From: Prochlorococcus sp. AG-347-J06 | GTDB taxonomy: Bacteria; Cyanobacteriota; Cyanobacteriia; PCC-6307; Cyanobiaceae | Assembly: GCA_003281525.1 (NCBI GenBank) | Contig: QCBT01000002.1 | Location: 62,001 to 126,000 of the forward strand | Length of the DNA: 64,000 nucleotides | Reading direction: 5' to 3' | Shown here: piece after piece, positions 1 to 64,000 of the stretch | Layout of the letters: each line of letters opens with the position of its first letter | Position numbering within the stretch: the stretch's first letter is position 1 | Notes under the pieces: generated by a model | Database searches by the model: none | What the model saw: the letters and a program-made list of their open reading frames with translations, nothing else | What the model was told of the DNA's origin: nothing | Translations under genes and position numbers: made by a program

Positions 1-1610
1 AACGGGCGCAACTTTATTTAAATTTAATTGATTATTGTCTTCAACAAACTGATTTAGATTCCACTCATTTTTGAAAAGAATAACTGGCCTATTCCAACAA
101 TCTTTAACTATTTTACAGTTGAATATTCTGCCTAGTTTTTCAATGGCTGGCCATCCATCAGAAATCCATCTAGCCAATTGATATGGCATTGTTTCAAGAT
201 TTGCATCTACACCATATTCACTTTTTAATCTGTGAGTTACTACCTCCAGCTGCAATTGACCAACGGCTGCGAGTATAGGGTCTCTTTTACTCTCATCAAA
301 GTCATAAAGAATCTGAACAGCTCCTTCTTCTCGAAGTTCATTAACACCCTTTCTAAAGTTTTTAAATGCTGAGGGATTTGGATTTCTTAGCCAGCTGAAT
401 ATTTCAGGACTAAAGGATGGTATGCCCTCATATTCCAGATGAGCACCAGTATAAAGAGTATCTCCAATAGAAAACATCCCTGGATTATTTAAACCAATAA
501 CATCTCCAGGATAGGCATCATCAACTACTTCTCTATCTTGCCCAAATATTTTTTGTGGTCTTGATAATCTAATTGTTTTCCCAGTTCTGGAATGTTTAAC
601 TGACATATCCTTTTCAAATTTGCCACTACAAACTCTTATAAAAGCAACCCTATCTCTGTGCTTTGGATCCATATTTGCCTGAAGCTTAAAAACAAACCCA
701 CTAAATTCATCGCTTGCAGGTTCAATATCCCCTTTATTACTATTTCTTGAAGTTGGTTTTTGTGCCATTTTTAAAAAACTATCTAAAAATGGCCTTACGC
801 CAAAATTAGTCATGGCAGATCCAAAAAAAACTGGGGTTAAAGAGCCATTAAAAACTTTTTCTTTTTCAAATTTAGATCCTGCCTCATCAAGAACCTCCAA
901 TTCTTCAAGTGAGTTTTCAAGTAAATCTCTCTCTACATATTTTGATAGCTCTTTATCTTCAAGACTTAATCTTTTCTCATTCGATTGTTTTCCTCTCACT
1001 GCTTTATCAAATAAAATCACCTCTCTAGAAAATCTATCAATAACCCCTCTAAATTCCTCGCCACTCCCAATTGGCCAGTTTATAGGTAAGGTATTTAATC
1101 CAAGTTCTGATTCAATTTCATCAAGTAAAGAAAATGGCTCTCTTCCTGGTCTATCCATTTTATTTATGAAAGTAAATATTGGTATTTTTCGCATCTTGCA
1201 AACTTCAAACAATTTTCTAGTTTGAGGTTCTAGTCCTTTAGCCGCATCTTCCAACATAACTGCATTATCAGCAGCAGCTAATGTTCTATAAGTATCTTCG
1301 GAGAAATCTTGGTGTCCTGGTGTATCTAATAGATTAATTACAGATCTTTCATATTCAAATTGCAATACAGTTGATGTAATAGAAATACCTCTTTGTTTCT
1401 CAAGTTCCATCCAGTCTGAAGTGGCTTTTCTCTGATTACCCCTAGCTTTTACTGCTCCTGCCTGTTGAATGGCACCTCCATACAAAAGAAGCTTCTCGGT
1501 AAGAGTCGTTTTCCCAGCATCTGGATGTGAAATAATAGCAAAATTTCTTCTTTTATTTACAGCATCCAGTATTTCTTTATTATTTAGAATTTTAGTACCT
1601 AAGCTCATTT
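1..1610 (-). CDS. prfC: Peptide chain release factor 3 (partial, runs off window start)
   Basis: Reverse complement from 1610 reads [39 protein letters not shown], a translational GTPase P-loop; absent from the ORF track because its stop lies outside the window. Confidence 0.9.
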
Positions 1611-1639
1611 ATCTAATATAAGGGCCTTTCACTTAGTTC

Positions 1640-2335
1640 TTAAACATTACCATAGACTATTAAATAATTTTCACCTTCCTCAAACACATCTAAAGAGGAT
1701 AGATCATTCTCTAAGATGAAATTTTTTAACTCTTTAAAAGTATAAGAAGCTCTTAAAGATGCATAATAATCATTAGTTAAAATTTCATTATATTTGGTTG
1801 AACATTGTGCTTTGAGTTCTAAAGCAGACTTTTCATCTAATGGCCTTTTTAAGTCCTTGTGAAAATTTACAGTAATATTACTAGATAAAATTCTTATTGT
1901 GTTGAAGAAATCTTCAAGATTGGTAATGTGATGAATCAAACTGTTGCTTACTAGTAAACTTATTCTTTTTTTAAATAAAAAATTATTTGATTTAATGTCT
2001 TTGATGTCAGAACAAATGTAGCGTAAATTTTTTAATTTTTTTTGATAATTAGAAATACTTTTATTATATTCTGCTCTCAAAATCATCTCTTTAGAACCAT
2101 CTATTCCTAAGACTGCAGTATTAGGCCATTTTATTGCTAACTTCTCAGAAATATTTCCTGGGCCACATCCTAAATCAACTATTAAATCTTTTTCACCTAA
2201 AGAAATATTTTTTTTCAAAAGATATTGATTTATTTGATTAATTAGATTAACTTCCCCTTCTGAAAAATCAGCTTCGTCATAAGAAATGACCTGCTCTTTT
2301 TCTTCCATTAATTCAGGTTCGGGGACTCTTTCCAT
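1640..2335 (-). CDS. Class I SAM-dependent methyltransferase
   Basis: LIVDLGCGPGNISEKLA motif I and VLGIDGS. Confidence 0.8.
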   Translation of the reverse strand: MERVPEPELMEEKEQVISYDEADFSEGEVNLINQINQYLLKKNISLGEKDLIVDLGCGPGNISEKLAIKWPNTAVLGIDGSKEMILRAEYNKSISNYQKKLKNLRYICSDIKDIKSNNFLFKKRISLLVSNSLIHHITNLEDFFNTIRILSSNITVNFHKDLKRPLDEKSALELKAQCSTKYNEILTNDYYASLRASYTFKELKNFILENDLSSLDVFEEGENYLIVYGNV

Positions 2336-2469
2336 ATCCTTTCTTGAAACAAAGATTTCATATTAAACATAATTCTACACAAACCGTTAAATAGTGGTAA
2401 GAATAGTTGCAGACGCCACAGGTAGAGTTATTCTTCCAGTACGGGTTATTTACATACGTTTTTTTTATC

Positions 2470-4803
2470 GTGACTGTTGCACCAAATAAAGCTTCTTCAG
2501 AGAGCAATTCCAATAATCTTAAAAAAGATGATTTTCCAAAGACTGCGCCAGCTGCTTACCCAGTTTTTTTCAGATCTTATAGTAGAAAAACTTCATCTGG
2601 CAAAAGGGAGAACTGGAGCGAAGTAGGCGAAAGGAATTTATCGGGATTAAAAGAATTAGGAAAACTTTCTGAAGATGAATTAATCCTAATGAGAGAGATG
2701 CAAAGTAACCAAAAAGCTCAACCTTCAGGAAGATGGTTATGGATAGGCGGAACCCCTTGGATTAATAAGAACCAAAATTTCTCAGGAGCATACAACTGTA
2801 CCTCAACAAACTTAATTGATTGGGAAGCCTTCGCATTAATGATGGACTTAGCAATGATGGGATGTGGAACAGGTGCAATAATTGAGCCTCATTTTATAAA
2901 TAATCTACCTACGGTAATTAACAAAATAAACATTAAATCAGTCAGTGAAGTTGGAATAACTCCTAAAGATCAAAGAGAAGAAAAGTCATCATTAGAAATT
3001 AAAGGAAAAGATCTACATATCAAAGTTGGAGATAGCAGAAGAGGATGGGTAGATAGCTATAAATATCTTCTTGAGGCGTCAAGTAACGAGAGTCTCGAAA
3101 GAGAAATTGATGTTTATATTGATTTGGAAGATATTAGGCCCGCGGGAGAATCATTAAAAGGTTTTGGTGGTATGGCAAATCCTATCAAATTGAAAGATCT
3201 TTACACTAGAGTCGCATCACTTCTTGGAAAGGCAATTGGTAGGAAATTAAGTACAGTAGAGTGTTGTTTATTAATTGATGAAGCTGCAGTAACCATAGTT
3301 GCTGGGAATATAAGAAGAAGTGCTGGAATGAGACAATTTGCTTCAGATGATAAAGAAGCCGCATCAGCAAAAGAAAATTTATGGAGTCAAGATGAGAATG
3401 GTAATTGGAGAATAGATCCTGAAAAAGATGCCCTCAGAATGGCCAATCATACTAGGGTTTACCATACAAAACCCACTTATCAAACTGTTTTGGATGCAGT
3501 AACAAAACAATTCCATTCAGGTGAGGGAGCCATTCAATTTGCACCAGAAGCAATCGCAAGGTCAAATGCAGATATTCTCAAAGATGATGAATTGAGAAAG
3601 GAATTTATTGAAATCTACTCAGAACAAGGCAAGGATGAAGCGAGAAATTGGATAAATAGTAGTTATGGGCCTTTTTCAGAAGAAGAGTTAGACCACAGGA
3701 TGAGCCGATATGGACTTAACCCTTGTGGGGAGATCTTGGGAAATGATTTCCATTGCAATTTGGCTGAAGTTCATTTAAATCAGATTGATCCAGGAAATTT
3801 TGAAGAGCAAAAAAAAGCTTTTAAAGCAGCCGCTCTTTCTGTAGCATGCTTACTTAATCATGAATTTGAAGTTGAGCGTTACAGAAAAAGTAGGGAATAT
3901 GATCCTATCGTAGGAGTAAGTTTCACTGGATTATTTGATTTTTGTGTCCATGCCTTTGGGACGCCATGGTTGAAATGGTGGGAAGCAGGAAGGCCAAATA
4001 GTGAAGAAGGGAAGGCCTTCAAAGAAAAGGAAGCTAAATTCTTAGATTCTTGGAGAAAAATAGTAAAAGAAACTGTATGGGAATATTGTGATAAGCATAA
4101 TCTAAGGAGACCAAATAGATGCACAACAGTTCAGCCAGCTGGAACTAAAAGTCTTCTTACTGGAGCAGCTCCAGGTTGGCATCCTCCAAAGGCTCAAAGA
4201 TTCATAAGAAGAATAACTTTTAGGAAAAATGACCCAATCGCTTTAGCTTGCATGGATTATGGTTACTCAGTTGTTCCATCTCAATCTGATAAAGATGAAA
4301 ATGGTTGCTTGCTCGATAATCCATTTGATCCAAGATGTACAGAATGGTTAGTTGAAATCCCAACAGAAGTTAGTTGGGCAAATATAGACGGCGCAGACCA
4401 AATAGACATCAATAATTTCTCAGCATTAGCTCAATTTGATTTTTACATGCAAGTGCAGAAATTTTACACAGAGCATAATACCTCTGCAACCGTAGAATTT
4501 AGAGAAAATGAAATCGTGGATTTAGCTAAGGCTATTCATAATGCAATAGAAAATAATGAGGGATATATTTCAGCAGCATTGCTGGCTAGATTTAGTGCTA
4601 ACGCTACTTTCCCGAGATTACCCTTTGAACCAATAAGTAAAGAGGAATATATATCATTGCAGAATAAAGTAATAGAAAGGAAGGTCAATAACGATTTTTT
4701 TGACGCTCTTAATAAATATGATGTTGGAGAACTATCTGAAGCAGGGCCAGCAGGTTGTGATTCAGATAAGTGCTTACTTCCTCTTGCTAAACCAAAAGAT
4801 TAA
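2470..4803 (+). CDS. nrdJ: Adenosylcobalamin-dependent (class II) ribonucleotide reductase
   Basis: Whole-protein similarity (ASGRWLWIGGTPW, NPCGEI, CTTVQPAGTKSLLTGAAPGWHPP). GTG at 2470 (VTVAPNKASSE) is a more plausible start than the track start at 2407. Confidence 0.9.
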   Translation: MTVAPNKASSESNSNNLKKDDFPKTAPAAYPVFFRSYSRKTSSGKRENWSEVGERNLSGLKELGKLSEDELILMREMQSNQKAQPSGRWLWIGGTPWINKNQNFSGAYNCTSTNLIDWEAFALMMDLAMMGCGTGAIIEPHFINNLPTVINKINIKSVSEVGITPKDQREEKSSLEIKGKDLHIKVGDSRRGWVDSYKYLLEASSNESLEREIDVYIDLEDIRPAGESLKGFGGMANPIKLKDLYTRVASLLGKAIGRKLSTVECCLLIDEAAVTIVAGNIRRSAGMRQFASDDKEAASAKENLWSQDENGNWRIDPEKDALRMANHTRVYHTKPTYQTVLDAVTKQFHSGEGAIQFAPEAIARSNADILKDDELRKEFIEIYSEQGKDEARNWINSSYGPFSEEELDHRMSRYGLNPCGEILGNDFHCNLAEVHLNQIDPGNFEEQKKAFKAAALSVACLLNHEFEVERYRKSREYDPIVGVSFTGLFDFCVHAFGTPWLKWWEAGRPNSEEGKAFKEKEAKFLDSWRKIVKETVWEYCDKHNLRRPNRCTTVQPAGTKSLLTGAAPGWHPPKAQRFIRRITFRKNDPIALACMDYGYSVVPSQSDKDENGCLLDNPFDPRCTEWLVEIPTEVSWANIDGADQIDINNFSALAQFDFYMQVQKFYTEHNTSATVEFRENEIVDLAKAIHNAIENNEGYISAALLARFSANATFPRLPFEPISKEEYISLQNKVIERKVNNDFFDALNKYDVGELSEAGPAGCDSDKCLLPLAKPKD

Positions 4804-4891
4804 ATTTTGAATTATTTGTAAATAAAAAATATAAATTAGTTTTTAAAAATTTAATTTATGGCTACCTCTTAAATAGGGACATAAATTATTT

Positions 4892-5158
4892 ATGGCATTA
4901 AGCTTAAATATTGGGAATTTTTTTAATGATTCCTCTAGTCATGCATTAGTGGATGAGCTAAGAAAAAGAATATCAGAAGAGGATATCTTAGATTTTGAGG
5001 AAAAATTTAACTCCAAAAACGAAAAAAATCTACACGTTTATATATGTAGATTTCTAAAAAATAGATCAATATCCAGAGGCCTAGCCTCAAGATGGTTAAT
5101 AACCATAATTGAAAACAAAGAATCAAAAATTGATACTTTGAAAAAATTAAATAATTAG
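4892..5158 (+). CDS. Conserved hypothetical protein (88 aa)
   Basis: Intact ORF between core genes with codon usage like its neighbours. Confidence 0.6.
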   Translation: MALSLNIGNFFNDSSSHALVDELRKRISEEDILDFEEKFNSKNEKNLHVYICRFLKNRSISRGLASRWLITIIENKESKIDTLKKLNN

Positions 5159-5349
5159 GTCAGCCCTGATAGTTTCCATAGAGCAATTCCAAAAATTGAG
5201 AATCCCATAATAAAAGTAAAAGCCAAAGCATTTACCAATTGAACCTTATCATTCATTCTGCTTGCGAATGGTAATAATTGAGCAAATAATGGAGTCTCTT
5301 CAACTATTGCGGATTTTTTTACTGCAGGTTTTTTGCTTCTAGAAAACAT
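5155..5349 (-). CDS. Small single-TM protein (64 aa)
   Basis: C-terminal hydrophobic helix NDKVQLVNALAFTFIMGFSIFGIALWKLSG; basic N-terminus. Confidence 0.6.
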   Translation of the reverse strand: MFSRSKKPAVKKSAIVEETPLFAQLLPFASRMNDKVQLVNALAFTFIMGFSIFGIALWKLSGLT

Positions 5350-5569
5350 AAAACAAATTTTATAATCTTAAGAATTTTACATTTAAAAGTTCATTTAAAA
5401 AAAAATACTTCTCAAAAACGAACAAAATGTAACCTGCAAGAAACAAAGCAAAGAAAAACGTAAATTTCTTTAGTGGGACCCTCTTTCATTATTAAAGTAT
5501 TAAGTTTATTAATTAAAGACCTAGACAAACAATTTTCTTGAATGTTATTATTAAATTGTAGCAACCGCT

Positions 5570-5652
5570 ACCAAAACGTTCAACTTGCGTATTGCAAGCC
5601 GCAAATCGACTTAAGCCATGGAACGGGGACTTAAGCGAAACCGGAGCTTAAA
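5570..5652 (+). promoter_or_regulatory. Structured 5' leader; candidate Downstream-peptide/glnA (glutamine) riboswitch-like element
   Basis: CGUUC 5577-5581 pairs with GAACG 5621-5625; hairpin CUUGC/GCAAG 5584-5588/5594-5598; UUAAGC (5611-5616 and 5631-5636) can each pair with GCUUAA 5646-5651 next to the GGAG Shine-Dalgarno; immediately precedes a conserved short peptide. Confidence 0.55.
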
Positions 5653-5654
5653 AA

Positions 5655-5756
5655 ATGACTCTAATTTACAGAGGACAAAAATACGTCCAGAACAAAGCAG
5701 CAGCTAAAAAGGAGCACATCGAACTAACTTATAGAGGAAAAGCTTACACAAGCTAG
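5655..5756 (+). CDS. DUF4278-like 'YRG' short peptide (33 aa)
   Basis: MTLIYRGQKYVQNKAAAKKEHIELTYRGKAYTS*; two YRG motifs; GGAG Shine-Dalgarno at 5643-5646; terminator follows. Confidence 0.8.
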   Translation: MTLIYRGQKYVQNKAAAKKEHIELTYRGKAYTS

Positions 5757-5775
5757 TTCATTTATCCAATAAATT

Positions 5776-5803
5776 CAAAAGCCACTTTTAGTGGCTTTTT
5801 TTG
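5776..5803 (+). terminator. Rho-independent terminator
   Basis: AAAAGCCACTTTTAGTGGCTTTTTTT hairpin plus U tract. Confidence 0.85.
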
Positions 5804-5888
5804 TCCAAACTTATTCTTAAAAAATCACTTAATACTTCTAACAAGTATTAAAGTAATATAATTATTTGCATTTATATATTTGATAACT

Positions 5889-6038
5889 ATGCCAGACCAA
5901 AAACCTTTATTTAAAGCACCTTATGACATAAAAGATGTTAGTGCTCTTTTCGCCATAGTTGCCTTCGTGTTAATAATCGCTGCTATAGTTGGTAATAATT
6001 TATTTGGTTTATTTCAACAAAATGTCAACTTTGGGTGA
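5889..6038 (+). CDS. Small single-TM protein (49 aa)
   Basis: MPDQKPLFKAPYDIKDVSALFAIVAFVLIIAAIVGNNLFGLFQQNVNFG*; below the ORF-track cutoff. Confidence 0.65.
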   Translation: MPDQKPLFKAPYDIKDVSALFAIVAFVLIIAAIVGNNLFGLFQQNVNFG

Positions 6039-6253
6039 TTTTTTTGGTACTAGACTAGATTTTTTATGGATTAAATTTGTGGAGTCTCTAATAATTATTA
6101 ATAGACATTTATAAATATTTAACTCATCAAAATTAATAAAAATCCCTATATCAATTTCGTTTCTTGAAATAATTTTCAAATCTTTGAATATATGGAATTT
6201 GACTGATATCTTTTGTTCTACTTTTTAAGTTTAATAAAACTGAATAACCCGTT

Positions 6254-6310
6254 GGAGGGGTGGTCGAGTGGTTTAAGGCTCTATTATTGAAAACTATGAA
6301 GTCTCGGTGA
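6254..6310 (+). pseudogene. Degenerate 5' fragment of tRNA-Ser
   Basis: 6254-6283 identical to 7319-7348 (GGAGGGGTGGTCGAGTGGTTTAAGGCTCTA); anticodon stem degenerate, variable/T arms missing. Confidence 0.85.
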
Positions 6311-6493
6311 AATAATTTTTAAGAATCTTTTAAAAAGCATTGATATAAAGCAGATCTTAGTAAGAAAATATTCATAACCAAATTCCCTATATCGCGATAG
6401 TGTGACCACATTTTGGCCAGGCCTTTTTCTTTAAATTAAAACATTAAGTAAAAAAAACTATCCAACTATTATGATCTAATTATTTATAAAAAT

Positions 6494-7183
6494 ATGGAAT
6501 ATCAAGCTCCTCCCGAAGTAATGGAGTTATATAAAAATGAGAGTGAAGGTACATTTTTCAAAGATCATAAATTAATTAGTAGTAATCCAAAAAATTTTAT
6601 TAATGAGGTCACCTCATTTAATAGAAATAGTTATAAAACATTTGGCGCAGGAACTTTTATTAGAGGGAGATGGAACCCTAAACCTTTTGGAGATTGCAAC
6701 GCATGGAGAGGATGTTTTAAAAGATTAGAAGGAGTAAATATTTTTGGTACTTACACAAAAGAGATCTTAAAGAAGGGAGTTTGGAGTTTTGATTATGATA
6801 TTACTGGGATGGTGGGAAGCCAATCTACAAACCAAAATTATCTATATGAAGAAATAGAATATAGCTCAGGCACTTTTGCTGTTTTTGGATTAATCCCAAC
6901 CTTAAGGATAAGTAAACTAGGAAATAAAATACCAATTGGGCTTGGATTAGGCATAGGTCCCTCTTATTCATTAGGTTCAAGAGTTGTTGAGAAACCATAT
7001 AATTTTTCAAAATTATTATCCCAAATAAATGCAGAAGTTAATATCCCTATATCAAAAGAATCTGACACATCTATTGTTTTAGGCTTAAGTCATGTTTGCA
7101 CTTTCCTAGGAATATTAGAAAATGAAGATGGGAAAAGATTCGGTCATCAATGGTACACATTGGGGATTAGAAGAAAACTATGA
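6494..7183 (+). CDS. Outer-membrane beta-barrel-like protein, weakly PagL/acyloxyacyl hydrolase-like
   Basis: Alternating beta-strand pattern (FGLIPTLRISKLGNKIPIGLGLGIGPSYSLGS) and C-terminal LGLSHVCTF...GHQWYTLGIRRKL; no obvious signal peptide. Confidence 0.45.
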   Translation: MEYQAPPEVMELYKNESEGTFFKDHKLISSNPKNFINEVTSFNRNSYKTFGAGTFIRGRWNPKPFGDCNAWRGCFKRLEGVNIFGTYTKEILKKGVWSFDYDITGMVGSQSTNQNYLYEEIEYSSGTFAVFGLIPTLRISKLGNKIPIGLGLGIGPSYSLGSRVVEKPYNFSKLLSQINAEVNIPISKESDTSIVLGLSHVCTFLGILENEDGKRFGHQWYTLGIRRKL

Positions 7184-7318
7184 ATCTACTTTATTTAAAA
7201 TGTTCCTCAAACCTAATTTTTAAGAAAAAATTTATATTTTTATTGCTTGTCAACTTAGGAATCTTAATGCTACTAGATACTGCTATAATTCAAACGTTAA
7301 AACTAAATATTTAACCTT

Positions 7319-7405
7319 GGAGGGGTGGTCGAGTGGTTTAAGGCTCTAGTCTTGAAAACTAGCGTGTCTGCAAGGGCACCGTGGGTTCGAATCCCACCCC
7401 CTCCG
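7319..7405 (+). tRNA. tRNA-Ser(TGA)
   Basis: 87 nt; GGAGGGG/CCCCTCC acceptor, CTTGAAA anticodon loop, long variable arm, GGTTCGAATCCC T arm. Confidence 0.97.
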
Positions 7406-7603
7406 TTGTATAAAACTGACTTTTTCAAAAACTACTCCTAAGGGAGTTTTTTTGTTGCTCTTTATTTTTTACGATAATTCACTAGATTTCGCGTTATTTC
7501 ATGTAATCAGATGAAGAAAAGTGGCACAGATTCGGCACAAACATAAAAGTAAAATTTAGTTGACAATCGATCTAAAATTGGATGGATAAAAACCTCTTTT
7601 TTA

Positions 7604-8095
7604 ATGGATAAAAATTATCGCGGTAATGCAAGTCAATTTTTTATTGCCGGAGAATTATGTAGGAGGGGTTATTCAGCTGTAGTTACTCTTGGAAACACAC
7701 CTAATACAGATATTCTATGTAGTAATTTGGAAGGAACTAAGTTCGTACATATTCAAGTTAAAACTTTCGTGCCAAGTAACAAAACCTGCTCAGTTGGAAT
7801 AAAAGCAGAAAAAAATTATGGGGATAATTTCTTTTGGATTTTAGGAGGTATACCAAGACCTGAAGATGAATCAATTTTCATTTATTACATAATTCCTTCT
7901 CCAATAATGTCTAAAAATGTTTCTAGGATTAATAAAAACTGGTTAGATACTCCTGCGAGAGATGGATCTAAACATAATCCAACAACTATGAGGGCGGTAG
8001 ATATTCCACCTCACAAAATTAGGCAAGAAAATCTTAGATGGGATTTGAGTGAATATGAAAATAGATGGGATTTAATCGACGCCAAACTAAAATAA
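7604..8095 (+). CDS. PD-(D/E)XK-like endonuclease-fold protein, cargo of tRNA-Ser element
   Basis: GNASQFFIAGELCRRGY...NTDILCSN..TKFVHIQVKT: E...D...QVK pattern typical of PD-(D/E)XK/DUF4365-like nucleases. Confidence 0.6.
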   Translation: MDKNYRGNASQFFIAGELCRRGYSAVVTLGNTPNTDILCSNLEGTKFVHIQVKTFVPSNKTCSVGIKAEKNYGDNFFWILGGIPRPEDESIFIYYIIPSPIMSKNVSRINKNWLDTPARDGSKHNPTTMRAVDIPPHKIRQENLRWDLSEYENRWDLIDAKLK

Positions 8096-8232
8096 TGAAA
8101 CGCTTACAAGTTGGATAGAAAAATGAAACGTATTTATTTATCAGTTATTTAAAAATATTAAAGTGGCACAAAAGTGGCAAAATTGTTTCATTAAAACGAC
8201 TAAATGCTTTGATATAACTAAGGATCATCTAA

Positions 8233-8290
8233 TCTTGAAAACTAGCGTGTCTGCAAGGGCACCGTGGGTTCGAATCCCACCCCCTCCGTT
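8233..8290 (+). repeat. Displaced 3' copy of tRNA-Ser (attR-like)
   Basis: 58/58 identical to 7350-7407, starting in the anticodon loop and ending 2 nt after the tRNA 3' end. Confidence 0.95.
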
Positions 8291-8373
8291 CTAATAAAAT
8301 AGCAACTGAAATTCAACCGAATATTTAAACGCCCTTTTGGTACGTTTTTGTTAGGCTTAGTTTTATTTGAACT

Positions 8374-8574
8374 ATGAGTAAAGGATTCGCAACAGATAAT
8401 TTGATATCCAAAAAATCGAAAAAAAAAGTTATTTCAAATCAACCTCAAGGAAGATTAATATCTTGGTCTCCTTGGCCACCAGCAAATTTTCAGACAAGAT
8501 ATCCTGCTTTCCCTTTTGTTCTTACAATATTGATTATTGTTATTGGGCAATGGTATATTTCTCTACTAAGGTAA
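8374..8574 (+). CDS. Small single-TM hypothetical protein (66 aa)
   Basis: C-terminal hydrophobic helix FPFVLTILIIVIGQWYISLL. Confidence 0.55.
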   Translation: MSKGFATDNLISKKSKKKVISNQPQGRLISWSPWPPANFQTRYPAFPFVLTILIIVIGQWYISLLR

Positions 8575-8628
8575 TCTGAACTGGGTTTTTTATTTAAATT
8601 TTAGATAATTTTTATTTGAGATTTTATT

Positions 8629-9213
8629 TTGTTTTTTTCAATTTTATTATTAGCCCATTTTCAAGCGGCAATTATCCCAATATTATTAGGTATTAGATCG
8701 ATCAATAAATTTAAACATATAAGCAAAAACAAATTAATACCTTTAGGTTTTATTTTTTTAGGATTAGCATCAATCTCTGAGATGATAGATCATACCCAAA
8801 CATCTTGGATTTATGTAGATCATTCCTCTTTATTTAATTGGTTATTTTATTCTTTCCTATCTTTAGGACTAACATGTTTATCAACATCAGTTATAAAAAA
8901 TAAATTTATTCAAACAACTAACTTTTGCATTTCTTTATGTTCAATAATCTCATATTTTTTATTTGATAAAACTACTGCTCTTCTTTTTCAAGTAATAATA
9001 AGTATCTTTCTAATTATAAATTGGCAAAGAGTTTTTAAAGATTGGCTTTTTATCCTTTACCCAATATTTGGAATTTTTTTTACGACTCTCTTTGGAACAA
9101 GGCTATCAATTAGTGGTGATCAATTTTGGCATGTTTTAATAGGCCCATCTGGAACAATTAGCGTTCTAACCTTTTATTTAGTGTTGAAGAGATCGAACAA
9201 AAAAATTACTTAA
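8629..9213 (+). CDS. Hypothetical polytopic membrane protein
   Basis: Multiple hydrophobic segments; TTG start. Confidence 0.65.
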   Translation: MFFSILLLAHFQAAIIPILLGIRSINKFKHISKNKLIPLGFIFLGLASISEMIDHTQTSWIYVDHSSLFNWLFYSFLSLGLTCLSTSVIKNKFIQTTNFCISLCSIISYFLFDKTTALLFQVIISIFLIINWQRVFKDWLFILYPIFGIFFTTLFGTRLSISGDQFWHVLIGPSGTISVLTFYLVLKRSNKKIT

Positions 9214-9220
9214 GATTCTT

Positions 9221-9550
9221 ATGAAAATATTTGTATTTACAAGTTTTATAGTGTGCTTAGTCACAATAATCTATCCCATTGAAATTTTTGCTGATACGGC
9301 ACTTGATGTTTATATGAATGATTTTTATTCTAAATCTAATGAAGCTACTAGGATTCTTAAAGAAATCGAGGATACTTTAAAAGAGGGATCAAGAAAAAAA
9401 GTATGCTCCAGGCAAAGAGAGGCCGCAAGATTAGGCATATTAGCTAATAAATCATTAATTAAAGCTTTTGAGATAGAGGGCGCTATTCCACCAATGCAAG
9501 CAATAAAGGCGAGTCAACAAAGATGGGAATCTATATTGAATGAGTGCTGA
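9221..9550 (+). CDS. Small secreted hypothetical protein
   Basis: N-terminal signal peptide MKIFVFTSFIVCLVTIIYPIEIFADTA. Confidence 0.65.
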   Translation: MKIFVFTSFIVCLVTIIYPIEIFADTALDVYMNDFYSKSNEATRILKEIEDTLKEGSRKKVCSRQREAARLGILANKSLIKAFEIEGAIPPMQAIKASQQRWESILNEC

Positions 9551-9577
9551 TGAAAGTCAGTAAATCTATAAATCTTT

Positions 9578-10012
9578 TTAAATTTGCATTCTTACAGATT
9601 TACTAATTAAGGGTATTTCAGGTTCAACTCCAAAAATACATTGAGATATTGAATAAATAAAAATACATAGTGTAAAAATAAAAATAATTGAGCCTAATTC
9701 AAGTATGGGAAATATTCTCAAGAGATATGAAATTATTATCAACCCAATATCAATAAGTAATGCTTGGCATGCGTTATATCTAACGAAATAAGGAACTTTT
9801 GGATTTCTTGCTAATCCAGCGAACAAAATTATAAATAATAAAAAACTACCAAAAGGCAAAGATTTTTCAATTATTGCTATTGGGAAAGTAAGAAATAATA
9901 GTATTTTTAAAAAAGAATATTTATAGAACAAATAATAACCAAAAGGTATTGAGGCCTTTAACGGCAAAGTATACAAAAATACTGATGAAAGTCTCTGGAA
10001 TATCTGATTCAA
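9578..10012 (-). CDS. Tic20 family membrane protein
   Basis: LSSVFLYTLPLKASIPFG...RNPKVPYFVRYNACQALLIDI. Confidence 0.8.
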   Translation of the reverse strand: MNQIFQRLSSVFLYTLPLKASIPFGYYLFYKYSFLKILLFLTFPIAIIEKSLPFGSFLLFIILFAGLARNPKVPYFVRYNACQALLIDIGLIIISYLLRIFPILELGSIIFIFTLCIFIYSISQCIFGVEPEIPLISKSVRMQI

Positions 10013-10144
10013 TATTTTTTAGTATTTAATATATTTATTTTAACCTAATATTTCTGAACTTAATTAAAGAGTTAGAATCGAAAATATCATCTTTGGCATA
10101 TTGTTATTGAATATTAGATAATTGATTAAGGTTCATAATTCAAA

Positions 10145-10534
10145 ATGCGTATCCTACATACAATGTTGAGAGTTGGAGATTTAGATAAATCCATTGATTT
10201 CTACGTCAACAGATTAGGAATGGATTTATTAAGAAAAAAGGATTACCCACATGGAAAGTTCACTTTGGCATTTGTTGGTTATGGTTCAGAAAAAGAAAAC
10301 ACAGTCATTGAATTAACTTATAACTGGGACAAAAAGTCAGAAGATTATGAGCTTGGAGACAAATATGGTCATATAGCTATTGGAGTAAAAGATATTCATG
10401 TTATTTGTCAAGGATTAGAAAATAATGGTTGTAAAGTAACAACTAAACCTAAAACAATGAAAAACAGTACTACTGTCCTAGCTTTTATTGAGGATCCTGA
10501 TGGATATAAAATTGAACTTATTGAAAGAGATTAA
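10145..10534 (+). CDS. gloA: Lactoylglutathione lyase (glyoxalase I)
   Basis: [20 protein letters not shown]...YGHIAIGV...[12 protein letters not shown]. Confidence 0.92.
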
Positions 10535-10732
10535 AAGTTTAGAAGTTTTTAAAATAAACAAATAACTAAATTTTAAAAGATTGAATTATCAAAAATATCG
10601 TTTTCAATTAGCGAAAAAATACCTCTAAGATCACATTGGATAGATTCTGCAGTTTCAATTATTGTAAAAGGTTATTTCTAAGATGAGGAATTATTAAAAA
10701 TAAAATTAAAATATTATGCAATCTGTACTAAA

Positions 10733-10764
10733 TCTATTTAGACTTTATAGACAATCTATATAGA
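10733..10764. promoter_or_regulatory. Tandem palindromic operator candidate
   Basis: TCTATTTAGA (10733-10742) and TCTATATAGA (10755-10764), starts 22 bp apart; the latter sits in the perfect palindrome AATCTATATAGATT (10753-10766), 33 bp before the ORF at 10797. Confidence 0.5.
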
Positions 10765-10796
10765 TTTATATATCATAGAATTATCGCATAAAGCTT

Positions 10797-11294
10797 ATGC
10801 CTAGTAATTGGTCAAAAATAAGAGATGAATGGCTTGATAGAACCGCGGTTGCGAAAGATGATGCTAAATGGGCATTAGAAGCTTTAATTAATTCTGAAGA
10901 AGAGTTATTTGAAATAGAAAAAAAATTAAAAAATAAAGAGGACGCTATAAGCCAAGTAAAATTTTTGAAGAAAAAGGTTAAAGAAACTATTTCCTCTAAA
11001 GAAATTAGTCTTGATGATATTGCATTAAATACTTCAAATTCAAACAAAGTACAGATCTCAGTACCATCAAATCTTACTTATCTTTTAAAAGTTTGGGCCG
11101 CAGCAGAAGGAAGAGATCTATCAAGTGTTGCTTTTCAATGCTTAGAAACCGGTATTAGGGAAATGAAAAGCAAAGGTTCAATACCTTCAATAGCAGTAAA
11201 TAGATATGACTCGGCCTGTCAAAAGAGGATTGCACTAGCAGAAGTAAACAATCTATTGGAGAAATACGAATTAGCTCAGGATGAAATCAAATAA
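10797..11294 (+). CDS. Hypothetical protein with ribbon-helix-helix-like segment
   Basis: NKVQISVPSNLTYLLKVWAAAEGRDLSSVAFQCLETGIREM resembles an RHH beta-helix-helix; N-terminal coiled-coil-like region. Confidence 0.5.
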   Translation: MPSNWSKIRDEWLDRTAVAKDDAKWALEALINSEEELFEIEKKLKNKEDAISQVKFLKKKVKETISSKEISLDDIALNTSNSNKVQISVPSNLTYLLKVWAAAEGRDLSSVAFQCLETGIREMKSKGSIPSIAVNRYDSACQKRIALAEVNNLLEKYELAQDEIK

Positions 11295-11296
11295 TT

Positions 11297-11689
11297 ATGA
11301 ATAACAGAAAAATCATTAAAGGATACAAAACATTAATATCATCAAGATTTAATGTAGATACTTCTGTAGATAAATTCAAAGATGGAATAATTTATACTCT
11401 TTATTCTGATGAATTTAATTCACTTAAAGTTGGTTTTGCTGAAAATGATAACGTTCTAGAAAAAAAATTATCAAGTGAAGCATTGATATTATTGGATATG
11501 AAAAAAGGCAAAAAGAAAGATCTATGTTTATTAATAACCACTCTAAAAGAACTTGGCATCAAAAATTCAGACAATTTTTATTTCAAATACTCAGGTTCTT
11601 TAATGAAACATTTATCTACTTTAGGTTGGCCTATTGGAAGTTCACTTTATAAACCAAGAAAGATTAAAAAAGAACTTCTATGTGCATAA
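11297..11689 (+). CDS. Hypothetical protein, possibly a degenerate GIY-YIG/T5orf172-like domain
   Basis: IIYTLYSDEFNSLKVGFAEND... pattern; 2 nt downstream of the RHH-like ORF. Confidence 0.4.
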   Translation: MNNRKIIKGYKTLISSRFNVDTSVDKFKDGIIYTLYSDEFNSLKVGFAENDNVLEKKLSSEALILLDMKKGKKKDLCLLITTLKELGIKNSDNFYFKYSGSLMKHLSTLGWPIGSSLYKPRKIKKELLCA

Positions 11690-11691
11690 AT

Positions 11692-12165
11692 TTAAATGTA
11701 ATCGCAATCTAAAGTTTCTCTGGTTTCTCTATTTGTAATTGGATTAGTTCCAGTAGCACTTTCACAAAATTTCCTAATAATATCTTTTGGCAAAAAAACA
11801 TTTGTGAAGTCTGCGCCTTGTATATTTACATTTTCAAACTGGGTACTATAAGCAAAAGAATCCTCCAAGTTAGTATTTGATAAATCTGTTCCATCTAAAA
11901 CAGCTGAGTCTAAAGTTACTTCTCTTAAGTTGGAGTTACTTAAATTAGTATCTTTCAATTTCGCTCCATAAAGAGTCGCATTTTGGAGCTCACAACCTGA
12001 CAAATTTGCGTCTTGTAAATCAGTCAAATAGAAAGTTGCTCCTCTTAAATCAGATCCAGAAAAATCAGCCCCTACCAAAGATTGTTTACCATAATCCAAC
12101 GCAGCGAAGCTTTTAGAAGGGAGTGTTAAAAAAACTATTAAAAAAGTTAAAATTATAAATCTCAT
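11692..12165 (-). CDS. Secreted pentapeptide-repeat protein
   Basis: Signal peptide plus A(D/N)LxG repeats (GADFSGSDLRGATFYLTDLQDANLSG...). Confidence 0.9.
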   Translation of the reverse strand: MRFIILTFLIVFLTLPSKSFAALDYGKQSLVGADFSGSDLRGATFYLTDLQDANLSGCELQNATLYGAKLKDTNLSNSNLREVTLDSAVLDGTDLSNTNLEDSFAYSTQFENVNIQGADFTNVFLPKDIIRKFCESATGTNPITNRETRETLDCDYI

Positions 12166-12272
12166 TTGTTTGAGTAGTATTTCAACAAATTCTAACTTCT
12201 TAAGCTGAAATCTAAAAATTAATAATTTACTGAATGCTATATTTATTGAAATAGCAAATCACGAAATAGGTT

Positions 12273-13913
12273 TTGGATATAAGTCCTTATGATGCAGTTG
12301 TTGTTGGTTCTGGAGCTACAGGAGGAATAGCAGCACTTACATTGGCAGAACAAGGGATCAAAGTTTTAGTAATAGAAGCAGGGCCTCAAGTTAAAAGGCA
12401 TGAAGCTAGTAATCATGAGCCAAAAAGTACATTAAAAAGATTATCAGGAGTTTTAACAAAAAAACATGCCAATCAATGCCAACATCCTGGTTATTGGAAA
12501 AATAATCCTGACTTATATTCAAATGAATTGAAGCATCCTTATGACTTTCCAAAAAATAAGCCATTTCTTTGGACCCAAGGTAAACAATATGGGGGGAGAA
12601 CATTAACTTGGGGAGGTATAACATTAAGACTTTCCTCAGAAGACTTTCATCCAGCTAAAAAAGACGGATTCGGACCAAACTGGCCTATTTCATACGATGA
12701 ACTATCCCCTCACTATGATTTCATTGAAAATTTCTGCGGCATATATGGACGAAAAGATGACATTAAAGAAGTTCCAAACGGTAAATATATTGGTGAAATA
12801 CCTCTTACAGAAAACGAAAAAGTTTTTGGCAGCAAAGTAAAATCAAAATTAAACTATCCATTTATCCAATCAAGAGGATTTGACCGTAATTCATCAGTAA
12901 AAGAAAAAAAATGGCCCAAGTCCTCTAGCTTAGGAAGCTCTTTAAAAAAAGCTTTAGATACTGGAAATGTACAAATAATCTCAAACTACCTAGTGGAGTC
13001 TTTTGAGATTAACAAGGCAACAGAGCTTGCCTCAAAACTAACGATCGTAAACCTAGAAAATGGACAAAAAGAAGTATTGAATTGTGATTTAATTCTTCTC
13101 TGCGCATCAACAATTTCAACGCTGAGAATACTCCTTAACTCAGAATACAAATCAAATTCCTCAGGGTTTAAAGATAATTCTGGAAAATTAGGCAAATACC
13201 TCATGGATCATATATCTATCTGTAGATTTTTTTCAGTCCCAAAAACAAAACCCTCAGATAAACCAGTAGATAATCCCCCCGATCTTTCTGGAGCAGGCAG
13301 CTTCTTTATTCCATTTGGTTCAAATTTACCAGAAATTGACGAATTGAATTTCCATAGAGGTTATGGAATCTGGGGGGCAATTGATAGATTAGGAATACCT
13401 AAATTTTTGCAAAAAGACAAAAACAAATCCATTGGCTTTCTTATCGCTCATGGGGAGGTCCTTCCTAGAGAGAAAAACTCAGTTTCTCTCTCAAAAAAAA
13501 CAGATGAATGGGGTATTCCAATTCCCTACATAGAATTCGAATGGAGCGAGAATGAGTTAAATATGGCAAAACATATGGAAAACACAATACAAAAATCAAT
13601 TAAAGCTGCGAATGGAGAACTGAAAAATATTGATGAACTAATGAATATCCCATTGGGGAGTTTATTTACAAAAAATTTGATCGCACTTTCAAATAGTCCT
13701 CCTCCTCCTGGATATTATATTCATGAAGTAGGAGGAGCACCAATGGGGATAAATGAAGAAAATAGCGTTGTTGATAAATTTAATAGATTATGGAAATGCA
13801 AGAATGTGCTTGTACTGGATGGATCATGCTGGCCTACATCATCTTGGCAAAGCCCCACACTTACAATGATGGCTTTGAGTAGAAGAGCCTGTTTAAATAT
13901 TAAAAAGACTTAG
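12273..13913 (+). CDS. GMC-family oxidoreductase
   Basis: VVGSGATGGIAALTLAEQGIKVLVIEAG FAD motif; GGRTLTWGG; C-terminal HEVGGAPMG...DGSCWPTSSWQSPTLTMMAL. Confidence 0.9.
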   Translation: MDISPYDAVVVGSGATGGIAALTLAEQGIKVLVIEAGPQVKRHEASNHEPKSTLKRLSGVLTKKHANQCQHPGYWKNNPDLYSNELKHPYDFPKNKPFLWTQGKQYGGRTLTWGGITLRLSSEDFHPAKKDGFGPNWPISYDELSPHYDFIENFCGIYGRKDDIKEVPNGKYIGEIPLTENEKVFGSKVKSKLNYPFIQSRGFDRNSSVKEKKWPKSSSLGSSLKKALDTGNVQIISNYLVESFEINKATELASKLTIVNLENGQKEVLNCDLILLCASTISTLRILLNSEYKSNSSGFKDNSGKLGKYLMDHISICRFFSVPKTKPSDKPVDNPPDLSGAGSFFIPFGSNLPEIDELNFHRGYGIWGAIDRLGIPKFLQKDKNKSIGFLIAHGEVLPREKNSVSLSKKTDEWGIPIPYIEFEWSENELNMAKHMENTIQKSIKAANGELKNIDELMNIPLGSLFTKNLIALSNSPPPPGYYIHEVGGAPMGINEENSVVDKFNRLWKCKNVLVLDGSCWPTSSWQSPTLTMMALSRRACLNIKKT

Positions 13914-14181
13914 AAGGTGTAAATAATTGATTTAAATAAATTTCTGAGACAGAATTATCTGTACATCCGTTTTGAATGAGAAAAGTAGCTAATGCTGAAT
14001 TTATAAGCTTATATTGATCCCAAGTCGGGTTACTTAATACGAAATCTTTCATAGTGTTATAAAGAGTTTCTGAAAGCTCTGTTTCTAATGAGACTTTATT
14101 TGAAGAGCACTCCACGAGTTTCTTATCAGTTAAATTTGTTTGGTTGATTTGATCCATAAATGTATTTTTTCTCTTCAACAA
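13900..14181 (-). CDS. Hypothetical protein (93 aa)
   Basis: Intact ORF; convergent 14-bp overlap with the GMC oxidoreductase. Confidence 0.55.
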   Translation of the reverse strand: MLKRKNTFMDQINQTNLTDKKLVECSSNKVSLETELSETLYNTMKDFVLSNPTWDQYKLINSALATFLIQNGCTDNSVSEIYLNQLFTPSKSF

Positions 14182-14377
14182 TAATGATATTTTTCTCTAA
14201 AAATATCAAGAAAAATCTTCTGGTAAACTTTTCAAATTATCAAATAAGACTCATGTTATAAGTGCGTTTTTAAAAAACTTCTTTTTCAAATAAGGAAATT
14301 GAATAGATCTTAAAAAAAAGTCAACAATAATGTTGAAGTCCTGTTTTTTTTGAAAAATACTGCCATTTCTAATCCAG

Positions 14378-14419
14378 TGTGGATTTGGACGTGGAAAACA
14401 ACCTGCAAATTGTGGAAAA
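14378..14419. promoter_or_regulatory. Cluster of three DnaA-box-like 9-mers
   Basis: Minus-strand reads AAATCCACA (14378-14386), TTTTCCACG (14390-14398), TTTTCCACA (14411-14419) in a long intergenic region. Confidence 0.35.
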
Positions 14420-14537
14420 TCTAGCTCAAAATACTTTCACGATTTTATATTAAGAATACTTATATATACTGAGTCTATTAAGACTAAGCCGAGAAAGAGA
14501 CAGGTGATTCATTGATTTCAACGGATTTTCTTAAGAT

Positions 14538-15737
14538 TTAGTCTTTATTAGGCAAGCGAAGCGTGACAGGTCCTAAAGGATGTTTTGAATTTGGATAAAC
14601 ACTATGGTGATGGTGATTATGTTCATGTTGATGAGCCTCTACATGTTCATGTTCTAAGTAATCACCTCCTCCTGTATCTGATTTTTCTTGATTATGAGTT
14701 GGTATTTGATTTTGTACTTCACAAGCACCATTACATTCAGGATCACATAGATCACAGCTGATACCCAAGCCCTCTACATGGTCATGATGACTTTCTTGGA
14801 CCATTCCAACTTCTTTTTCAAAGCCAAATAAATTTGATCTATATTTACAAGTTGAGCAATTCATAAAATTATTACCTTCATTATTAAGAATCTCTTCAAT
14901 CCTTTCTACAAAAGTGTCGACCACATAAGACTGTGACGAAAGATATTTTGCATGTATAAATGAAATATTTGGATTATTAATCGCAACTAAATCACTTTGC
15001 CTTTTTATTCTTGTAACAAGGACACCTGAGAAAAGGAAATAAGGGAAAACAATTATATTTTTATAACCAAGTCTCACAACATTTTTCAAGCCAGGTTCAA
15101 CAAGGGGGAAAGTTACTCCAGAAAAAACTGTTTCCCCCCATCCTAAACCAATGCCCTCTACGATCATTCTCGTAATTTTTGAAACATTGGAATTCGCATC
15201 TGGGTCAGAAGAGCCTCTACCCACAACAACTAATAACGATTCTTCGGGTTTGAGCATATTATTTTGCTTAAATACATCTTTTACTCTTTCACAAGCTGCA
15301 CTAATCATTAAATTATTAATACCTAATTCCCTTCCATAAATTATTTCAATTCCTGTTTTACTTGAATAATTCATAAGCAGGCTAGGTATATCATTTTTTA
15401 CATGTCCAGCAGCGAAAAGCATTGCAGGTATTGCAATTACTTTTTTTATAGAAAGATCTTTTAACTTGTCTAAAGCATCAACAATCGAAGGTTTAGCAAA
15501 TTCCAAGAAACCATATTCAACTAAAAAGTTTGGATATCTTTTTTGGATGAAATTAGTTAATTCTTGAAATTCAGTAATGGCTAGTTTATTTCTACTCCCA
15601 TGTCCACAGATAAGTATCGCGACTTGATTATTTAACTTCAAATCTAAATTATCCAAATTCAAATTATTACTTATACCATAATAGTAAAGAACAATATTAT
15701 GTAGTGAAAAATAATAATAACTTGCTTGAAGTTCCAA
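14538..15737 (-). CDS. cbiX: Sirohydrochlorin chelatase CbiX with Cys/His-rich C-terminal tail
   Basis: AILICGHGSRNKLAITEF...PAMLFAAGHVKNDIP; tail HEHVEAHQHEHNHHHHS. The true start may lie internal to the track start. Confidence 0.85.
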   Translation of the reverse strand: MELQASYYYFSLHNIVLYYYGISNNLNLDNLDLKLNNQVAILICGHGSRNKLAITEFQELTNFIQKRYPNFLVEYGFLEFAKPSIVDALDKLKDLSIKKVIAIPAMLFAAGHVKNDIPSLLMNYSSKTGIEIIYGRELGINNLMISAACERVKDVFKQNNMLKPEESLLVVVGRGSSDPDANSNVSKITRMIVEGIGLGWGETVFSGVTFPLVEPGLKNVVRLGYKNIIVFPYFLFSGVLVTRIKRQSDLVAINNPNISFIHAKYLSSQSYVVDTFVERIEEILNNEGNNFMNCSTCKYRSNLFGFEKEVGMVQESHHDHVEGLGISCDLCDPECNGACEVQNQIPTHNQEKSDTGGGDYLEHEHVEAHQHEHNHHHHSVYPNSKHPLGPVTLRLPNKD

Positions 15738-16984
15738 ATATCAACTCAAAGGATGCAAAATTAAAGAAATTAATTTATGACGTGGATGAATCCTTATTTA
15801 ATGAGGATAACTATACTTACGAAAAATTCGAGCACCTTTGCGTGTGTAGTGGAGGTACAACTTCTAGCTGTGCAAAAAATGGTTTTACAACTCTTGATCT
15901 AAGAAAAAATCACAGCAAAATTCATCTAAATAAAAAAAACAATTTAGTAACAATTGGAGGTGGTGTAATAATGGGGGATCTATTAAATCATTTACAAAAA
16001 TATAATCGAAGTTTTCCAATTGGACTTTCTAAACTTCCTGGAGCAGGCTATATACTTACTGGTGGAGTAAGCCCGCTCAGTAGAACCTACGGATTAGCAA
16101 TTGATAATATTGAATCAATAAAAGGTTTCTTGGGTAATGGCACATTTATTTCTTTAAAAAAAAATCAAATAAATCCAGAAGAACAATTGATTTGGGAAGC
16201 AATTAAAGGCGCAGCACCCTTCTTTTCAATTATTACCGAAATAGAACTTAAGACTATCCAATCTAATTCAATTAAGGTTATTGAAGGATTTGTAAATCTA
16301 AATGAACTTACAGAAATAATAAGACTATCAGAGGAATTTCCAGAAAATATTAGTCTTCAATGGATTTATGCCCAAAAAATTTACATATATGTTTTTGCTG
16401 AACTCAAAAACAATTTAGAGGATAAAAGAACAGAAGAATGCCTAATGCTTCTAGACAAATTCCCTACTCTAGAAAAACAATTTTATGAAAACTTTAACAA
16501 AATAAATTTCTTCCCTAAGGAATTGAATTTATATGAGCTGAATGCAAATAACCATTCTGAGGTAATTAGTCTTCTTGGAGAAGATTTAAAAAATAATATT
16601 CCAATTTTCATAAAATGTTTGGATGAAATAATGGATAATAAACCTAATAATTCCTGTTACATTGCTTCTCAACAATTAGGTTGTAAAACTAAAAAGTTAA
16701 ATCATGGCTCAAGCTTTTTTGTTCATAGAAAAAGCACTTGGAAACCATGGATATATGCATCATGGAAAAAAAATGATCTTCAAGAAAAAGAAGTCGCTTT
16801 GGAATGGATTTATAAATCGTGGAGCAAGCTAAAAAAGTTTTATCCAAATATTCACTTAGCCCAATTGCATAATCATTTGAATTCTCATGATGAAGAAATT
16901 ACATTAGCCTTTGGAGATAGAATGAATGAATTAAAAACTTTAAAGAATATTTTTGACCCACAAGGTATTTTGCCTCCTTTATGA
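15704..16984 (+). CDS. FAD-linked oxidase (FAD_binding_4 type)
   Basis: VCSGGTTSSCAKNGF...VTIGGGVIMGDLLNHLQKY...GAGYILTGGVSPLSRTYGLAIDNI. Confidence 0.85.
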   Translation: MKNNNNLLEVPNINSKDAKLKKLIYDVDESLFNEDNYTYEKFEHLCVCSGGTTSSCAKNGFTTLDLRKNHSKIHLNKKNNLVTIGGGVIMGDLLNHLQKYNRSFPIGLSKLPGAGYILTGGVSPLSRTYGLAIDNIESIKGFLGNGTFISLKKNQINPEEQLIWEAIKGAAPFFSIITEIELKTIQSNSIKVIEGFVNLNELTEIIRLSEEFPENISLQWIYAQKIYIYVFAELKNNLEDKRTEECLMLLDKFPTLEKQFYENFNKINFFPKELNLYELNANNHSEVISLLGEDLKNNIPIFIKCLDEIMDNKPNNSCYIASQQLGCKTKKLNHGSSFFVHRKSTWKPWIYASWKKNDLQEKEVALEWIYKSWSKLKKFYPNIHLAQLHNHLNSHDEEITLAFGDRMNELKTLKNIFDPQGILPPL

Positions 16985-17013
16985 GGTAACTTCTTAATTG
17001 TAGGAAACTTAAA

Positions 17014-18579
17014 ATGTCAAATTTCTCAAGATATTTATCTAAAAATTGGTTAGATGATCCAAAGTCAAATATTCTCTCAGGCTTAGTTGTTGCTTTTGCA
17101 ATGATCCCAGAAGCAATTGCTTTTTCAGGTATAGCTGGTGTAGATCCTAAAGTTGGCCTTTTTGGTGCATTTTGCTTATCTATAACAATTGCGATTGTTG
17201 GAGGAAGAAGGGGGATGATCACTTCAGCTACAGGTTCAACAGCTCTTTTGATGACTGGACTTGTTGCTTATGGAGAATCACAAGCTCCTGGATTAGGAGT
17301 CTCATATCTTATTGCAGCTGGAATATTAACTGGAATTTTCCAAATTCTTTGGGGATATTTAAGACTTGCCTACCAAATGCGATTCGTGCCAACGGGAGTA
17401 TTAAGTGGATTCGTAAATGCACTGGCGCTTTTAATATTTCAGGCACAACTACCTCAGTTAGGAATAGGTATTAAAGAATCAAAAGGATTAATTGAACAAA
17501 CTTTGAGTCAGTATCCAGTTAACTCTCAGATCCCAGTAGTTTGGATTCTTGTAATCCTAGGATTAATAATTATCTATGGGCTTCCAAAAATCACAAAAGT
17601 AGTCCCATCTCAACTTATCGCGATAATTGTAATTACTCTCATAAGCATATTCTTGAATCTAGATGTCCCAACAGTTAGCGATTTGGGTAAATTACCTGAT
17701 GGATTACCGAGTATTTCTCTTCCTTTTGGATCAATAGAAAATGGGAAAGTACCTTTTAGTCTTGAAACATTAGGAATTATTTTACCGACTTCACTTGCAA
17801 TATCTCTCGTGGGGTTAATGGAAACCTTTTTAACTCAAGACATTTTAGACGATGTAACTGATACAAGTTCTAATAAAAATAAAGAAGCAAGAGGACAGGG
17901 AATCGCAAATATTGTGGCATCCTTATTTGGTGGCATGGCAGGATGTGCCTTAGTTGGGCAATCTGTTATGAATACTGAAAATGGTGGTAAATCTAGATTA
18001 TCAACTCTCTCCTCAGGTATATCTCTACTAATTATGATTATCCTCTTGAAGTCTTGGATTGGAGCAATACCAATGGCTGCTTTAGTAGCAATCATGATAA
18101 CGATCGCGATAAGTACAGCAGATATAAATGGATTAAAAAATATTAGAAAGATACCTAAAAGTGATACTGCAGTAATGCTTATGACTTTTGCGGTTACAAT
18201 GCTGACAAAACCTCATAATCTTGCACTTGGAGTTATTGCTGGAGTTGCATTAGCTGCAATCCTTTTCAGCAGAAAAGTCGCAAAAGTTATAACTGTCTCA
18301 AGAGCTAAAGAAAATAATTTGACTACCTACAAAGTAAAAGGACAATTATTTTTTGTAAGTAAAATTTATTTCTTACAAGGATTTGATATTCATGAACATC
18401 CAGAAAATATTGTAATTGATATGTCTTTAGCTCATATTTGGGATCAAAGTGGCGTTGTTGCTCTTGAGCAAATTATTAGAAAGTTCCAGAATGGTGGTTC
18501 TAAAGTTGAAATTGTAGGATTAAATAAAGAAAGTCTTAACTTATTTGAAAGACTAGGTGGTATGGAAAGCGCTCATTAA
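17014..18579 (+). CDS. SulP-family anion transporter with STAS domain
   Basis: NILSGLVVAFAMIPEAIAFSGIAGVDPKVGLF; C-terminal STAS-like IVIDMSLAHIWDQSGVVAL. Confidence 0.9.
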   Translation: MSNFSRYLSKNWLDDPKSNILSGLVVAFAMIPEAIAFSGIAGVDPKVGLFGAFCLSITIAIVGGRRGMITSATGSTALLMTGLVAYGESQAPGLGVSYLIAAGILTGIFQILWGYLRLAYQMRFVPTGVLSGFVNALALLIFQAQLPQLGIGIKESKGLIEQTLSQYPVNSQIPVVWILVILGLIIIYGLPKITKVVPSQLIAIIVITLISIFLNLDVPTVSDLGKLPDGLPSISLPFGSIENGKVPFSLETLGIILPTSLAISLVGLMETFLTQDILDDVTDTSSNKNKEARGQGIANIVASLFGGMAGCALVGQSVMNTENGGKSRLSTLSSGISLLIMIILLKSWIGAIPMAALVAIMITIAISTADINGLKNIRKIPKSDTAVMLMTFAVTMLTKPHNLALGVIAGVALAAILFSRKVAKVITVSRAKENNLTTYKVKGQLFFVSKIYFLQGFDIHEHPENIVIDMSLAHIWDQSGVVALEQIIRKFQNGGSKVEIVGLNKESLNLFERLGGMESAH

Positions 18580-18584
18580 AAAAG

Positions 18585-19475
18585 TTAATTAAGACTAACT
18601 TGTTGATAACAGAACCAAAGCCATTGTTGAAAAAGCAAATTCCTATGAGACCTCCAAGCTGTTTTTGAACCATTTGGATCAAAATTTTTAGGAGGAGGAA
18701 CATCTCCCTTTTCTTTGTCTCTTTCAATTTCACTAATAATTCTATGCACCGTATATTCAGGATGACCTAAATGCATAAGTTGTTTTTGATCATTAGATTC
18801 AAATATTGTATATCCAACGTTTTCTCCATAAGCCAACAAATTCAATTTACCTTCTTTTTGGGCTTTCTCCATTTCCAAATCAGGTAATCCAGCAAATCTA
18901 CTTTGAGGACAAATAAATTCATCATCTTGTGTACCCATCAAAGGGTGTCCAGGAACAAGACTTCTTAAAGGGAATACCCCAAATAATTTCCTATCAAAAA
19001 CTTTCTTATCGACCCCTGCCAAATAAGCCAGTGCAAAGCCAGCCCAACATAATCCAAGAGTACTCGCACAAGAATTTCTGGCTTCATTTACAATTTTCAC
19101 AAATTCGTCCCAATACTTAACCTCCTCAAAGGCTAGGTGTTCAATAGGGGCTCCAGTAATAATGATTCCATCTAACGGTTCTGGATTATTTGCTTCTTCC
19201 CAAGTAATGTATAGATTATTCAGATGATTTAGATCCCATGTTTTATAAGAGTGAGTTTTAAGCTTTATCCAAACTGGCTCAATTTGAAGGGGAGATAAAC
19301 CAAGTGGATGTAGCAAGTTAAATTCATACTGCTTGCCTAGAGGCATGATATTTAAAATGCCAATCCTAAGAGGACGTATATCCTGTCTTTTTGCCAATTC
19401 TGGTTCGATCCAAGATATATGATTTTTCTCAACATCACTAATCTTGTGATAGTTACTAGGAATTATTAAAGCCAA
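18585..19475 (-). CDS. metA: MetA-family homoserine O-acyltransferase (predicted acetyl specificity)
   Basis: RPLRIGILNIMPLGKQYEFNLLHPLG...ITGAPIEHLAFEEVKYW...LGLCWAG. Confidence 0.92.
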   Translation of the reverse strand: MALIIPSNYHKISDVEKNHISWIEPELAKRQDIRPLRIGILNIMPLGKQYEFNLLHPLGLSPLQIEPVWIKLKTHSYKTWDLNHLNNLYITWEEANNPEPLDGIIITGAPIEHLAFEEVKYWDEFVKIVNEARNSCASTLGLCWAGFALAYLAGVDKKVFDRKLFGVFPLRSLVPGHPLMGTQDDEFICPQSRFAGLPDLEMEKAQKEGKLNLLAYGENVGYTIFESNDQKQLMHLGHPEYTVHRIISEIERDKEKGDVPPPKNFDPNGSKTAWRSHRNLLFQQWLWFCYQQVSLN

Positions 19476-19488
19476 TAAATCTCCTTTC

Positions 19489-20832
<1,344 letters not shown>

Positions 20833-20888
20833 CTATTATCTATTTAACTTAGAAAAGTCCAAAAAAAAAACAAAAAAAAGATAAATAT

Positions 20889-21590
20889 TTATAAATCCTT
20901 TTTTAATGAGGGGTAATTATCATTCATATATTTACTCAAATCCTCTTTTATCGCAGATCTGAGTTTCTCAATATTTGCAGATTCAATTATTGGAAAAGTT
21001 TTATTAGCCTCAGGATCTTTTTCAGTAATTGATTTCCAATTCTTACCAACATCTTTTTCAGAGTTGTTTAAAACTTCATCAAAGTTGAAAACCTTGTCAT
21101 TACTTTTAGCATCAAATTCGCTAAAAGCTTTATTTATAAGCTCTTTTCTATTTTCGAATAGATTCTTAGCTTTTAAAGTATCTGGAAGACCCATAACTGG
21201 CTGTAATTCCTTAAGAAGTTTTATTTCCTCTTCAATTAAGAGTGTCCAAACACCATATTTATTTTTTGGAAGATTAGAATTACTAAAAATATTAATTTCA
21301 TCGAGGTAAAAATTTAACCATAGATAATAAGATTTTTCTTCAATAGTTTTTTTAACGGATATCTTTTTATTTTGGATCTTTGGGAGTAACTTTTCTGCCT
21401 TCTTTAAAAACTGTCTGTCTTCTCTTTCTAAATTTATTAATCCCCATCTTTGACTGTAGTCCCATAAATCTTCGTATCTTGTTAAGTCTTCTTGATTCCA
21501 ACCAAGAGCTTTAAGTTCATGAGAACGATGAGTTAATTCCTTTTTCAAAAAAAACCTTTTAAACCATAATAATTCTAACCCTGCAATCAA
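20889..21590 (-). CDS. Hypothetical protein
   Basis: Intact 233-aa ORF with coding-like composition. Confidence 0.6.
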   Translation of the reverse strand: MIAGLELLWFKRFFLKKELTHRSHELKALGWNQEDLTRYEDLWDYSQRWGLINLEREDRQFLKKAEKLLPKIQNKKISVKKTIEEKSYYLWLNFYLDEINIFSNSNLPKNKYGVWTLLIEEEIKLLKELQPVMGLPDTLKAKNLFENRKELINKAFSEFDAKSNDKVFNFDEVLNNSEKDVGKNWKSITEKDPEANKTFPIIESANIEKLRSAIKEDLSKYMNDNYPSLKKDL

Positions 21591-21640
21591 GATTAGTAAA
21601 TAAATTAAGAACTTTGCTTTCTAGCAAATTAGAAAAATAA

Positions 21641-23149
21641 TCAATTATTAAAATATTTATTAATAATTTTCAGTACATTGATATAACTAGGATTTTTTTT
21701 AGAAATTTGATTACTATATTTATATGTTTTAAGGGCGTTTTGCTCTTTGTCAATAAATAATTTCTTATAAAAGTTTTCAATATCATCAAAAAGATAATCT
21801 CCTTTTAATTTTTCATTTAGTTCGAAAGATAATTCAGATTTCACAGATTCTTGGCAAAAATTAGTGATTTCTTCTGAACTAATTAAAACCTTATAAATTT
21901 CTTTTTTTTCTTCTGAATTAGCATTAAAGCATAAATAAATCAGATTAATCATTGAACAATTGTTATTTTTAATTTCGAATTCTTTATAAATGTCTGGCCA
22001 AAATTTTAAAGATTTTAGACCTTCTAAACCTCCTTGACTGAGAGAGTATTTATTACACCAATTTACAAATTCTGAGACATCTTTTGGACATCTGTTGAGT
22101 TGCAAAAGCATATCTGATAAAACTTGTCCTGCTTGAAAATTCCGTGTTGGTTTTCCTTCAGTTGGTAGAGTCATACTCCCTAAGACATCAGCCTTAACGG
22201 CATTTAATTGAGAAAAAGTATAATCTCCTTTTTCACAAAATTTATCATTAATTATTTCCCTTGCACTAATTATTTCTTCACCATAACCAAGTTCTTTTAA
22301 TGAAAGATATTTATTCTCTAATTTATTTTCTTTTCTAACTTTTATTGATACTGATGCGGCCTGATCTAAACATTGAGTTAACAAAATTGTATTAATGGTA
22401 GGAAGCATTCCTGGCTTATCGGAATGAAAGTTATTTACAAAACCTGTAAATATTGATGAGATATTTTTTATTGATTTTATATATTGACATTCAATATTGT
22501 GAACTCCAGGAGAAACTTGAATTTTCGGTGATAATTGATTCAAAATGCGTGCACCTATTAATGCTGTTAGTGCATCAGGATGGCAGAAATTTGCAGTAAA
22601 ACTATCATTAGGATTTCGTAAAGCTCCGTGACGATGAAATCCTGTAAAAAAAGCTAAATTTGGATATTTATTACAAAGAATAAAAGGGGTTTTATTTTTA
22701 TTATCAATACAAAAAGAACCGACTAGACAGCCAAGAACCACATTTTCTCTTTTTAAATTTTTTCTGAGTTCTAAAGCATTTTTAACATCATCTTGTATGT
22801 GATTACTATTTGAAGCAAGAATAACCATCTCACATTTCAAGAGAAGATCTTTTAGATCAAAAGACTTTATTTTTCCCTCTGAAGAATAATTTCCCATTCT
22901 CTTAATCTTTTCAATAATCTCATTATCCATATCAGAAATAACATCATTTGAGAAAGCACCTAACAAATCTCTATCTTCCCTAGGAGCCAAGAGAATATTA
23001 TTTGATTTTCCATGCATAGCACAGTTGTATGCTAGTGATGCAGGATATAAACCAACACTGTAAAATCCAACTTTGCTATTCTCTATATCTTCAATCAATG
23101 AATAAAAATATTTTTCATCTTTGATGTTTTCTACGAAATTATTCTTCAT
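21641..23149 (-). CDS. Hypothetical protein with Rossmann-like dehydrogenase N-terminus
   Basis: KVGFYSVGLYPASLAYNCAMHGKSNNILLAPR; GKPTRNFQAGQVLSDML; distant 6PGDH/G3PDH-like layout. Confidence 0.45.
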   Translation of the reverse strand: MKNNFVENIKDEKYFYSLIEDIENSKVGFYSVGLYPASLAYNCAMHGKSNNILLAPREDRDLLGAFSNDVISDMDNEIIEKIKRMGNYSSEGKIKSFDLKDLLLKCEMVILASNSNHIQDDVKNALELRKNLKRENVVLGCLVGSFCIDNKNKTPFILCNKYPNLAFFTGFHRHGALRNPNDSFTANFCHPDALTALIGARILNQLSPKIQVSPGVHNIECQYIKSIKNISSIFTGFVNNFHSDKPGMLPTINTILLTQCLDQAASVSIKVRKENKLENKYLSLKELGYGEEIISAREIINDKFCEKGDYTFSQLNAVKADVLGSMTLPTEGKPTRNFQAGQVLSDMLLQLNRCPKDVSEFVNWCNKYSLSQGGLEGLKSLKFWPDIYKEFEIKNNNCSMINLIYLCFNANSEEKKEIYKVLISSEEITNFCQESVKSELSFELNEKLKGDYLFDDIENFYKKLFIDKEQNALKTYKYSNQISKKNPSYINVLKIINKYFNN

Positions 23150-23309
23150 TTTTGGAAACTCTTGATAATTTTTTTAATTTCTTACCCATACCAACATTTT
23201 TCTACATTAAAGCAATTTTTGACCATAGCAAATTATTTATTGAAAATATTGAGTTTTTTAATTTATAATTTCTGAGAAAGTAGAAATTAAAAGAAAAATA
23301 ATTATAAAT

Positions 23310-24530
23310 ATGGAATATATGGCTAGTAATTTAAATGAACAAAAACAATTAATTTCTTCTAAAAATATCTTATTTATTCAAGACATTGACGGAGTTTGTA
23401 TCCCTTTAGTTAAAGATCCAATGACTAGAGAATTAGAATCAAAATATATCTATGCAGTAAAAGAATTTGGCGAGGAATTCTTTGTATTAACTTGCGGGGA
23501 ACATGAAGGTCCAAGAGGAGTTAACAGAATAATAGAGAGGAGTTTAAGGAGCACTACTGAGCCTAAAAACAAAGAACTATATTTAAGAGGTTTAGCTGCC
23601 TGTGGAGTAGAGTATCAAGACAACAATGGTGAAATAAGTTTTGAAGGAGTCTCAGAAAAAGAACTAAATTTTTTATCAAAAGTACCTAGTTTAATAAGAC
23701 CAAAATTTAATTTCATAGTTAAGAATATTTTTCCTGAACTTAGCCAAGAAGATATCAATTTTCACGCGGTAAAATCAATTTGTGAAACACGATTCTCGCC
23801 AACGATAAATTTCAATAGTCTATTTGATTTAGTTCATGAAGATTCTGATAAAAGAAAGCTTATTCAAATTAGTTTTGAAAAAATGATGAATGAAATCATT
23901 TTAAAAGCCGAATCTGAAGGCCTCAAAAACTCATTTTTCCTTCATATTTCACCAAATTTAGGTAATAAAAATGGTAGAGAAACAATTAAACTTTCTTCTC
24001 AAGATGATATTGGATCAACAGACATACAATTACTTATTAAAGGAGCAGTTAAAGATTCTGGAGTTTTATTTCTTTTAAATAAATTTATTGAAGATAAAAC
24101 TGGTAAAGCTCCTTTTGGAAGAGATTTTAATTTTAGAAACTCTCCAAATTCTGTTACGGAAAAAATTGATTTATGCAAAAGAACTATTCAAAAAGAAGAT
24201 ATGCCTTTGATTGTTGGAGTTGGTGACACAGTCACATCAAAAAAAAATAATGATGAAAAAAGTTATTCAAGAGGAGGAAGTGACAGGTCATTTCTAGAAT
24301 TAATACAAATATTAGGTAATGAATATGGGATTAAGAATAAAATAATTTTTGTAGATAGTAGTTCTGGTGAAGTTGAAAGACCCTCTACAAAAAAAACTGG
24401 TTTAATAGGTATAAGTGATGTTCATGACAATTTAAAATTTGACATAGTTTTTAAAAATGGTCCCAAAGAATACATAAGTTGGTTTATTGAACTTGCTAGT
24501 AAGAGATCAAACTTTAAAAAAAATAGTTGA
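23310..24530 (+). CDS. stpA: Glucosylglycerol-3-phosphate phosphatase-like protein
   Basis: NILFIQDIDGVCIPLVKDPMTRELESKYI...EEFFVLTCGEHEGPRGVNRIIE. Confidence 0.8.
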   Translation: MEYMASNLNEQKQLISSKNILFIQDIDGVCIPLVKDPMTRELESKYIYAVKEFGEEFFVLTCGEHEGPRGVNRIIERSLRSTTEPKNKELYLRGLAACGVEYQDNNGEISFEGVSEKELNFLSKVPSLIRPKFNFIVKNIFPELSQEDINFHAVKSICETRFSPTINFNSLFDLVHEDSDKRKLIQISFEKMMNEIILKAESEGLKNSFFLHISPNLGNKNGRETIKLSSQDDIGSTDIQLLIKGAVKDSGVLFLLNKFIEDKTGKAPFGRDFNFRNSPNSVTEKIDLCKRTIQKEDMPLIVGVGDTVTSKKNNDEKSYSRGGSDRSFLELIQILGNEYGIKNKIIFVDSSSGEVERPSTKKTGLIGISDVHDNLKFDIVFKNGPKEYISWFIELASKRSNFKKNS

Positions 24531-24570
24531 CTTTTAAATTTTCGAATGACAATTTATAAATAATAGATTT

Positions 24571-25503
24571 ATGAAAGAAAAATTCCCCCCAATATATAAA
24601 GAACCTATAGAAACATTGCAAATTAACATAGGTTATAAATGCAATCAGGCTTGCAAGCATTGTCATGTCGATTCGAGTCCCATAAGGACTGAAAAGATGT
24701 CCAGTGAAATGATATCTCTTATTCCAAAGATAATTGAAAAATACAAAATCAAGACTTTAGATATTACAGGTGGTGCGCCGGAACTTCACCCAGAATTTAA
24801 AAACCTAATAACCAGTTTGAGCACTAAACAAATTGATATTATTGACAGGTGCAATTTGACAATTTTCTTTGAAGAAGGTTATGAAGATCTTCCTCAATTT
24901 CTTGCAAAGAATAAAGTGATAGTTACTGCTTCGCTACCGTGTTATGAAAAAAATAATGTTGATTTTCAAAGGGGTTTTGGGGTTTTTGAAAAAAGTATTA
25001 ATGCCATAAAAATTCTTAATGATTTAGGCTATGGGAAAAAAGAAAATGGATTACAATTAAACCTTGTTTACAATCCTGTAAGCCCAATTCTTCCTCCTTC
25101 TCAGGAAATATTGGAGAAGGATTATAAAAAAATACTATTCGAAAAATACAATATTGTTTTTAATAATTTATACACAATAACTAATATGCCGATAAATAGA
25201 TATGAAGAATCTCTTAGAAGAGAAGGGAAACTAGAGACTTATTACAAATTACTAAAAGAAAATTTTAATGAAAAGAATTTAGAAAATCTTATGTGTAAAA
25301 AGACAATTAGCGTAAATTGGTTAGGAGAAATTTATGATTGTGACTTTAACCAACAAATAAATTTCCGAGAGGATAAAGGACCAAAGACACTTTTTGATCT
25401 ATTGGATGAATCATTTACTTTTGACTACGGGGTAGCGGTAAAAGAACATTGTTTTGCTTGCACTGCAGGGGCTGGGTCAAGTTGTGGAGGGTCTTTAAGT
25501 TAA
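24571..25503 (+). CDS. arsS: Arsenosugar biosynthesis-type radical SAM protein (ArsS family)
   Basis: NIGYKCNQACKHCHVDSSP (CxxxCxxC), DITGGAPELHPEF, C-terminal CFACTAGAGSSCGG. Confidence 0.88.
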   Translation: MKEKFPPIYKEPIETLQINIGYKCNQACKHCHVDSSPIRTEKMSSEMISLIPKIIEKYKIKTLDITGGAPELHPEFKNLITSLSTKQIDIIDRCNLTIFFEEGYEDLPQFLAKNKVIVTASLPCYEKNNVDFQRGFGVFEKSINAIKILNDLGYGKKENGLQLNLVYNPVSPILPPSQEILEKDYKKILFEKYNIVFNNLYTITNMPINRYEESLRREGKLETYYKLLKENFNEKNLENLMCKKTISVNWLGEIYDCDFNQQINFREDKGPKTLFDLLDESFTFDYGVAVKEHCFACTAGAGSSCGGSLS

Positions 25504-25509
25504 AACCTA

Positions 25510-25962
25510 CTAAATGCAATTAGGACAAATAGCTCTTACATTTAAAGAGGATTCAATTAGTTTAAAACCATTAACTTTTGCTGCAACTTTGCCTGCTTCT
25601 AAAACTTCTTCATTTTCGAATTCTTCTGTTCTTCCACACCTAATACAAATCAAATGATGATGGTCCGGTGTGTCGTTACTAAGCAATTCATATCTGTGTC
25701 CACCCTCACTGAGTTCTAATTCATGAAGCAAACCCATTTGTACTAAAAGTCTTAAAGTTCTATAAATTGTTGCTAGTGAAACTTTGGAGCTTGTTTTAAC
25801 TAACTTTTCATGAACCTCTTCAGCACTAAGATGCTTCCCAGAGCCAATATTTTCAAATAAATTAAGAACTTTTAGCCTCTGAGGAGTTAACCTCTTCCCA
25901 TCTTTATGTAATCCATCACCAAGAGGAGATGTGATGACTTTGTATTGAGAGGATAATGACAA
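25510..25962 (-). CDS. Fur-family transcriptional regulator
   Basis: RLTPQRLKVLNLF...VSLATIYRTLRLLVQMGLLHEL...HHHLICIRCGRTEEFE. Confidence 0.92.
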   Translation of the reverse strand: MSLSSQYKVITSPLGDGLHKDGKRLTPQRLKVLNLFENIGSGKHLSAEEVHEKLVKTSSKVSLATIYRTLRLLVQMGLLHELELSEGGHRYELLSNDTPDHHHLICIRCGRTEEFENEEVLEAGKVAAKVNGFKLIESSLNVRAICPNCI

Positions 25963-26081
25963 AATTAACCCATGGCTATTCTCAATAATAACTCTAGATG
26001 AGAGTAAAACAACTTATTGATTTAAAATGTTTACTAAAGTTCTTCAAAATATTATGTTGAATGTATCTTTATATATAAATA

Positions 26082-26648
26082 ATGAATGCTCAAGAAATCT
26101 CTTCTGATAAATTATCATCGAAAGTAAACGCCTTGATAATTATTGATATTCAGGAAAAAATAATAAGGCCAATTTTTAATAAGGATTCAATAATCAAAAA
26201 CATTAAAAAGCTAATAAATGCTTACCAAATTTTAGAAGAAAACATATTTATATCTGAACAGAATCCACTCAAATTGGGAGAAACGATCCCTGAATTATTA
26301 CCCAAAGCTCGATTTAAAAAGATTGAAAAGATGGTATTTAGCTTAGCTAATATAAAAGATTTTTTAAATGAACTTAAAAATAAGAAAATCAGTAATTTGA
26401 TAGTTTGTGGGATCGAAACGCATATTTGTATTCAACAAACTGCCTTAGATTGTTTACAAAAAGGATTTGAAGTTATTCTCATATCAGATGCCATGGGAAG
26501 TCGAAATAGAGTAGATCATGAAATAGCATTACAAAGAATGAATCAGAGTGGGGCGATCTTAACAACAACTGAATCAATAATTTTTGAATTATGCAAAACT
26601 GCGGATAGAAAAGAATTTAAAGAAATTAGAAACATAATAATGAGTTAA
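26082..26648 (+). CDS. Isochorismatase-family hydrolase
   Basis: ALIIIDIQEKI...NLIVCGIETHICIQQTALD. Confidence 0.88.
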   Translation: MNAQEISSDKLSSKVNALIIIDIQEKIIRPIFNKDSIIKNIKKLINAYQILEENIFISEQNPLKLGETIPELLPKARFKKIEKMVFSLANIKDFLNELKNKKISNLIVCGIETHICIQQTALDCLQKGFEVILISDAMGSRNRVDHEIALQRMNQSGAILTTTESIIFELCKTADRKEFKEIRNIIMS

Positions 26649-26720
26649 AGAAAAATAAAGACTGGTTTGTTGTTTAGAGATAATTTAAAATTTTGTTAGA
26701 GATAAATTTTTAGGGTTTAT

Positions 26721-27758
26721 TTGAATATGAAATTAGTTACTGAAAACTTCCTTCTGGCAATATCTATTTTTTTTATTGGAATTTTATTGTCGATAATAAT
26801 TTCTAAACTTTTAAAAATATTCTTCAAAAAGATCTCCAAACGTACAAAAACAAATTTTGATGATTTTATTTTTGAGGTCATCTCTGGAATTATTAAACCA
26901 ATAGGTTTTCTCCTCTCATTTTATTTTTCAATTGACTATTTTTTTGCTGATGAAATAACTTTTATCTCTTTATTATTAAATATTCTGAAATTATTTATAT
27001 TGATAATAATTATAAAAGCTCTCAACAAAGTTTTAATAAGATCTTTAACAGAATCGACATCGAAAATTAATGATTCCTCAATCAGTTCAATGATATCTTC
27101 ACTTACTCCTTTAATAAAAGCATTAACATGGACTATTGGTTCTATCTTTTTCTTACAAAATATAGGTGTTCAAATGACTGCTATTTGGGCCCTACTCAGT
27201 GCAGGGGGTATTGGGGCAGGATTAGCTTTGAAAGATCCAGTTCAGGAGTTTTTTGAATACATAACGATTTTGCTTGATAAACCTTTTCAAAAAGGTGAGT
27301 TTATAAAATCTGATGGCGTCCTTGGAATGGTTGAGAGGGTCGGAGTAAGATCCTCAAGGATAAGAAGTATCAATGGAGAAGTAATAGTAATGAGCAACAG
27401 CGCTCTTACAAATGGAATAATTTCAAATTACGCACAAATGGAAAAAAGAAGGTTAGTGCATAAATTAGGAGTTGTTTATGAAACCTCTCCAAAACTTATG
27501 AAATTGATTCCAATAATAATAAAAAAAATAGTTGAAGAGACAAAAGATGCTTCTTTTGATAGGTGTCATTTCACAGATTTTGGTGACTTCAGTCTTAATT
27601 TCGAACTTGTTTATTACATACCAACTAATAATTATCTTGCTGCAATGGAAGCTCAACAATCTATAAATTTAAAAATTATTGAGGAATTTGCTCTCAATAA
27701 TATAGAGTTTGCATTCCCAACACAAACCTTAAATATTGAAAGTAACAAAGCCAAATGA
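26721..27758 (+). CDS. MscS-family mechanosensitive channel
   Basis: ALLSAGGIGAGLALKDPVQEFFEYITILLDKPFQKGEFI...NSALTNGIISNYAQ. Confidence 0.92.
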   Translation: MNMKLVTENFLLAISIFFIGILLSIIISKLLKIFFKKISKRTKTNFDDFIFEVISGIIKPIGFLLSFYFSIDYFFADEITFISLLLNILKLFILIIIIKALNKVLIRSLTESTSKINDSSISSMISSLTPLIKALTWTIGSIFFLQNIGVQMTAIWALLSAGGIGAGLALKDPVQEFFEYITILLDKPFQKGEFIKSDGVLGMVERVGVRSSRIRSINGEVIVMSNSALTNGIISNYAQMEKRRLVHKLGVVYETSPKLMKLIPIIIKKIVEETKDASFDRCHFTDFGDFSLNFELVYYIPTNNYLAAMEAQQSINLKIIEEFALNNIEFAFPTQTLNIESNKAK

Positions 27759-28730
27759 TCTACAAATCTCTTCACTTAAAATCCAGAGTTTTGAAGCCAA
27801 CTCAGAATTATTTGCCTCATCACTAACCTTACTTTCAACTAATTTATGTTTTTTAAAAGATGTAAGTTTATTACTTAAATGAACGTAACTAATATTATTT
27901 AAATTTGAATCAAAAACAATTTCAGAAAGTATCCTACCAGCATTTTCTATACTTTCAGAAATTCCTAAAATATTTTTTGCAGCTTTAGAAAAAATTAAAT
28001 ATCCCAATAGATTAAAACGCTTACTGTATCTAAAAAAACCAAAATCATCATTTGGTATTACTAGACCAGGAGCCCAAGTAATTACAGAAATTTTACTAGA
28101 GGAAATTTTTAATTTTTTTTCAAGTTCTTTAGCAAACAAAATATTACATAACTTACTATTCTTATAAGCTTCATCAGCATTAAAATTTAAAAATTGCCCG
28201 GTTACTTTTTTTCTTAAATTAACTAGGTTATTAAGTCCCGCTTTCTTTCCTATATTGCCACCTGAACTTTTGGGGTCGTGTACATCTGATGATGTAATAA
28301 TGATTCTAGATTCTTCTTTATCTCTAATAAAATCTTTTAGGACATTTACCAAGTAAAAATGTGCAAGATGATTTACTGCAAAAGTTAGTTCTATGCCTTG
28401 TTTTGATACTTTAGGGTAAAAAGAGCCTGTATATTGCAATCCTGCATTTAAAACAAGAACATCTAAAAAAATCTTCTTACTAATAAAGTAATCTTTAATT
28501 TTTTTAATATTCTCTAGATCTGAAAGATCACAATTTTCAATAATATTTAAAAATTTACTAAGGTAATTTTTATCAAAATGTTTCTCGATTTTTCTGAGAA
28601 ATTCATTCTTTCTAAATTCATTTTTTATTACAACATATAAAATATTTTTCGTCTTAAGTAAATTAATAATGGCAAAAAAACCTATTCCTGAATTACCTCC
28701 AGTAATTAAAATATTTTTATTTTTAATCAT
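27729..28730 (-). CDS. SDR-family, protochlorophyllide-oxidoreductase-like paralogue
   Basis: ILITGGNSGIGFFA; LNAGLQYTG; AYKNSKLCNILFAKEL. Confidence 0.8.
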   Translation of the reverse strand: MIKNKNILITGGNSGIGFFAIINLLKTKNILYVVIKNEFRKNEFLRKIEKHFDKNYLSKFLNIIENCDLSDLENIKKIKDYFISKKIFLDVLVLNAGLQYTGSFYPKVSKQGIELTFAVNHLAHFYLVNVLKDFIRDKEESRIIITSSDVHDPKSSGGNIGKKAGLNNLVNLRKKVTGQFLNFNADEAYKNSKLCNILFAKELEKKLKISSSKISVITWAPGLVIPNDDFGFFRYSKRFNLLGYLIFSKAAKNILGISESIENAGRILSEIVFDSNLNNISYVHLSNKLTSFKKHKLVESKVSDEANNSELASKLWILSEEICRSFGFVTFNI

Positions 28731-28955
28731 TTAAATTCTTATATTTTTTTTTATGATAAAAAATAAATAAAGTTTTTTTTTATTTTGTAATCTTATAAAT
28801 TATTGTTAAAACACTGAAAACTTAGTCACTAGTATTTGAGTAATTTGATTATTATAAATCTACTCTCATTATAAGTATTGGATGAAAAATATAATTCTAG
28901 GCTCAGAAGTAATAATTTGTTCCATAAATTGCCTTAATCATAAGATTTATATTTA

Positions 28956-30239
28956 ATGTTAAAAGAAAATATGCCAGATGTTCTTGTTTTGGGTGCAGGG
29001 CCTGCAGGTATGGCTATTGCATCAGCTTTAGGGAAGGAAAAATTAGATGTTGAAGTGCTTTCTCCAAATGGACCAGATGAACCTTGGCCAAATACATATG
29101 GCATTTGGGGCAAAGAAGTTGATCAACTCGGTCTTCAGGATTTACTTGAATATAGATGGAAAAATACTGTAAGTTTTTTTGGGCATGGCGCTTTAGAAGA
29201 GCAGGACGACGAGAATAAAGCCACGGAACATTCATTAGATTATGGACTATTTGATAAAAAGAAACTACACAATTATTGGTTTAACGAATGCAATAAGTCT
29301 TTTATTAAATGGCATCAAGGCTTTGCAAACAAAATACATTTTGAAAAATACAAAAGTACAGTAACGACAAAAGATGGCAAAACTTACTCTGCGAGACTAG
29401 TAGTAGATGCAACAGGGTATGATCCTGTTTTTCTTAAATTAAAATCCTGTGGTCCCTTAGCAGTCCAAACTTGTTATGGGATAGTAGGTAATTTTAGTAA
29501 ACCTCCACTTAAGAAAGGGCAGTTTGTATTAATGGACTATAGAAATGACCATCTTAACGATGAGCAAAAAAAAGAACCTCCAACTTTTCTTTATGCCATG
29601 GATATGGGGGACGGGAAATATTTTCTTGAAGAGACATCTCTTGGTTTAGTAAATCCTCTAACAATGGAAAATTTAAAAGAGAGACTGGAGAAGAGGCTAT
29701 CTTATCGAAATATATCAATCACAAGCATGCAGCACGAAGAGCTTGGCTTATTTCTCCCTATGAATATGCCAATCCCAGATTTCAAACAACAAATACTTGG
29801 ATATGGTGGCGCTGCTTCAATGGTACATCCTGCATCTGGATATTTAATTGGTAATGTTTTAAGAAGAGCTCCACTTGTTGCTAAGGCAGTCTCAGAAGCA
29901 ATTAAAAACAAGAATCTAAGTACTTATCATATTGCTAGAAAAGGTTGGGAAACTTTATGGTCAAAAGAATTAATTAGAAAGAAATCACTTTACCAATTTG
30001 GATTAGAAAAACTCATGAGATTTGACGAGAAACTATTGAGAGAATTTTTTGGTAGTTTTTTCCAACTACCTAAAAATCAATGGTATGGTTTTCTAACTGA
30101 TACTCTTTCTTTAAAAGAGATAGTTTACGCGATGTGCGTAATGTTTATAAAGGCTCCATGGAGTGTAAAGAAAGGTCTTATGATTATGCATGGTAGAGAA
30201 TTTAAAATGTTACTTAGGATAATATTTCCAAACATATAG
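28956..30239 (+). CDS. crtL-e: Lycopene cyclase, probably epsilon type
   Basis: VLVLGAGPAGMAIASAL; VVDATGYDP; LGYGGAASMVHPASGYLIGNVLRRAP; near pcb, as I recall for crtL-e in Prochlorococcus MED4. Confidence 0.8.
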   Translation: MLKENMPDVLVLGAGPAGMAIASALGKEKLDVEVLSPNGPDEPWPNTYGIWGKEVDQLGLQDLLEYRWKNTVSFFGHGALEEQDDENKATEHSLDYGLFDKKKLHNYWFNECNKSFIKWHQGFANKIHFEKYKSTVTTKDGKTYSARLVVDATGYDPVFLKLKSCGPLAVQTCYGIVGNFSKPPLKKGQFVLMDYRNDHLNDEQKKEPPTFLYAMDMGDGKYFLEETSLGLVNPLTMENLKERLEKRLSYRNISITSMQHEELGLFLPMNMPIPDFKQQILGYGGAASMVHPASGYLIGNVLRRAPLVAKAVSEAIKNKNLSTYHIARKGWETLWSKELIRKKSLYQFGLEKLMRFDEKLLREFFGSFFQLPKNQWYGFLTDTLSLKEIVYAMCVMFIKAPWSVKKGLMIMHGREFKMLLRIIFPNI

Positions 30240-30246
30240 TTTAAAA

Positions 30247-30954
30247 ATGAGAACGATATTAATAAGTGGAGCCAGTAGAGGTATTGGACTAAATATTGCA
30301 CATAAAGAATTAAAAGAAGGCAATAGAATTAGTGTTGGCATTAGAGATTTAGAATCATTAAAAGGAAGCGCTATTGATCCCAAAAAATGGCCCGAAGGAA
30401 AAATTATAATCAACCACTATGATGCATTAAAAAAAATTACTGCCCAAAATTGGATAAATAATACGTTAGATGAATTTGGAGGATTTGATTCAGTAATAAA
30501 TTGTTCTGGAATATTATCAAAAGTTCCTTTCCTATACAAAGATGGTGATGAAGAAGACATTTTAAATACATTAAATATCAATTTTTTGGCAATTTGGAAT
30601 TTATGTAGGCTTTCTTGGGATCATTTATGTACCTCTGGCAGAGGAAGAATTATTGTTTTAGTTTCAATGAGTGGTAAAAGATCCAAAGGTGATCTAGCCG
30701 CTTATTCTTCTTCAAAATTTGCTTTGATGGGATTATGCCAAACCATGAAAAATAAAGGTTGGGATAAAAATATAAGGATTTCAGCAATTTGCCCAAGCTG
30801 GGTTAATACAAAAATGGCCCAAAATATTTCTTCCTTAGACAAATCAAACATGACACAACCTGAAGATATTGCTGAAATATGCTCAACTATTCTTAAGTTA
30901 CCTACCCAATCAGTTCCATTTGAAATAGCCTTAAATTGTAATTATGAAATTTAA
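30247..30954 (+). CDS. SDR-family oxidoreductase
   Basis: ILISGASRGIGLNIA; YSSSKFALMGL. Confidence 0.9.
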   Translation: MRTILISGASRGIGLNIAHKELKEGNRISVGIRDLESLKGSAIDPKKWPEGKIIINHYDALKKITAQNWINNTLDEFGGFDSVINCSGILSKVPFLYKDGDEEDILNTLNINFLAIWNLCRLSWDHLCTSGRGRIIVLVSMSGKRSKGDLAAYSSSKFALMGLCQTMKNKGWDKNIRISAICPSWVNTKMAQNISSLDKSNMTQPEDIAEICSTILKLPTQSVPFEIALNCNYEI

Positions 30955-31493
30955 CCTATATTGAAAATTAAGTAAGCCATTGAAAGCATTGCGATTGCAA
31001 TAAATAAACCTTTTATTCGATTAGTTAACAATGAAAAAAGAGATAAATCTTCAGAAAAGTATCCGCCAAAACTACCTGTAATAAATAATATAACCATTGG
31101 TAGAGATGCCATGCCGAAAGAATAAGATATAGATTTTACAAATCCAAAATTTAAATAATTAAAAATCAAGAAACTTAATGAAAACAATAAAAAAGATGCA
31201 AATAGAGTTATGGAAACTTCAGCATCTAAAGTGTGAGGTAAGCTACCCTTTAATTCAAATTGCTTTTTACATTCTCTAATTTGTTTTTTAGAAAGCTTTA
31301 AATAACCAGTTTCAGGAATTCTTTGCGACTTATATTTTCTTAGTAATCTTGCTTCAAGGGTTTCTGGCTCCTTTGTCATAATTGATGTTAATAATTCATC
31401 TGGCTTTAATTTCTTAATTTTCTTTTCAAGATTATCCGTTTTCCCAATCCTATAAAGGTCTCCTACTCTAATAAGGTAAACATATCCCGACAT
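30951..31493 (-). CDS. GIY-YIG (Mug113/T5orf172)-like domain fused to C-terminal membrane domain
   Basis: GYVYLIRVGDLYRIGKTDNLEKKIKKLKPDELL...PETLEARLLRKYKSQRIPETGYLKLS then several TM helices. Confidence 0.7.
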   Translation of the reverse strand: MSGYVYLIRVGDLYRIGKTDNLEKKIKKLKPDELLTSIMTKEPETLEARLLRKYKSQRIPETGYLKLSKKQIRECKKQFELKGSLPHTLDAEVSITLFASFLLFSLSFLIFNYLNFGFVKSISYSFGMASLPMVILFITGSFGGYFSEDLSLFSLLTNRIKGLFIAIAMLSMAYLIFNIG

Positions 31494-31567
31494 TTGCGTT
31501 GTAAAATTAATACTGTTCCTAATTAAATAATACTAAAAGAATTAATGAAATTAAAAGTTTTTACAAT

Positions 31568-32227
31568 ATGAAAAACGATATTTTATATTCATTTCGAAGA
31601 TGTCCATATGCAATTCGTGCAAGATGGGCCCTTTTAATTTGTGAAATAAAAGTAGAGATAAGAGAAATTGATTTAAAAAATAAACCTCTAGATTTTTTAA
31701 ATAATTCAAAGACGAAAACGGTTCCGATACTTATAAAAAAAAATAGTGAAGTTATAGAAGAAAGTCTTGAAATCATCTTGTGGGCTCTCTCAAAGTCAAA
31801 AAAGGAAAACATTAAATTAATTTATTTTCCTGAGAACAAAAAGAAAGATATTTTTGAAATAATTAATGAAAACGATAACGAATTCAAATATCATTTAGAT
31901 CGATTTAAATATTCCACAAGATATAAGAATAGTGATGAAGAATTTCATTTCACAAATGCGATTAAATTTATAAAGAGATGGAACGAACTTCTTGCAGAAA
32001 ACAAATACTTTTTTGGAGATAGCCCCACAATCGCTGATTGGTCTATTTGGCCTTTTGTAAGACAATTTAGAATCGCTTGTGAAAGTCAAAAAAGAACCAA
32101 TTATTTTGAATCCTCAATAAAAAACTGGTTAGATTCATTTGAGAAAAATAGAGAATTTAAATCCTTAATGTATAAATACGAATTATGGGAACCATATTCT
32201 AGAAAGAATTATTTTCCATCTTATTAA
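31568..32227 (+). CDS. Glutathione S-transferase-like protein
   Basis: YSFRRCPYAIRARWALL...TVPILI...EESLEIILWAL; C-terminal FGDSPTIADWSIWPF. Confidence 0.88.
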   Translation: MKNDILYSFRRCPYAIRARWALLICEIKVEIREIDLKNKPLDFLNNSKTKTVPILIKKNSEVIEESLEIILWALSKSKKENIKLIYFPENKKKDIFEIINENDNEFKYHLDRFKYSTRYKNSDEEFHFTNAIKFIKRWNELLAENKYFFGDSPTIADWSIWPFVRQFRIACESQKRTNYFESSIKNWLDSFEKNREFKSLMYKYELWEPYSRKNYFPSY

Positions 32228-32481
32228 CTTTCCAACAACTTCCTTTTTTCAATTATTCTTGCTAACTCCAAAAAATATCCTGCAGTCCTAAATTTGCCTA
32301 TATTTTTCTCCTTAAAATCAAGATCGCTTCTAATTTCTGCAGTCTCCGCCATAAGTAAATCTAAATCATTTGATCCAAGACTATACAATTCACCAAGTTC
32401 GATTTCCCTTCCGAGTAAATGACTCCTAAACCACTTTCCTTTATTTTCTTGAGGTGGAATATCGTAGGGAGTAAATGACAT
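32224..32481 (-). CDS. Conserved hypothetical protein (85 aa)
   Basis: Intact ORF, convergent 4-nt overlap with the GST-like gene. Confidence 0.6.
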   Translation of the reverse strand: MSFTPYDIPPQENKGKWFRSHLLGREIELGELYSLGSNDLDLLMAETAEIRSDLDFKEKNIGKFRTAGYFLELARIIEKRKLLES

Positions 32482-32516
32482 AAAATAAAATTAAGGCTTC
32501 TACCATTCTAGAGTTC

Positions 32517-33905
32517 TTATTGAAACTTTTTAATCTCTACTTTATTAAAAATCAATGCAATAAAAAGAATTGCGAACGTAATTAAGGCACAAATTTCTGT
32601 CCAATAATCTAACCCAATTTTAGAAATCATTAATGGTGCAAGAACTGTGAATAGTCCCCCAGAAAGAATTAACTGAGCAAATAGCTGTTTTGACGTAAAA
32701 ATTGGTAAAGTCTTAGAAATATTTTTAGGATCTGCAAGCCTTAAAAGAAGTAACCCAGAGGCTACTACACCTGTAGAATTTCCAAACTCTATCAAACTTT
32801 TTTCAAACCAATAATCATCAAAAATAAAGTATGCGAAATAAGCAATGCAGATTAAATTCCAAAATAAACCGAATAAAGTAAAAACTAAAATAAGTATCCA
32901 ATTATCAAACACAACTGCAATATCTAAACTCGCCATAGCTGTAAAAATCAATAAGTCAGTGGATAAAATACCAATCTCCCTTTGCAGAATATTTGAAATA
33001 AATTCTGTATTGTTGGTTTTCTCTAAAATATATCGAATAAGGAGCGAACCTATAAGGATAAAAGGGAATACTGGTAATGAAAAAATAATTTCCTTCGAAA
33101 AATCACCAAAAAAAAGTGAAATATACCTTAAAAATTTAAGTAGCAAAACACCAAAGGAAATTGCCAAACCAGAGAATCCAAGATTTATTATAAAAATTCT
33201 TAAATCTGCAAAAACTCCTACCTTATTTTTTTCCTTTAGAGTATCTTTCTGTTCAAGAATTTCCTCAGTATCTGAAAGACCAAAAGTTCTACCAAGAAAA
33301 ATAAATATGCTACCCAATATTGAAGAGGATAAAAGACCCATTGTTGCCATAGCCAATCCAAGATCTAAACCATTTGGGAAACCTAGTTTATTAAAACTTT
33401 CACCGATTATTGATGCAGCTCCATGACCACCCTCAAAACCTACCTCTATTAAACAACCCATTAGAGGATTTGTATCCATAGATGGAGACAGAAAATATTT
33501 AACAACAAGACCACCGACAAAAAATTGTCCGAAACCTAGTGAAAGAGCTAATAGAAATTGATTAAAAATTGGTTTAACTAAACCATTTATATTCGGGATC
33601 GGTCTTCCCATCATTAACGTTGCGAAGACTAATGATAAAAGAGGAGTAGGAAAATTACTCCAAACATTGATTGTTTCTTTTGGTAAAAAGTGTATCGCTC
33701 CAAATGGGCCTATGGATATACCTAAAATTCCTGATATAACTGCTATCGGTAATCCAAATCTCTCGAGTTGAACAGCTAGTTTAAATTTTCTCCCAAAAAT
33801 CAACAAAAAAAATATAATTAATAATCCCAAAAAACTTATCAATAGAGAATTTGAAAAAATATCTTTATTCAGTATCGAAAAAATATTCAATGATTTCAAA
33901 AACAT
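32517..33905 (-). CDS. GltS-type sodium/glutamate symporter
   Basis: SFLGLLIIFFLLIFGRKFK...ERFGLPIAVISGILG; GCLIEVGFEGGHGAASIIGESF. Confidence 0.85.
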   Translation of the reverse strand: MFLKSLNIFSILNKDIFSNSLLISFLGLLIIFFLLIFGRKFKLAVQLERFGLPIAVISGILGISIGPFGAIHFLPKETINVWSNFPTPLLSLVFATLMMGRPIPNINGLVKPIFNQFLLALSLGFGQFFVGGLVVKYFLSPSMDTNPLMGCLIEVGFEGGHGAASIIGESFNKLGFPNGLDLGLAMATMGLLSSSILGSIFIFLGRTFGLSDTEEILEQKDTLKEKNKVGVFADLRIFIINLGFSGLAISFGVLLLKFLRYISLFFGDFSKEIIFSLPVFPFILIGSLLIRYILEKTNNTEFISNILQREIGILSTDLLIFTAMASLDIAVVFDNWILILVFTLFGLFWNLICIAYFAYFIFDDYWFEKSLIEFGNSTGVVASGLLLLRLADPKNISKTLPIFTSKQLFAQLILSGGLFTVLAPLMISKIGLDYWTEICALITFAILFIALIFNKVEIKKFQ

Positions 33906-33946
33906 ATAATTCTAAATCTAAATTAATAAACAAATTTTTTCAAATA

Positions 33947-33974
33947 AAAAAGGCCCCTGAAAGAGGAGCCTTTT
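33947..33974 (-). terminator. Terminator downstream of pcb
   Basis: AAAAGGCCCCTGAAAGAGGAGCCTTTT hairpin just after the pcb stop. Confidence 0.75.
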
Positions 33975-33998
33975 GATATGGGTAATAAAATTTGAAAA

Positions 33999-35057
33999 TT
34001 AATCTTTAAGAGTAACTGTTGCACTATCAATATTACTGATAGCATTTGTAACTCTCTTGAAATCAAAGCCTAGTGCTCTTAAAGCGTGCCATAGATGACC
34101 TTGAATAAAGAAGAATCCAAAATAGTAATGAACATTAGCTAACCATGCCCTTGAAGTGTACTCACCATCAGGAAGATCAACAGTATCTACCCAATAAGGA
34201 GAAATACTAAACTTCAATTCAAGTGGTTCACCAAAGAATTCAGTTGGATAAACTGTTGTATTAGCTGCACTCCAGAAGGCTGCAATAATAGCCATCCAGC
34301 CTATTCCAGCTAGAGACCATGAGAGAACAGCTTCTGCAGAAAGAAGTCCTTTACCTTTGAATTTGGTATATTCACCTACTTGCTTAGTAGCAATATGCCA
34401 AGCACCACCTGTAATCTCAACGAAAGCAAGAAAGGCATGGCCTCCCATTACTTCTTCAAGGCTATCAATAGTTAAAAAGTCTGTTTGGTGATTCCAAATT
34501 TTGGCCAAATTTAATTCATACTCAACCTGTCTTACAGAACCAATAGCTGGATCATAAATTCCATGAACCCTTGCCCATTCAACAAAAGCGATAACTGCGA
34601 AACCAAGAATAATTAGATGGTGACCAAGAATAAATGTCAATTTGTCTGGATTATCCCATTCAATATTGAATTTTCTAGCTCTTGCTACATCAGAATCTTC
34701 TAGATTTCCAGGAAGAAGTAAAGAGTGTAAAAGTCCGCCTGCGGCTAAAACCATAGAAGAAACTAAGTGAACTATTGCTATCGCTAGAACAGGTTTAGTA
34801 TCTCCCATCGCAACACCATTAGCATCAAACCCTATTCCAAGAGTTGCTAAATGAGGAAGAACGATTAGAGGTTGATGACCCATTGGGACAGTAGGGTCAA
34901 ATCGTGAAAGTTCAAAAAGGGTGAATGCACCCGCCCAGAAAACAATTAATCCTGCATGAGCTACATGAGCAGCAATGAATTTTCCTGAGCGATTTGCTAC
35001 ACCTGAATTACCAGCCCACCATCCATAGGTAGTATCTGGATTTCCATAGGTTTGCAT
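33999..35057 (-). CDS. pcb: Divinyl chlorophyll a/b-binding antenna protein Pcb
   Basis: [55 protein letters not shown]. Confidence 0.97.
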
Positions 35058-35387
35058 TTAGGAATTGATTAGCTTAAACGTTTTGAGAATACTTTATATT
35101 TCACCAAACAGTTGAATTAATAACAAAATTGTAAAGGTTAGTAATCCTAACTATTACTAAACAAGAAATCTTCATAATGCAATCGAATAGCAAAAAAGGT
35201 AGATTTAATGAAGAAAAATTATTCTTAGTGATATAAGTTCTAACAAATAAACCAGTATTTTTAGATTCGAATAAGTTAATTAAATTTTATTTTGCTGACA
35301 TTAATCGATATTTTGTTTCATTAACCCATACTTTTTATTGCCTCATTCTCAAACAATTATTAAATATGGGATAAGACATTTAATATT

Positions 35388-35564
35388 ATGACTACTTCTC
35401 AAGAGTCTTCTAGAAAATTTTCACTAGAAATGAAATCGGAAGTGCATTACAAAAAGGCTGCGAAATCATACAGAAAATCAAAACAATACATAAATATGAT
35501 TAGCTTATATCCAACTTTGCAAAACACTCTAATTGAGTGTAAGGATGAGAATCTAATAGAATAA
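35388..35564 (+). CDS. Small hypothetical protein (58 aa)
   Basis: MTTSQESSRKFSLEMKSEVHYKKAAKSYRKSKQYINMISLYPTLQNTLIECKDENLIE*; below the ORF-track cutoff. Confidence 0.4.
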   Translation: MTTSQESSRKFSLEMKSEVHYKKAAKSYRKSKQYINMISLYPTLQNTLIECKDENLIE

Positions 35565-35606
35565 AGTTTTTATATATTTTTCCAAATCAATAAAAAAATA
35601 TTTTTC

Positions 35607-35840
35607 TTAGGCTGCAATATTATAGTTTTCTTCAAAATAAAATTTATCAATTATTTTTCTGCACTTTTTAATGTTGTAGAGAGCTTTGGGTTTCCAAGGC
35701 TTTTTCTGACCGAGTGGAGAGCTTTTCCAATGAATCCCAGGCTTAAGTATTCCATTTTCACGCAAAAAAGAAAGTTTAATTTCAGTTATTCCTAGTTGTT
35801 CCGCGGTCAACTCAGATGAGCTCCATATATCCCCTAACAT
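35607..35840 (-). CDS. Excisionase-like winged-helix small DNA-binding protein
   Basis: WSSSELTAEQLGITEIKLSFLRENGILKPGIHWKSSPLGQKKPWKPKALYNIKKC. Confidence 0.5.
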   Translation of the reverse strand: MLGDIWSSSELTAEQLGITEIKLSFLRENGILKPGIHWKSSPLGQKKPWKPKALYNIKKCRKIIDKFYFEENYNIAA

Positions 35841-35975
35841 TGGATTAAGTAAATATTATTAATCCTTGATAACGTTAATCTTATTTTTTTGAAAGGGGTA
35901 AAACTTTTAAATAATTATTAAGTAACAAAAACCTAGTATTTACAAAGAGAAGGGATTTGAAAAATTTTTTTTAAA

Positions 35976-36275
35976 TTAAGAAATATTAAATAAAGAATCT
36001 TCATTAATAAATATCTCATCGATACTTTCTCCTTTTTTGAGGGATTTATAGTCAACATATTCTTCAGTTATCGATTGATGCTTTGGGAGATTGATCCAAC
36101 CCTTATGCCAATTTCCACTATTTATTAATTCTTCATAAGTAGTTTCTATATTAATTTCAGAATCAACTACAGAAACCATTAAAAAGGTAATATTTCCTTT
36201 TTCTTTAGTCTCATTTACTAAAACAAAATGTCTCAATCCATTTATGGATTTATTAGAAGTCCAGAAATTTTCCAC
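35976..36275 (-). CDS. TIGR02450/DUF2389-like Trp-containing protein
   Basis: FWTSNKSINGLRHFVLVNE...LINSGNWHKGWINLPK. Confidence 0.6.
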   Translation of the reverse strand: MENFWTSNKSINGLRHFVLVNETKEKGNITFLMVSVVDSEINIETTYEELINSGNWHKGWINLPKHQSITEEYVDYKSLKKGESIDEIFINEDSLFNIS

Positions 36276-36277
36276 AA

Positions 36278-36571
36278 TTATTTTTTCTTAATGTTTTCCT
36301 CAGAATTTTCTCTAGATATCTTTTTATATTCATTTCTAATTTCATCTAATAAAAGTTTTCTTCTGTCCATGTAGTTAACAGAGTCTTGTTTTGATAAGTT
36401 ATATCTTTCTTTTTTAGTTAAATTCATCCAATTATTAAGATTTTTCTTATTAAAAGTTGTTAATTTTTTAGCCTTTAAAACTTTTTGTTTTCTATTTAAT
36501 TTAAAAAAATTCCTTAATTTAAAAAAAATAAATATAACAAGAAAAATTATTACTAACTTTAAGAGCATCAT
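36278..36571 (-). CDS. Hypothetical membrane-anchored basic protein
   Basis: N-terminal TM segment then Lys-rich tail; overlaps hisS end. Confidence 0.5.
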   Translation of the reverse strand: MMLLKLVIIFLVIFIFFKLRNFFKLNRKQKVLKAKKLTTFNKKNLNNWMNLTKKERYNLSKQDSVNYMDRRKLLLDEIRNEYKKISRENSEENIKKK

Positions 36572-37848
36572 TTTGCAAGTAAGTTATTATTTATCCACTT
36601 TTCTAAGTCAAAATCATTTTCTAAAGAAATAACCTCTTCTTTATTCCCATTACCTGATTGATCAAAGAGCCTTATAATAAACTCCCTTTTAGTCGCTTCA
36701 TCATCACCAAGAACAATAATACTTTTAGATTTTAGTTTATTAGCCTTTTTAAATTGTTTAGAGAATGAAGATCCACTTAAATCCAACTCAACTAACAAAT
36801 CATAATTTCTTAATTTTCTTGATAAATCCATAGCTAATGGTTCAGCAATGACGCCCTGATTAATAATATAAATATCAGTATTTCTTGGCACTTCGAGCTC
36901 TTTTCCCGCTAGTAAAATTAATCTTTCTAAACCAATAGCGAAACCAATTGCAGGGGTATTTGGCCCTCCCATTTGTTTTATTAAATTGTCGTATCTTCCT
37001 CCTCCGCAAACTGTAGCTTGAGAGCCTAGAGCGCCACTAGTAATTTCAAAGGCTGTATGGGTGTAATAATCTAAACCTCTCACTAGATTAAAATTTTCCA
37101 CGTAAGGAATTTTTAAAACATCTAATTGTTTTTTAAAGTCTGAATATCTTTTATGACTTTTTTCAGACAAAAAATTAAATAATCTTGGAGCATTTTTAAG
37201 AGCATTTTTTGTTTGAATATCTTTAGAGTCCAAAATCCTTAAGGGATTTTTAGTAATTCTATTCTGAGAATCTAAATCTAGAGAATTTTTATTTATTTCT
37301 AGCCATTTTAAAAAGGATTTCTGAAAATTTAATCTATCACTTACATCACCTAATGTATTTATTTCTAGATTAAGTTCTTTTATTCCTAATTTACTCAAGA
37401 CATCCCAAGCTAAAGCAACAATTTCAACATCACTTCTCACTGAATCGTATCCTATAAACTCAACACCTAACTGATGAAATTGTCTTTGCCTGCCTGCTTG
37501 AGGTCTTTCATATCGAAACATAGGGCCCATGTACCACAGTTTCTGAAGAGGATTAGACGATATTCCATTTTGTATTAACGCTCGCGCAACGGAAGCGGTT
37601 CCTTCAGGTCTTAGAGTGCATGATCTCTCCCCCCTATCAAGAAATGTATACATTTCCTTACTGACAACATCTGTTCCTTCCCCAATCCCTCTTATGAATA
37701 ATTCGGTCATTTCCAATATTGGTGTTCTTATTTCTTTGATGGAAGCTCTAGAAAGCTGTTCTAATAAAATTTTTTCAACGTTTTGCCACTTTATTAATTG
37801 ATCAGGAAATAGGTCTACTGTTCCTCTTAGGTTTTTTAAGTTATTCAA
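36568..37848 (-). CDS. hisS: Histidyl-tRNA synthetase
   Basis: LRGTVDLFPDQL; FRYERPQAGRQRQFHQ; GLDYYTHTAFEI. Confidence 0.95.
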   Translation of the reverse strand: MNNLKNLRGTVDLFPDQLIKWQNVEKILLEQLSRASIKEIRTPILEMTELFIRGIGEGTDVVSKEMYTFLDRGERSCTLRPEGTASVARALIQNGISSNPLQKLWYMGPMFRYERPQAGRQRQFHQLGVEFIGYDSVRSDVEIVALAWDVLSKLGIKELNLEINTLGDVSDRLNFQKSFLKWLEINKNSLDLDSQNRITKNPLRILDSKDIQTKNALKNAPRLFNFLSEKSHKRYSDFKKQLDVLKIPYVENFNLVRGLDYYTHTAFEITSGALGSQATVCGGGRYDNLIKQMGGPNTPAIGFAIGLERLILLAGKELEVPRNTDIYIINQGVIAEPLAMDLSRKLRNYDLLVELDLSGSSFSKQFKKANKLKSKSIIVLGDDEATKREFIIRLFDQSGNGNKEEVISLENDFDLEKWINNNLLAK

Positions 37849-37946
37849 AGTTCTAAAAAATAATTCAAAATTTTTAATTCATCTAGAAATTAATCTTTGA
37901 TTGGTTATTTTGTGAGACAATTTTAATTTAACATTTAGAAAAACTA

Positions 37947-38369
37947 TTGGGAATTAATAAAAGTAAAGAGAATCAACATTGCGGTACAAAACCAAAAAAA
38001 ATTGCTTTTGGAATAGCACCTCTTGGTATAGTTTCAATAGGAATAGTGCCAATGGGAGTAATAAGTATAGGGGTAGTCCCAATGGGTGTATTTTCTTTTG
38101 GTGCAGTCGCTATGGGAATAGTCAATTTATCCGTAGTCGGAATGGGAATTATCTCTGCCGGTGTTACTACTATGGGGATATGGGAGTATTCACCTAATTC
38201 TCATAAAAATCATCATAATCATTCCAAACAAATTTCAAATTCAAATAAGGAAAATATAATGTCAGATCTATTTAACACTAAACAAGAGGCTGAAAAGGCT
38301 GCTTCAAAATACGGATGTATTGGAGCACATAAAATGGGTAATAAATGGATGCCTTGTAAGATGCACTAA
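37947..38369 (+). CDS. Glycine pentad-repeat protein with C-terminal DUF3721
   Basis: 11 tandem G-phi-x-x-phi pentads (residues 22-76); C-terminal LFNTKQEAEKAASKYGCIGAHKMGNKWMPCKMH. Confidence 0.8.
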   Translation: MGINKSKENQHCGTKPKKIAFGIAPLGIVSIGIVPMGVISIGVVPMGVFSFGAVAMGIVNLSVVGMGIISAGVTTMGIWEYSPNSHKNHHNHSKQISNSNKENIMSDLFNTKQEAEKAASKYGCIGAHKMGNKWMPCKMH

Positions 38370-38399
38370 ATATTTTCTTAAGCAAAAATTAAATAAATA

Positions 38400-39188
38400 T
38401 TAATTCAAAATCTCAACTCTAAAATCAAGATTTTTTGCCTCATCAGTAGTTAATTTTCTTGACCAAGCTCCTTGCACAGGACTATTCCATCTGAACCCAG
38501 CATTTTTAGCTAAAGACCTATCTTCATAACTAACCAAAGCCTTGTATAAAAACCTCGGTTCAGTAGCTTTAAGTAAAAGTTCCTCTAAGTTGTCGCATTT
38601 TTTGAAGACCTCAGATATATAAAAGCAATCAGATAAAGCTCTATGTAAATTCCAAACTGGTATTGAAAAAGATAAGGCTAGATCAGTTACTGAAGGTCTT
38701 GTTTTTAGTGATTTTTGAAAAGACCAATTAATATCCTCTAAACTACATATCCATTTTTTATTAAGCTTAGGCAATCTTCCCTTTCCAAACCATTTCTTAT
38801 CAAACTCCACATTATGAGCAATGATGAAATCTGAAGAATCAACAAGTTTTAGAAAGAAATTCAATCCATCTTTCCATGGTTGAGAGATATTAGTTACTTC
38901 TGCAGATATACCATTTACATGTTCGGCGTGATTATTATTAACTGGAAATAAAAAAGAAACTTGTGAAAGTACACATTTAAAAGATACATCAAATAAAATG
39001 CAACCTATTTCTATCACTTCATCTTTATTTTCGTCTAAACCTGTTGTTTCAGTATCAAGAATTAAAATTTTTTCAATTTTTTTATTTTTATTCGTTACTC
39101 TCTCTTCAGAGGGGTTGGTGTTAATTTGATCATGAAGAAAATCCAATTGATTTAATTCTTTTTTGTTAAATAGTTCCAATAAACTCAA
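38400..39188 (-). CDS. DnaQ-like DEDD 3'-5' exonuclease
   Basis: ILILDTETTGLDENKDEVIEIG; FIIAHNVEFD; HRALSDCFYI. Confidence 0.85.
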   Translation of the reverse strand: MSLLELFNKKELNQLDFLHDQINTNPSEERVTNKNKKIEKILILDTETTGLDENKDEVIEIGCILFDVSFKCVLSQVSFLFPVNNNHAEHVNGISAEVTNISQPWKDGLNFFLKLVDSSDFIIAHNVEFDKKWFGKGRLPKLNKKWICSLEDINWSFQKSLKTRPSVTDLALSFSIPVWNLHRALSDCFYISEVFKKCDNLEELLLKATEPRFLYKALVSYEDRSLAKNAGFRWNSPVQGAWSRKLTTDEAKNLDFRVEILN

Positions 39189-39295
39189 AATACTTTCATT
39201 TATCTTGACGCATTTAATAAATATTTCTTTTAAATTAATATAAATTAAAAAACAGGCTAGAAAATATTTTTTGAAACATTTTTAGTTTATGAAAG

Positions 39296-40015
39296 ATGAC
39301 TTTTACAAAATTTCAATTTAACAATTTCTGTTTTTGGCCTTCAAATCCAAAAAAAATTGTTGAATTTATTGGTGGAAGTTATTTAGCTTCTAAGCCAGAT
39401 TTAACTTATAGAAGATTCATAGAGAGTTTAATTAATAAAAATTATGCAGTACATGCATATAAATACACACCACAATTTGATCACCAACAACTTGCTATCA
39501 AAGCATGGAAAGATTTTAAGAATTGCCGAATATCTTTATCCAAGAGAATAGGGGAGTCAATTCCTTCAATAAGAATTGGTCATAGCCTAGGCTGTAAACT
39601 TCATTTAATTTCTCCTGATGGTGGAAGAAATTGCGAAAAATTCATATCTATTAGTTTTAATAATTTTAGTGCTAACAAATCAATTCCATTATTGAAACAA
39701 ATTTCTCAAAAATTAGAATTCAACAGTGAATTTAGCCCAAGTCCCGAAAGAACTTTGCGATTAATTGAAAAAACATATAGTCAAAAAAATAACTTCCTAA
39801 TAAAATTCAACTCAGACGAATTAGATCAAACAGATAAATTATTTTCTTGTCTAAAAGCAAGAAAAGAGGACAATTCTAAGGGGATAATGCTAAAAGGCAC
39901 ACATACCATAATTGCAAGCGCAGGACTAAGAGAAAATTTTTTGGGAGACTGGGCCGATGATGAATTTAAAAGAAATACTATAAAAAAAATTTCTAATTTA
40001 ATTGATGAATCTTAA
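39296..40015 (+). CDS. DUF1350 family alpha/beta-hydrolase-like protein
   Basis: EFIGGSYLASKPDLTYRRFIESL...RIGHSLGCKLHL. Confidence 0.75.
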   Translation: MTFTKFQFNNFCFWPSNPKKIVEFIGGSYLASKPDLTYRRFIESLINKNYAVHAYKYTPQFDHQQLAIKAWKDFKNCRISLSKRIGESIPSIRIGHSLGCKLHLISPDGGRNCEKFISISFNNFSANKSIPLLKQISQKLEFNSEFSPSPERTLRLIEKTYSQKNNFLIKFNSDELDQTDKLFSCLKARKEDNSKGIMLKGTHTIIASAGLRENFLGDWADDEFKRNTIKKISNLIDES

Positions 40016-41998
40016 TTAGGATAATTCTTTCAATTTTTCCAAAACAGAACTATCTTCGAGAGTGCTTATATCCCCACTAATTTTTTCTCCAGCAGCCAAA
40101 GATCTCAAAATTCTCCTCATAATTTTTCCACTACGTGTTTTGGGAAGAGAGTCAGAAATTATAATTTTTTCAGGCTTTGCGATAATTCCAATTTCATTAA
40201 CAACATGTTTCTTTAGATTCTCTACTAATTCTGAAGAACCTTTCACGTCTTTCTCGAGAGATACAAAAGCAACTATAACTTCACCTTTTAAATCATCTTT
40301 TTTGCCAACTACTGCAGACTCTGCAACTGATTTATGACTTACCAAAGCAGATTCTATTTCCATTGTTCCTAACCGATGTCCTGAAACACTTATGACATCA
40401 TCAACTCTTCCCATAATCCATATATATCCATCTTCATCAATACGTGCTCCATCTCCAGCAAAATAAACATTTTTTTCTCCTTTAAAGGAAATATATTCCC
40501 AATAACTCTCCAAATATCTCTCTGAGTTTCCGTGAATTGTTCTCATCATTCCCGGCCATGGTTTCTTAATAATTAAATAGCCACCCTCATTCTCTTTAAC
40601 CTTATTTCCATTCTTATCGACGATTTCAACTTCGATTCCTGGTAGAGGAAAAGTAGCTGAACCTGGTTTTGTAGCAACGACTCCAGGCAAGGGGCTTATC
40701 ATTACACCGCCAGTCTCAGTTTGCCACCAAGTATCAACAATAGGACATTTATTTTTACCAATAACATCTTTGTACCACATCCATGCTTCAGGATTAATTG
40801 GTTCTCCAACTGTGCCCAAGAGTCTAAGACTCTCAAGATTATATTTATCAGGAATTTCACGTCCAGACTTCATAAATGATCTTATTGCAGTTGGTGCAGT
40901 ATAAAAAATAGAAACCTTATATTTTTGAACAATTTCCCAAAAAGCCCCTAAATTTGAGGGTCTTGGCACTCCCTCATACATAAAGGTTGTAGCACCATTA
41001 GATAAAGGCCCATAAACTATATAACTATGGCCTGTAATCCAACCAACATCAGCAGTACACCAGTAAATGTCGTCATCTTTCAAATCAAAAATCCATTTAA
41101 ATGTTAAATGGGACCAAAGATTGTAACCACCTGTTGTGTGCACTACACCTTTGGGCTTTCCAGTAGAGCCTGAAGTATAGAGAATAAAAAGTCTATCCTC
41201 GCTATTCATGACTTCTGGTTCACACTGATCTTTTTGATCTTTTAATAATTCGTGCCACCATAAATCTCTATCATCAACCATCGAAATATTTTTTTTGGTT
41301 CTTTGAACAACAACTACTTTTTCAACAACTTTATCTGCCCCACTTTCAATAGCCGCATCAACTGCTTTCTTAAGTTCAATTACCTTATCTTTTCTAAAGC
41401 CACCATCAGCAGTAACAACAAATCTGGCGTTTCCATCGATTAACCTATCTTTTAAAGCTTCTGAAGAAAATCCTCCAAAGACAACTGAATGAGGCGCGCC
41501 AATTCTTGCACAAGCTAACATTGCAAACATCGCTTCTGGAATCATCGGCATATAAATACATACCAAATCTCCTTTTTTTACACCAATTGCTTTTAATGCA
41601 TTAGCTGCTTTACATACCTCTTTTAGAAGTTCTTCGTAAGTATATTTTTTGCTATCTCCGGGTTCGCCTTCCCATATAAGTGCAGTTTTCCTTCCAAGCC
41701 CTCTCTTAATGTGTCTATCTAAGCAGTTATATGTAATATTGAGTTTCCCTTCTTTGAACCATTTAAAAAAGGGGGCATTTTCGTTATCTAATACAGTTTG
41801 AAATGGCGCAAACCAATCCAATTCAGATTTTGCAAAAGATTCCCAAAATTGAATAGGATTATTTGATGCTTGTTTTTTTAGACTTAGTAATTCTACTTGA
41901 GTACTAATATTTGAGTTTTCTGCAAATTTTTTTGATGGAGGGAAAATTCTCTTTTCTTCAAGTATGTTATTGATTGAATTTTTTTTATCTAATGACAT
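40016..41998 (-). CDS. acs: Acetyl-CoA synthetase
   Basis: [49 protein letters not shown]. Confidence 0.96.
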
Positions 41999-42092
41999 TA
42001 AATAAATCTATGCTTAATAAATTTAGTCGAAAAAATAAAGGTTTTCAAAAATTTTAATATTAATTTAGCTCAAAGATTTATTTTTAATAGAT

Positions 42093-43064
42093 CTAATAAA
42101 TACGGCTTAGAACAAATTCTGGAAGAGCCATTAAAGCTCTTTTATATTCTGACTCAGGAAGCCAGCCTATAGCTTCTTTAGAAAGCATTGCAAAATCCTC
42201 AGCTAGTTTCCTAGAACTTTCAATAGCTTTAGAGTTCATGATGATATTAAGAGCATCATCTAAATCATCTTTTTCAGCAAGTTCTCTGTTTATAAGAACT
42301 GACAATTGTTTATTTTCTTCTAAGGCATATAAAACTGGGGCTGTAAGATAACCACTAGCTAGATCACTTACAGCAGGTTTTCCAAGTTGTTTATCATTTC
42401 CAGTAAAATCAAGAATGTCATCTACAACTTGGAATGCTAAACCAATATTTTTGCCAAAATCGTACAACGAAGTTAAGTTTTCATCATTAATGCCACTCAA
42501 AACTCCAGCTGCTTTACAACTATTGGCTATTAATGATGCTGTTTTACAATAACTTTTGTTGATGTATTTGGAAAAAGATTGCGCTGAATCAAATCTATTT
42601 AAATTTTGTTTGATTTCACCTTCTGCTAAATCCATTATTACTCTACTGAGTAATTTAACTACGTTTACATTATCAAGATTTGCTAGGTGCCAACTTGCTT
42701 GAGCGAATAAAAAGTCACCCGCCAAAACAGCTACTCTTGTATTAAATCTGCTATGAACTGTATCTACTCCTCTTCTTGTAGACGCCTCATCAACAACATC
42801 ATCATGTACTAAAGAGGCTGTATGAATCATCTCAGTTATTTCAGCAAGCCTTTTATGTTTGGTTGTCAAGCAAAATTCAGGAGATATAGCTTTTGAAATC
42901 AATAAAACTATCCCAGGTCTCAACCTTTTCCCCCCAGCACTAAAAAGATGTTCTGCTGCAGCTTGAAGAATTGGGTGACCAGCTCCTATTAGATTTTTCA
43001 GTTCTAAAATAAGATCATCAAGATCATTTTCGACTGGTTGTAGTAGCTCTGTTACTTTATTCAT
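42093..43064 (-). CDS. sds: Polyprenyl (solanesyl) diphosphate synthase
   Basis: GGKRLRPGIVLL; LVHDDVVDEASTRRG; FQVVDDILDF. Confidence 0.9.
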   Translation of the reverse strand: MNKVTELLQPVENDLDDLILELKNLIGAGHPILQAAAEHLFSAGGKRLRPGIVLLISKAISPEFCLTTKHKRLAEITEMIHTASLVHDDVVDEASTRRGVDTVHSRFNTRVAVLAGDFLFAQASWHLANLDNVNVVKLLSRVIMDLAEGEIKQNLNRFDSAQSFSKYINKSYCKTASLIANSCKAAGVLSGINDENLTSLYDFGKNIGLAFQVVDDILDFTGNDKQLGKPAVSDLASGYLTAPVLYALEENKQLSVLINRELAEKDDLDDALNIIMNSKAIESSRKLAEDFAMLSKEAIGWLPESEYKRALMALPEFVLSRIY

Positions 43065-43091
43065 GATTGACCTCTTCTATATCTTAAGGAA

Positions 43092-43886
43092 TCAAACATT
43101 ACTTCGGAGGTTAACCACCCTAATTTCTTTATTAATTCCAAGCCAAAATTTTACTTTATTGGAAAACTCATCTTTTTCTGAAGTAACAAAAAATTTTACA
43201 TTTTCGAAAGAAATACTCTCGTAGCGGTAAGTTTTTGGGATAGCAAAAGATTCATTAAATTTTTTTATTAATGCTACGGATGGATCAATAATTTTTATAT
43301 TTGAATCTAATTTTTTTCTTAAAAAGTCATAAATTAAAGGATAGTGACTACATCCAAGTATTAATTCTTCAATATTTTTGTTTATTAGTGGTCTTAAGTA
43401 TAAGTCTGAAAGACTATTTAACTTATCAAGATTTAATTTTTCTTTTTCAATTTCTGATACAAATTCTGGACATTCTTGCTGAAATATTTTCGTATTCTCA
43501 TTTTTAGCAATTATAGCTCTCTCGTAATACGATGATCGAACAGTTGTTTGTGTGGCTAGGACACCAATTATTTGTTTATCAACTATTTCCGTTACTGAGT
43601 TTATAAGGTCAAAACAAGGAACCTTTAAATTATCTTTTAGAATATCAAGCGCACAAGCATTTGTAGTATTACAAGCAACTAAAAGTGCATCCAAATTCTT
43701 ATCAACAAAAAAAGTACAAATTTCCTTTGCAATAAATCTTATCTCTTTAGAATTTTTGTTCCCAAAAGGTATTCTTTTTGTATCCGCCAAATAAAAAACT
43801 TCTACATCTTTACGTGTTTTTAGTAAAGAATTAAGGATGGTAAAACCACCTATTCCGCTATCAAATATACCTATTTTAAGTTTCAC
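43092..43886 (-). CDS. murI: Glutamate racemase
   Basis: IGIFDSGIGGFTIL; VACNTTNACAL; LGCSHYPLI. Confidence 0.95.
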   Translation of the reverse strand: MKLKIGIFDSGIGGFTILNSLLKTRKDVEVFYLADTKRIPFGNKNSKEIRFIAKEICTFFVDKNLDALLVACNTTNACALDILKDNLKVPCFDLINSVTEIVDKQIIGVLATQTTVRSSYYERAIIAKNENTKIFQQECPEFVSEIEKEKLNLDKLNSLSDLYLRPLINKNIEELILGCSHYPLIYDFLRKKLDSNIKIIDPSVALIKKFNESFAIPKTYRYESISFENVKFFVTSEKDEFSNKVKFWLGINKEIRVVNLRSNV

Positions 43887-44968
43887 CCTACTTTATCTAG
43901 ATATTCGAGGATGCCTTTTGCGATTGCATAGGCTAATCTTTTTCGGTGGGTTATTTTTTCTAATCTTCTTGCATCTAATCTTCCCGTTAAAAATCCGATT
44001 TCTACAAGGACTGCAGGCATCCTAGTATTTTTAATTACATAAAATCGACCTTGTTTAACTCCTCGATCAGGACTACCAGGGGAAACTCTTAAAATTTGTT
44101 TTTGAATTCTTTTCGCGAGTAATCTTCCTCTCCACCCTCTGTAATAAAAGGTTTCCAATCCATTTATGTCTCTTCTTTTACCTCTTGAGGCATTTGCATG
44201 AATACTTACAAAGATATCTGCATCCGAATTATTAGCAATGGAAACTCTTGGAGGTAAATCCAAATCAACGTCATTTGTTCTAGTCAACCTTACTTTGATA
44301 CCTTTCTCAGAAAGTAATTTTTCAACTATTTTTGACACCTCCAGAACTACATCTGTTTCTCTAATACCACCAATACCTATTGCTCCTGGATCAGGCCCTC
44401 CATGCCCTGGATCGATTACAACTTCAAACTTGTTTCGTTTTACCTGTGGTAGTTTCAAGTAAACATAATTATTTTTTTTCTTATGAATTAAATTTTGATT
44501 TACTTTGATATTTCCTCTTTTCTTTTCAACTAAACCTTCACCAATCTTTTTAAATGAATATTTTGGATTAAATAGTTTAATTCTCCATCTATTTTCATCT
44601 AAGCCAACCATTTGCCAAGTCAAAGGGGTCAAATAAGTCTCTTCTTTAAATTCAATTACTAGTCTTGTTTTACCCTTATCTGGTTTACCCAATCTAATTT
44701 CTTTTATTGGGCCATTACCTTTTATTGTTCTGGGATTTTTTAATTCTCCTGGAAAATCTACCCAGAATCTATCTCCCGATATTTGGTTAGCCTTCTGAAA
44801 GTATGCTTTTAAATTTGTATTTGATTTAGTTCTTAATTCTAAAACCCCAGTAGTATTTATAGCCCATGCCGCAAGAGCACTTGAAGATTTAACTGGAAGT
44901 ATTGAAGAATTTAAAAATAAAAAAACGGATAAATAACGAAAAAGTTTATTATCTAAAAACTTTATCAT
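43883..44968 (-). CDS. N-acetylmuramoyl-L-alanine amidase (Amidase_3 with AMIN-like N-terminus)
   Basis: VVIDPGHGGPDPGAIGIGGIRETDV; SIHANAS; ALVEIGFLT-like tail. Confidence 0.93.
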   Translation of the reverse strand: MIKFLDNKLFRYLSVFLFLNSSILPVKSSSALAAWAINTTGVLELRTKSNTNLKAYFQKANQISGDRFWVDFPGELKNPRTIKGNGPIKEIRLGKPDKGKTRLVIEFKEETYLTPLTWQMVGLDENRWRIKLFNPKYSFKKIGEGLVEKKRGNIKVNQNLIHKKKNNYVYLKLPQVKRNKFEVVIDPGHGGPDPGAIGIGGIRETDVVLEVSKIVEKLLSEKGIKVRLTRTNDVDLDLPPRVSIANNSDADIFVSIHANASRGKRRDINGLETFYYRGWRGRLLAKRIQKQILRVSPGSPDRGVKQGRFYVIKNTRMPAVLVEIGFLTGRLDARRLEKITHRKRLAYAIAKGILEYLDKVG

Positions 44969-45795
44969 TAGTTTGAAAACAATCTGTTTTTTCTATGTTT
45001 GAGGCTTGGCATCTGCTCCCTAATTTTCTTCACTCTTTCTTTATCAGCAGGAGCTATTGCAGCTCCCTGAGTTTTTCCGGCATCAGATAAAACTGTACCC
45101 CAAGGGTCAATTACCATTGCATGGCCATGACTTTGCCTTCTTCCATAATGAATCCCAGTTTGAGCTGGAGCAACTACATATGCTGTATTCTCAATTGCTC
45201 TTGCTTGTAATAGGATTTGCCAATGATCTTTTCCAGTAAATGCTGTAAAAGCTGCGGGAATCATAATTAGCTCTGCACCATTCGAAGACAAATATCTATA
45301 GAGTTCAGGAAATCTAACGTCGTAACAAATCGACAGTCCTATTTTGCATAAACCTGGGACATCTACAACAGGCGGATACTCTTCCCCAGATAAAATAGTG
45401 GCTGATTCCTTGTATAAATTTCCATCTGGCAAATCAACATCAAACAAATGAATTTTGTCGTATTTTGCCAAAATCTGTCCATCTTTCCCAAATAAGGCTG
45501 ACCTATTAAAAGTATGACTATCATCACCAGCAGGTACAGGATACCCTCCTCCTAAAAGAAATACTTGATATCTTTGCGACATAGTTTTTAGAAAATTTGC
45601 ACACTTCTCTGACAACTCAGAAGCTAATCTAAGTTTTTCATCATCTCCTCCTAAAAAAGCAAAATTCTCAGGCAATCCTATTAACTCAGCACCTCTTCTA
45701 GCAGCTAATTCAATCTGTTCTTCTGCTTCAATAAAATTTGCATCAACATTTGAAGTACTCGTAATTTGCAATGCAGCTACCAAAAAATCAGTCAA
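44968..45795 (-). CDS. Carbon-nitrogen hydrolase (Nit1/nitrilase-like)
   Basis: GAELIGLPENFAF; KYDKIHLFDVD; IGLSICYDVRFPELYR. Confidence 0.92.
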   Translation of the reverse strand: MTDFLVAALQITSTSNVDANFIEAEEQIELAARRGAELIGLPENFAFLGGDDEKLRLASELSEKCANFLKTMSQRYQVFLLGGGYPVPAGDDSHTFNRSALFGKDGQILAKYDKIHLFDVDLPDGNLYKESATILSGEEYPPVVDVPGLCKIGLSICYDVRFPELYRYLSSNGAELIMIPAAFTAFTGKDHWQILLQARAIENTAYVVAPAQTGIHYGRRQSHGHAMVIDPWGTVLSDAGKTQGAAIAPADKERVKKIREQMPSLKHRKNRLFSN

Positions 45796-45825
45796 GACTT
45801 TACTCCTAGTGAACCAATTCGTAAA

Positions 45826-46557
45826 TCATGAGGCACGAATCACACCTCTTTCAACTTGAGCTGGAACAATATCTAAGCAATCAAGTTCTGAACAACATTT
45901 AAAATCATCTTCATAATCTCCAAGACTTGTCAATCTTTTGCCATGAGTTGCTGTTTTTAAACATTTCAAAATATCATCTTTCCAGATATCCCAAAGTGCC
46001 AAAGCAGCCTGAAGTTCGTCATTAATAATATTAATTTCGAAATCACAGTTCTGTTTTAGGTATGAGGCCAAAGCACCAGCAGCTAAAGAATCCTCAAGTG
46101 AATAAGAGCCTTCCCAACCACTACCAAGTATTAAAACATTTTCACTTTTTAATGCAATGATTTTTTCGGCAACTGCTTTTCTATTTGGGAGACCCATAGC
46201 AAATAAATGCTTAGCATTTTGAACTTTTTGCAATGATTTAGTCCCATTAGTAGTACTCATAAATAGTCTTTTACCATTTACAACTTTTTTTGTAACTGAT
46301 AAAGGAGAATTTCCTAAATCAAAGCCATCAATCTTCTTTCCGCCTCTTTCTCCAAGCATTAGTCTTTTTTCAGCTTGCCACTTAATTGCAGAATCTTTTA
46401 ATAAATCTAAATCTGCAAAAACTTGTATTGAATCAGCACCATTTTTTAAAGCCCAGGAAATTGTGGTTGTAGCTCTTAAAACATCAATGACAACTGCAAT
46501 GTCTGGACTATTTTCAGGAACATCCTTTGCAACGTGATAATAAGTAAGATTAATAAT
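45826..46557 (-). CDS. comB: 2-phosphosulfolactate phosphatase family protein (ComB-like)
   Basis: Track ORF starts at 46359 (MLGERGG), but the frame stays open upstream through NLTYYHVAKDVPENSPDIAVVIDVLRATTTISWALKNGA; likely non-canonical start near 46552-46557. Confidence 0.8.
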   Translation of the reverse strand: MINLTYYHVAKDVPENSPDIAVVIDVLRATTTISWALKNGADSIQVFADLDLLKDSAIKWQAEKRLMLGERGGKKIDGFDLGNSPLSVTKKVVNGKRLFMSTTNGTKSLQKVQNAKHLFAMGLPNRKAVAEKIIALKSENVLILGSGWEGSYSLEDSLAAGALASYLKQNCDFEINIINDELQAALALWDIWKDDILKCLKTATHGKRLTSLGDYEDDFKCCSELDCLDIVPAQVERGVIRAS

Positions 46558-46687
46558 TAGATCCTTTTCTGAATTTATTATAGAAAACAGTTACTTAATT
46601 TGATTATTTTTTTTTTAAAAACAAACTTATTGATATTATAAAACTAATTTGTTTTTACAGAAATTTTATCAAGTAATTAATTTGAAA

Positions 46688-48001
46688 ATGCATAATATCC
46701 GCACAATAAAAGGTGGAGTTAATTTAAAAGGAAAAGTAAAAGTACCTGGAGATAAATCTATTTCTCATAGAGCTCTAATAATAGGAAGTATTGCTAAGGG
46801 TGAGACGACTATTGAGGGGTTCTTACATTCTGAAGATCCACTTTCAACTGCTGATTGTCTAAGAAAGTTAGGTGTAAATATACCAGAAATAAAAAAAAAT
46901 GAGCCTTTTACGATTTCAGGATTGGGTCTTGATGGATTTAAAGAGCCCAAAGAAATTTTAAATTGTGGGAATTCCGGAACAACTATGAGATTATTAATGG
47001 GGTTACTTGCCGGTCAAGAAGGCAAGAATTTCATCTTAACTGGTGACATTTCTCTTAATGAGAGGCCAATGGGGAGAGTGGGCAAACCATTATCTTTGAT
47101 GGGTGGCAAAATTTTTGGTAGAGAAAAAGGGAACAAAGCTCCAATCTCAATTGATGGAAATAAATTAAAAGGATGTGTTATAGGAACCCCTGTAGCGAGC
47201 GCTCAAGTAAAATCTGCAATCTTATTGGCAGGCCTCAAAGCTTCTGGAACCACTTCTGTTATTGAACCAGCATCTTCAAGAGATCATACTGAAAGAATGT
47301 TAAAAGCATTTGGAGCAGACATCAGTATCAGAGGAGAATTAGGAAGAAATGTAGTTATCAAGTCAGGGGGTAACTTAATTGGCCAGAGAATATTGATTCC
47401 TGGAGACATAAGCTCTGCTTCTTTTTGGATGATTGCTGCATCCATTGTCCCAAATTCAGAGGTTTTAATTCAGAATGTAGGACTAAATCCCACTAGAACA
47501 GGGATTTTAAATGTAATGGATTCAATGGGGTGTGATTATGAGATTTTAGATAAAACTACTATTGCAGGTGAACCTATTGGATCTATTAAAGTAAAGACTT
47601 CAAATAATTTAAGATCATTCACTATTGAAGGAGATATTCTACCAAAACTAATAGATGAAATTCCTATCCTTACTGTGGCTGCTTGTTTTTGTAATGGAGT
47701 TTCTGAAATTAAGGATGCACAAGAATTAAGAGTTAAGGAGACAGATCGATTAAAAGTTATGGCACGACAGTTACAAAAATTCGGTGCTGAAATAACAGAA
47801 AAAGAGGATGGGTTAATTATTAATGGGCAATCAAAATTTTATTCTGCGGAGGTAGATAGTGAGACAGATCACCGAGTAGCAATGAGTCTTGCTATTGCTT
47901 CACTTCTTGCTAAAGGTACCTCGAAAATTATGAGATCTGATGCTGCTAGCGTCTCGTATCCAACTTTTTGGGAAGAGCTGGCCAAACTAACTAACTACTA
48001 A
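46688..48001 (+). CDS. aroA: 3-phosphoshikimate 1-carboxyvinyltransferase (EPSP synthase)
   Basis: [29 protein letters not shown] at 46688 preferred over the track start. Confidence 0.96.
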
Positions 48002-48016
48002 CTAGCCTAAAAGTTT

Positions 48017-48922
48017 TTGTCTGAATTAATAGAAGTTTTAACTAAAGATGGTAGTTACTCTTTAAGAAGTGTATTTTTTCAAGAGAACTTCCATAGTTTA
48101 TTGGGCGCATTGGAGGAAACAAAGTCAAAGTTTACAGCTACTTCTAATTTGCAAAGATTTAAGGGCGAATCTCTCAATGTTTTAGATATATGTTTTGGTT
48201 TAGGATACAATTCAGCTTCTTTAATGGATGAATTAATAACACAAAAATCAAATTTAAATTTGTATGCATTGGAGATTGATAAAAAGCCTCTTGAATATTC
48301 GCTTAGAAATGAATCATTCCTTAAGTTATGGGATCCAAAAGTCAAAAAAATATTTGAATCACTTTATCGAAAATATTACTTTGAGGATCAATTTTTTAAA
48401 TGCAGTATTTTGTGGGGTGACGCTAGAGAAAAAATTAACATTATTCCTTCCTCTATTAAATTCGATCTGATTTATTTAGATGGTTTTTCTCCTCAAAAAT
48501 GCCCACAAGTATGGACGATTGAATTTTTATCCAAAGTCACAGAAAATCTTAATCCTCAGGGTTATTTAATAACTTATTCTTCATCAGCGGCAGTAAGAAA
48601 AACCTTAAGAAATCTTGGATTAGAAATTTTTACTATTAAGCCAAGTTTTAAAAACAGAAGTTTTTGGAGTCAGGGAACTGTCGCAATATCAAAATTTGAC
48701 AAGAATAAATTGAAACCCAATTTCAATTTTGAAAAGTTATCTTTAATGGAAGAAGAACATCTCTTAACTAAAGCTAGTATTCCATATAGAGATCAAGATT
48801 TGAACTCAAGTAAAGACGATATAATCAGGAGAAGATTAGATGAGCAATTATTCTCAAATCTATTATCTACAAATATATGGAGAGAAAAGTGGGGAATGAC
48901 GAAGTTATCCGTTAAGAGTTAG
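48017..48922 (+). CDS. MnmC-like (DUF752) SAM methyltransferase domain protein
   Basis: [38 protein letters not shown]. Confidence 0.85.
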
Positions 48923-48947
48923 ATTTAAATTAGGATTTCGAATAAAC

Positions 48948-50297
48948 ATGTTAAGTGTTGCGATATTAGCGGCAGGCAAGGGCACTAGGATGGAAAGCTC
49001 ATTGCCAAAAGTTTTACATAAAATTTCTGGCAAAAGTCTTCTACAAAGAGTAATTGATTCATGTTTCGAATTAAAACCTGATCAAATTTTCGTAATTACT
49101 GGACACAAATCAAAAGAAGTACAAAAGGCAATCCCAAATGATAAAAAAATCCAAGTTGTTGTTCAAGAACCTCAATCAGGAACCGGTCATGCAATCCAGG
49201 TACTTTGTAAAGAAGTAAAAAAACATGAAGGGAATCTTTTGGTACTTAACGGCGATGTGCCACTCATTAGGCCTAGTACTCTAAAAAGACTTTTGTATTT
49301 ACACGATTCAAAAAATGCTGATGTTTCTTTAATTACCACTAAGAAAACAAGTCCTCATGGATATGGCAGAGTTTTTTTGAAGGGGGACTTTATAGAGAGA
49401 ATTGTTGAAGAAAAAGATTGCAATGATCTAGAAAGAGAAAATCCATTAATAAATGCTGGTGTTTACTGTTTTAACTGGGGTAATTTATCAGAAATAATTA
49501 ATACCTTGCAAAGCAATAATAATCAAAAAGAGATTTACTTAACAGATACAATATCTTTGCTAAAAAATTCCTTCAGTCTCGAGGTAGATGATAATGGAGA
49601 ACTTCAAGGAATTAATAACAGAATTCAACTTTCAGAGTGCGAGGAATGTATTCAGAATTCAATTAAAGAAAAACATATGCTTAATGGTGTAACTTTTATA
49701 AATAAAGCAAGTTGTTCAATTAGTGAAGAAGTTGAGATTGGTAAAGATGTAATCATAGAGGTTAATACACATATAAGAGGAAATACGAAAATAAATAGTC
49801 ATTGCATTATCGGTCCAAATACTTTTATTGAGAATTCTAATGTGGGATTAAAATGTGAAATTTCAAACTCTACTGTTTATGATTCTCAGATAATGGATCA
49901 TATAAAAATTGGCCCTTATAGTCATATAAGGCCTAATTCCAAAATATCTTCTAATAGCAAAATAGGTAATTTTGTTGAGATCAAAAATAGTCAACTAGAG
50001 GAAGAATCTAAAGTTAACCATCTAAGTTATATTGGTGATTCTGTTATTGGTAGATCTACAAATATTGGAGCAGGCACTATTACTGCGAATTTTGATGGAC
50101 AGAAAAAATATCAAACAAAAATTGGTAAAAATTCCAGTATTGGGGCAAACACAGTTTTTGTAGCGCCAATAAATCTAGGGGAATCAGTAACAACAGGTGC
50201 TGGTTCAGTGATCACAAAAGACTCTAAAGATAATTCACTAGCGATCTCAAGAACTAAGCAAGTAAATATAGAGAATTGGAAAAAAAAGAAATCCTGA
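48948..50297 (+). CDS. glmU: UDP-GlcNAc pyrophosphorylase / GlcN-1-P acetyltransferase
   Basis: [26 protein letters not shown]; left-handed beta-helix C-terminus. Confidence 0.96.
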
Positions 50298-50298
50298 T

Positions 50299-51672
50299 CT
50301 AGTTAATTAATTCAATAATTTTTTCAAGTTGCCAACATCTGCTCCCTTTTATAAGAACAGAATCACCTTTTTTTGTAGATTTGTTTATTACTTGAGGTAC
50401 ATCTTTAATATCATTAAACACTAAGAATTTATTCTTATCTTTTAGATAATCGGTGTAATTTTTTTCATTCTCTTTATCGCAAATAAATAAACACTTTTCT
50501 ATATCTGAATTATTAATTAAGTTGAATATTTCTATGTGATATTTTTCAGATTCTTTTCCCAATTCTTGCATACTACCAAATATGAAAAATTTATTTCTCG
50601 GTTTTTCAAGCAGGGTTTTAATACATGCTTTTACTGACTCTGGCGAAGCATTATATGATTCATCATATATTGTTGTTTTTACTGATTTAAGAATTTTATT
50701 CCTTCCACCTAAACTTACAAAATCAAATTTATTAAAACTTGCAAAATCAATGCCTAGCTCTTTAGCAACTGCATAAGCAAATAAGAAATTCGAAGCATTG
50801 TGAAATCCCTCAAATGAAATTTCAAAGGTATTTTCTTCAATTAAAATTGTTTTATTCGAAGGATTATAAAATCCTCGCAAATCATTATCTTTCTTAAAAC
50901 TCTCCTTTTGATTTTCTATATTTAATAGTCTTACTTTTATCACTCTACCTTTCCAAAATTCTTTCAAAGTTTTTTCGAGGAATGGATCATTTGCTGGAAT
51001 TATTACAACTCCTTCTGGATTTAAGAACTTACTAATTTCACACTTTGCATGCGCAATATTTTTTTTTGAGCCTAACAATCCAATATGAGCTGTACCAATG
51101 TTGGTAATAACTGCAATATCCGGTTCACTATATTTAGATAAATTCTCGATCTGTCCAAGACCTCTCATTCCCATCTCAAGAACTAAAGCTTTATCCTCTG
51201 TATTTGTGGCAAGAATAGTAAGACCAACTCCAATCTCATTATTGAAATTTGCATGAGATAATTTAATTCTTCCAAGTTTATTTAAAACTCCACCAATCAT
51301 TTCTTTTGTTGTTGTTTTACCAACTGAACCAGTTATTGCAACAATCGGAATATTTAATTTTTTTCTTTTTAGCAATGCTAATTTTTGAAATGCCTCTAAT
51401 GTGTCATTTACAACCCAATAAGGAAAATCACTAGGAAGTAATCTCTGCATACCTTTTTTTATAACTACTGATTTAACTCCTTTATCTAAAACATTTGGAA
51501 GAAAACTATGTCCATCAAAAATTTTACCCTCGATAGCTATAAAAAGATCATTTTTCAATAAAGTTCTACTATCAATACTTATATTTTTAAAATTTAAAGA
51601 ATCTCTTTTCCCCTCGCTCAGATTTTTAATATCCCCCAAAACATTGTTTAATTCTGATAAAGAGAATTCCAT
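50299..51672 (-). CDS. murF: UDP-MurNAc-tripeptide D-Ala-D-Ala ligase
   Basis: AITGSVGKTTTKEMI; EMGMRGLGQI; YDESYNASPESVK. Confidence 0.95.
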   Translation of the reverse strand: MEFSLSELNNVLGDIKNLSEGKRDSLNFKNISIDSRTLLKNDLFIAIEGKIFDGHSFLPNVLDKGVKSVVIKKGMQRLLPSDFPYWVVNDTLEAFQKLALLKRKKLNIPIVAITGSVGKTTTKEMIGGVLNKLGRIKLSHANFNNEIGVGLTILATNTEDKALVLEMGMRGLGQIENLSKYSEPDIAVITNIGTAHIGLLGSKKNIAHAKCEISKFLNPEGVVIIPANDPFLEKTLKEFWKGRVIKVRLLNIENQKESFKKDNDLRGFYNPSNKTILIEENTFEISFEGFHNASNFLFAYAVAKELGIDFASFNKFDFVSLGGRNKILKSVKTTIYDESYNASPESVKACIKTLLEKPRNKFFIFGSMQELGKESEKYHIEIFNLINNSDIEKCLFICDKENEKNYTDYLKDKNKFLVFNDIKDVPQVINKSTKKGDSVLIKGSRCWQLEKIIELIN

Positions 51673-51679
51673 TAAAAAT

Positions 51680-53137
51680 TTAAGTCATACTTTTTTTTAA
51701 AGAGGGATCAGCCGATTGTCCGTAAGAGAATTTTTCAATTTCAGCAAAATCTGGAGATGGTTCTTTTATTCCACAAACATCTTTATACATAATTTCGTAT
51801 TCGAGAGCCGATCTTTGCCAACTAAACTCTTGGCTCATTGCTCTTTTTTGCAATAATTCCCAACTATCTTTATGCCTAAAAGCCTCCCAAGACCTTACTA
51901 AAGATGTATAGAAATCTATAGGTTCAAAGCGATCGAAGCAAAAACCTGTGCCACTATTATTTTCTGGATCATGAGGTAAAACCGTGTCAACTAGACCTCC
52001 TACTCGCCTTACTATTGGAATAGAACCATATCTCATAGCAAGTAGTTGACTAATGCCACAAGGTTCGAACCTACTTGGCATTAAAAATGCATCAGAGCCA
52101 CCGTAGATAAGTCTTGATAAAGAATCATCATAAGTAAGAAAAACAGAACATCTTCCTGGGTAATCTAATGCAAGTTGCCATAATCCTGACTCTAAATATC
52201 TATCCCCAGTCCCTAAAACAACTATTTGCGAATCTGTATATGCTAAAAGTCTTCTTGAAACTTGTAGAAGTAAGTCAACCCCTTTCTGATCAACTAACCT
52301 ACTGACCATACCTAAAAGATATTTTTTAGGATTAACTTCGAGACCCATTTCTCTCTGCAGAATTTTTTTATTTTCTAGCCTATTTTCTAAATTCTTAATA
52401 CTAAATTTTGCAGGTAAAACTGGGTCTTTAGCTGGATTCCATTCATCAAGATCTATACCATTAAGAATTCCCCTTAATTTACCTGAAATGTAATTAAGTA
52501 ATCCTTCAAGGCTTTCCCCATATTCATGGGTTTTAATTTCATCTGCATAAGTAGGAGAAACAGCATTGACTCTATCTGCGTACAACATTGCCGCAGCCAT
52601 TGTGTGATCTCCATGCATATACCAAGGACACCAAGTCATTTTTTCAAGTTTCCATCTCCAAGGGCCTTGGTATTTTAAATTATGAATTGTGAAGACAGTA
52701 CTAATTTCGGGGTCCTGATGCATCCACACAGGAATCATGCCAGTATGCCAATCATGGCAATGGAGAACTTGAGGTTTCCAACAATTCCAGGCAAATTCTG
52801 CAGTGGCACTTGCAAAAAATGTAAAGCGCCAGTCCTCATTTTCGCCTCCGTATATTTGGTCAGAGTCAAATGTTGGATGACCCACTAGGTAAATCACATA
52901 ATTATGAATGGGATGTTTGGCTTCATATACGGCGAAATCAGTGCCCATCGTATTTGCTCTAAAGACTGGTTCATTAGATACCTCTAAAAGACTCCATAAT
53001 TTTCCATATCCTGGAATTATTACCCTTACATCGTGACCAAGTTTTATCAAAGATGGAGGTAACGAACCAACCACATCTCCCATACCTCCAACTTTGATCA
53101 TTGGAGCACATTCAGCAGCGGCAAGAAGAATTCTCAT
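51680..53137 (-). CDS. glgA: Glycogen synthase
   Basis: [47 protein letters not shown]. Confidence 0.96.
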
Positions 53138-53172
53138 TGATAATTATTTAAAAAGTTCTTTTGAAAAATAAA

Positions 53173-54030
53173 CTAAGGTGTCCATTTATGGTCAGAAAAG
53201 TCTGGTGGACGCTTTTCAAGAAAGGCATCTCTACCTTCTTGAGCTTCTTCAGTCGAATAGAATAATTGGGTTGTGTATCCAGATAATTCTTGAATACCAG
53301 CAATCCCATCACTCTCTGCATTGAATGAAGCTTTAAGAATACGAATAGCAGTTGGACTATTTCGTAAAATCTCTCTTGCCCAGATTACACCCTCAGCTTC
53401 TAATTCTTCAATCTTTGTAATTGCATTTATCAAGCCCATCTTAAGAGCTTCCTTGGAATTATATTTTCTACATAAAAACCAAATTTCTTTTGCTTTTCTT
53501 TGACCAACAAGTCTTGCTAAATAACTAGATCCAAAACCCGCATCAAAACTACCAACTCTTGGACCTGTTTGACCAAATATTGCATTTTCAGAGGCGATAC
53601 TGAGATCACAAATTAAATGAAGTACCTGGCCTCCTCCAATTGCAAAGCCAGGAACTAAGGCAATAACCACTTTAGGCAAACTTCTTATTAATCTTTGAAG
53701 TTCAAGTACATTTAATCTCTGCTTACCTTCATCATTTTTATATCCATTTTCACCTCTTACACTCTGATCTCCTCCAGAGCAAAAAGAATAAATACCTTTC
53801 TTGTCAGGTCCCGCACCTGTAAGGAGAACTACGCCAATAGTTTCATCATTTCTTACGATATTAAATGCGTTAATGAGTTCATCTACAGTTTGTGGCCTAA
53901 ATGCATTTCTTTTTTCAGGCCGATTAATTGCAATTCTCGCAATTCCCTCATCTGATTTGTGAAACAAAATATCTTCATAAGATTTGCATTCTGACCAATT
54001 TAAAATTGTTTTTCCGGGTAATACTTGCAT
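53173..54030 (-). CDS. menB: 1,4-dihydroxy-2-naphthoyl-CoA synthase
   Basis: [44 protein letters not shown]. Confidence 0.95.
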
Positions 54031-54065
54031 GAAACCTAATTATTCAAAAATAGAAAATGATAAAT

Positions 54066-55829
54066 TTAACTGCCAATTATTTTTTCTAGCAGGGCATTTT
54101 TTTCACAAATTTCACTTTCTGGATCAATATCAACCTTAATTATTACAGATTTCTTGATAGAAATGCTCCAATCAAATGCCTCTCGTAATTTTTTAAAATT
54201 TGCCACACTCTTAAAGTGTACTTGATAGCCCTCTGCGAGTTTTGACCAGTTTATTTCTTTTGGCATAAGAAAAAGTTTTTTTAATTCATCTTCTTTTAAA
54301 TCTTCTTTATAAATACGATTAAATATATTTCCGCCATTATTATTTATCAAAAGAATCGTTAAATTCATGTCGATTGAATTTTCAATCAGCCAACCATTTA
54401 TATCATGGATAAAAGCCAAATCTCCAGTCACAAGAAGTAGAGGATTTTTAATTCTAGAAATACCTAATGCAAGAGATAAAGTGCCGTCTATGCCGGAAGC
54501 TCCTCTAAAGCTGAAACAATTTCTTGTTAAAGTACCATTCTCAGAAAATGTAAGCCAATCTCTGATCGGGCTACTCGCGGAGAGCATTATAGGATTTTCA
54601 GCTGGCCAAAGTTTTGGAACAAGATTTGCAAGCTTATACTCAGTAATTTGATTATCTTGAGTAATTTGCTCTTTTAAAATTTCTTTAATCTGCTCGCCTT
54701 CCTCTATTAAATCTAGAGCCATCGTAGTAAGAGACTTTTTGTTTTTTTCCTTAATTGATAATTCTTCTAACAATAGAGTAGTAAAATTTGATAGCCCAAA
54801 ATCATATTCAAATGATTTTTTTATAGGGTCCAATTTTCTAAAGTTTTTTTCTTTTATAAGAATTTGTATCCCTTCGAAGGTTGTTAAAAAATTCTCCAAA
54901 TCAATTGAGGACGACATAGGGCCAAGCCTCAAAAGTTGATGACAATTTACTGAATTTTTATTTTTTCTTAAGACTAATTCCCAATTAACAACTAAACCTC
55001 TCAAATCAGAACAAACGCCCGAAACAGGATCAGCGAATACTGGCCAACCAGTAATTTCTTGTAATTTCTTTAAAGATTTATTGAAAGAAGTTAAATCATT
55101 TATGGAACCTTGATAGGGACCTACCAAAATAATGCCGGATTCATCTAAATTTAAACTTTTTGAAATTTCTAAGAATTTGTTTTTATAAGACTTTTTTTCA
55201 ACCTCCTGAAATATGTATTTTTTCTTTAAATAAATTCTCTCAAAAACCTCTAAAACATTTTTTTTATTCAAAAATGAAATAGCTAAAGGCTTATCAATAG
55301 GAATATTTAAATGAATAGGACCAGGGAAGCTTGATATTTGTTTCTCTGTAATTCTAACTAAATTTAAGATTTCATTTTCTTGTGTCTCATGAAGTCCATT
55401 TAGATTTGTACTTAAAACTTTTCTGCAGACTGAACTCAAAAAATTTTCTTGATTTACTGTTTGATTAGCGCCACAATCTTTTAATCTTAATGGTCTATCA
55501 GCAGTAAGAAATATAATACCTTTACAAGATCGGTCTGCCTCAACCGCTGCTGGCAATAAGTTACTTACGGCAGTCCCAGAAGTGGTAATTACTAAAGCAA
55601 GATTACCCGATGCAGCTGAAATTCCAAGAGAGTGAAATCCTGCAGATCTCTCATCTATTGAATTAAAAATATTTACCAGTCCTAATTTATTTAATTCTCC
55701 AGCAGCTATTGCTAGAGGTGCTGATCTACTACCAGGACATAGTATTAAATTTTGAACTCCTATTTTTATAAGAAGATTCAAAAGTTGTAAACTTCTAAGA
55801 AAATTTTTGCATTCAATAGATGATGTCAT
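54066..55829 (-). CDS. menD: SEPHCHC synthase (ThDP enzyme)
   Basis: [53 protein letters not shown]. Confidence 0.95.
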
Positions 55830-55878
55830 AATTTATATAAATGCTTTGGGATTTCCTTATAACTGGATTAAATAAAAC

Positions 55879-56463
55879 ATGTCTACAACACAAGAAAAGA
55901 GAAATTCAATACTAAAGGACTTAAAAAATCTTTTAATCTGGATATCTATTGCTTTAATTATACGATGGCAGGTTATAGAGCCAAGATGGATCCCATCCGG
56001 TTCAATGCTTCCAACTCTTCAAATACAAGATAAAATTCTTGTTGAGAAAGTAACACCCAAAATTACATCCAAATCAAATCTTTCAAAATTAAAAAATAAA
56101 ATAGTTGTTTTTAACGTTCCCGAACAATTAATTAATGCTGGTTATGAAGCAGATACTGCACTAATAAAAAGAGTAATTGGAATACCTGGAGACAAGGTAG
56201 AAGTAAGAGACGGCAACCTTTACTTAAATGATATCGCTCAAGAAAATTACATTTTTGACAAAAATATTAATTATTCTATAGGGCCTTTTATTGTCCCAGA
56301 AGAGTCATTATGGGTGATGGGAGATAATAGAAATAACAGTATGGACTCACATATTTGGGGATTTTTACCCTATGAAAAGGTTATTGGTAAGGCTATTTTT
56401 AGATATTGGCCATTTAATAAAATTGGACCTATTCGGTTCCCTGCCCTTAATAATTTAAATTAA
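55879..56463 (+). CDS. lepB: Signal peptidase I
   Basis: PSGSMLPTLQIQDKILVEK; LIKRVIGIPGDKVEV; GDNRNNSMDSH. Confidence 0.95.
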   Translation: MSTTQEKRNSILKDLKNLLIWISIALIIRWQVIEPRWIPSGSMLPTLQIQDKILVEKVTPKITSKSNLSKLKNKIVVFNVPEQLINAGYEADTALIKRVIGIPGDKVEVRDGNLYLNDIAQENYIFDKNINYSIGPFIVPEESLWVMGDNRNNSMDSHIWGFLPYEKVIGKAIFRYWPFNKIGPIRFPALNNLN

Positions 56464-56508
56464 TGGGTACGTGATGTTGTAGGGTTTTTATATCTTGAAG
56501 TTGTAGAA

Positions 56509-56844
56509 ATGTTTAATCCAGAATTTCTTGCTACTGAAAATAATGATCCAAATGATGAGAATGACTTAATCCAGTATTTACAAAAACAATCTCCTGAAGT
56601 TTTGCAAAGAGTAGCAAAATCAGCTAGTGAAGATATTCAAGAAATTATTAGACATAATGTTCAAGGTCTCCTTGGAATGCTTCCTTCAGATCAATTTGAT
56701 GTAAAAATAACATCTTCAAAAGACAACATTGCTAATTTACTATCTTCTGCAATGATGACGGGATATTTCTTAAGACAAATGGAGCAAAGAAAAGAGCTGG
56801 AACAAACTCTTAAAAATGATGAAGACATGTCTATTGAAGAATAA
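56509..56844 (+). CDS. DUF760 family protein
   Basis: DLIQYLQKQSPEVLQRVAKSAS...MMTGYFLRQMEQRKEL. Confidence 0.8.
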   Translation: MFNPEFLATENNDPNDENDLIQYLQKQSPEVLQRVAKSASEDIQEIIRHNVQGLLGMLPSDQFDVKITSSKDNIANLLSSAMMTGYFLRQMEQRKELEQTLKNDEDMSIEE

Positions 56845-56849
56845 GAGTT

Positions 56850-58022
56850 TTAAAGATTTACTTCTTCAGGAATTATTCCTAGTTCAAACAACTTTTTATA
56901 TAAACCCATCAAAAATTTATTATCCTCAGGTAGTTTGTCCCACTTTTGGGAATTAATTTCATTAATTAATTTTTGACAATCTTCTATTGTAAATTTTACA
57001 GGTGCCGTAAAATGAGCTGGAATTAAATATTCCATATCTTCAAAAGACTTGATATTTTCTAACCATTTAAGTAATACTTCTTTTGAACGGGGAAAAATTA
57101 GTTTTTGTAAAACTGGTGCCACTTGAATCTTAGGAGTATCTTCACCCATTAATTCAACAAGAGATAATTCCCAATCTTCGTCCCATAAAAAGGGATAAAT
57201 ACCGAAATGAGATCTCCAATTTCTAAGATCTTTTTTGAACGAATATTTAAATATTTCTTTTAAAGATGGAATATTTAATTTACCTGGTTTCAAAAAAGAT
57301 GAAAATAAGACTAACCTTTTCCAGCCTTTTTTTCTTTGTTCAATGGAGTCAATCAAAGGTTCATCTCCTCTCTCTCTAGAATGAAAAAGAAGTGGAGTTG
57401 GGTCAAAATTAAATATCTCAGGTGGAGTGGAGTCTATTCCAACTATTGCGTCTGTTACATGAAGAGTTTTCGTAGAATAATGGAAACAGCTTATCTCCTG
57501 ATATCTTCCAAGTCCTAAATTCAGTGGGCCTAATGAAGACCATTTAAATGAGTTCGAATGTGGAGTACCTTCCTCAAACAGTATTCTTGATCTTTTTGAT
57601 GGAATTCCTAAAAAATCTAGTGGAAGATTGATAGGGAAACTCCACTGTCCAGGACAAAGCCAAATTTCTGCATCATTAAAAATTCTTGAAAGAGCTGGCA
57701 GTCCGATTTTATGTTCTAGTCCGGAGGCGCTTGGGAGAATTATTGTTTTTACTTTGCCGTAAATCGCAATTAATTTTTCTAACTCATTTATTAATTCTTT
57801 TGTAGGAGGCAGTGGGTTTATTAGCATCAACCCATTATCAACCTTTATTACCGTCATTCTTATTGGAACCGCAACATAATAAAGTCCTTGTATTTGTTCT
57901 AAGGACCATATTTGATCAGGAATTAATTCTCTTAAGATTGTTTTCTTTTTCCCATAGGGATATAAGGGAAATAATGGCCACCAATACCAATTTTTATTTA
58001 AAGTTTCTTCCACCACAATCAT
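56850..58022 (-). CDS. DUF4336 family protein
   Basis: YYVAVPIRMTVIKVDNGLMLINPLPPT; YLIPAHFTAP. Confidence 0.8.
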   Translation of the reverse strand: MIVVEETLNKNWYWWPLFPLYPYGKKKTILRELIPDQIWSLEQIQGLYYVAVPIRMTVIKVDNGLMLINPLPPTKELINELEKLIAIYGKVKTIILPSASGLEHKIGLPALSRIFNDAEIWLCPGQWSFPINLPLDFLGIPSKRSRILFEEGTPHSNSFKWSSLGPLNLGLGRYQEISCFHYSTKTLHVTDAIVGIDSTPPEIFNFDPTPLLFHSRERGDEPLIDSIEQRKKGWKRLVLFSSFLKPGKLNIPSLKEIFKYSFKKDLRNWRSHFGIYPFLWDEDWELSLVELMGEDTPKIQVAPVLQKLIFPRSKEVLLKWLENIKSFEDMEYLIPAHFTAPVKFTIEDCQKLINEINSQKWDKLPEDNKFLMGLYKKLFELGIIPEEVNL

Positions 58023-58891
58023 TTATAACCAGCAAAAAATTTCTTTAACTTAAATATTCCGTATCTTGGAGCGAATAAAAAAGCGAATAAAAATATAAAA
58101 GTTTGTGCCAAGACAATTGATCCACCTGTTTCAAGATCAAACCAAAAACTAATGTAGATTCCTATTAGGCTCGAGATAATTGCACTTAATACTGAAATTA
58201 TTGTCATATTATCAAACTTATCGGTAAGTAAATATGCAGTAGCCCCTGGTGTAATCAACATCGCAACTACCAAAATAATTCCAACAGACTGCAAGCCCAC
58301 AACTGCTGCCAAAGACAAGCACGTGAGGAGTAAATAGTGAAGAAACAATACGTTAATTCCAACTGTTTTTGCATGCCTAGGATCAAAACAATAAAGCATT
58401 AAATCTTTCCTAAAAATTGATAAAAGGATTACTACCAATAATGAAATGAATATTGTTTGTTTTACATCTGAAAGTGATATTCCTAATGGACTGCCAAAAA
58501 GGATAGAGTGCAGATCAATATTACTTTTAATCTTAGAAACCAATACGATTCCAAGAGCAAAAAATCCAGTAAATACCAACCCAATAACAGTATCTTCCTT
58601 AACCCTAGATTTCTGCTTAATAAACCCTATCAATGCAACAGAACCAACTCCGAAAATGAATGCCCCTAATGAGAAAGGAAGACCTAATGCATAAGCAACA
58701 ACAACACCAGGCATTACTGAATGTGACACTGCATCTCCCATTAAAGCCCATCCTTTAAGAGTTAAATAACTAGATAGGAAACCACAAACAGCTGCCACTA
58801 ATGAACTCATAAGAAGTGCTTTTCTCATAAAGTCATGAGTTAAAGGATCTGTTATGAATGAATCTAAAGTTAAAAAAGAACAGAGCTCCAT
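58019..58891 (-). CDS. Zn/Mn ABC transporter permease
   Basis: LTLKGWALMGDAVSHSVMPGVVVAYALGLPF. Confidence 0.92.
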   Translation of the reverse strand: MELCSFLTLDSFITDPLTHDFMRKALLMSSLVAAVCGFLSSYLTLKGWALMGDAVSHSVMPGVVVAYALGLPFSLGAFIFGVGSVALIGFIKQKSRVKEDTVIGLVFTGFFALGIVLVSKIKSNIDLHSILFGSPLGISLSDVKQTIFISLLVVILLSIFRKDLMLYCFDPRHAKTVGINVLFLHYLLLTCLSLAAVVGLQSVGIILVVAMLITPGATAYLLTDKFDNMTIISVLSAIISSLIGIYISFWFDLETGGSIVLAQTFIFLFAFLFAPRYGIFKLKKFFAGYK

Positions 58892-58903
58892 ATAATTTAA
58901 AAT

Positions 58904-59668
58904 TTAGGATTCAGGTCCAAACAAGAAATCAGGTGAGATTCCTCCAAAAGTAGTTGTAATATTTTCAGGAGTAAACACTTCAGAGGTCTCGCCGTACGCT
59001 ACAACAGTTTTATTTATTAAAAGAACCAAATCACAAAATTCACGAACATGAATCATATCATGCGTTGATAATAATATAGTTTTCCCCTCATTTTTAAATT
59101 GAATAAATAATTCCGAGATAAGTTTTTCAGTTCTTATATCAACACCTGAAAAAGGCTCATCAAGAAGTAATATTGACGCCCTTTGCGCAATTGCTCTAGC
59201 TAAAAAAGTTCGTTTTCTCTGACCTCCAGATAAGTTTCCAATAGGTGTAGATAAATGATCAGTAAGATCAACCCTCTCAATAGCATCTTTAACTGCCTGA
59301 ACATCAGACTCTCTAGGACATCTAAAAATATTCATCGAACCATATCTTCCCATCATCACTACATCCCAAACATTTATTGGAAATTGACTATCAATTCCCT
59401 CACTCTGAGGGACATAAGCAATTGTCTGATCTTTTTGAGCAGATCTTACAGACTCTCCATTAATTCTAATTTTTCCCTTTGAAATATTTACAAACCCAGT
59501 TAAAGCATTAAAAAAAGTTGTTTTACCAGCCCCGTTCATCCCTACTAACCCACAAATCTGGCCAGGTTTCAATCTTAAATTGGCATCATACAAAGCCACC
59601 TTACCGTTGTAATCTACACAAATATTTTCTGCATCAATCCTAAAGTTTTGATAATTGATTGATTCCAT
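58904..59668 (-). CDS. Zn/Mn ABC transporter ATPase
   Basis: GLVGMNGAGKTTFF; LSGGQRKRTFLARAIAQ; LLLDEPFSGVD. Confidence 0.94.
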   Translation of the reverse strand: MESINYQNFRIDAENICVDYNGKVALYDANLRLKPGQICGLVGMNGAGKTTFFNALTGFVNISKGKIRINGESVRSAQKDQTIAYVPQSEGIDSQFPINVWDVVMMGRYGSMNIFRCPRESDVQAVKDAIERVDLTDHLSTPIGNLSGGQRKRTFLARAIAQRASILLLDEPFSGVDIRTEKLISELFIQFKNEGKTILLSTHDMIHVREFCDLVLLINKTVVAYGETSEVFTPENITTTFGGISPDFLFGPES

Positions 59669-59671
59669 AAT

Positions 59672-60571
59672 TCATAAAAGCCCTTTTTTAATTAAATCCA
59701 AATTATGCTCAAGCATTTTTATATAGGAGCTAGCAGGGCCACTTTCATCAGATAATGAATCAACAAAAAGATTTCCTCCAAAATTAGCTCCAGTTTCGTT
59801 TGCAACAATCATTTGAGATTCGTTACTTACAGTACTTTCGCAAAATACAGATGGGACATTTTTTTCTTTAACTAGTGAAATTGTTCTTGTCATTCTTTTG
59901 GGCGTAATTTGACTCTCAGCATTAACTGGCCATAAATAAACTTCCTCTAATCCATAATCATTTGTTAAATACGAAAAAGCACCTTCACAACTTACTAGAT
60001 ACCTCCTTTCTTTATTTAAGTTATTAATAAAAAGTGAGAATTCTTTATCTATTTTAGAGAGTTTATCTTTATAAATTTTTCCATTTTCTTCAAATAATGT
60101 CCTTTTGGATGGCCTCAATTCTGATAAATAATCCACCAGAATATCTACGTATAGGATCCCTCTTTTTGGAGAAATCCAAGCATGAGGATTGGGTTTCCCT
60201 TTATAAAAATCTTCACTGATAAAAATAGGATCTAAATCTTCCGCGACAGTAATTCTTTTAACTTTTAAATTAGAAACAAATTTTTCAGCCCATAATTCAA
60301 ATCCAAATCCATTATCAATAAAAACAAAAGCCTTAGAGGCAATTACCAAATCGCTAGGAGTTGGTTGGTAGCCATGAACTTCAACTCCAGGTTTCGTTAT
60401 TGATCTAACAATAAAATCATCTTTAGCAACATTGCTAATTATGTCCGCCAAAACAGTGAAACTTGCCAGTATTACTTCTTTACTTTCATTTTTATTTGAT
60501 ATTTTCTTGCATGAGCCTGACGTAATAGAAAGCAGTAGCAATAAACTAAAAAAAAGAATTTTTTTCCTCAT
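59672..60571 (-). CDS. Zn/Mn ABC transporter substrate-binding lipoprotein
   Basis: Lipobox-like TSGSCKK; VEVHGYQPTPSDL; NPHAWISPKRG. Confidence 0.92.
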   Translation of the reverse strand: MRKKILFFSLLLLLSITSGSCKKISNKNESKEVILASFTVLADIISNVAKDDFIVRSITKPGVEVHGYQPTPSDLVIASKAFVFIDNGFGFELWAEKFVSNLKVKRITVAEDLDPIFISEDFYKGKPNPHAWISPKRGILYVDILVDYLSELRPSKRTLFEENGKIYKDKLSKIDKEFSLFINNLNKERRYLVSCEGAFSYLTNDYGLEEVYLWPVNAESQITPKRMTRTISLVKEKNVPSVFCESTVSNESQMIVANETGANFGGNLFVDSLSDESGPASSYIKMLEHNLDLIKKGLL

Positions 60572-60590
60572 ATTTAACTTTAAAACAAGA

Positions 60591-61925
60591 TTATGAACTA
60601 AAAGATATTTTCATAAGTGGTTTTCTAAGATCAGAAATAAATCCTTGCCAATTTATTTTTTCTTTTTCAAAAGCTTTTTCAACAATTTTCTCAGAATTTT
60701 TCTTTATAAAATCCAAATTAGGTTCTTCTACTCCTTTTGTTATTGCCATAAAATCAGCCAAAGAACTTGATACTACTCTTGTTAAATAAGCAGCACTGAC
60801 AGCCTGAAATGTTCCAGAAACAAGCCAATTTGGTCCATGTAATTTTGTTATGCCAATTAGAGTCTGTCCACTCCATTCAATAACTCCCTGAGCAATTGCA
60901 GTCTTTAAAATCTCTTTAGAAACTTTATCTAAAATTTCAGGAGACCAATTACATCCCCATATAGATTTAATTTCTTTAATCATTAATGAATTTAGTACTG
61001 TCATTGCCATAACATCAATTGATGGGATAGGAGATAAGAAAACAGTTGTAGCGACTAGAATTTGATTTTTTCTTTGTATTCCTTTTAACTGCATTCTTCT
61101 TATACCTTCAATTTCAGATTGCCAAGCAACATGAAGTTCTTTCAAAAGCCTTTTTTTTGTATTTTCAATATTTTTAGATGAACTTATGAAAAACTTCCTT
61201 AACGAAAAAGGTATATTTATTATTTCATTCTTATTCACATCAAAAGTAATAATTTTGTTTATAAAGTCTCCTGAAATTTGCGACTTTAGGTCTTCTATCT
61301 GATTTTTGGCTTCTATTTCGTTGGAAGTTAAAGCCACCAACCAGATTGGCATATTTTTAGGAAACTTTTCCAGCCACAAAAAATCATTTGCCGATAAGGG
61401 CAAGTCTAAAAAATACAAGATTGCATCACTTTTCAAAGCTTCTTCTGGAATAACATGAGAAGAATTGTATTTAGGCAGTTTTTCATATAAATCAAAGTCA
61501 AACTTATCTACTTTAAAATGACTTTTTAAAACTGACTGACAACTTTGATAATCTTTTTGTCCAATACAACTTATTTTTTCTTTTTCAAATCTATTAAGAA
61601 TTGATTCAAGTGTTTTTTGTCTTTTTGAATTCTGTTTCTCTAATTCATTTGTTGCTTCAAGTTCTTCAAAAAAATTTAAATCTTCATTACATAAATTTAT
61701 CCAACCATCTAAATTATTTGGTTCATTAAATTTAGGCTTATCATTCTTCAAGTAAAAATATCCCCCCAAACACAACGCAAAAAATCCTATTGAGCCGCCT
61801 GCAAAATGGATTAAGTCACTGACAAACCATTCCCCAAAACCTAATAATAATAAAATAATAAGAAGATTTTTTTTTGGAAATCTGATGAAATCCTTTAAAA
61901 GGTTGTCTTTACTAATATCAAACAC
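60591..61925 (-). CDS. DUF697-containing membrane protein (YcjF-like)
   Basis: VFLSPIPSIDVMAMTVLNSLMIKEIKSIWG; IEWSGQTLIGITKL. Confidence 0.7.
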   Translation of the reverse strand: MFDISKDNLLKDFIRFPKKNLLIILLLLGFGEWFVSDLIHFAGGSIGFFALCLGGYFYLKNDKPKFNEPNNLDGWINLCNEDLNFFEELEATNELEKQNSKRQKTLESILNRFEKEKISCIGQKDYQSCQSVLKSHFKVDKFDFDLYEKLPKYNSSHVIPEEALKSDAILYFLDLPLSANDFLWLEKFPKNMPIWLVALTSNEIEAKNQIEDLKSQISGDFINKIITFDVNKNEIINIPFSLRKFFISSSKNIENTKKRLLKELHVAWQSEIEGIRRMQLKGIQRKNQILVATTVFLSPIPSIDVMAMTVLNSLMIKEIKSIWGCNWSPEILDKVSKEILKTAIAQGVIEWSGQTLIGITKLHGPNWLVSGTFQAVSAAYLTRVVSSSLADFMAITKGVEEPNLDFIKKNSEKIVEKAFEKEKINWQGFISDLRKPLMKISFSS

Positions 61926-62090
61926 AATACTTTATTTCTCTAATTACATTTTAATGCAAGTTGTGAATGAGAAAAGCGAAATTACATAAGTCGTTAATCA
62001 ATAGATAAAAATTTAAGGGATTTAAAAAGACTTATTGCATAACAAGATGCTAAGTTAATAAACTATTTAAATAACCTAAGAAACATCGAG

Positions 62091-62513
62091 ATGTCTAATT
62101 CAAATTTCAGCAATAATCCTGGACAAGAAAATTATAGAGGTCGTTCTAACAATGAAAGATCTAATTTCAGAGATAGATCAGGGGGCAGGAGAGACGGAGG
62201 AGGATTCCGAATAAGATTGAGTGATAACGAAATGAAAGCTGTTAAATCAATACAAGAGACCTTTCAATTAAGGTCTACTGTTGCAGTTTTAGGTTTCTCT
62301 GTTAGAACACTTAGCGAAATGATAAAAGACGAGAAATTGATTGAATCAATCAAAGAATATGCAAAAAACAATAAAAACTCCTCTCCGAATAGAAAATCAC
62401 AAAATCCTAATGAAGAAAAGACAAAAACAGCTCCTAACCCCTTTGCAAGACCAGTAAAAAGTACATCAACTGAAGAGATCCAACCTAGCGAAGTAGAAGA
62501 GGATGTCAAATAA
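62091..62513 (+). CDS. Hypothetical protein with disordered Arg/Gly-rich N-terminus
   Basis: NYRGRSNNERSNFRDRSGGRRDGGGFRIRL then a helical core. Confidence 0.65.
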   Translation: MSNSNFSNNPGQENYRGRSNNERSNFRDRSGGRRDGGGFRIRLSDNEMKAVKSIQETFQLRSTVAVLGFSVRTLSEMIKDEKLIESIKEYAKNNKNSSPNRKSQNPNEEKTKTAPNPFARPVKSTSTEEIQPSEVEEDVK

Positions 62514-63519
62514 AAAAAGAATTCTTTCAGGAGTTCAACCAACTGGTGATTTACATATTGGGAATTGGCTTGGGGCAATTAATAATTGGGTGACACTTCA
62601 AGAGCAATATGAAACATTTTTATGTGTAGTTGATTTGCACGCAATCACAGCTTCATATAATCCCAAAGAATTATCTCAGAACACTATCTCAACTGCAGCT
62701 TTGTACGTCGCTTGCGGGATAGATCCCAATATATGCTCAATTTTTGTCCAAAGTCAGATTTCTGCACATTCAGAACTTTGTTGGATATTAAATTGCATGA
62801 CCCCAATAAATTGGATGGAAAGAATGATTCAATTCAAAGAAAAATCCATACAACAGGGAAATAATGTATCCATTGGATTATTTGACTATCCGATCCTAAT
62901 GGCTGCAGATATTCTTCTATATGACGCTGACTTTGTACCAGTAGGTGAGGATCAAAAACAGCATCTTGAACTTGCCAGAGATATTGCACAACAGAGAATT
63001 AATGCCAGATTTAGTAAGGATAAAAATATTTTAAAAATCCCTCAACCAATAATCATGAAGAATGGATCAAAAATAATGAGCTTAATTGATGGCTCAAAAA
63101 AGATGAGCAAAAGTGATCCTAATGAGGGCAGTCGTATTAACTTATTAGATGCTCCTGAAATAATTACGAAAAAAATAAAAAGAGCAAAAAGTGATAGTTC
63201 TATTGGAATTGAATTTAACAACCCTAAGAGACCAGAATCTAAAAATCTTTTGATGATTTATTCAATTTTATCTGGCAAAGAAATTTCTCAATGTGAAAAT
63301 GATTTCTCGGAGACTGGATGGGGGACATTTAAAAAATTAGTTACAGAACAACTCATTGAATCACTAGAACCTATTCAGAAAAAATATAAATTACTAATAG
63401 ATGATCCCTATCAATTAAATAAAATTCTTGATGAAGGTAAGGAAAAAGCTGAAGATCTAGCAAATCAGACTTTAAAAAGAGTTAAATCAAAATTGGGTTT
63501 TTTTGAAATGGAGAAATAA
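62503..63519 (+). CDS. trpS: Tryptophanyl-tRNA synthetase
   Basis: RILSGVQPTGDLHIGNWLGAI; KKMSKSDPNEGS. Confidence 0.96.
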   Translation: MSNKKRILSGVQPTGDLHIGNWLGAINNWVTLQEQYETFLCVVDLHAITASYNPKELSQNTISTAALYVACGIDPNICSIFVQSQISAHSELCWILNCMTPINWMERMIQFKEKSIQQGNNVSIGLFDYPILMAADILLYDADFVPVGEDQKQHLELARDIAQQRINARFSKDKNILKIPQPIIMKNGSKIMSLIDGSKKMSKSDPNEGSRINLLDAPEIITKKIKRAKSDSSIGIEFNNPKRPESKNLLMIYSILSGKEISQCENDFSETGWGTFKKLVTEQLIESLEPIQKKYKLLIDDPYQLNKILDEGKEKAEDLANQTLKRVKSKLGFFEMEK

Positions 63520-63522
63520 ATT

Positions 63523-64000
63523 ATGCCAATAATTACCTTACCTGATGGTTCAAAAAAGGTTTTCGAAAAATCTGTAACTACCCTGGAAATTGCCCGGAGT
63601 ATAGGCGCTGGATTAGCTAATGCAACAATTGCTGGAAAAGTAAATGATGTTCTTCTAGATGCAACTATTCCTATAAATAAAGATTCTAAAGTTGTAATCA
63701 TTACATCTAAAGATAAAGAGGGAATTGAAATAATTAGACATTCCTTTGCTCACCTTATTGGTCATGCAGTTAAACAAATTTACCCTAATATTAAAATGGC
63801 AATTGGGCCAGTAATTGAAGATGGTTTTTATTACGATATTTTTTCTGAATATAGATTTACTCCTGAAGATTTAAAAAAAATCGAAAATAGAATTAATAAA
63901 TTAATAAAGACAAACTATGATGTTGAAATTTTACAAGTTTCTAAAGAAGAGGCAATTAAAACTTTTAAAGAAAGAGATGAGACTTTTAAATTACGAATCA
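63523..64000 (+). CDS. thrS: Threonyl-tRNA synthetase (partial, runs off window end)
   Basis: [28 protein letters not shown]...[38 protein letters not shown] at 63523. Confidence 0.94.

Follow-up and report, generated by a model that had tools for sequence, protein, structure and literature searches.

We found that the tRNA-Ser(TGA) gene of Prochlorococcus sp. AG-347-J06 very probably acts as a two-sided attachment site, at which cassettes of two classes were inserted by crossover in the anticodon loop and which has thereby been left with a working gene that would be wholly element-derived. The window, a stretch of 64,000 nucleotides from an assembly of 1.41 Mb in 51 contigs, was compared with 120 stretches from Prochlorococcus relatives, taken mostly around the match to the tRNA; the 119 loci analysed (118 from relatives and that of the window) all have an intact tRNA-Ser gene. 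This comparison is the basis for the placing of native halves outside and foreign DNA inside, for the crossover interval, for the finding of common ends with different cargo, and for the precise movement of a unit of 166 bp.

The three tRNA-Ser(TGA) copies, their flanks and the crossover interval

The window carries three copies of the gene, all on the + strand: first the 5' fragment, then the whole gene and last the 3' fragment. The native flanks and all cassette features given below lie on the same strand. ARAGORN calls a single intact tRNA-Ser(TGA) in the window (7318-7406), which Rfam RF00005 places at 7319-7405, exactly where the first-pass annotation had put it. Upstream, the copy at 6254-6296 (tRNA positions 1-43) matches the intact gene at 41 of 43 bases, with 30 identical bases followed by two mismatches in 13, in agreement with the earlier reading of 30 identical nucleotides from 6254 and decay thereafter. 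Downstream, the copy at 8228-8288 (tRNA positions 27-87) equals the intact gene without mismatch from 8233 onward, and its left core arm, TCTAAT, has an element-specific base. This second copy had been described as a 58-nt fragment at 8233-8290; the start of its identity stands, but the last two bases (TT) lie outside the gene and the fragment ends at 8288. In dinucleotide-preserving shuffles of the window, the expected number of matches was 0 for the pattern of either copy.

Upon comparison with empty sites, in which a conserved upstream flank directly abuts the tRNA gene and a conserved downstream flank directly follows it, we observe that in the window the upstream flank (6054-6253; 79% over 199 nt to the empty-site flank) directly precedes the 5' fragment, the downstream flank (8289-8373; 84% over 55 nt) adjoins the 3' fragment and not the intact gene, and the latter has foreign DNA on either side. 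Since the native flanks lie outside both fragments, these two pieces represent the original tRNA-Ser gene, one half each. By the same comparison the intact copy is chimeric: a 5'-type cassette supplied its upstream region and 5' half, and a 3'-type cassette its 3' half and terminator. Insertion within a tRNA gene, restoration of the gene and displacement of a fragment, all found here from the flanks, are characteristic of tRNA-targeting integrative elements that use tyrosine recombinases. The first-pass annotation had taken the displaced 3' half for the scar of site-specific integration into a tRNA, and it had attributed the 5' copy to a tandem duplication or an older, unrelated event. The former is correct, as the native downstream flank follows the 3' half, but it is the 5' fragment that borders the native upstream flank, and what precedes the intact gene is a cassette right end found also in other species; tandem duplication of the tRNA is ruled out by the flank comparison, and the picture of a scar plus a duplication retains next to no probability.

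The crossover point was located by positional identity of the recent fragments across loci. For recent 5' fragments, agreement with the intact gene is at least 0.95 through position 39 and drops to 0.59 beyond it; for recent 3' fragments, it holds from position 33 on and is just 0.62 at positions 31-32. The exchange interval is therefore CTTGAAA, tRNA positions 33-39, which lies in the anticodon loop at 7351-7357 (+ strand) and is flanked by the inverted arms CTAGT and ACTAG, an arrangement typical of tyrosine-recombinase core sites. A short crossover core common to both ends, as tRNA-targeting tyrosine-recombinase elements have, is found across many junctions, and both cassettes of the window are joined at the anticodon loop in the manner of tyrosine recombinases. 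Among the site classes recorded for tRNA islands is one centred on the anticodon (PMC4383910).

Ends and cargo of the two cassette classes

The 5'-type cassette of the window measures 1065 bp from core to core, and its body (6297-7318), consisting of a left end, a 229-aa ORF and a promoter-like right end, matches the cassette of locus L087 at 88% throughout. Both of its ends are common to four further loci (L056, L064, L091 and L093), in which the cargo differs. The cargo ORF of 229 aa (6494-7183) belongs to a family present in 3 loci, with relatives in L087 and L042 and another on a 35,649-bp contig of uncultured Prochlorococcus sp. AG-907-P15, and it has no match in Pfam, PHROG or PADLOC. 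In 5'-type elements generally, the right end comprises a promoter-like region and the tRNA 5' half, and several families of right ends recur, some of them similar to the native upstream region. Reading the right end of the window cassette, we find TATAAT at 7284-7289, 29 nt before the intact tRNA, a hexamer that stands at the equal position in about ten cassettes; a consensus scan found no matching -35 element. The motif suggests that the new, cassette-borne upstream region drives the tRNA gene as a putative promoter.

The 3'-type cassette spans 883 bp from core to core, with a body (7406-8227) made up of a terminator, repeats, a 163-aa ORF and further repeats. Its ends are shared with L091, to which the first 213 and last 134 nt are about 90% identical, and with L036, which matches over the first 172 and last 132 nt; the middle has no match in either. 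Elements of this class start at the tRNA 3' half, behind which a terminator is common, and here a terminator scan places an intrinsic terminator, ACTCCTAAGGGAGT with a T run, at 7434-7455, with an equivalent stem in other 3'-type cassettes. Two paired repeats, likewise present in L036 and L091, are putative arm sites: GTGGCACAGATTCGGCACA on the left (7518-7541), with GGCACA twice, 11 bp apart, and GTGGCACAAAAGTGGCA on the right (8160-8183), with AAAGTGGC twice, also 11 bp apart. The 163-aa cargo ORF (7604-8095) is weakly PD-(D/E)xK-nuclease-like (PF11645, E=0.027, below its cut-off), matches phrog_29029 (E=2.7e-6; annotated as of unknown function) and has relatives at 86-88% in two genomes. 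Structure predictions from single sequences gave pLDDT values of 30 and 36 for the two cargo proteins of the window, too poor for use. A 47-bp motif, TTGACAATCGATCTAAA...CCTCTTTTTTAATG, precedes the 163-aa ORF at 7560-7606 and also the cargo of other 3'-type cassettes, as a putative leader or promoter; dispersed partial matches to it occur in most of the 171 genus genomes, of 200, that matched the query. A second match to the locus in the window's own genome, on contig 11, was rejected, as it consists of just a 47-bp dispersed motif with no tRNA nearby.

The sharing of ends with exchange of content recurs across the loci, with 24 pairs of the 5' type and 13 of the 3' type having both ends alike and the middle unlike, in cassettes of up to 2.6 kb. 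Their cargo is mostly one or two genes, encoding a sulfotransferase, MORN repeats, DUF3303, TPR repeats and many products without assignment, and none of 10 cargo proteins matched the PADLOC models. Larger inserts in L074, L062, L099 and L122 contain putative restriction-modification genes, identified by reading alone.

Variation of the locus and recombinases among relatives

The neighbours of the tRNA gene are largely constant, with a long ORF, which we take to be a class II ribonucleotide reductase, followed by ORFs of 88, 64 and 52 aa upstream, and ORFs of 66, 194 and 109 aa, a Tic20-like gene and others downstream. Between them the content varies from empty to more than 9 kb on one side: across the 119 loci, 196 to 9358 bp separate the 52-aa ORF from the tRNA, and on the other side the 66-aa ORF lies 72 to 8934 bp beyond the gene. 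The proposal of the first-pass annotation that the locus is an integration hotspot is thus correct, and the empty sites, larger islands and recombinase that it proposed looking for in relatives were all found; the outcome it named as contrary, a three-copy arrangement fixed without size variation, does not describe a locus that varies from 72 bp to more than 9 kb. Its suggestion of a small relic fails as a whole account of the site, where the same ends with other cargo are found in other species. A Glutamine-II riboswitch was also detected in the window at 5574-5635 (68.8 bits), directly upstream of a small ORF (5656-5757).

Upstream 5' fragments were observed in 53 of the 119 loci and downstream 3' fragments in 19, with both in 13; at 10 loci both sides are empty. 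Roughly half of the set has neither fragment, and some of these loci have foreign flanks, so other events or decay occur too. Where several 5' fragments are present, the outermost is the most decayed in eight of nine cases, as expected if newcomers insert at the intact gene and push older halves outward. In L140 (contig 15 of genome G096) a single contig bears two oppositely oriented copies of the tRNA with its downstream genes, probably a chimera of assembly or amplification.

At 19 loci the upstream insert encodes a divergent tyrosine recombinase of 323-415 aa, oriented away from the tRNA and starting mostly 147-429 bp from it. An alignment of six recombinases, among them the relative from the window's own genome, conserves R, K, DxRH, GHS and Y without exception; weak matches to PF00589 were obtained for five of the six, and the recombinase profile finds XerC- and XerA-like structures. 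Recombinase and 5' fragment occur together in seven inserts of 6.6-9.1 kb, most of which carry VapE-like and Prim-Pol genes and three of which carry a terminase-small-like gene, a gene content also known from phage satellites and tycheposons. Some of the recombinase-bearing inserts on the 5' side look like tycheposons, elements of Prochlorococcus reportedly described by Hackl et al. 2023, and the link to tycheposon-like elements that had been drawn from the window holds through the recombinase and satellite-like genes of these inserts. At the left end, about 45 nt inward from the core, stand paired repeats with a spacing of 11 or 14 bp, and their words, which differ between elements, recur near the recombinase in five of the seven; from this arrangement we infer that they are putative arm sites of the recombinase. 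A 9.1-kb recombinase-bearing insert (L120, 872-10014) has GGACTA as its left repeats versus GTTTCCG as its right ones, as if two elements had fused.

Neither window cassette encodes a tyrosine recombinase, and both can only be non-autonomous members of the tRNA-targeting tyrosine-recombinase elements. No cognate recombinase is present at the locus in the window's genome, in which the sole relative found is 26% identical and 389 aa long (L155, 12503-13672, on contig 5), with no tRNA called by ARAGORN in the 32 kb around it. Among the 119 loci we found no recombinase-bearing 3'-type element with a displaced 3' half. Recombinase relatives were absent from phage records, and among the matches listed between cassette ends and phage records only the tRNA-Ser part was covered.

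The 166-bp unit, proposed cassette mobility and related systems

The smallest unit at the site is non-coding and about 166 bp long, with 31 homologous copies of 164-167 bp, each filling the space from a 5' fragment to the point where the following tRNA begins. It lies directly after the native upstream flank in L046, L068, L075, L094 and L095 and within stacks in L050, L055 and L070. In it the left end of larger elements adjoins their right end, and the GTTCCG or TTTCCG words of the elements in L050 and L070 are present. Upon comparing 25 copies, we find that the distances between units do not follow those between host flanks (Mantel r=0.02, p=0.37). Moreover, the copies in L075 and L083 agree at 166 of 167 positions, and outside the tRNA both sides agree at chance level; the unit therefore moved at the tRNA core, either alone or inside a larger element. 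The evidence for movement is indirect and consists of precise presence/absence along with divergence that is independent of the host.

We propose that tyrosine recombinases cross over within CTTGAAA in the anticodon loop of tRNA-Ser(TGA). An element of the 5'-type class would bring a promoter-like region and a tRNA 5' half, pushing the old upstream region and 5' half outward, and one of the 3'-type class would bring a tRNA 3' half and a terminator, displacing the earlier 3' half in the downstream direction. One element of each class would have integrated in the window, which would make the working tRNA gene wholly element-derived. The small cassettes may be moved in trans by the recombinases of the larger elements at the site. 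It is an even question, argued by analogy, whether the tRNA is the hub of an integron-like system in which recombinase-less cassettes are moved in trans by tycheposon-like recombinases on both sides of the crossover, with promoter, gene halves and terminator all exchangeable; the non-coding unit of 166 bp would then be little beyond an att site, arm repeats, a promoter and a tRNA 5' half.

An alternative is that the small cassettes and the 166-bp units are dead scars, that is, internally deleted tycheposon-like elements that are immobile and inherited with the locus. Such scars would fit a genome that has no cognate recombinase at the site, a unit made of the joined ends of larger elements and the decay of many fragments. 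In addition, no excised circle or attP was seen, which counts against the main reading. However, the 31 copies are alike in length and internal sequence, which points to one family and not to independent deletions; their divergence is independent of the host flank, the near-identical L075 and L083 copies sit between unrelated flanks, and different genes occur between equal cassette ends. We therefore consider dead scars rather unlikely. Spread between strains by homologous recombination through the conserved tRNA and flanks, with no site-specific step, is a far weaker candidate and in our judgement highly improbable. Marine populations do recombine, and the tRNA and its flanks are conserved enough to provide homology, but the flanks around near-identical units show no relationship on either side, even immediately next to the tRNA, and the fragment ends of many independent junctions fall within one 7-base interval.

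When the two-sided cassette site is set against known systems, the resemblance to integron cassettes is by analogy only: in both, small recombinase-less units with common ends and mostly single-gene cargo form arrays, but here the attachment site is a tRNA gene, its halves are cassette-borne and stacking takes place on both sides. Cis-mobilizable elements and ICE-IME accretion arrays are likewise recombinase-less and att-bounded, and a related element, in tandem or acting in trans, is believed to move them; the units described here are far smaller, use both sides of the target gene and have no conjugation genes that we have seen. As described in PMC10872708 and PMC10187409, tycheposons are tRNA-associated Prochlorococcus elements with a divergent tyrosine recombinase, of 4-200 kb (PMC10872708), and seven target tRNAs have been published for them. 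The 6.6-9.1 kb elements upstream of tRNA-Ser are alike in carrying a recombinase and VapE-like, Prim-Pol and terminase-small-like genes, and they fall within that size range, in contrast to the window cassettes of 1065 and 883 bp and the 166-bp units; hallmark genes of the replication and satellite type are present in the larger elements and absent from the window cassettes. Another picocyanobacterial integrase family, distinct from tycheposon integrases, lies upstream of tRNA-Phe or tRNA-Cys with variable islands (PMC10187409), which parallels the present locus in the divergent tyrosine integrase upstream of a tRNA, the variable islands and the genus, but the tRNAs differ.

The Islander collection comprises 3760 islands with a 3' tDNA fragment and 159 with a 5' fragment, 3919 in total, from a search that required an integrase and a size of at least 2 kb (PMC4383910). 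Those islands share with this site the restoration of a split tRNA, a displaced fragment, an anticodon-centred crossover and tandem arrays; unlike them, both kinds of fragment occur here at one tRNA, even in one genome, and 5' fragments outnumber 3' ones. Cassettes of the window's type, being under 2 kb and without an integrase, fall outside that search. Integration into tRNA genes, islands with 5' fragments and tycheposons are already known; in the literature searched, which leaves out the main tycheposon paper, we found no description of sub-kilobase cassettes, of 166-bp units or of two-sided use of a tRNA. Searches for tRNA islands should accordingly cover both sides of the gene and sizes below 2 kb, a range that Islander leaves out. 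The process is open to experiment, as a single site and a single 7-base crossover are involved, the ends are defined and the cassettes are of a size that can be constructed in a laboratory strain. If the proposed mechanism is true, it would account for the way in which a photosynthetic organism that is among the most abundant swaps single genes at a fixed spot without machinery of its own for doing so.
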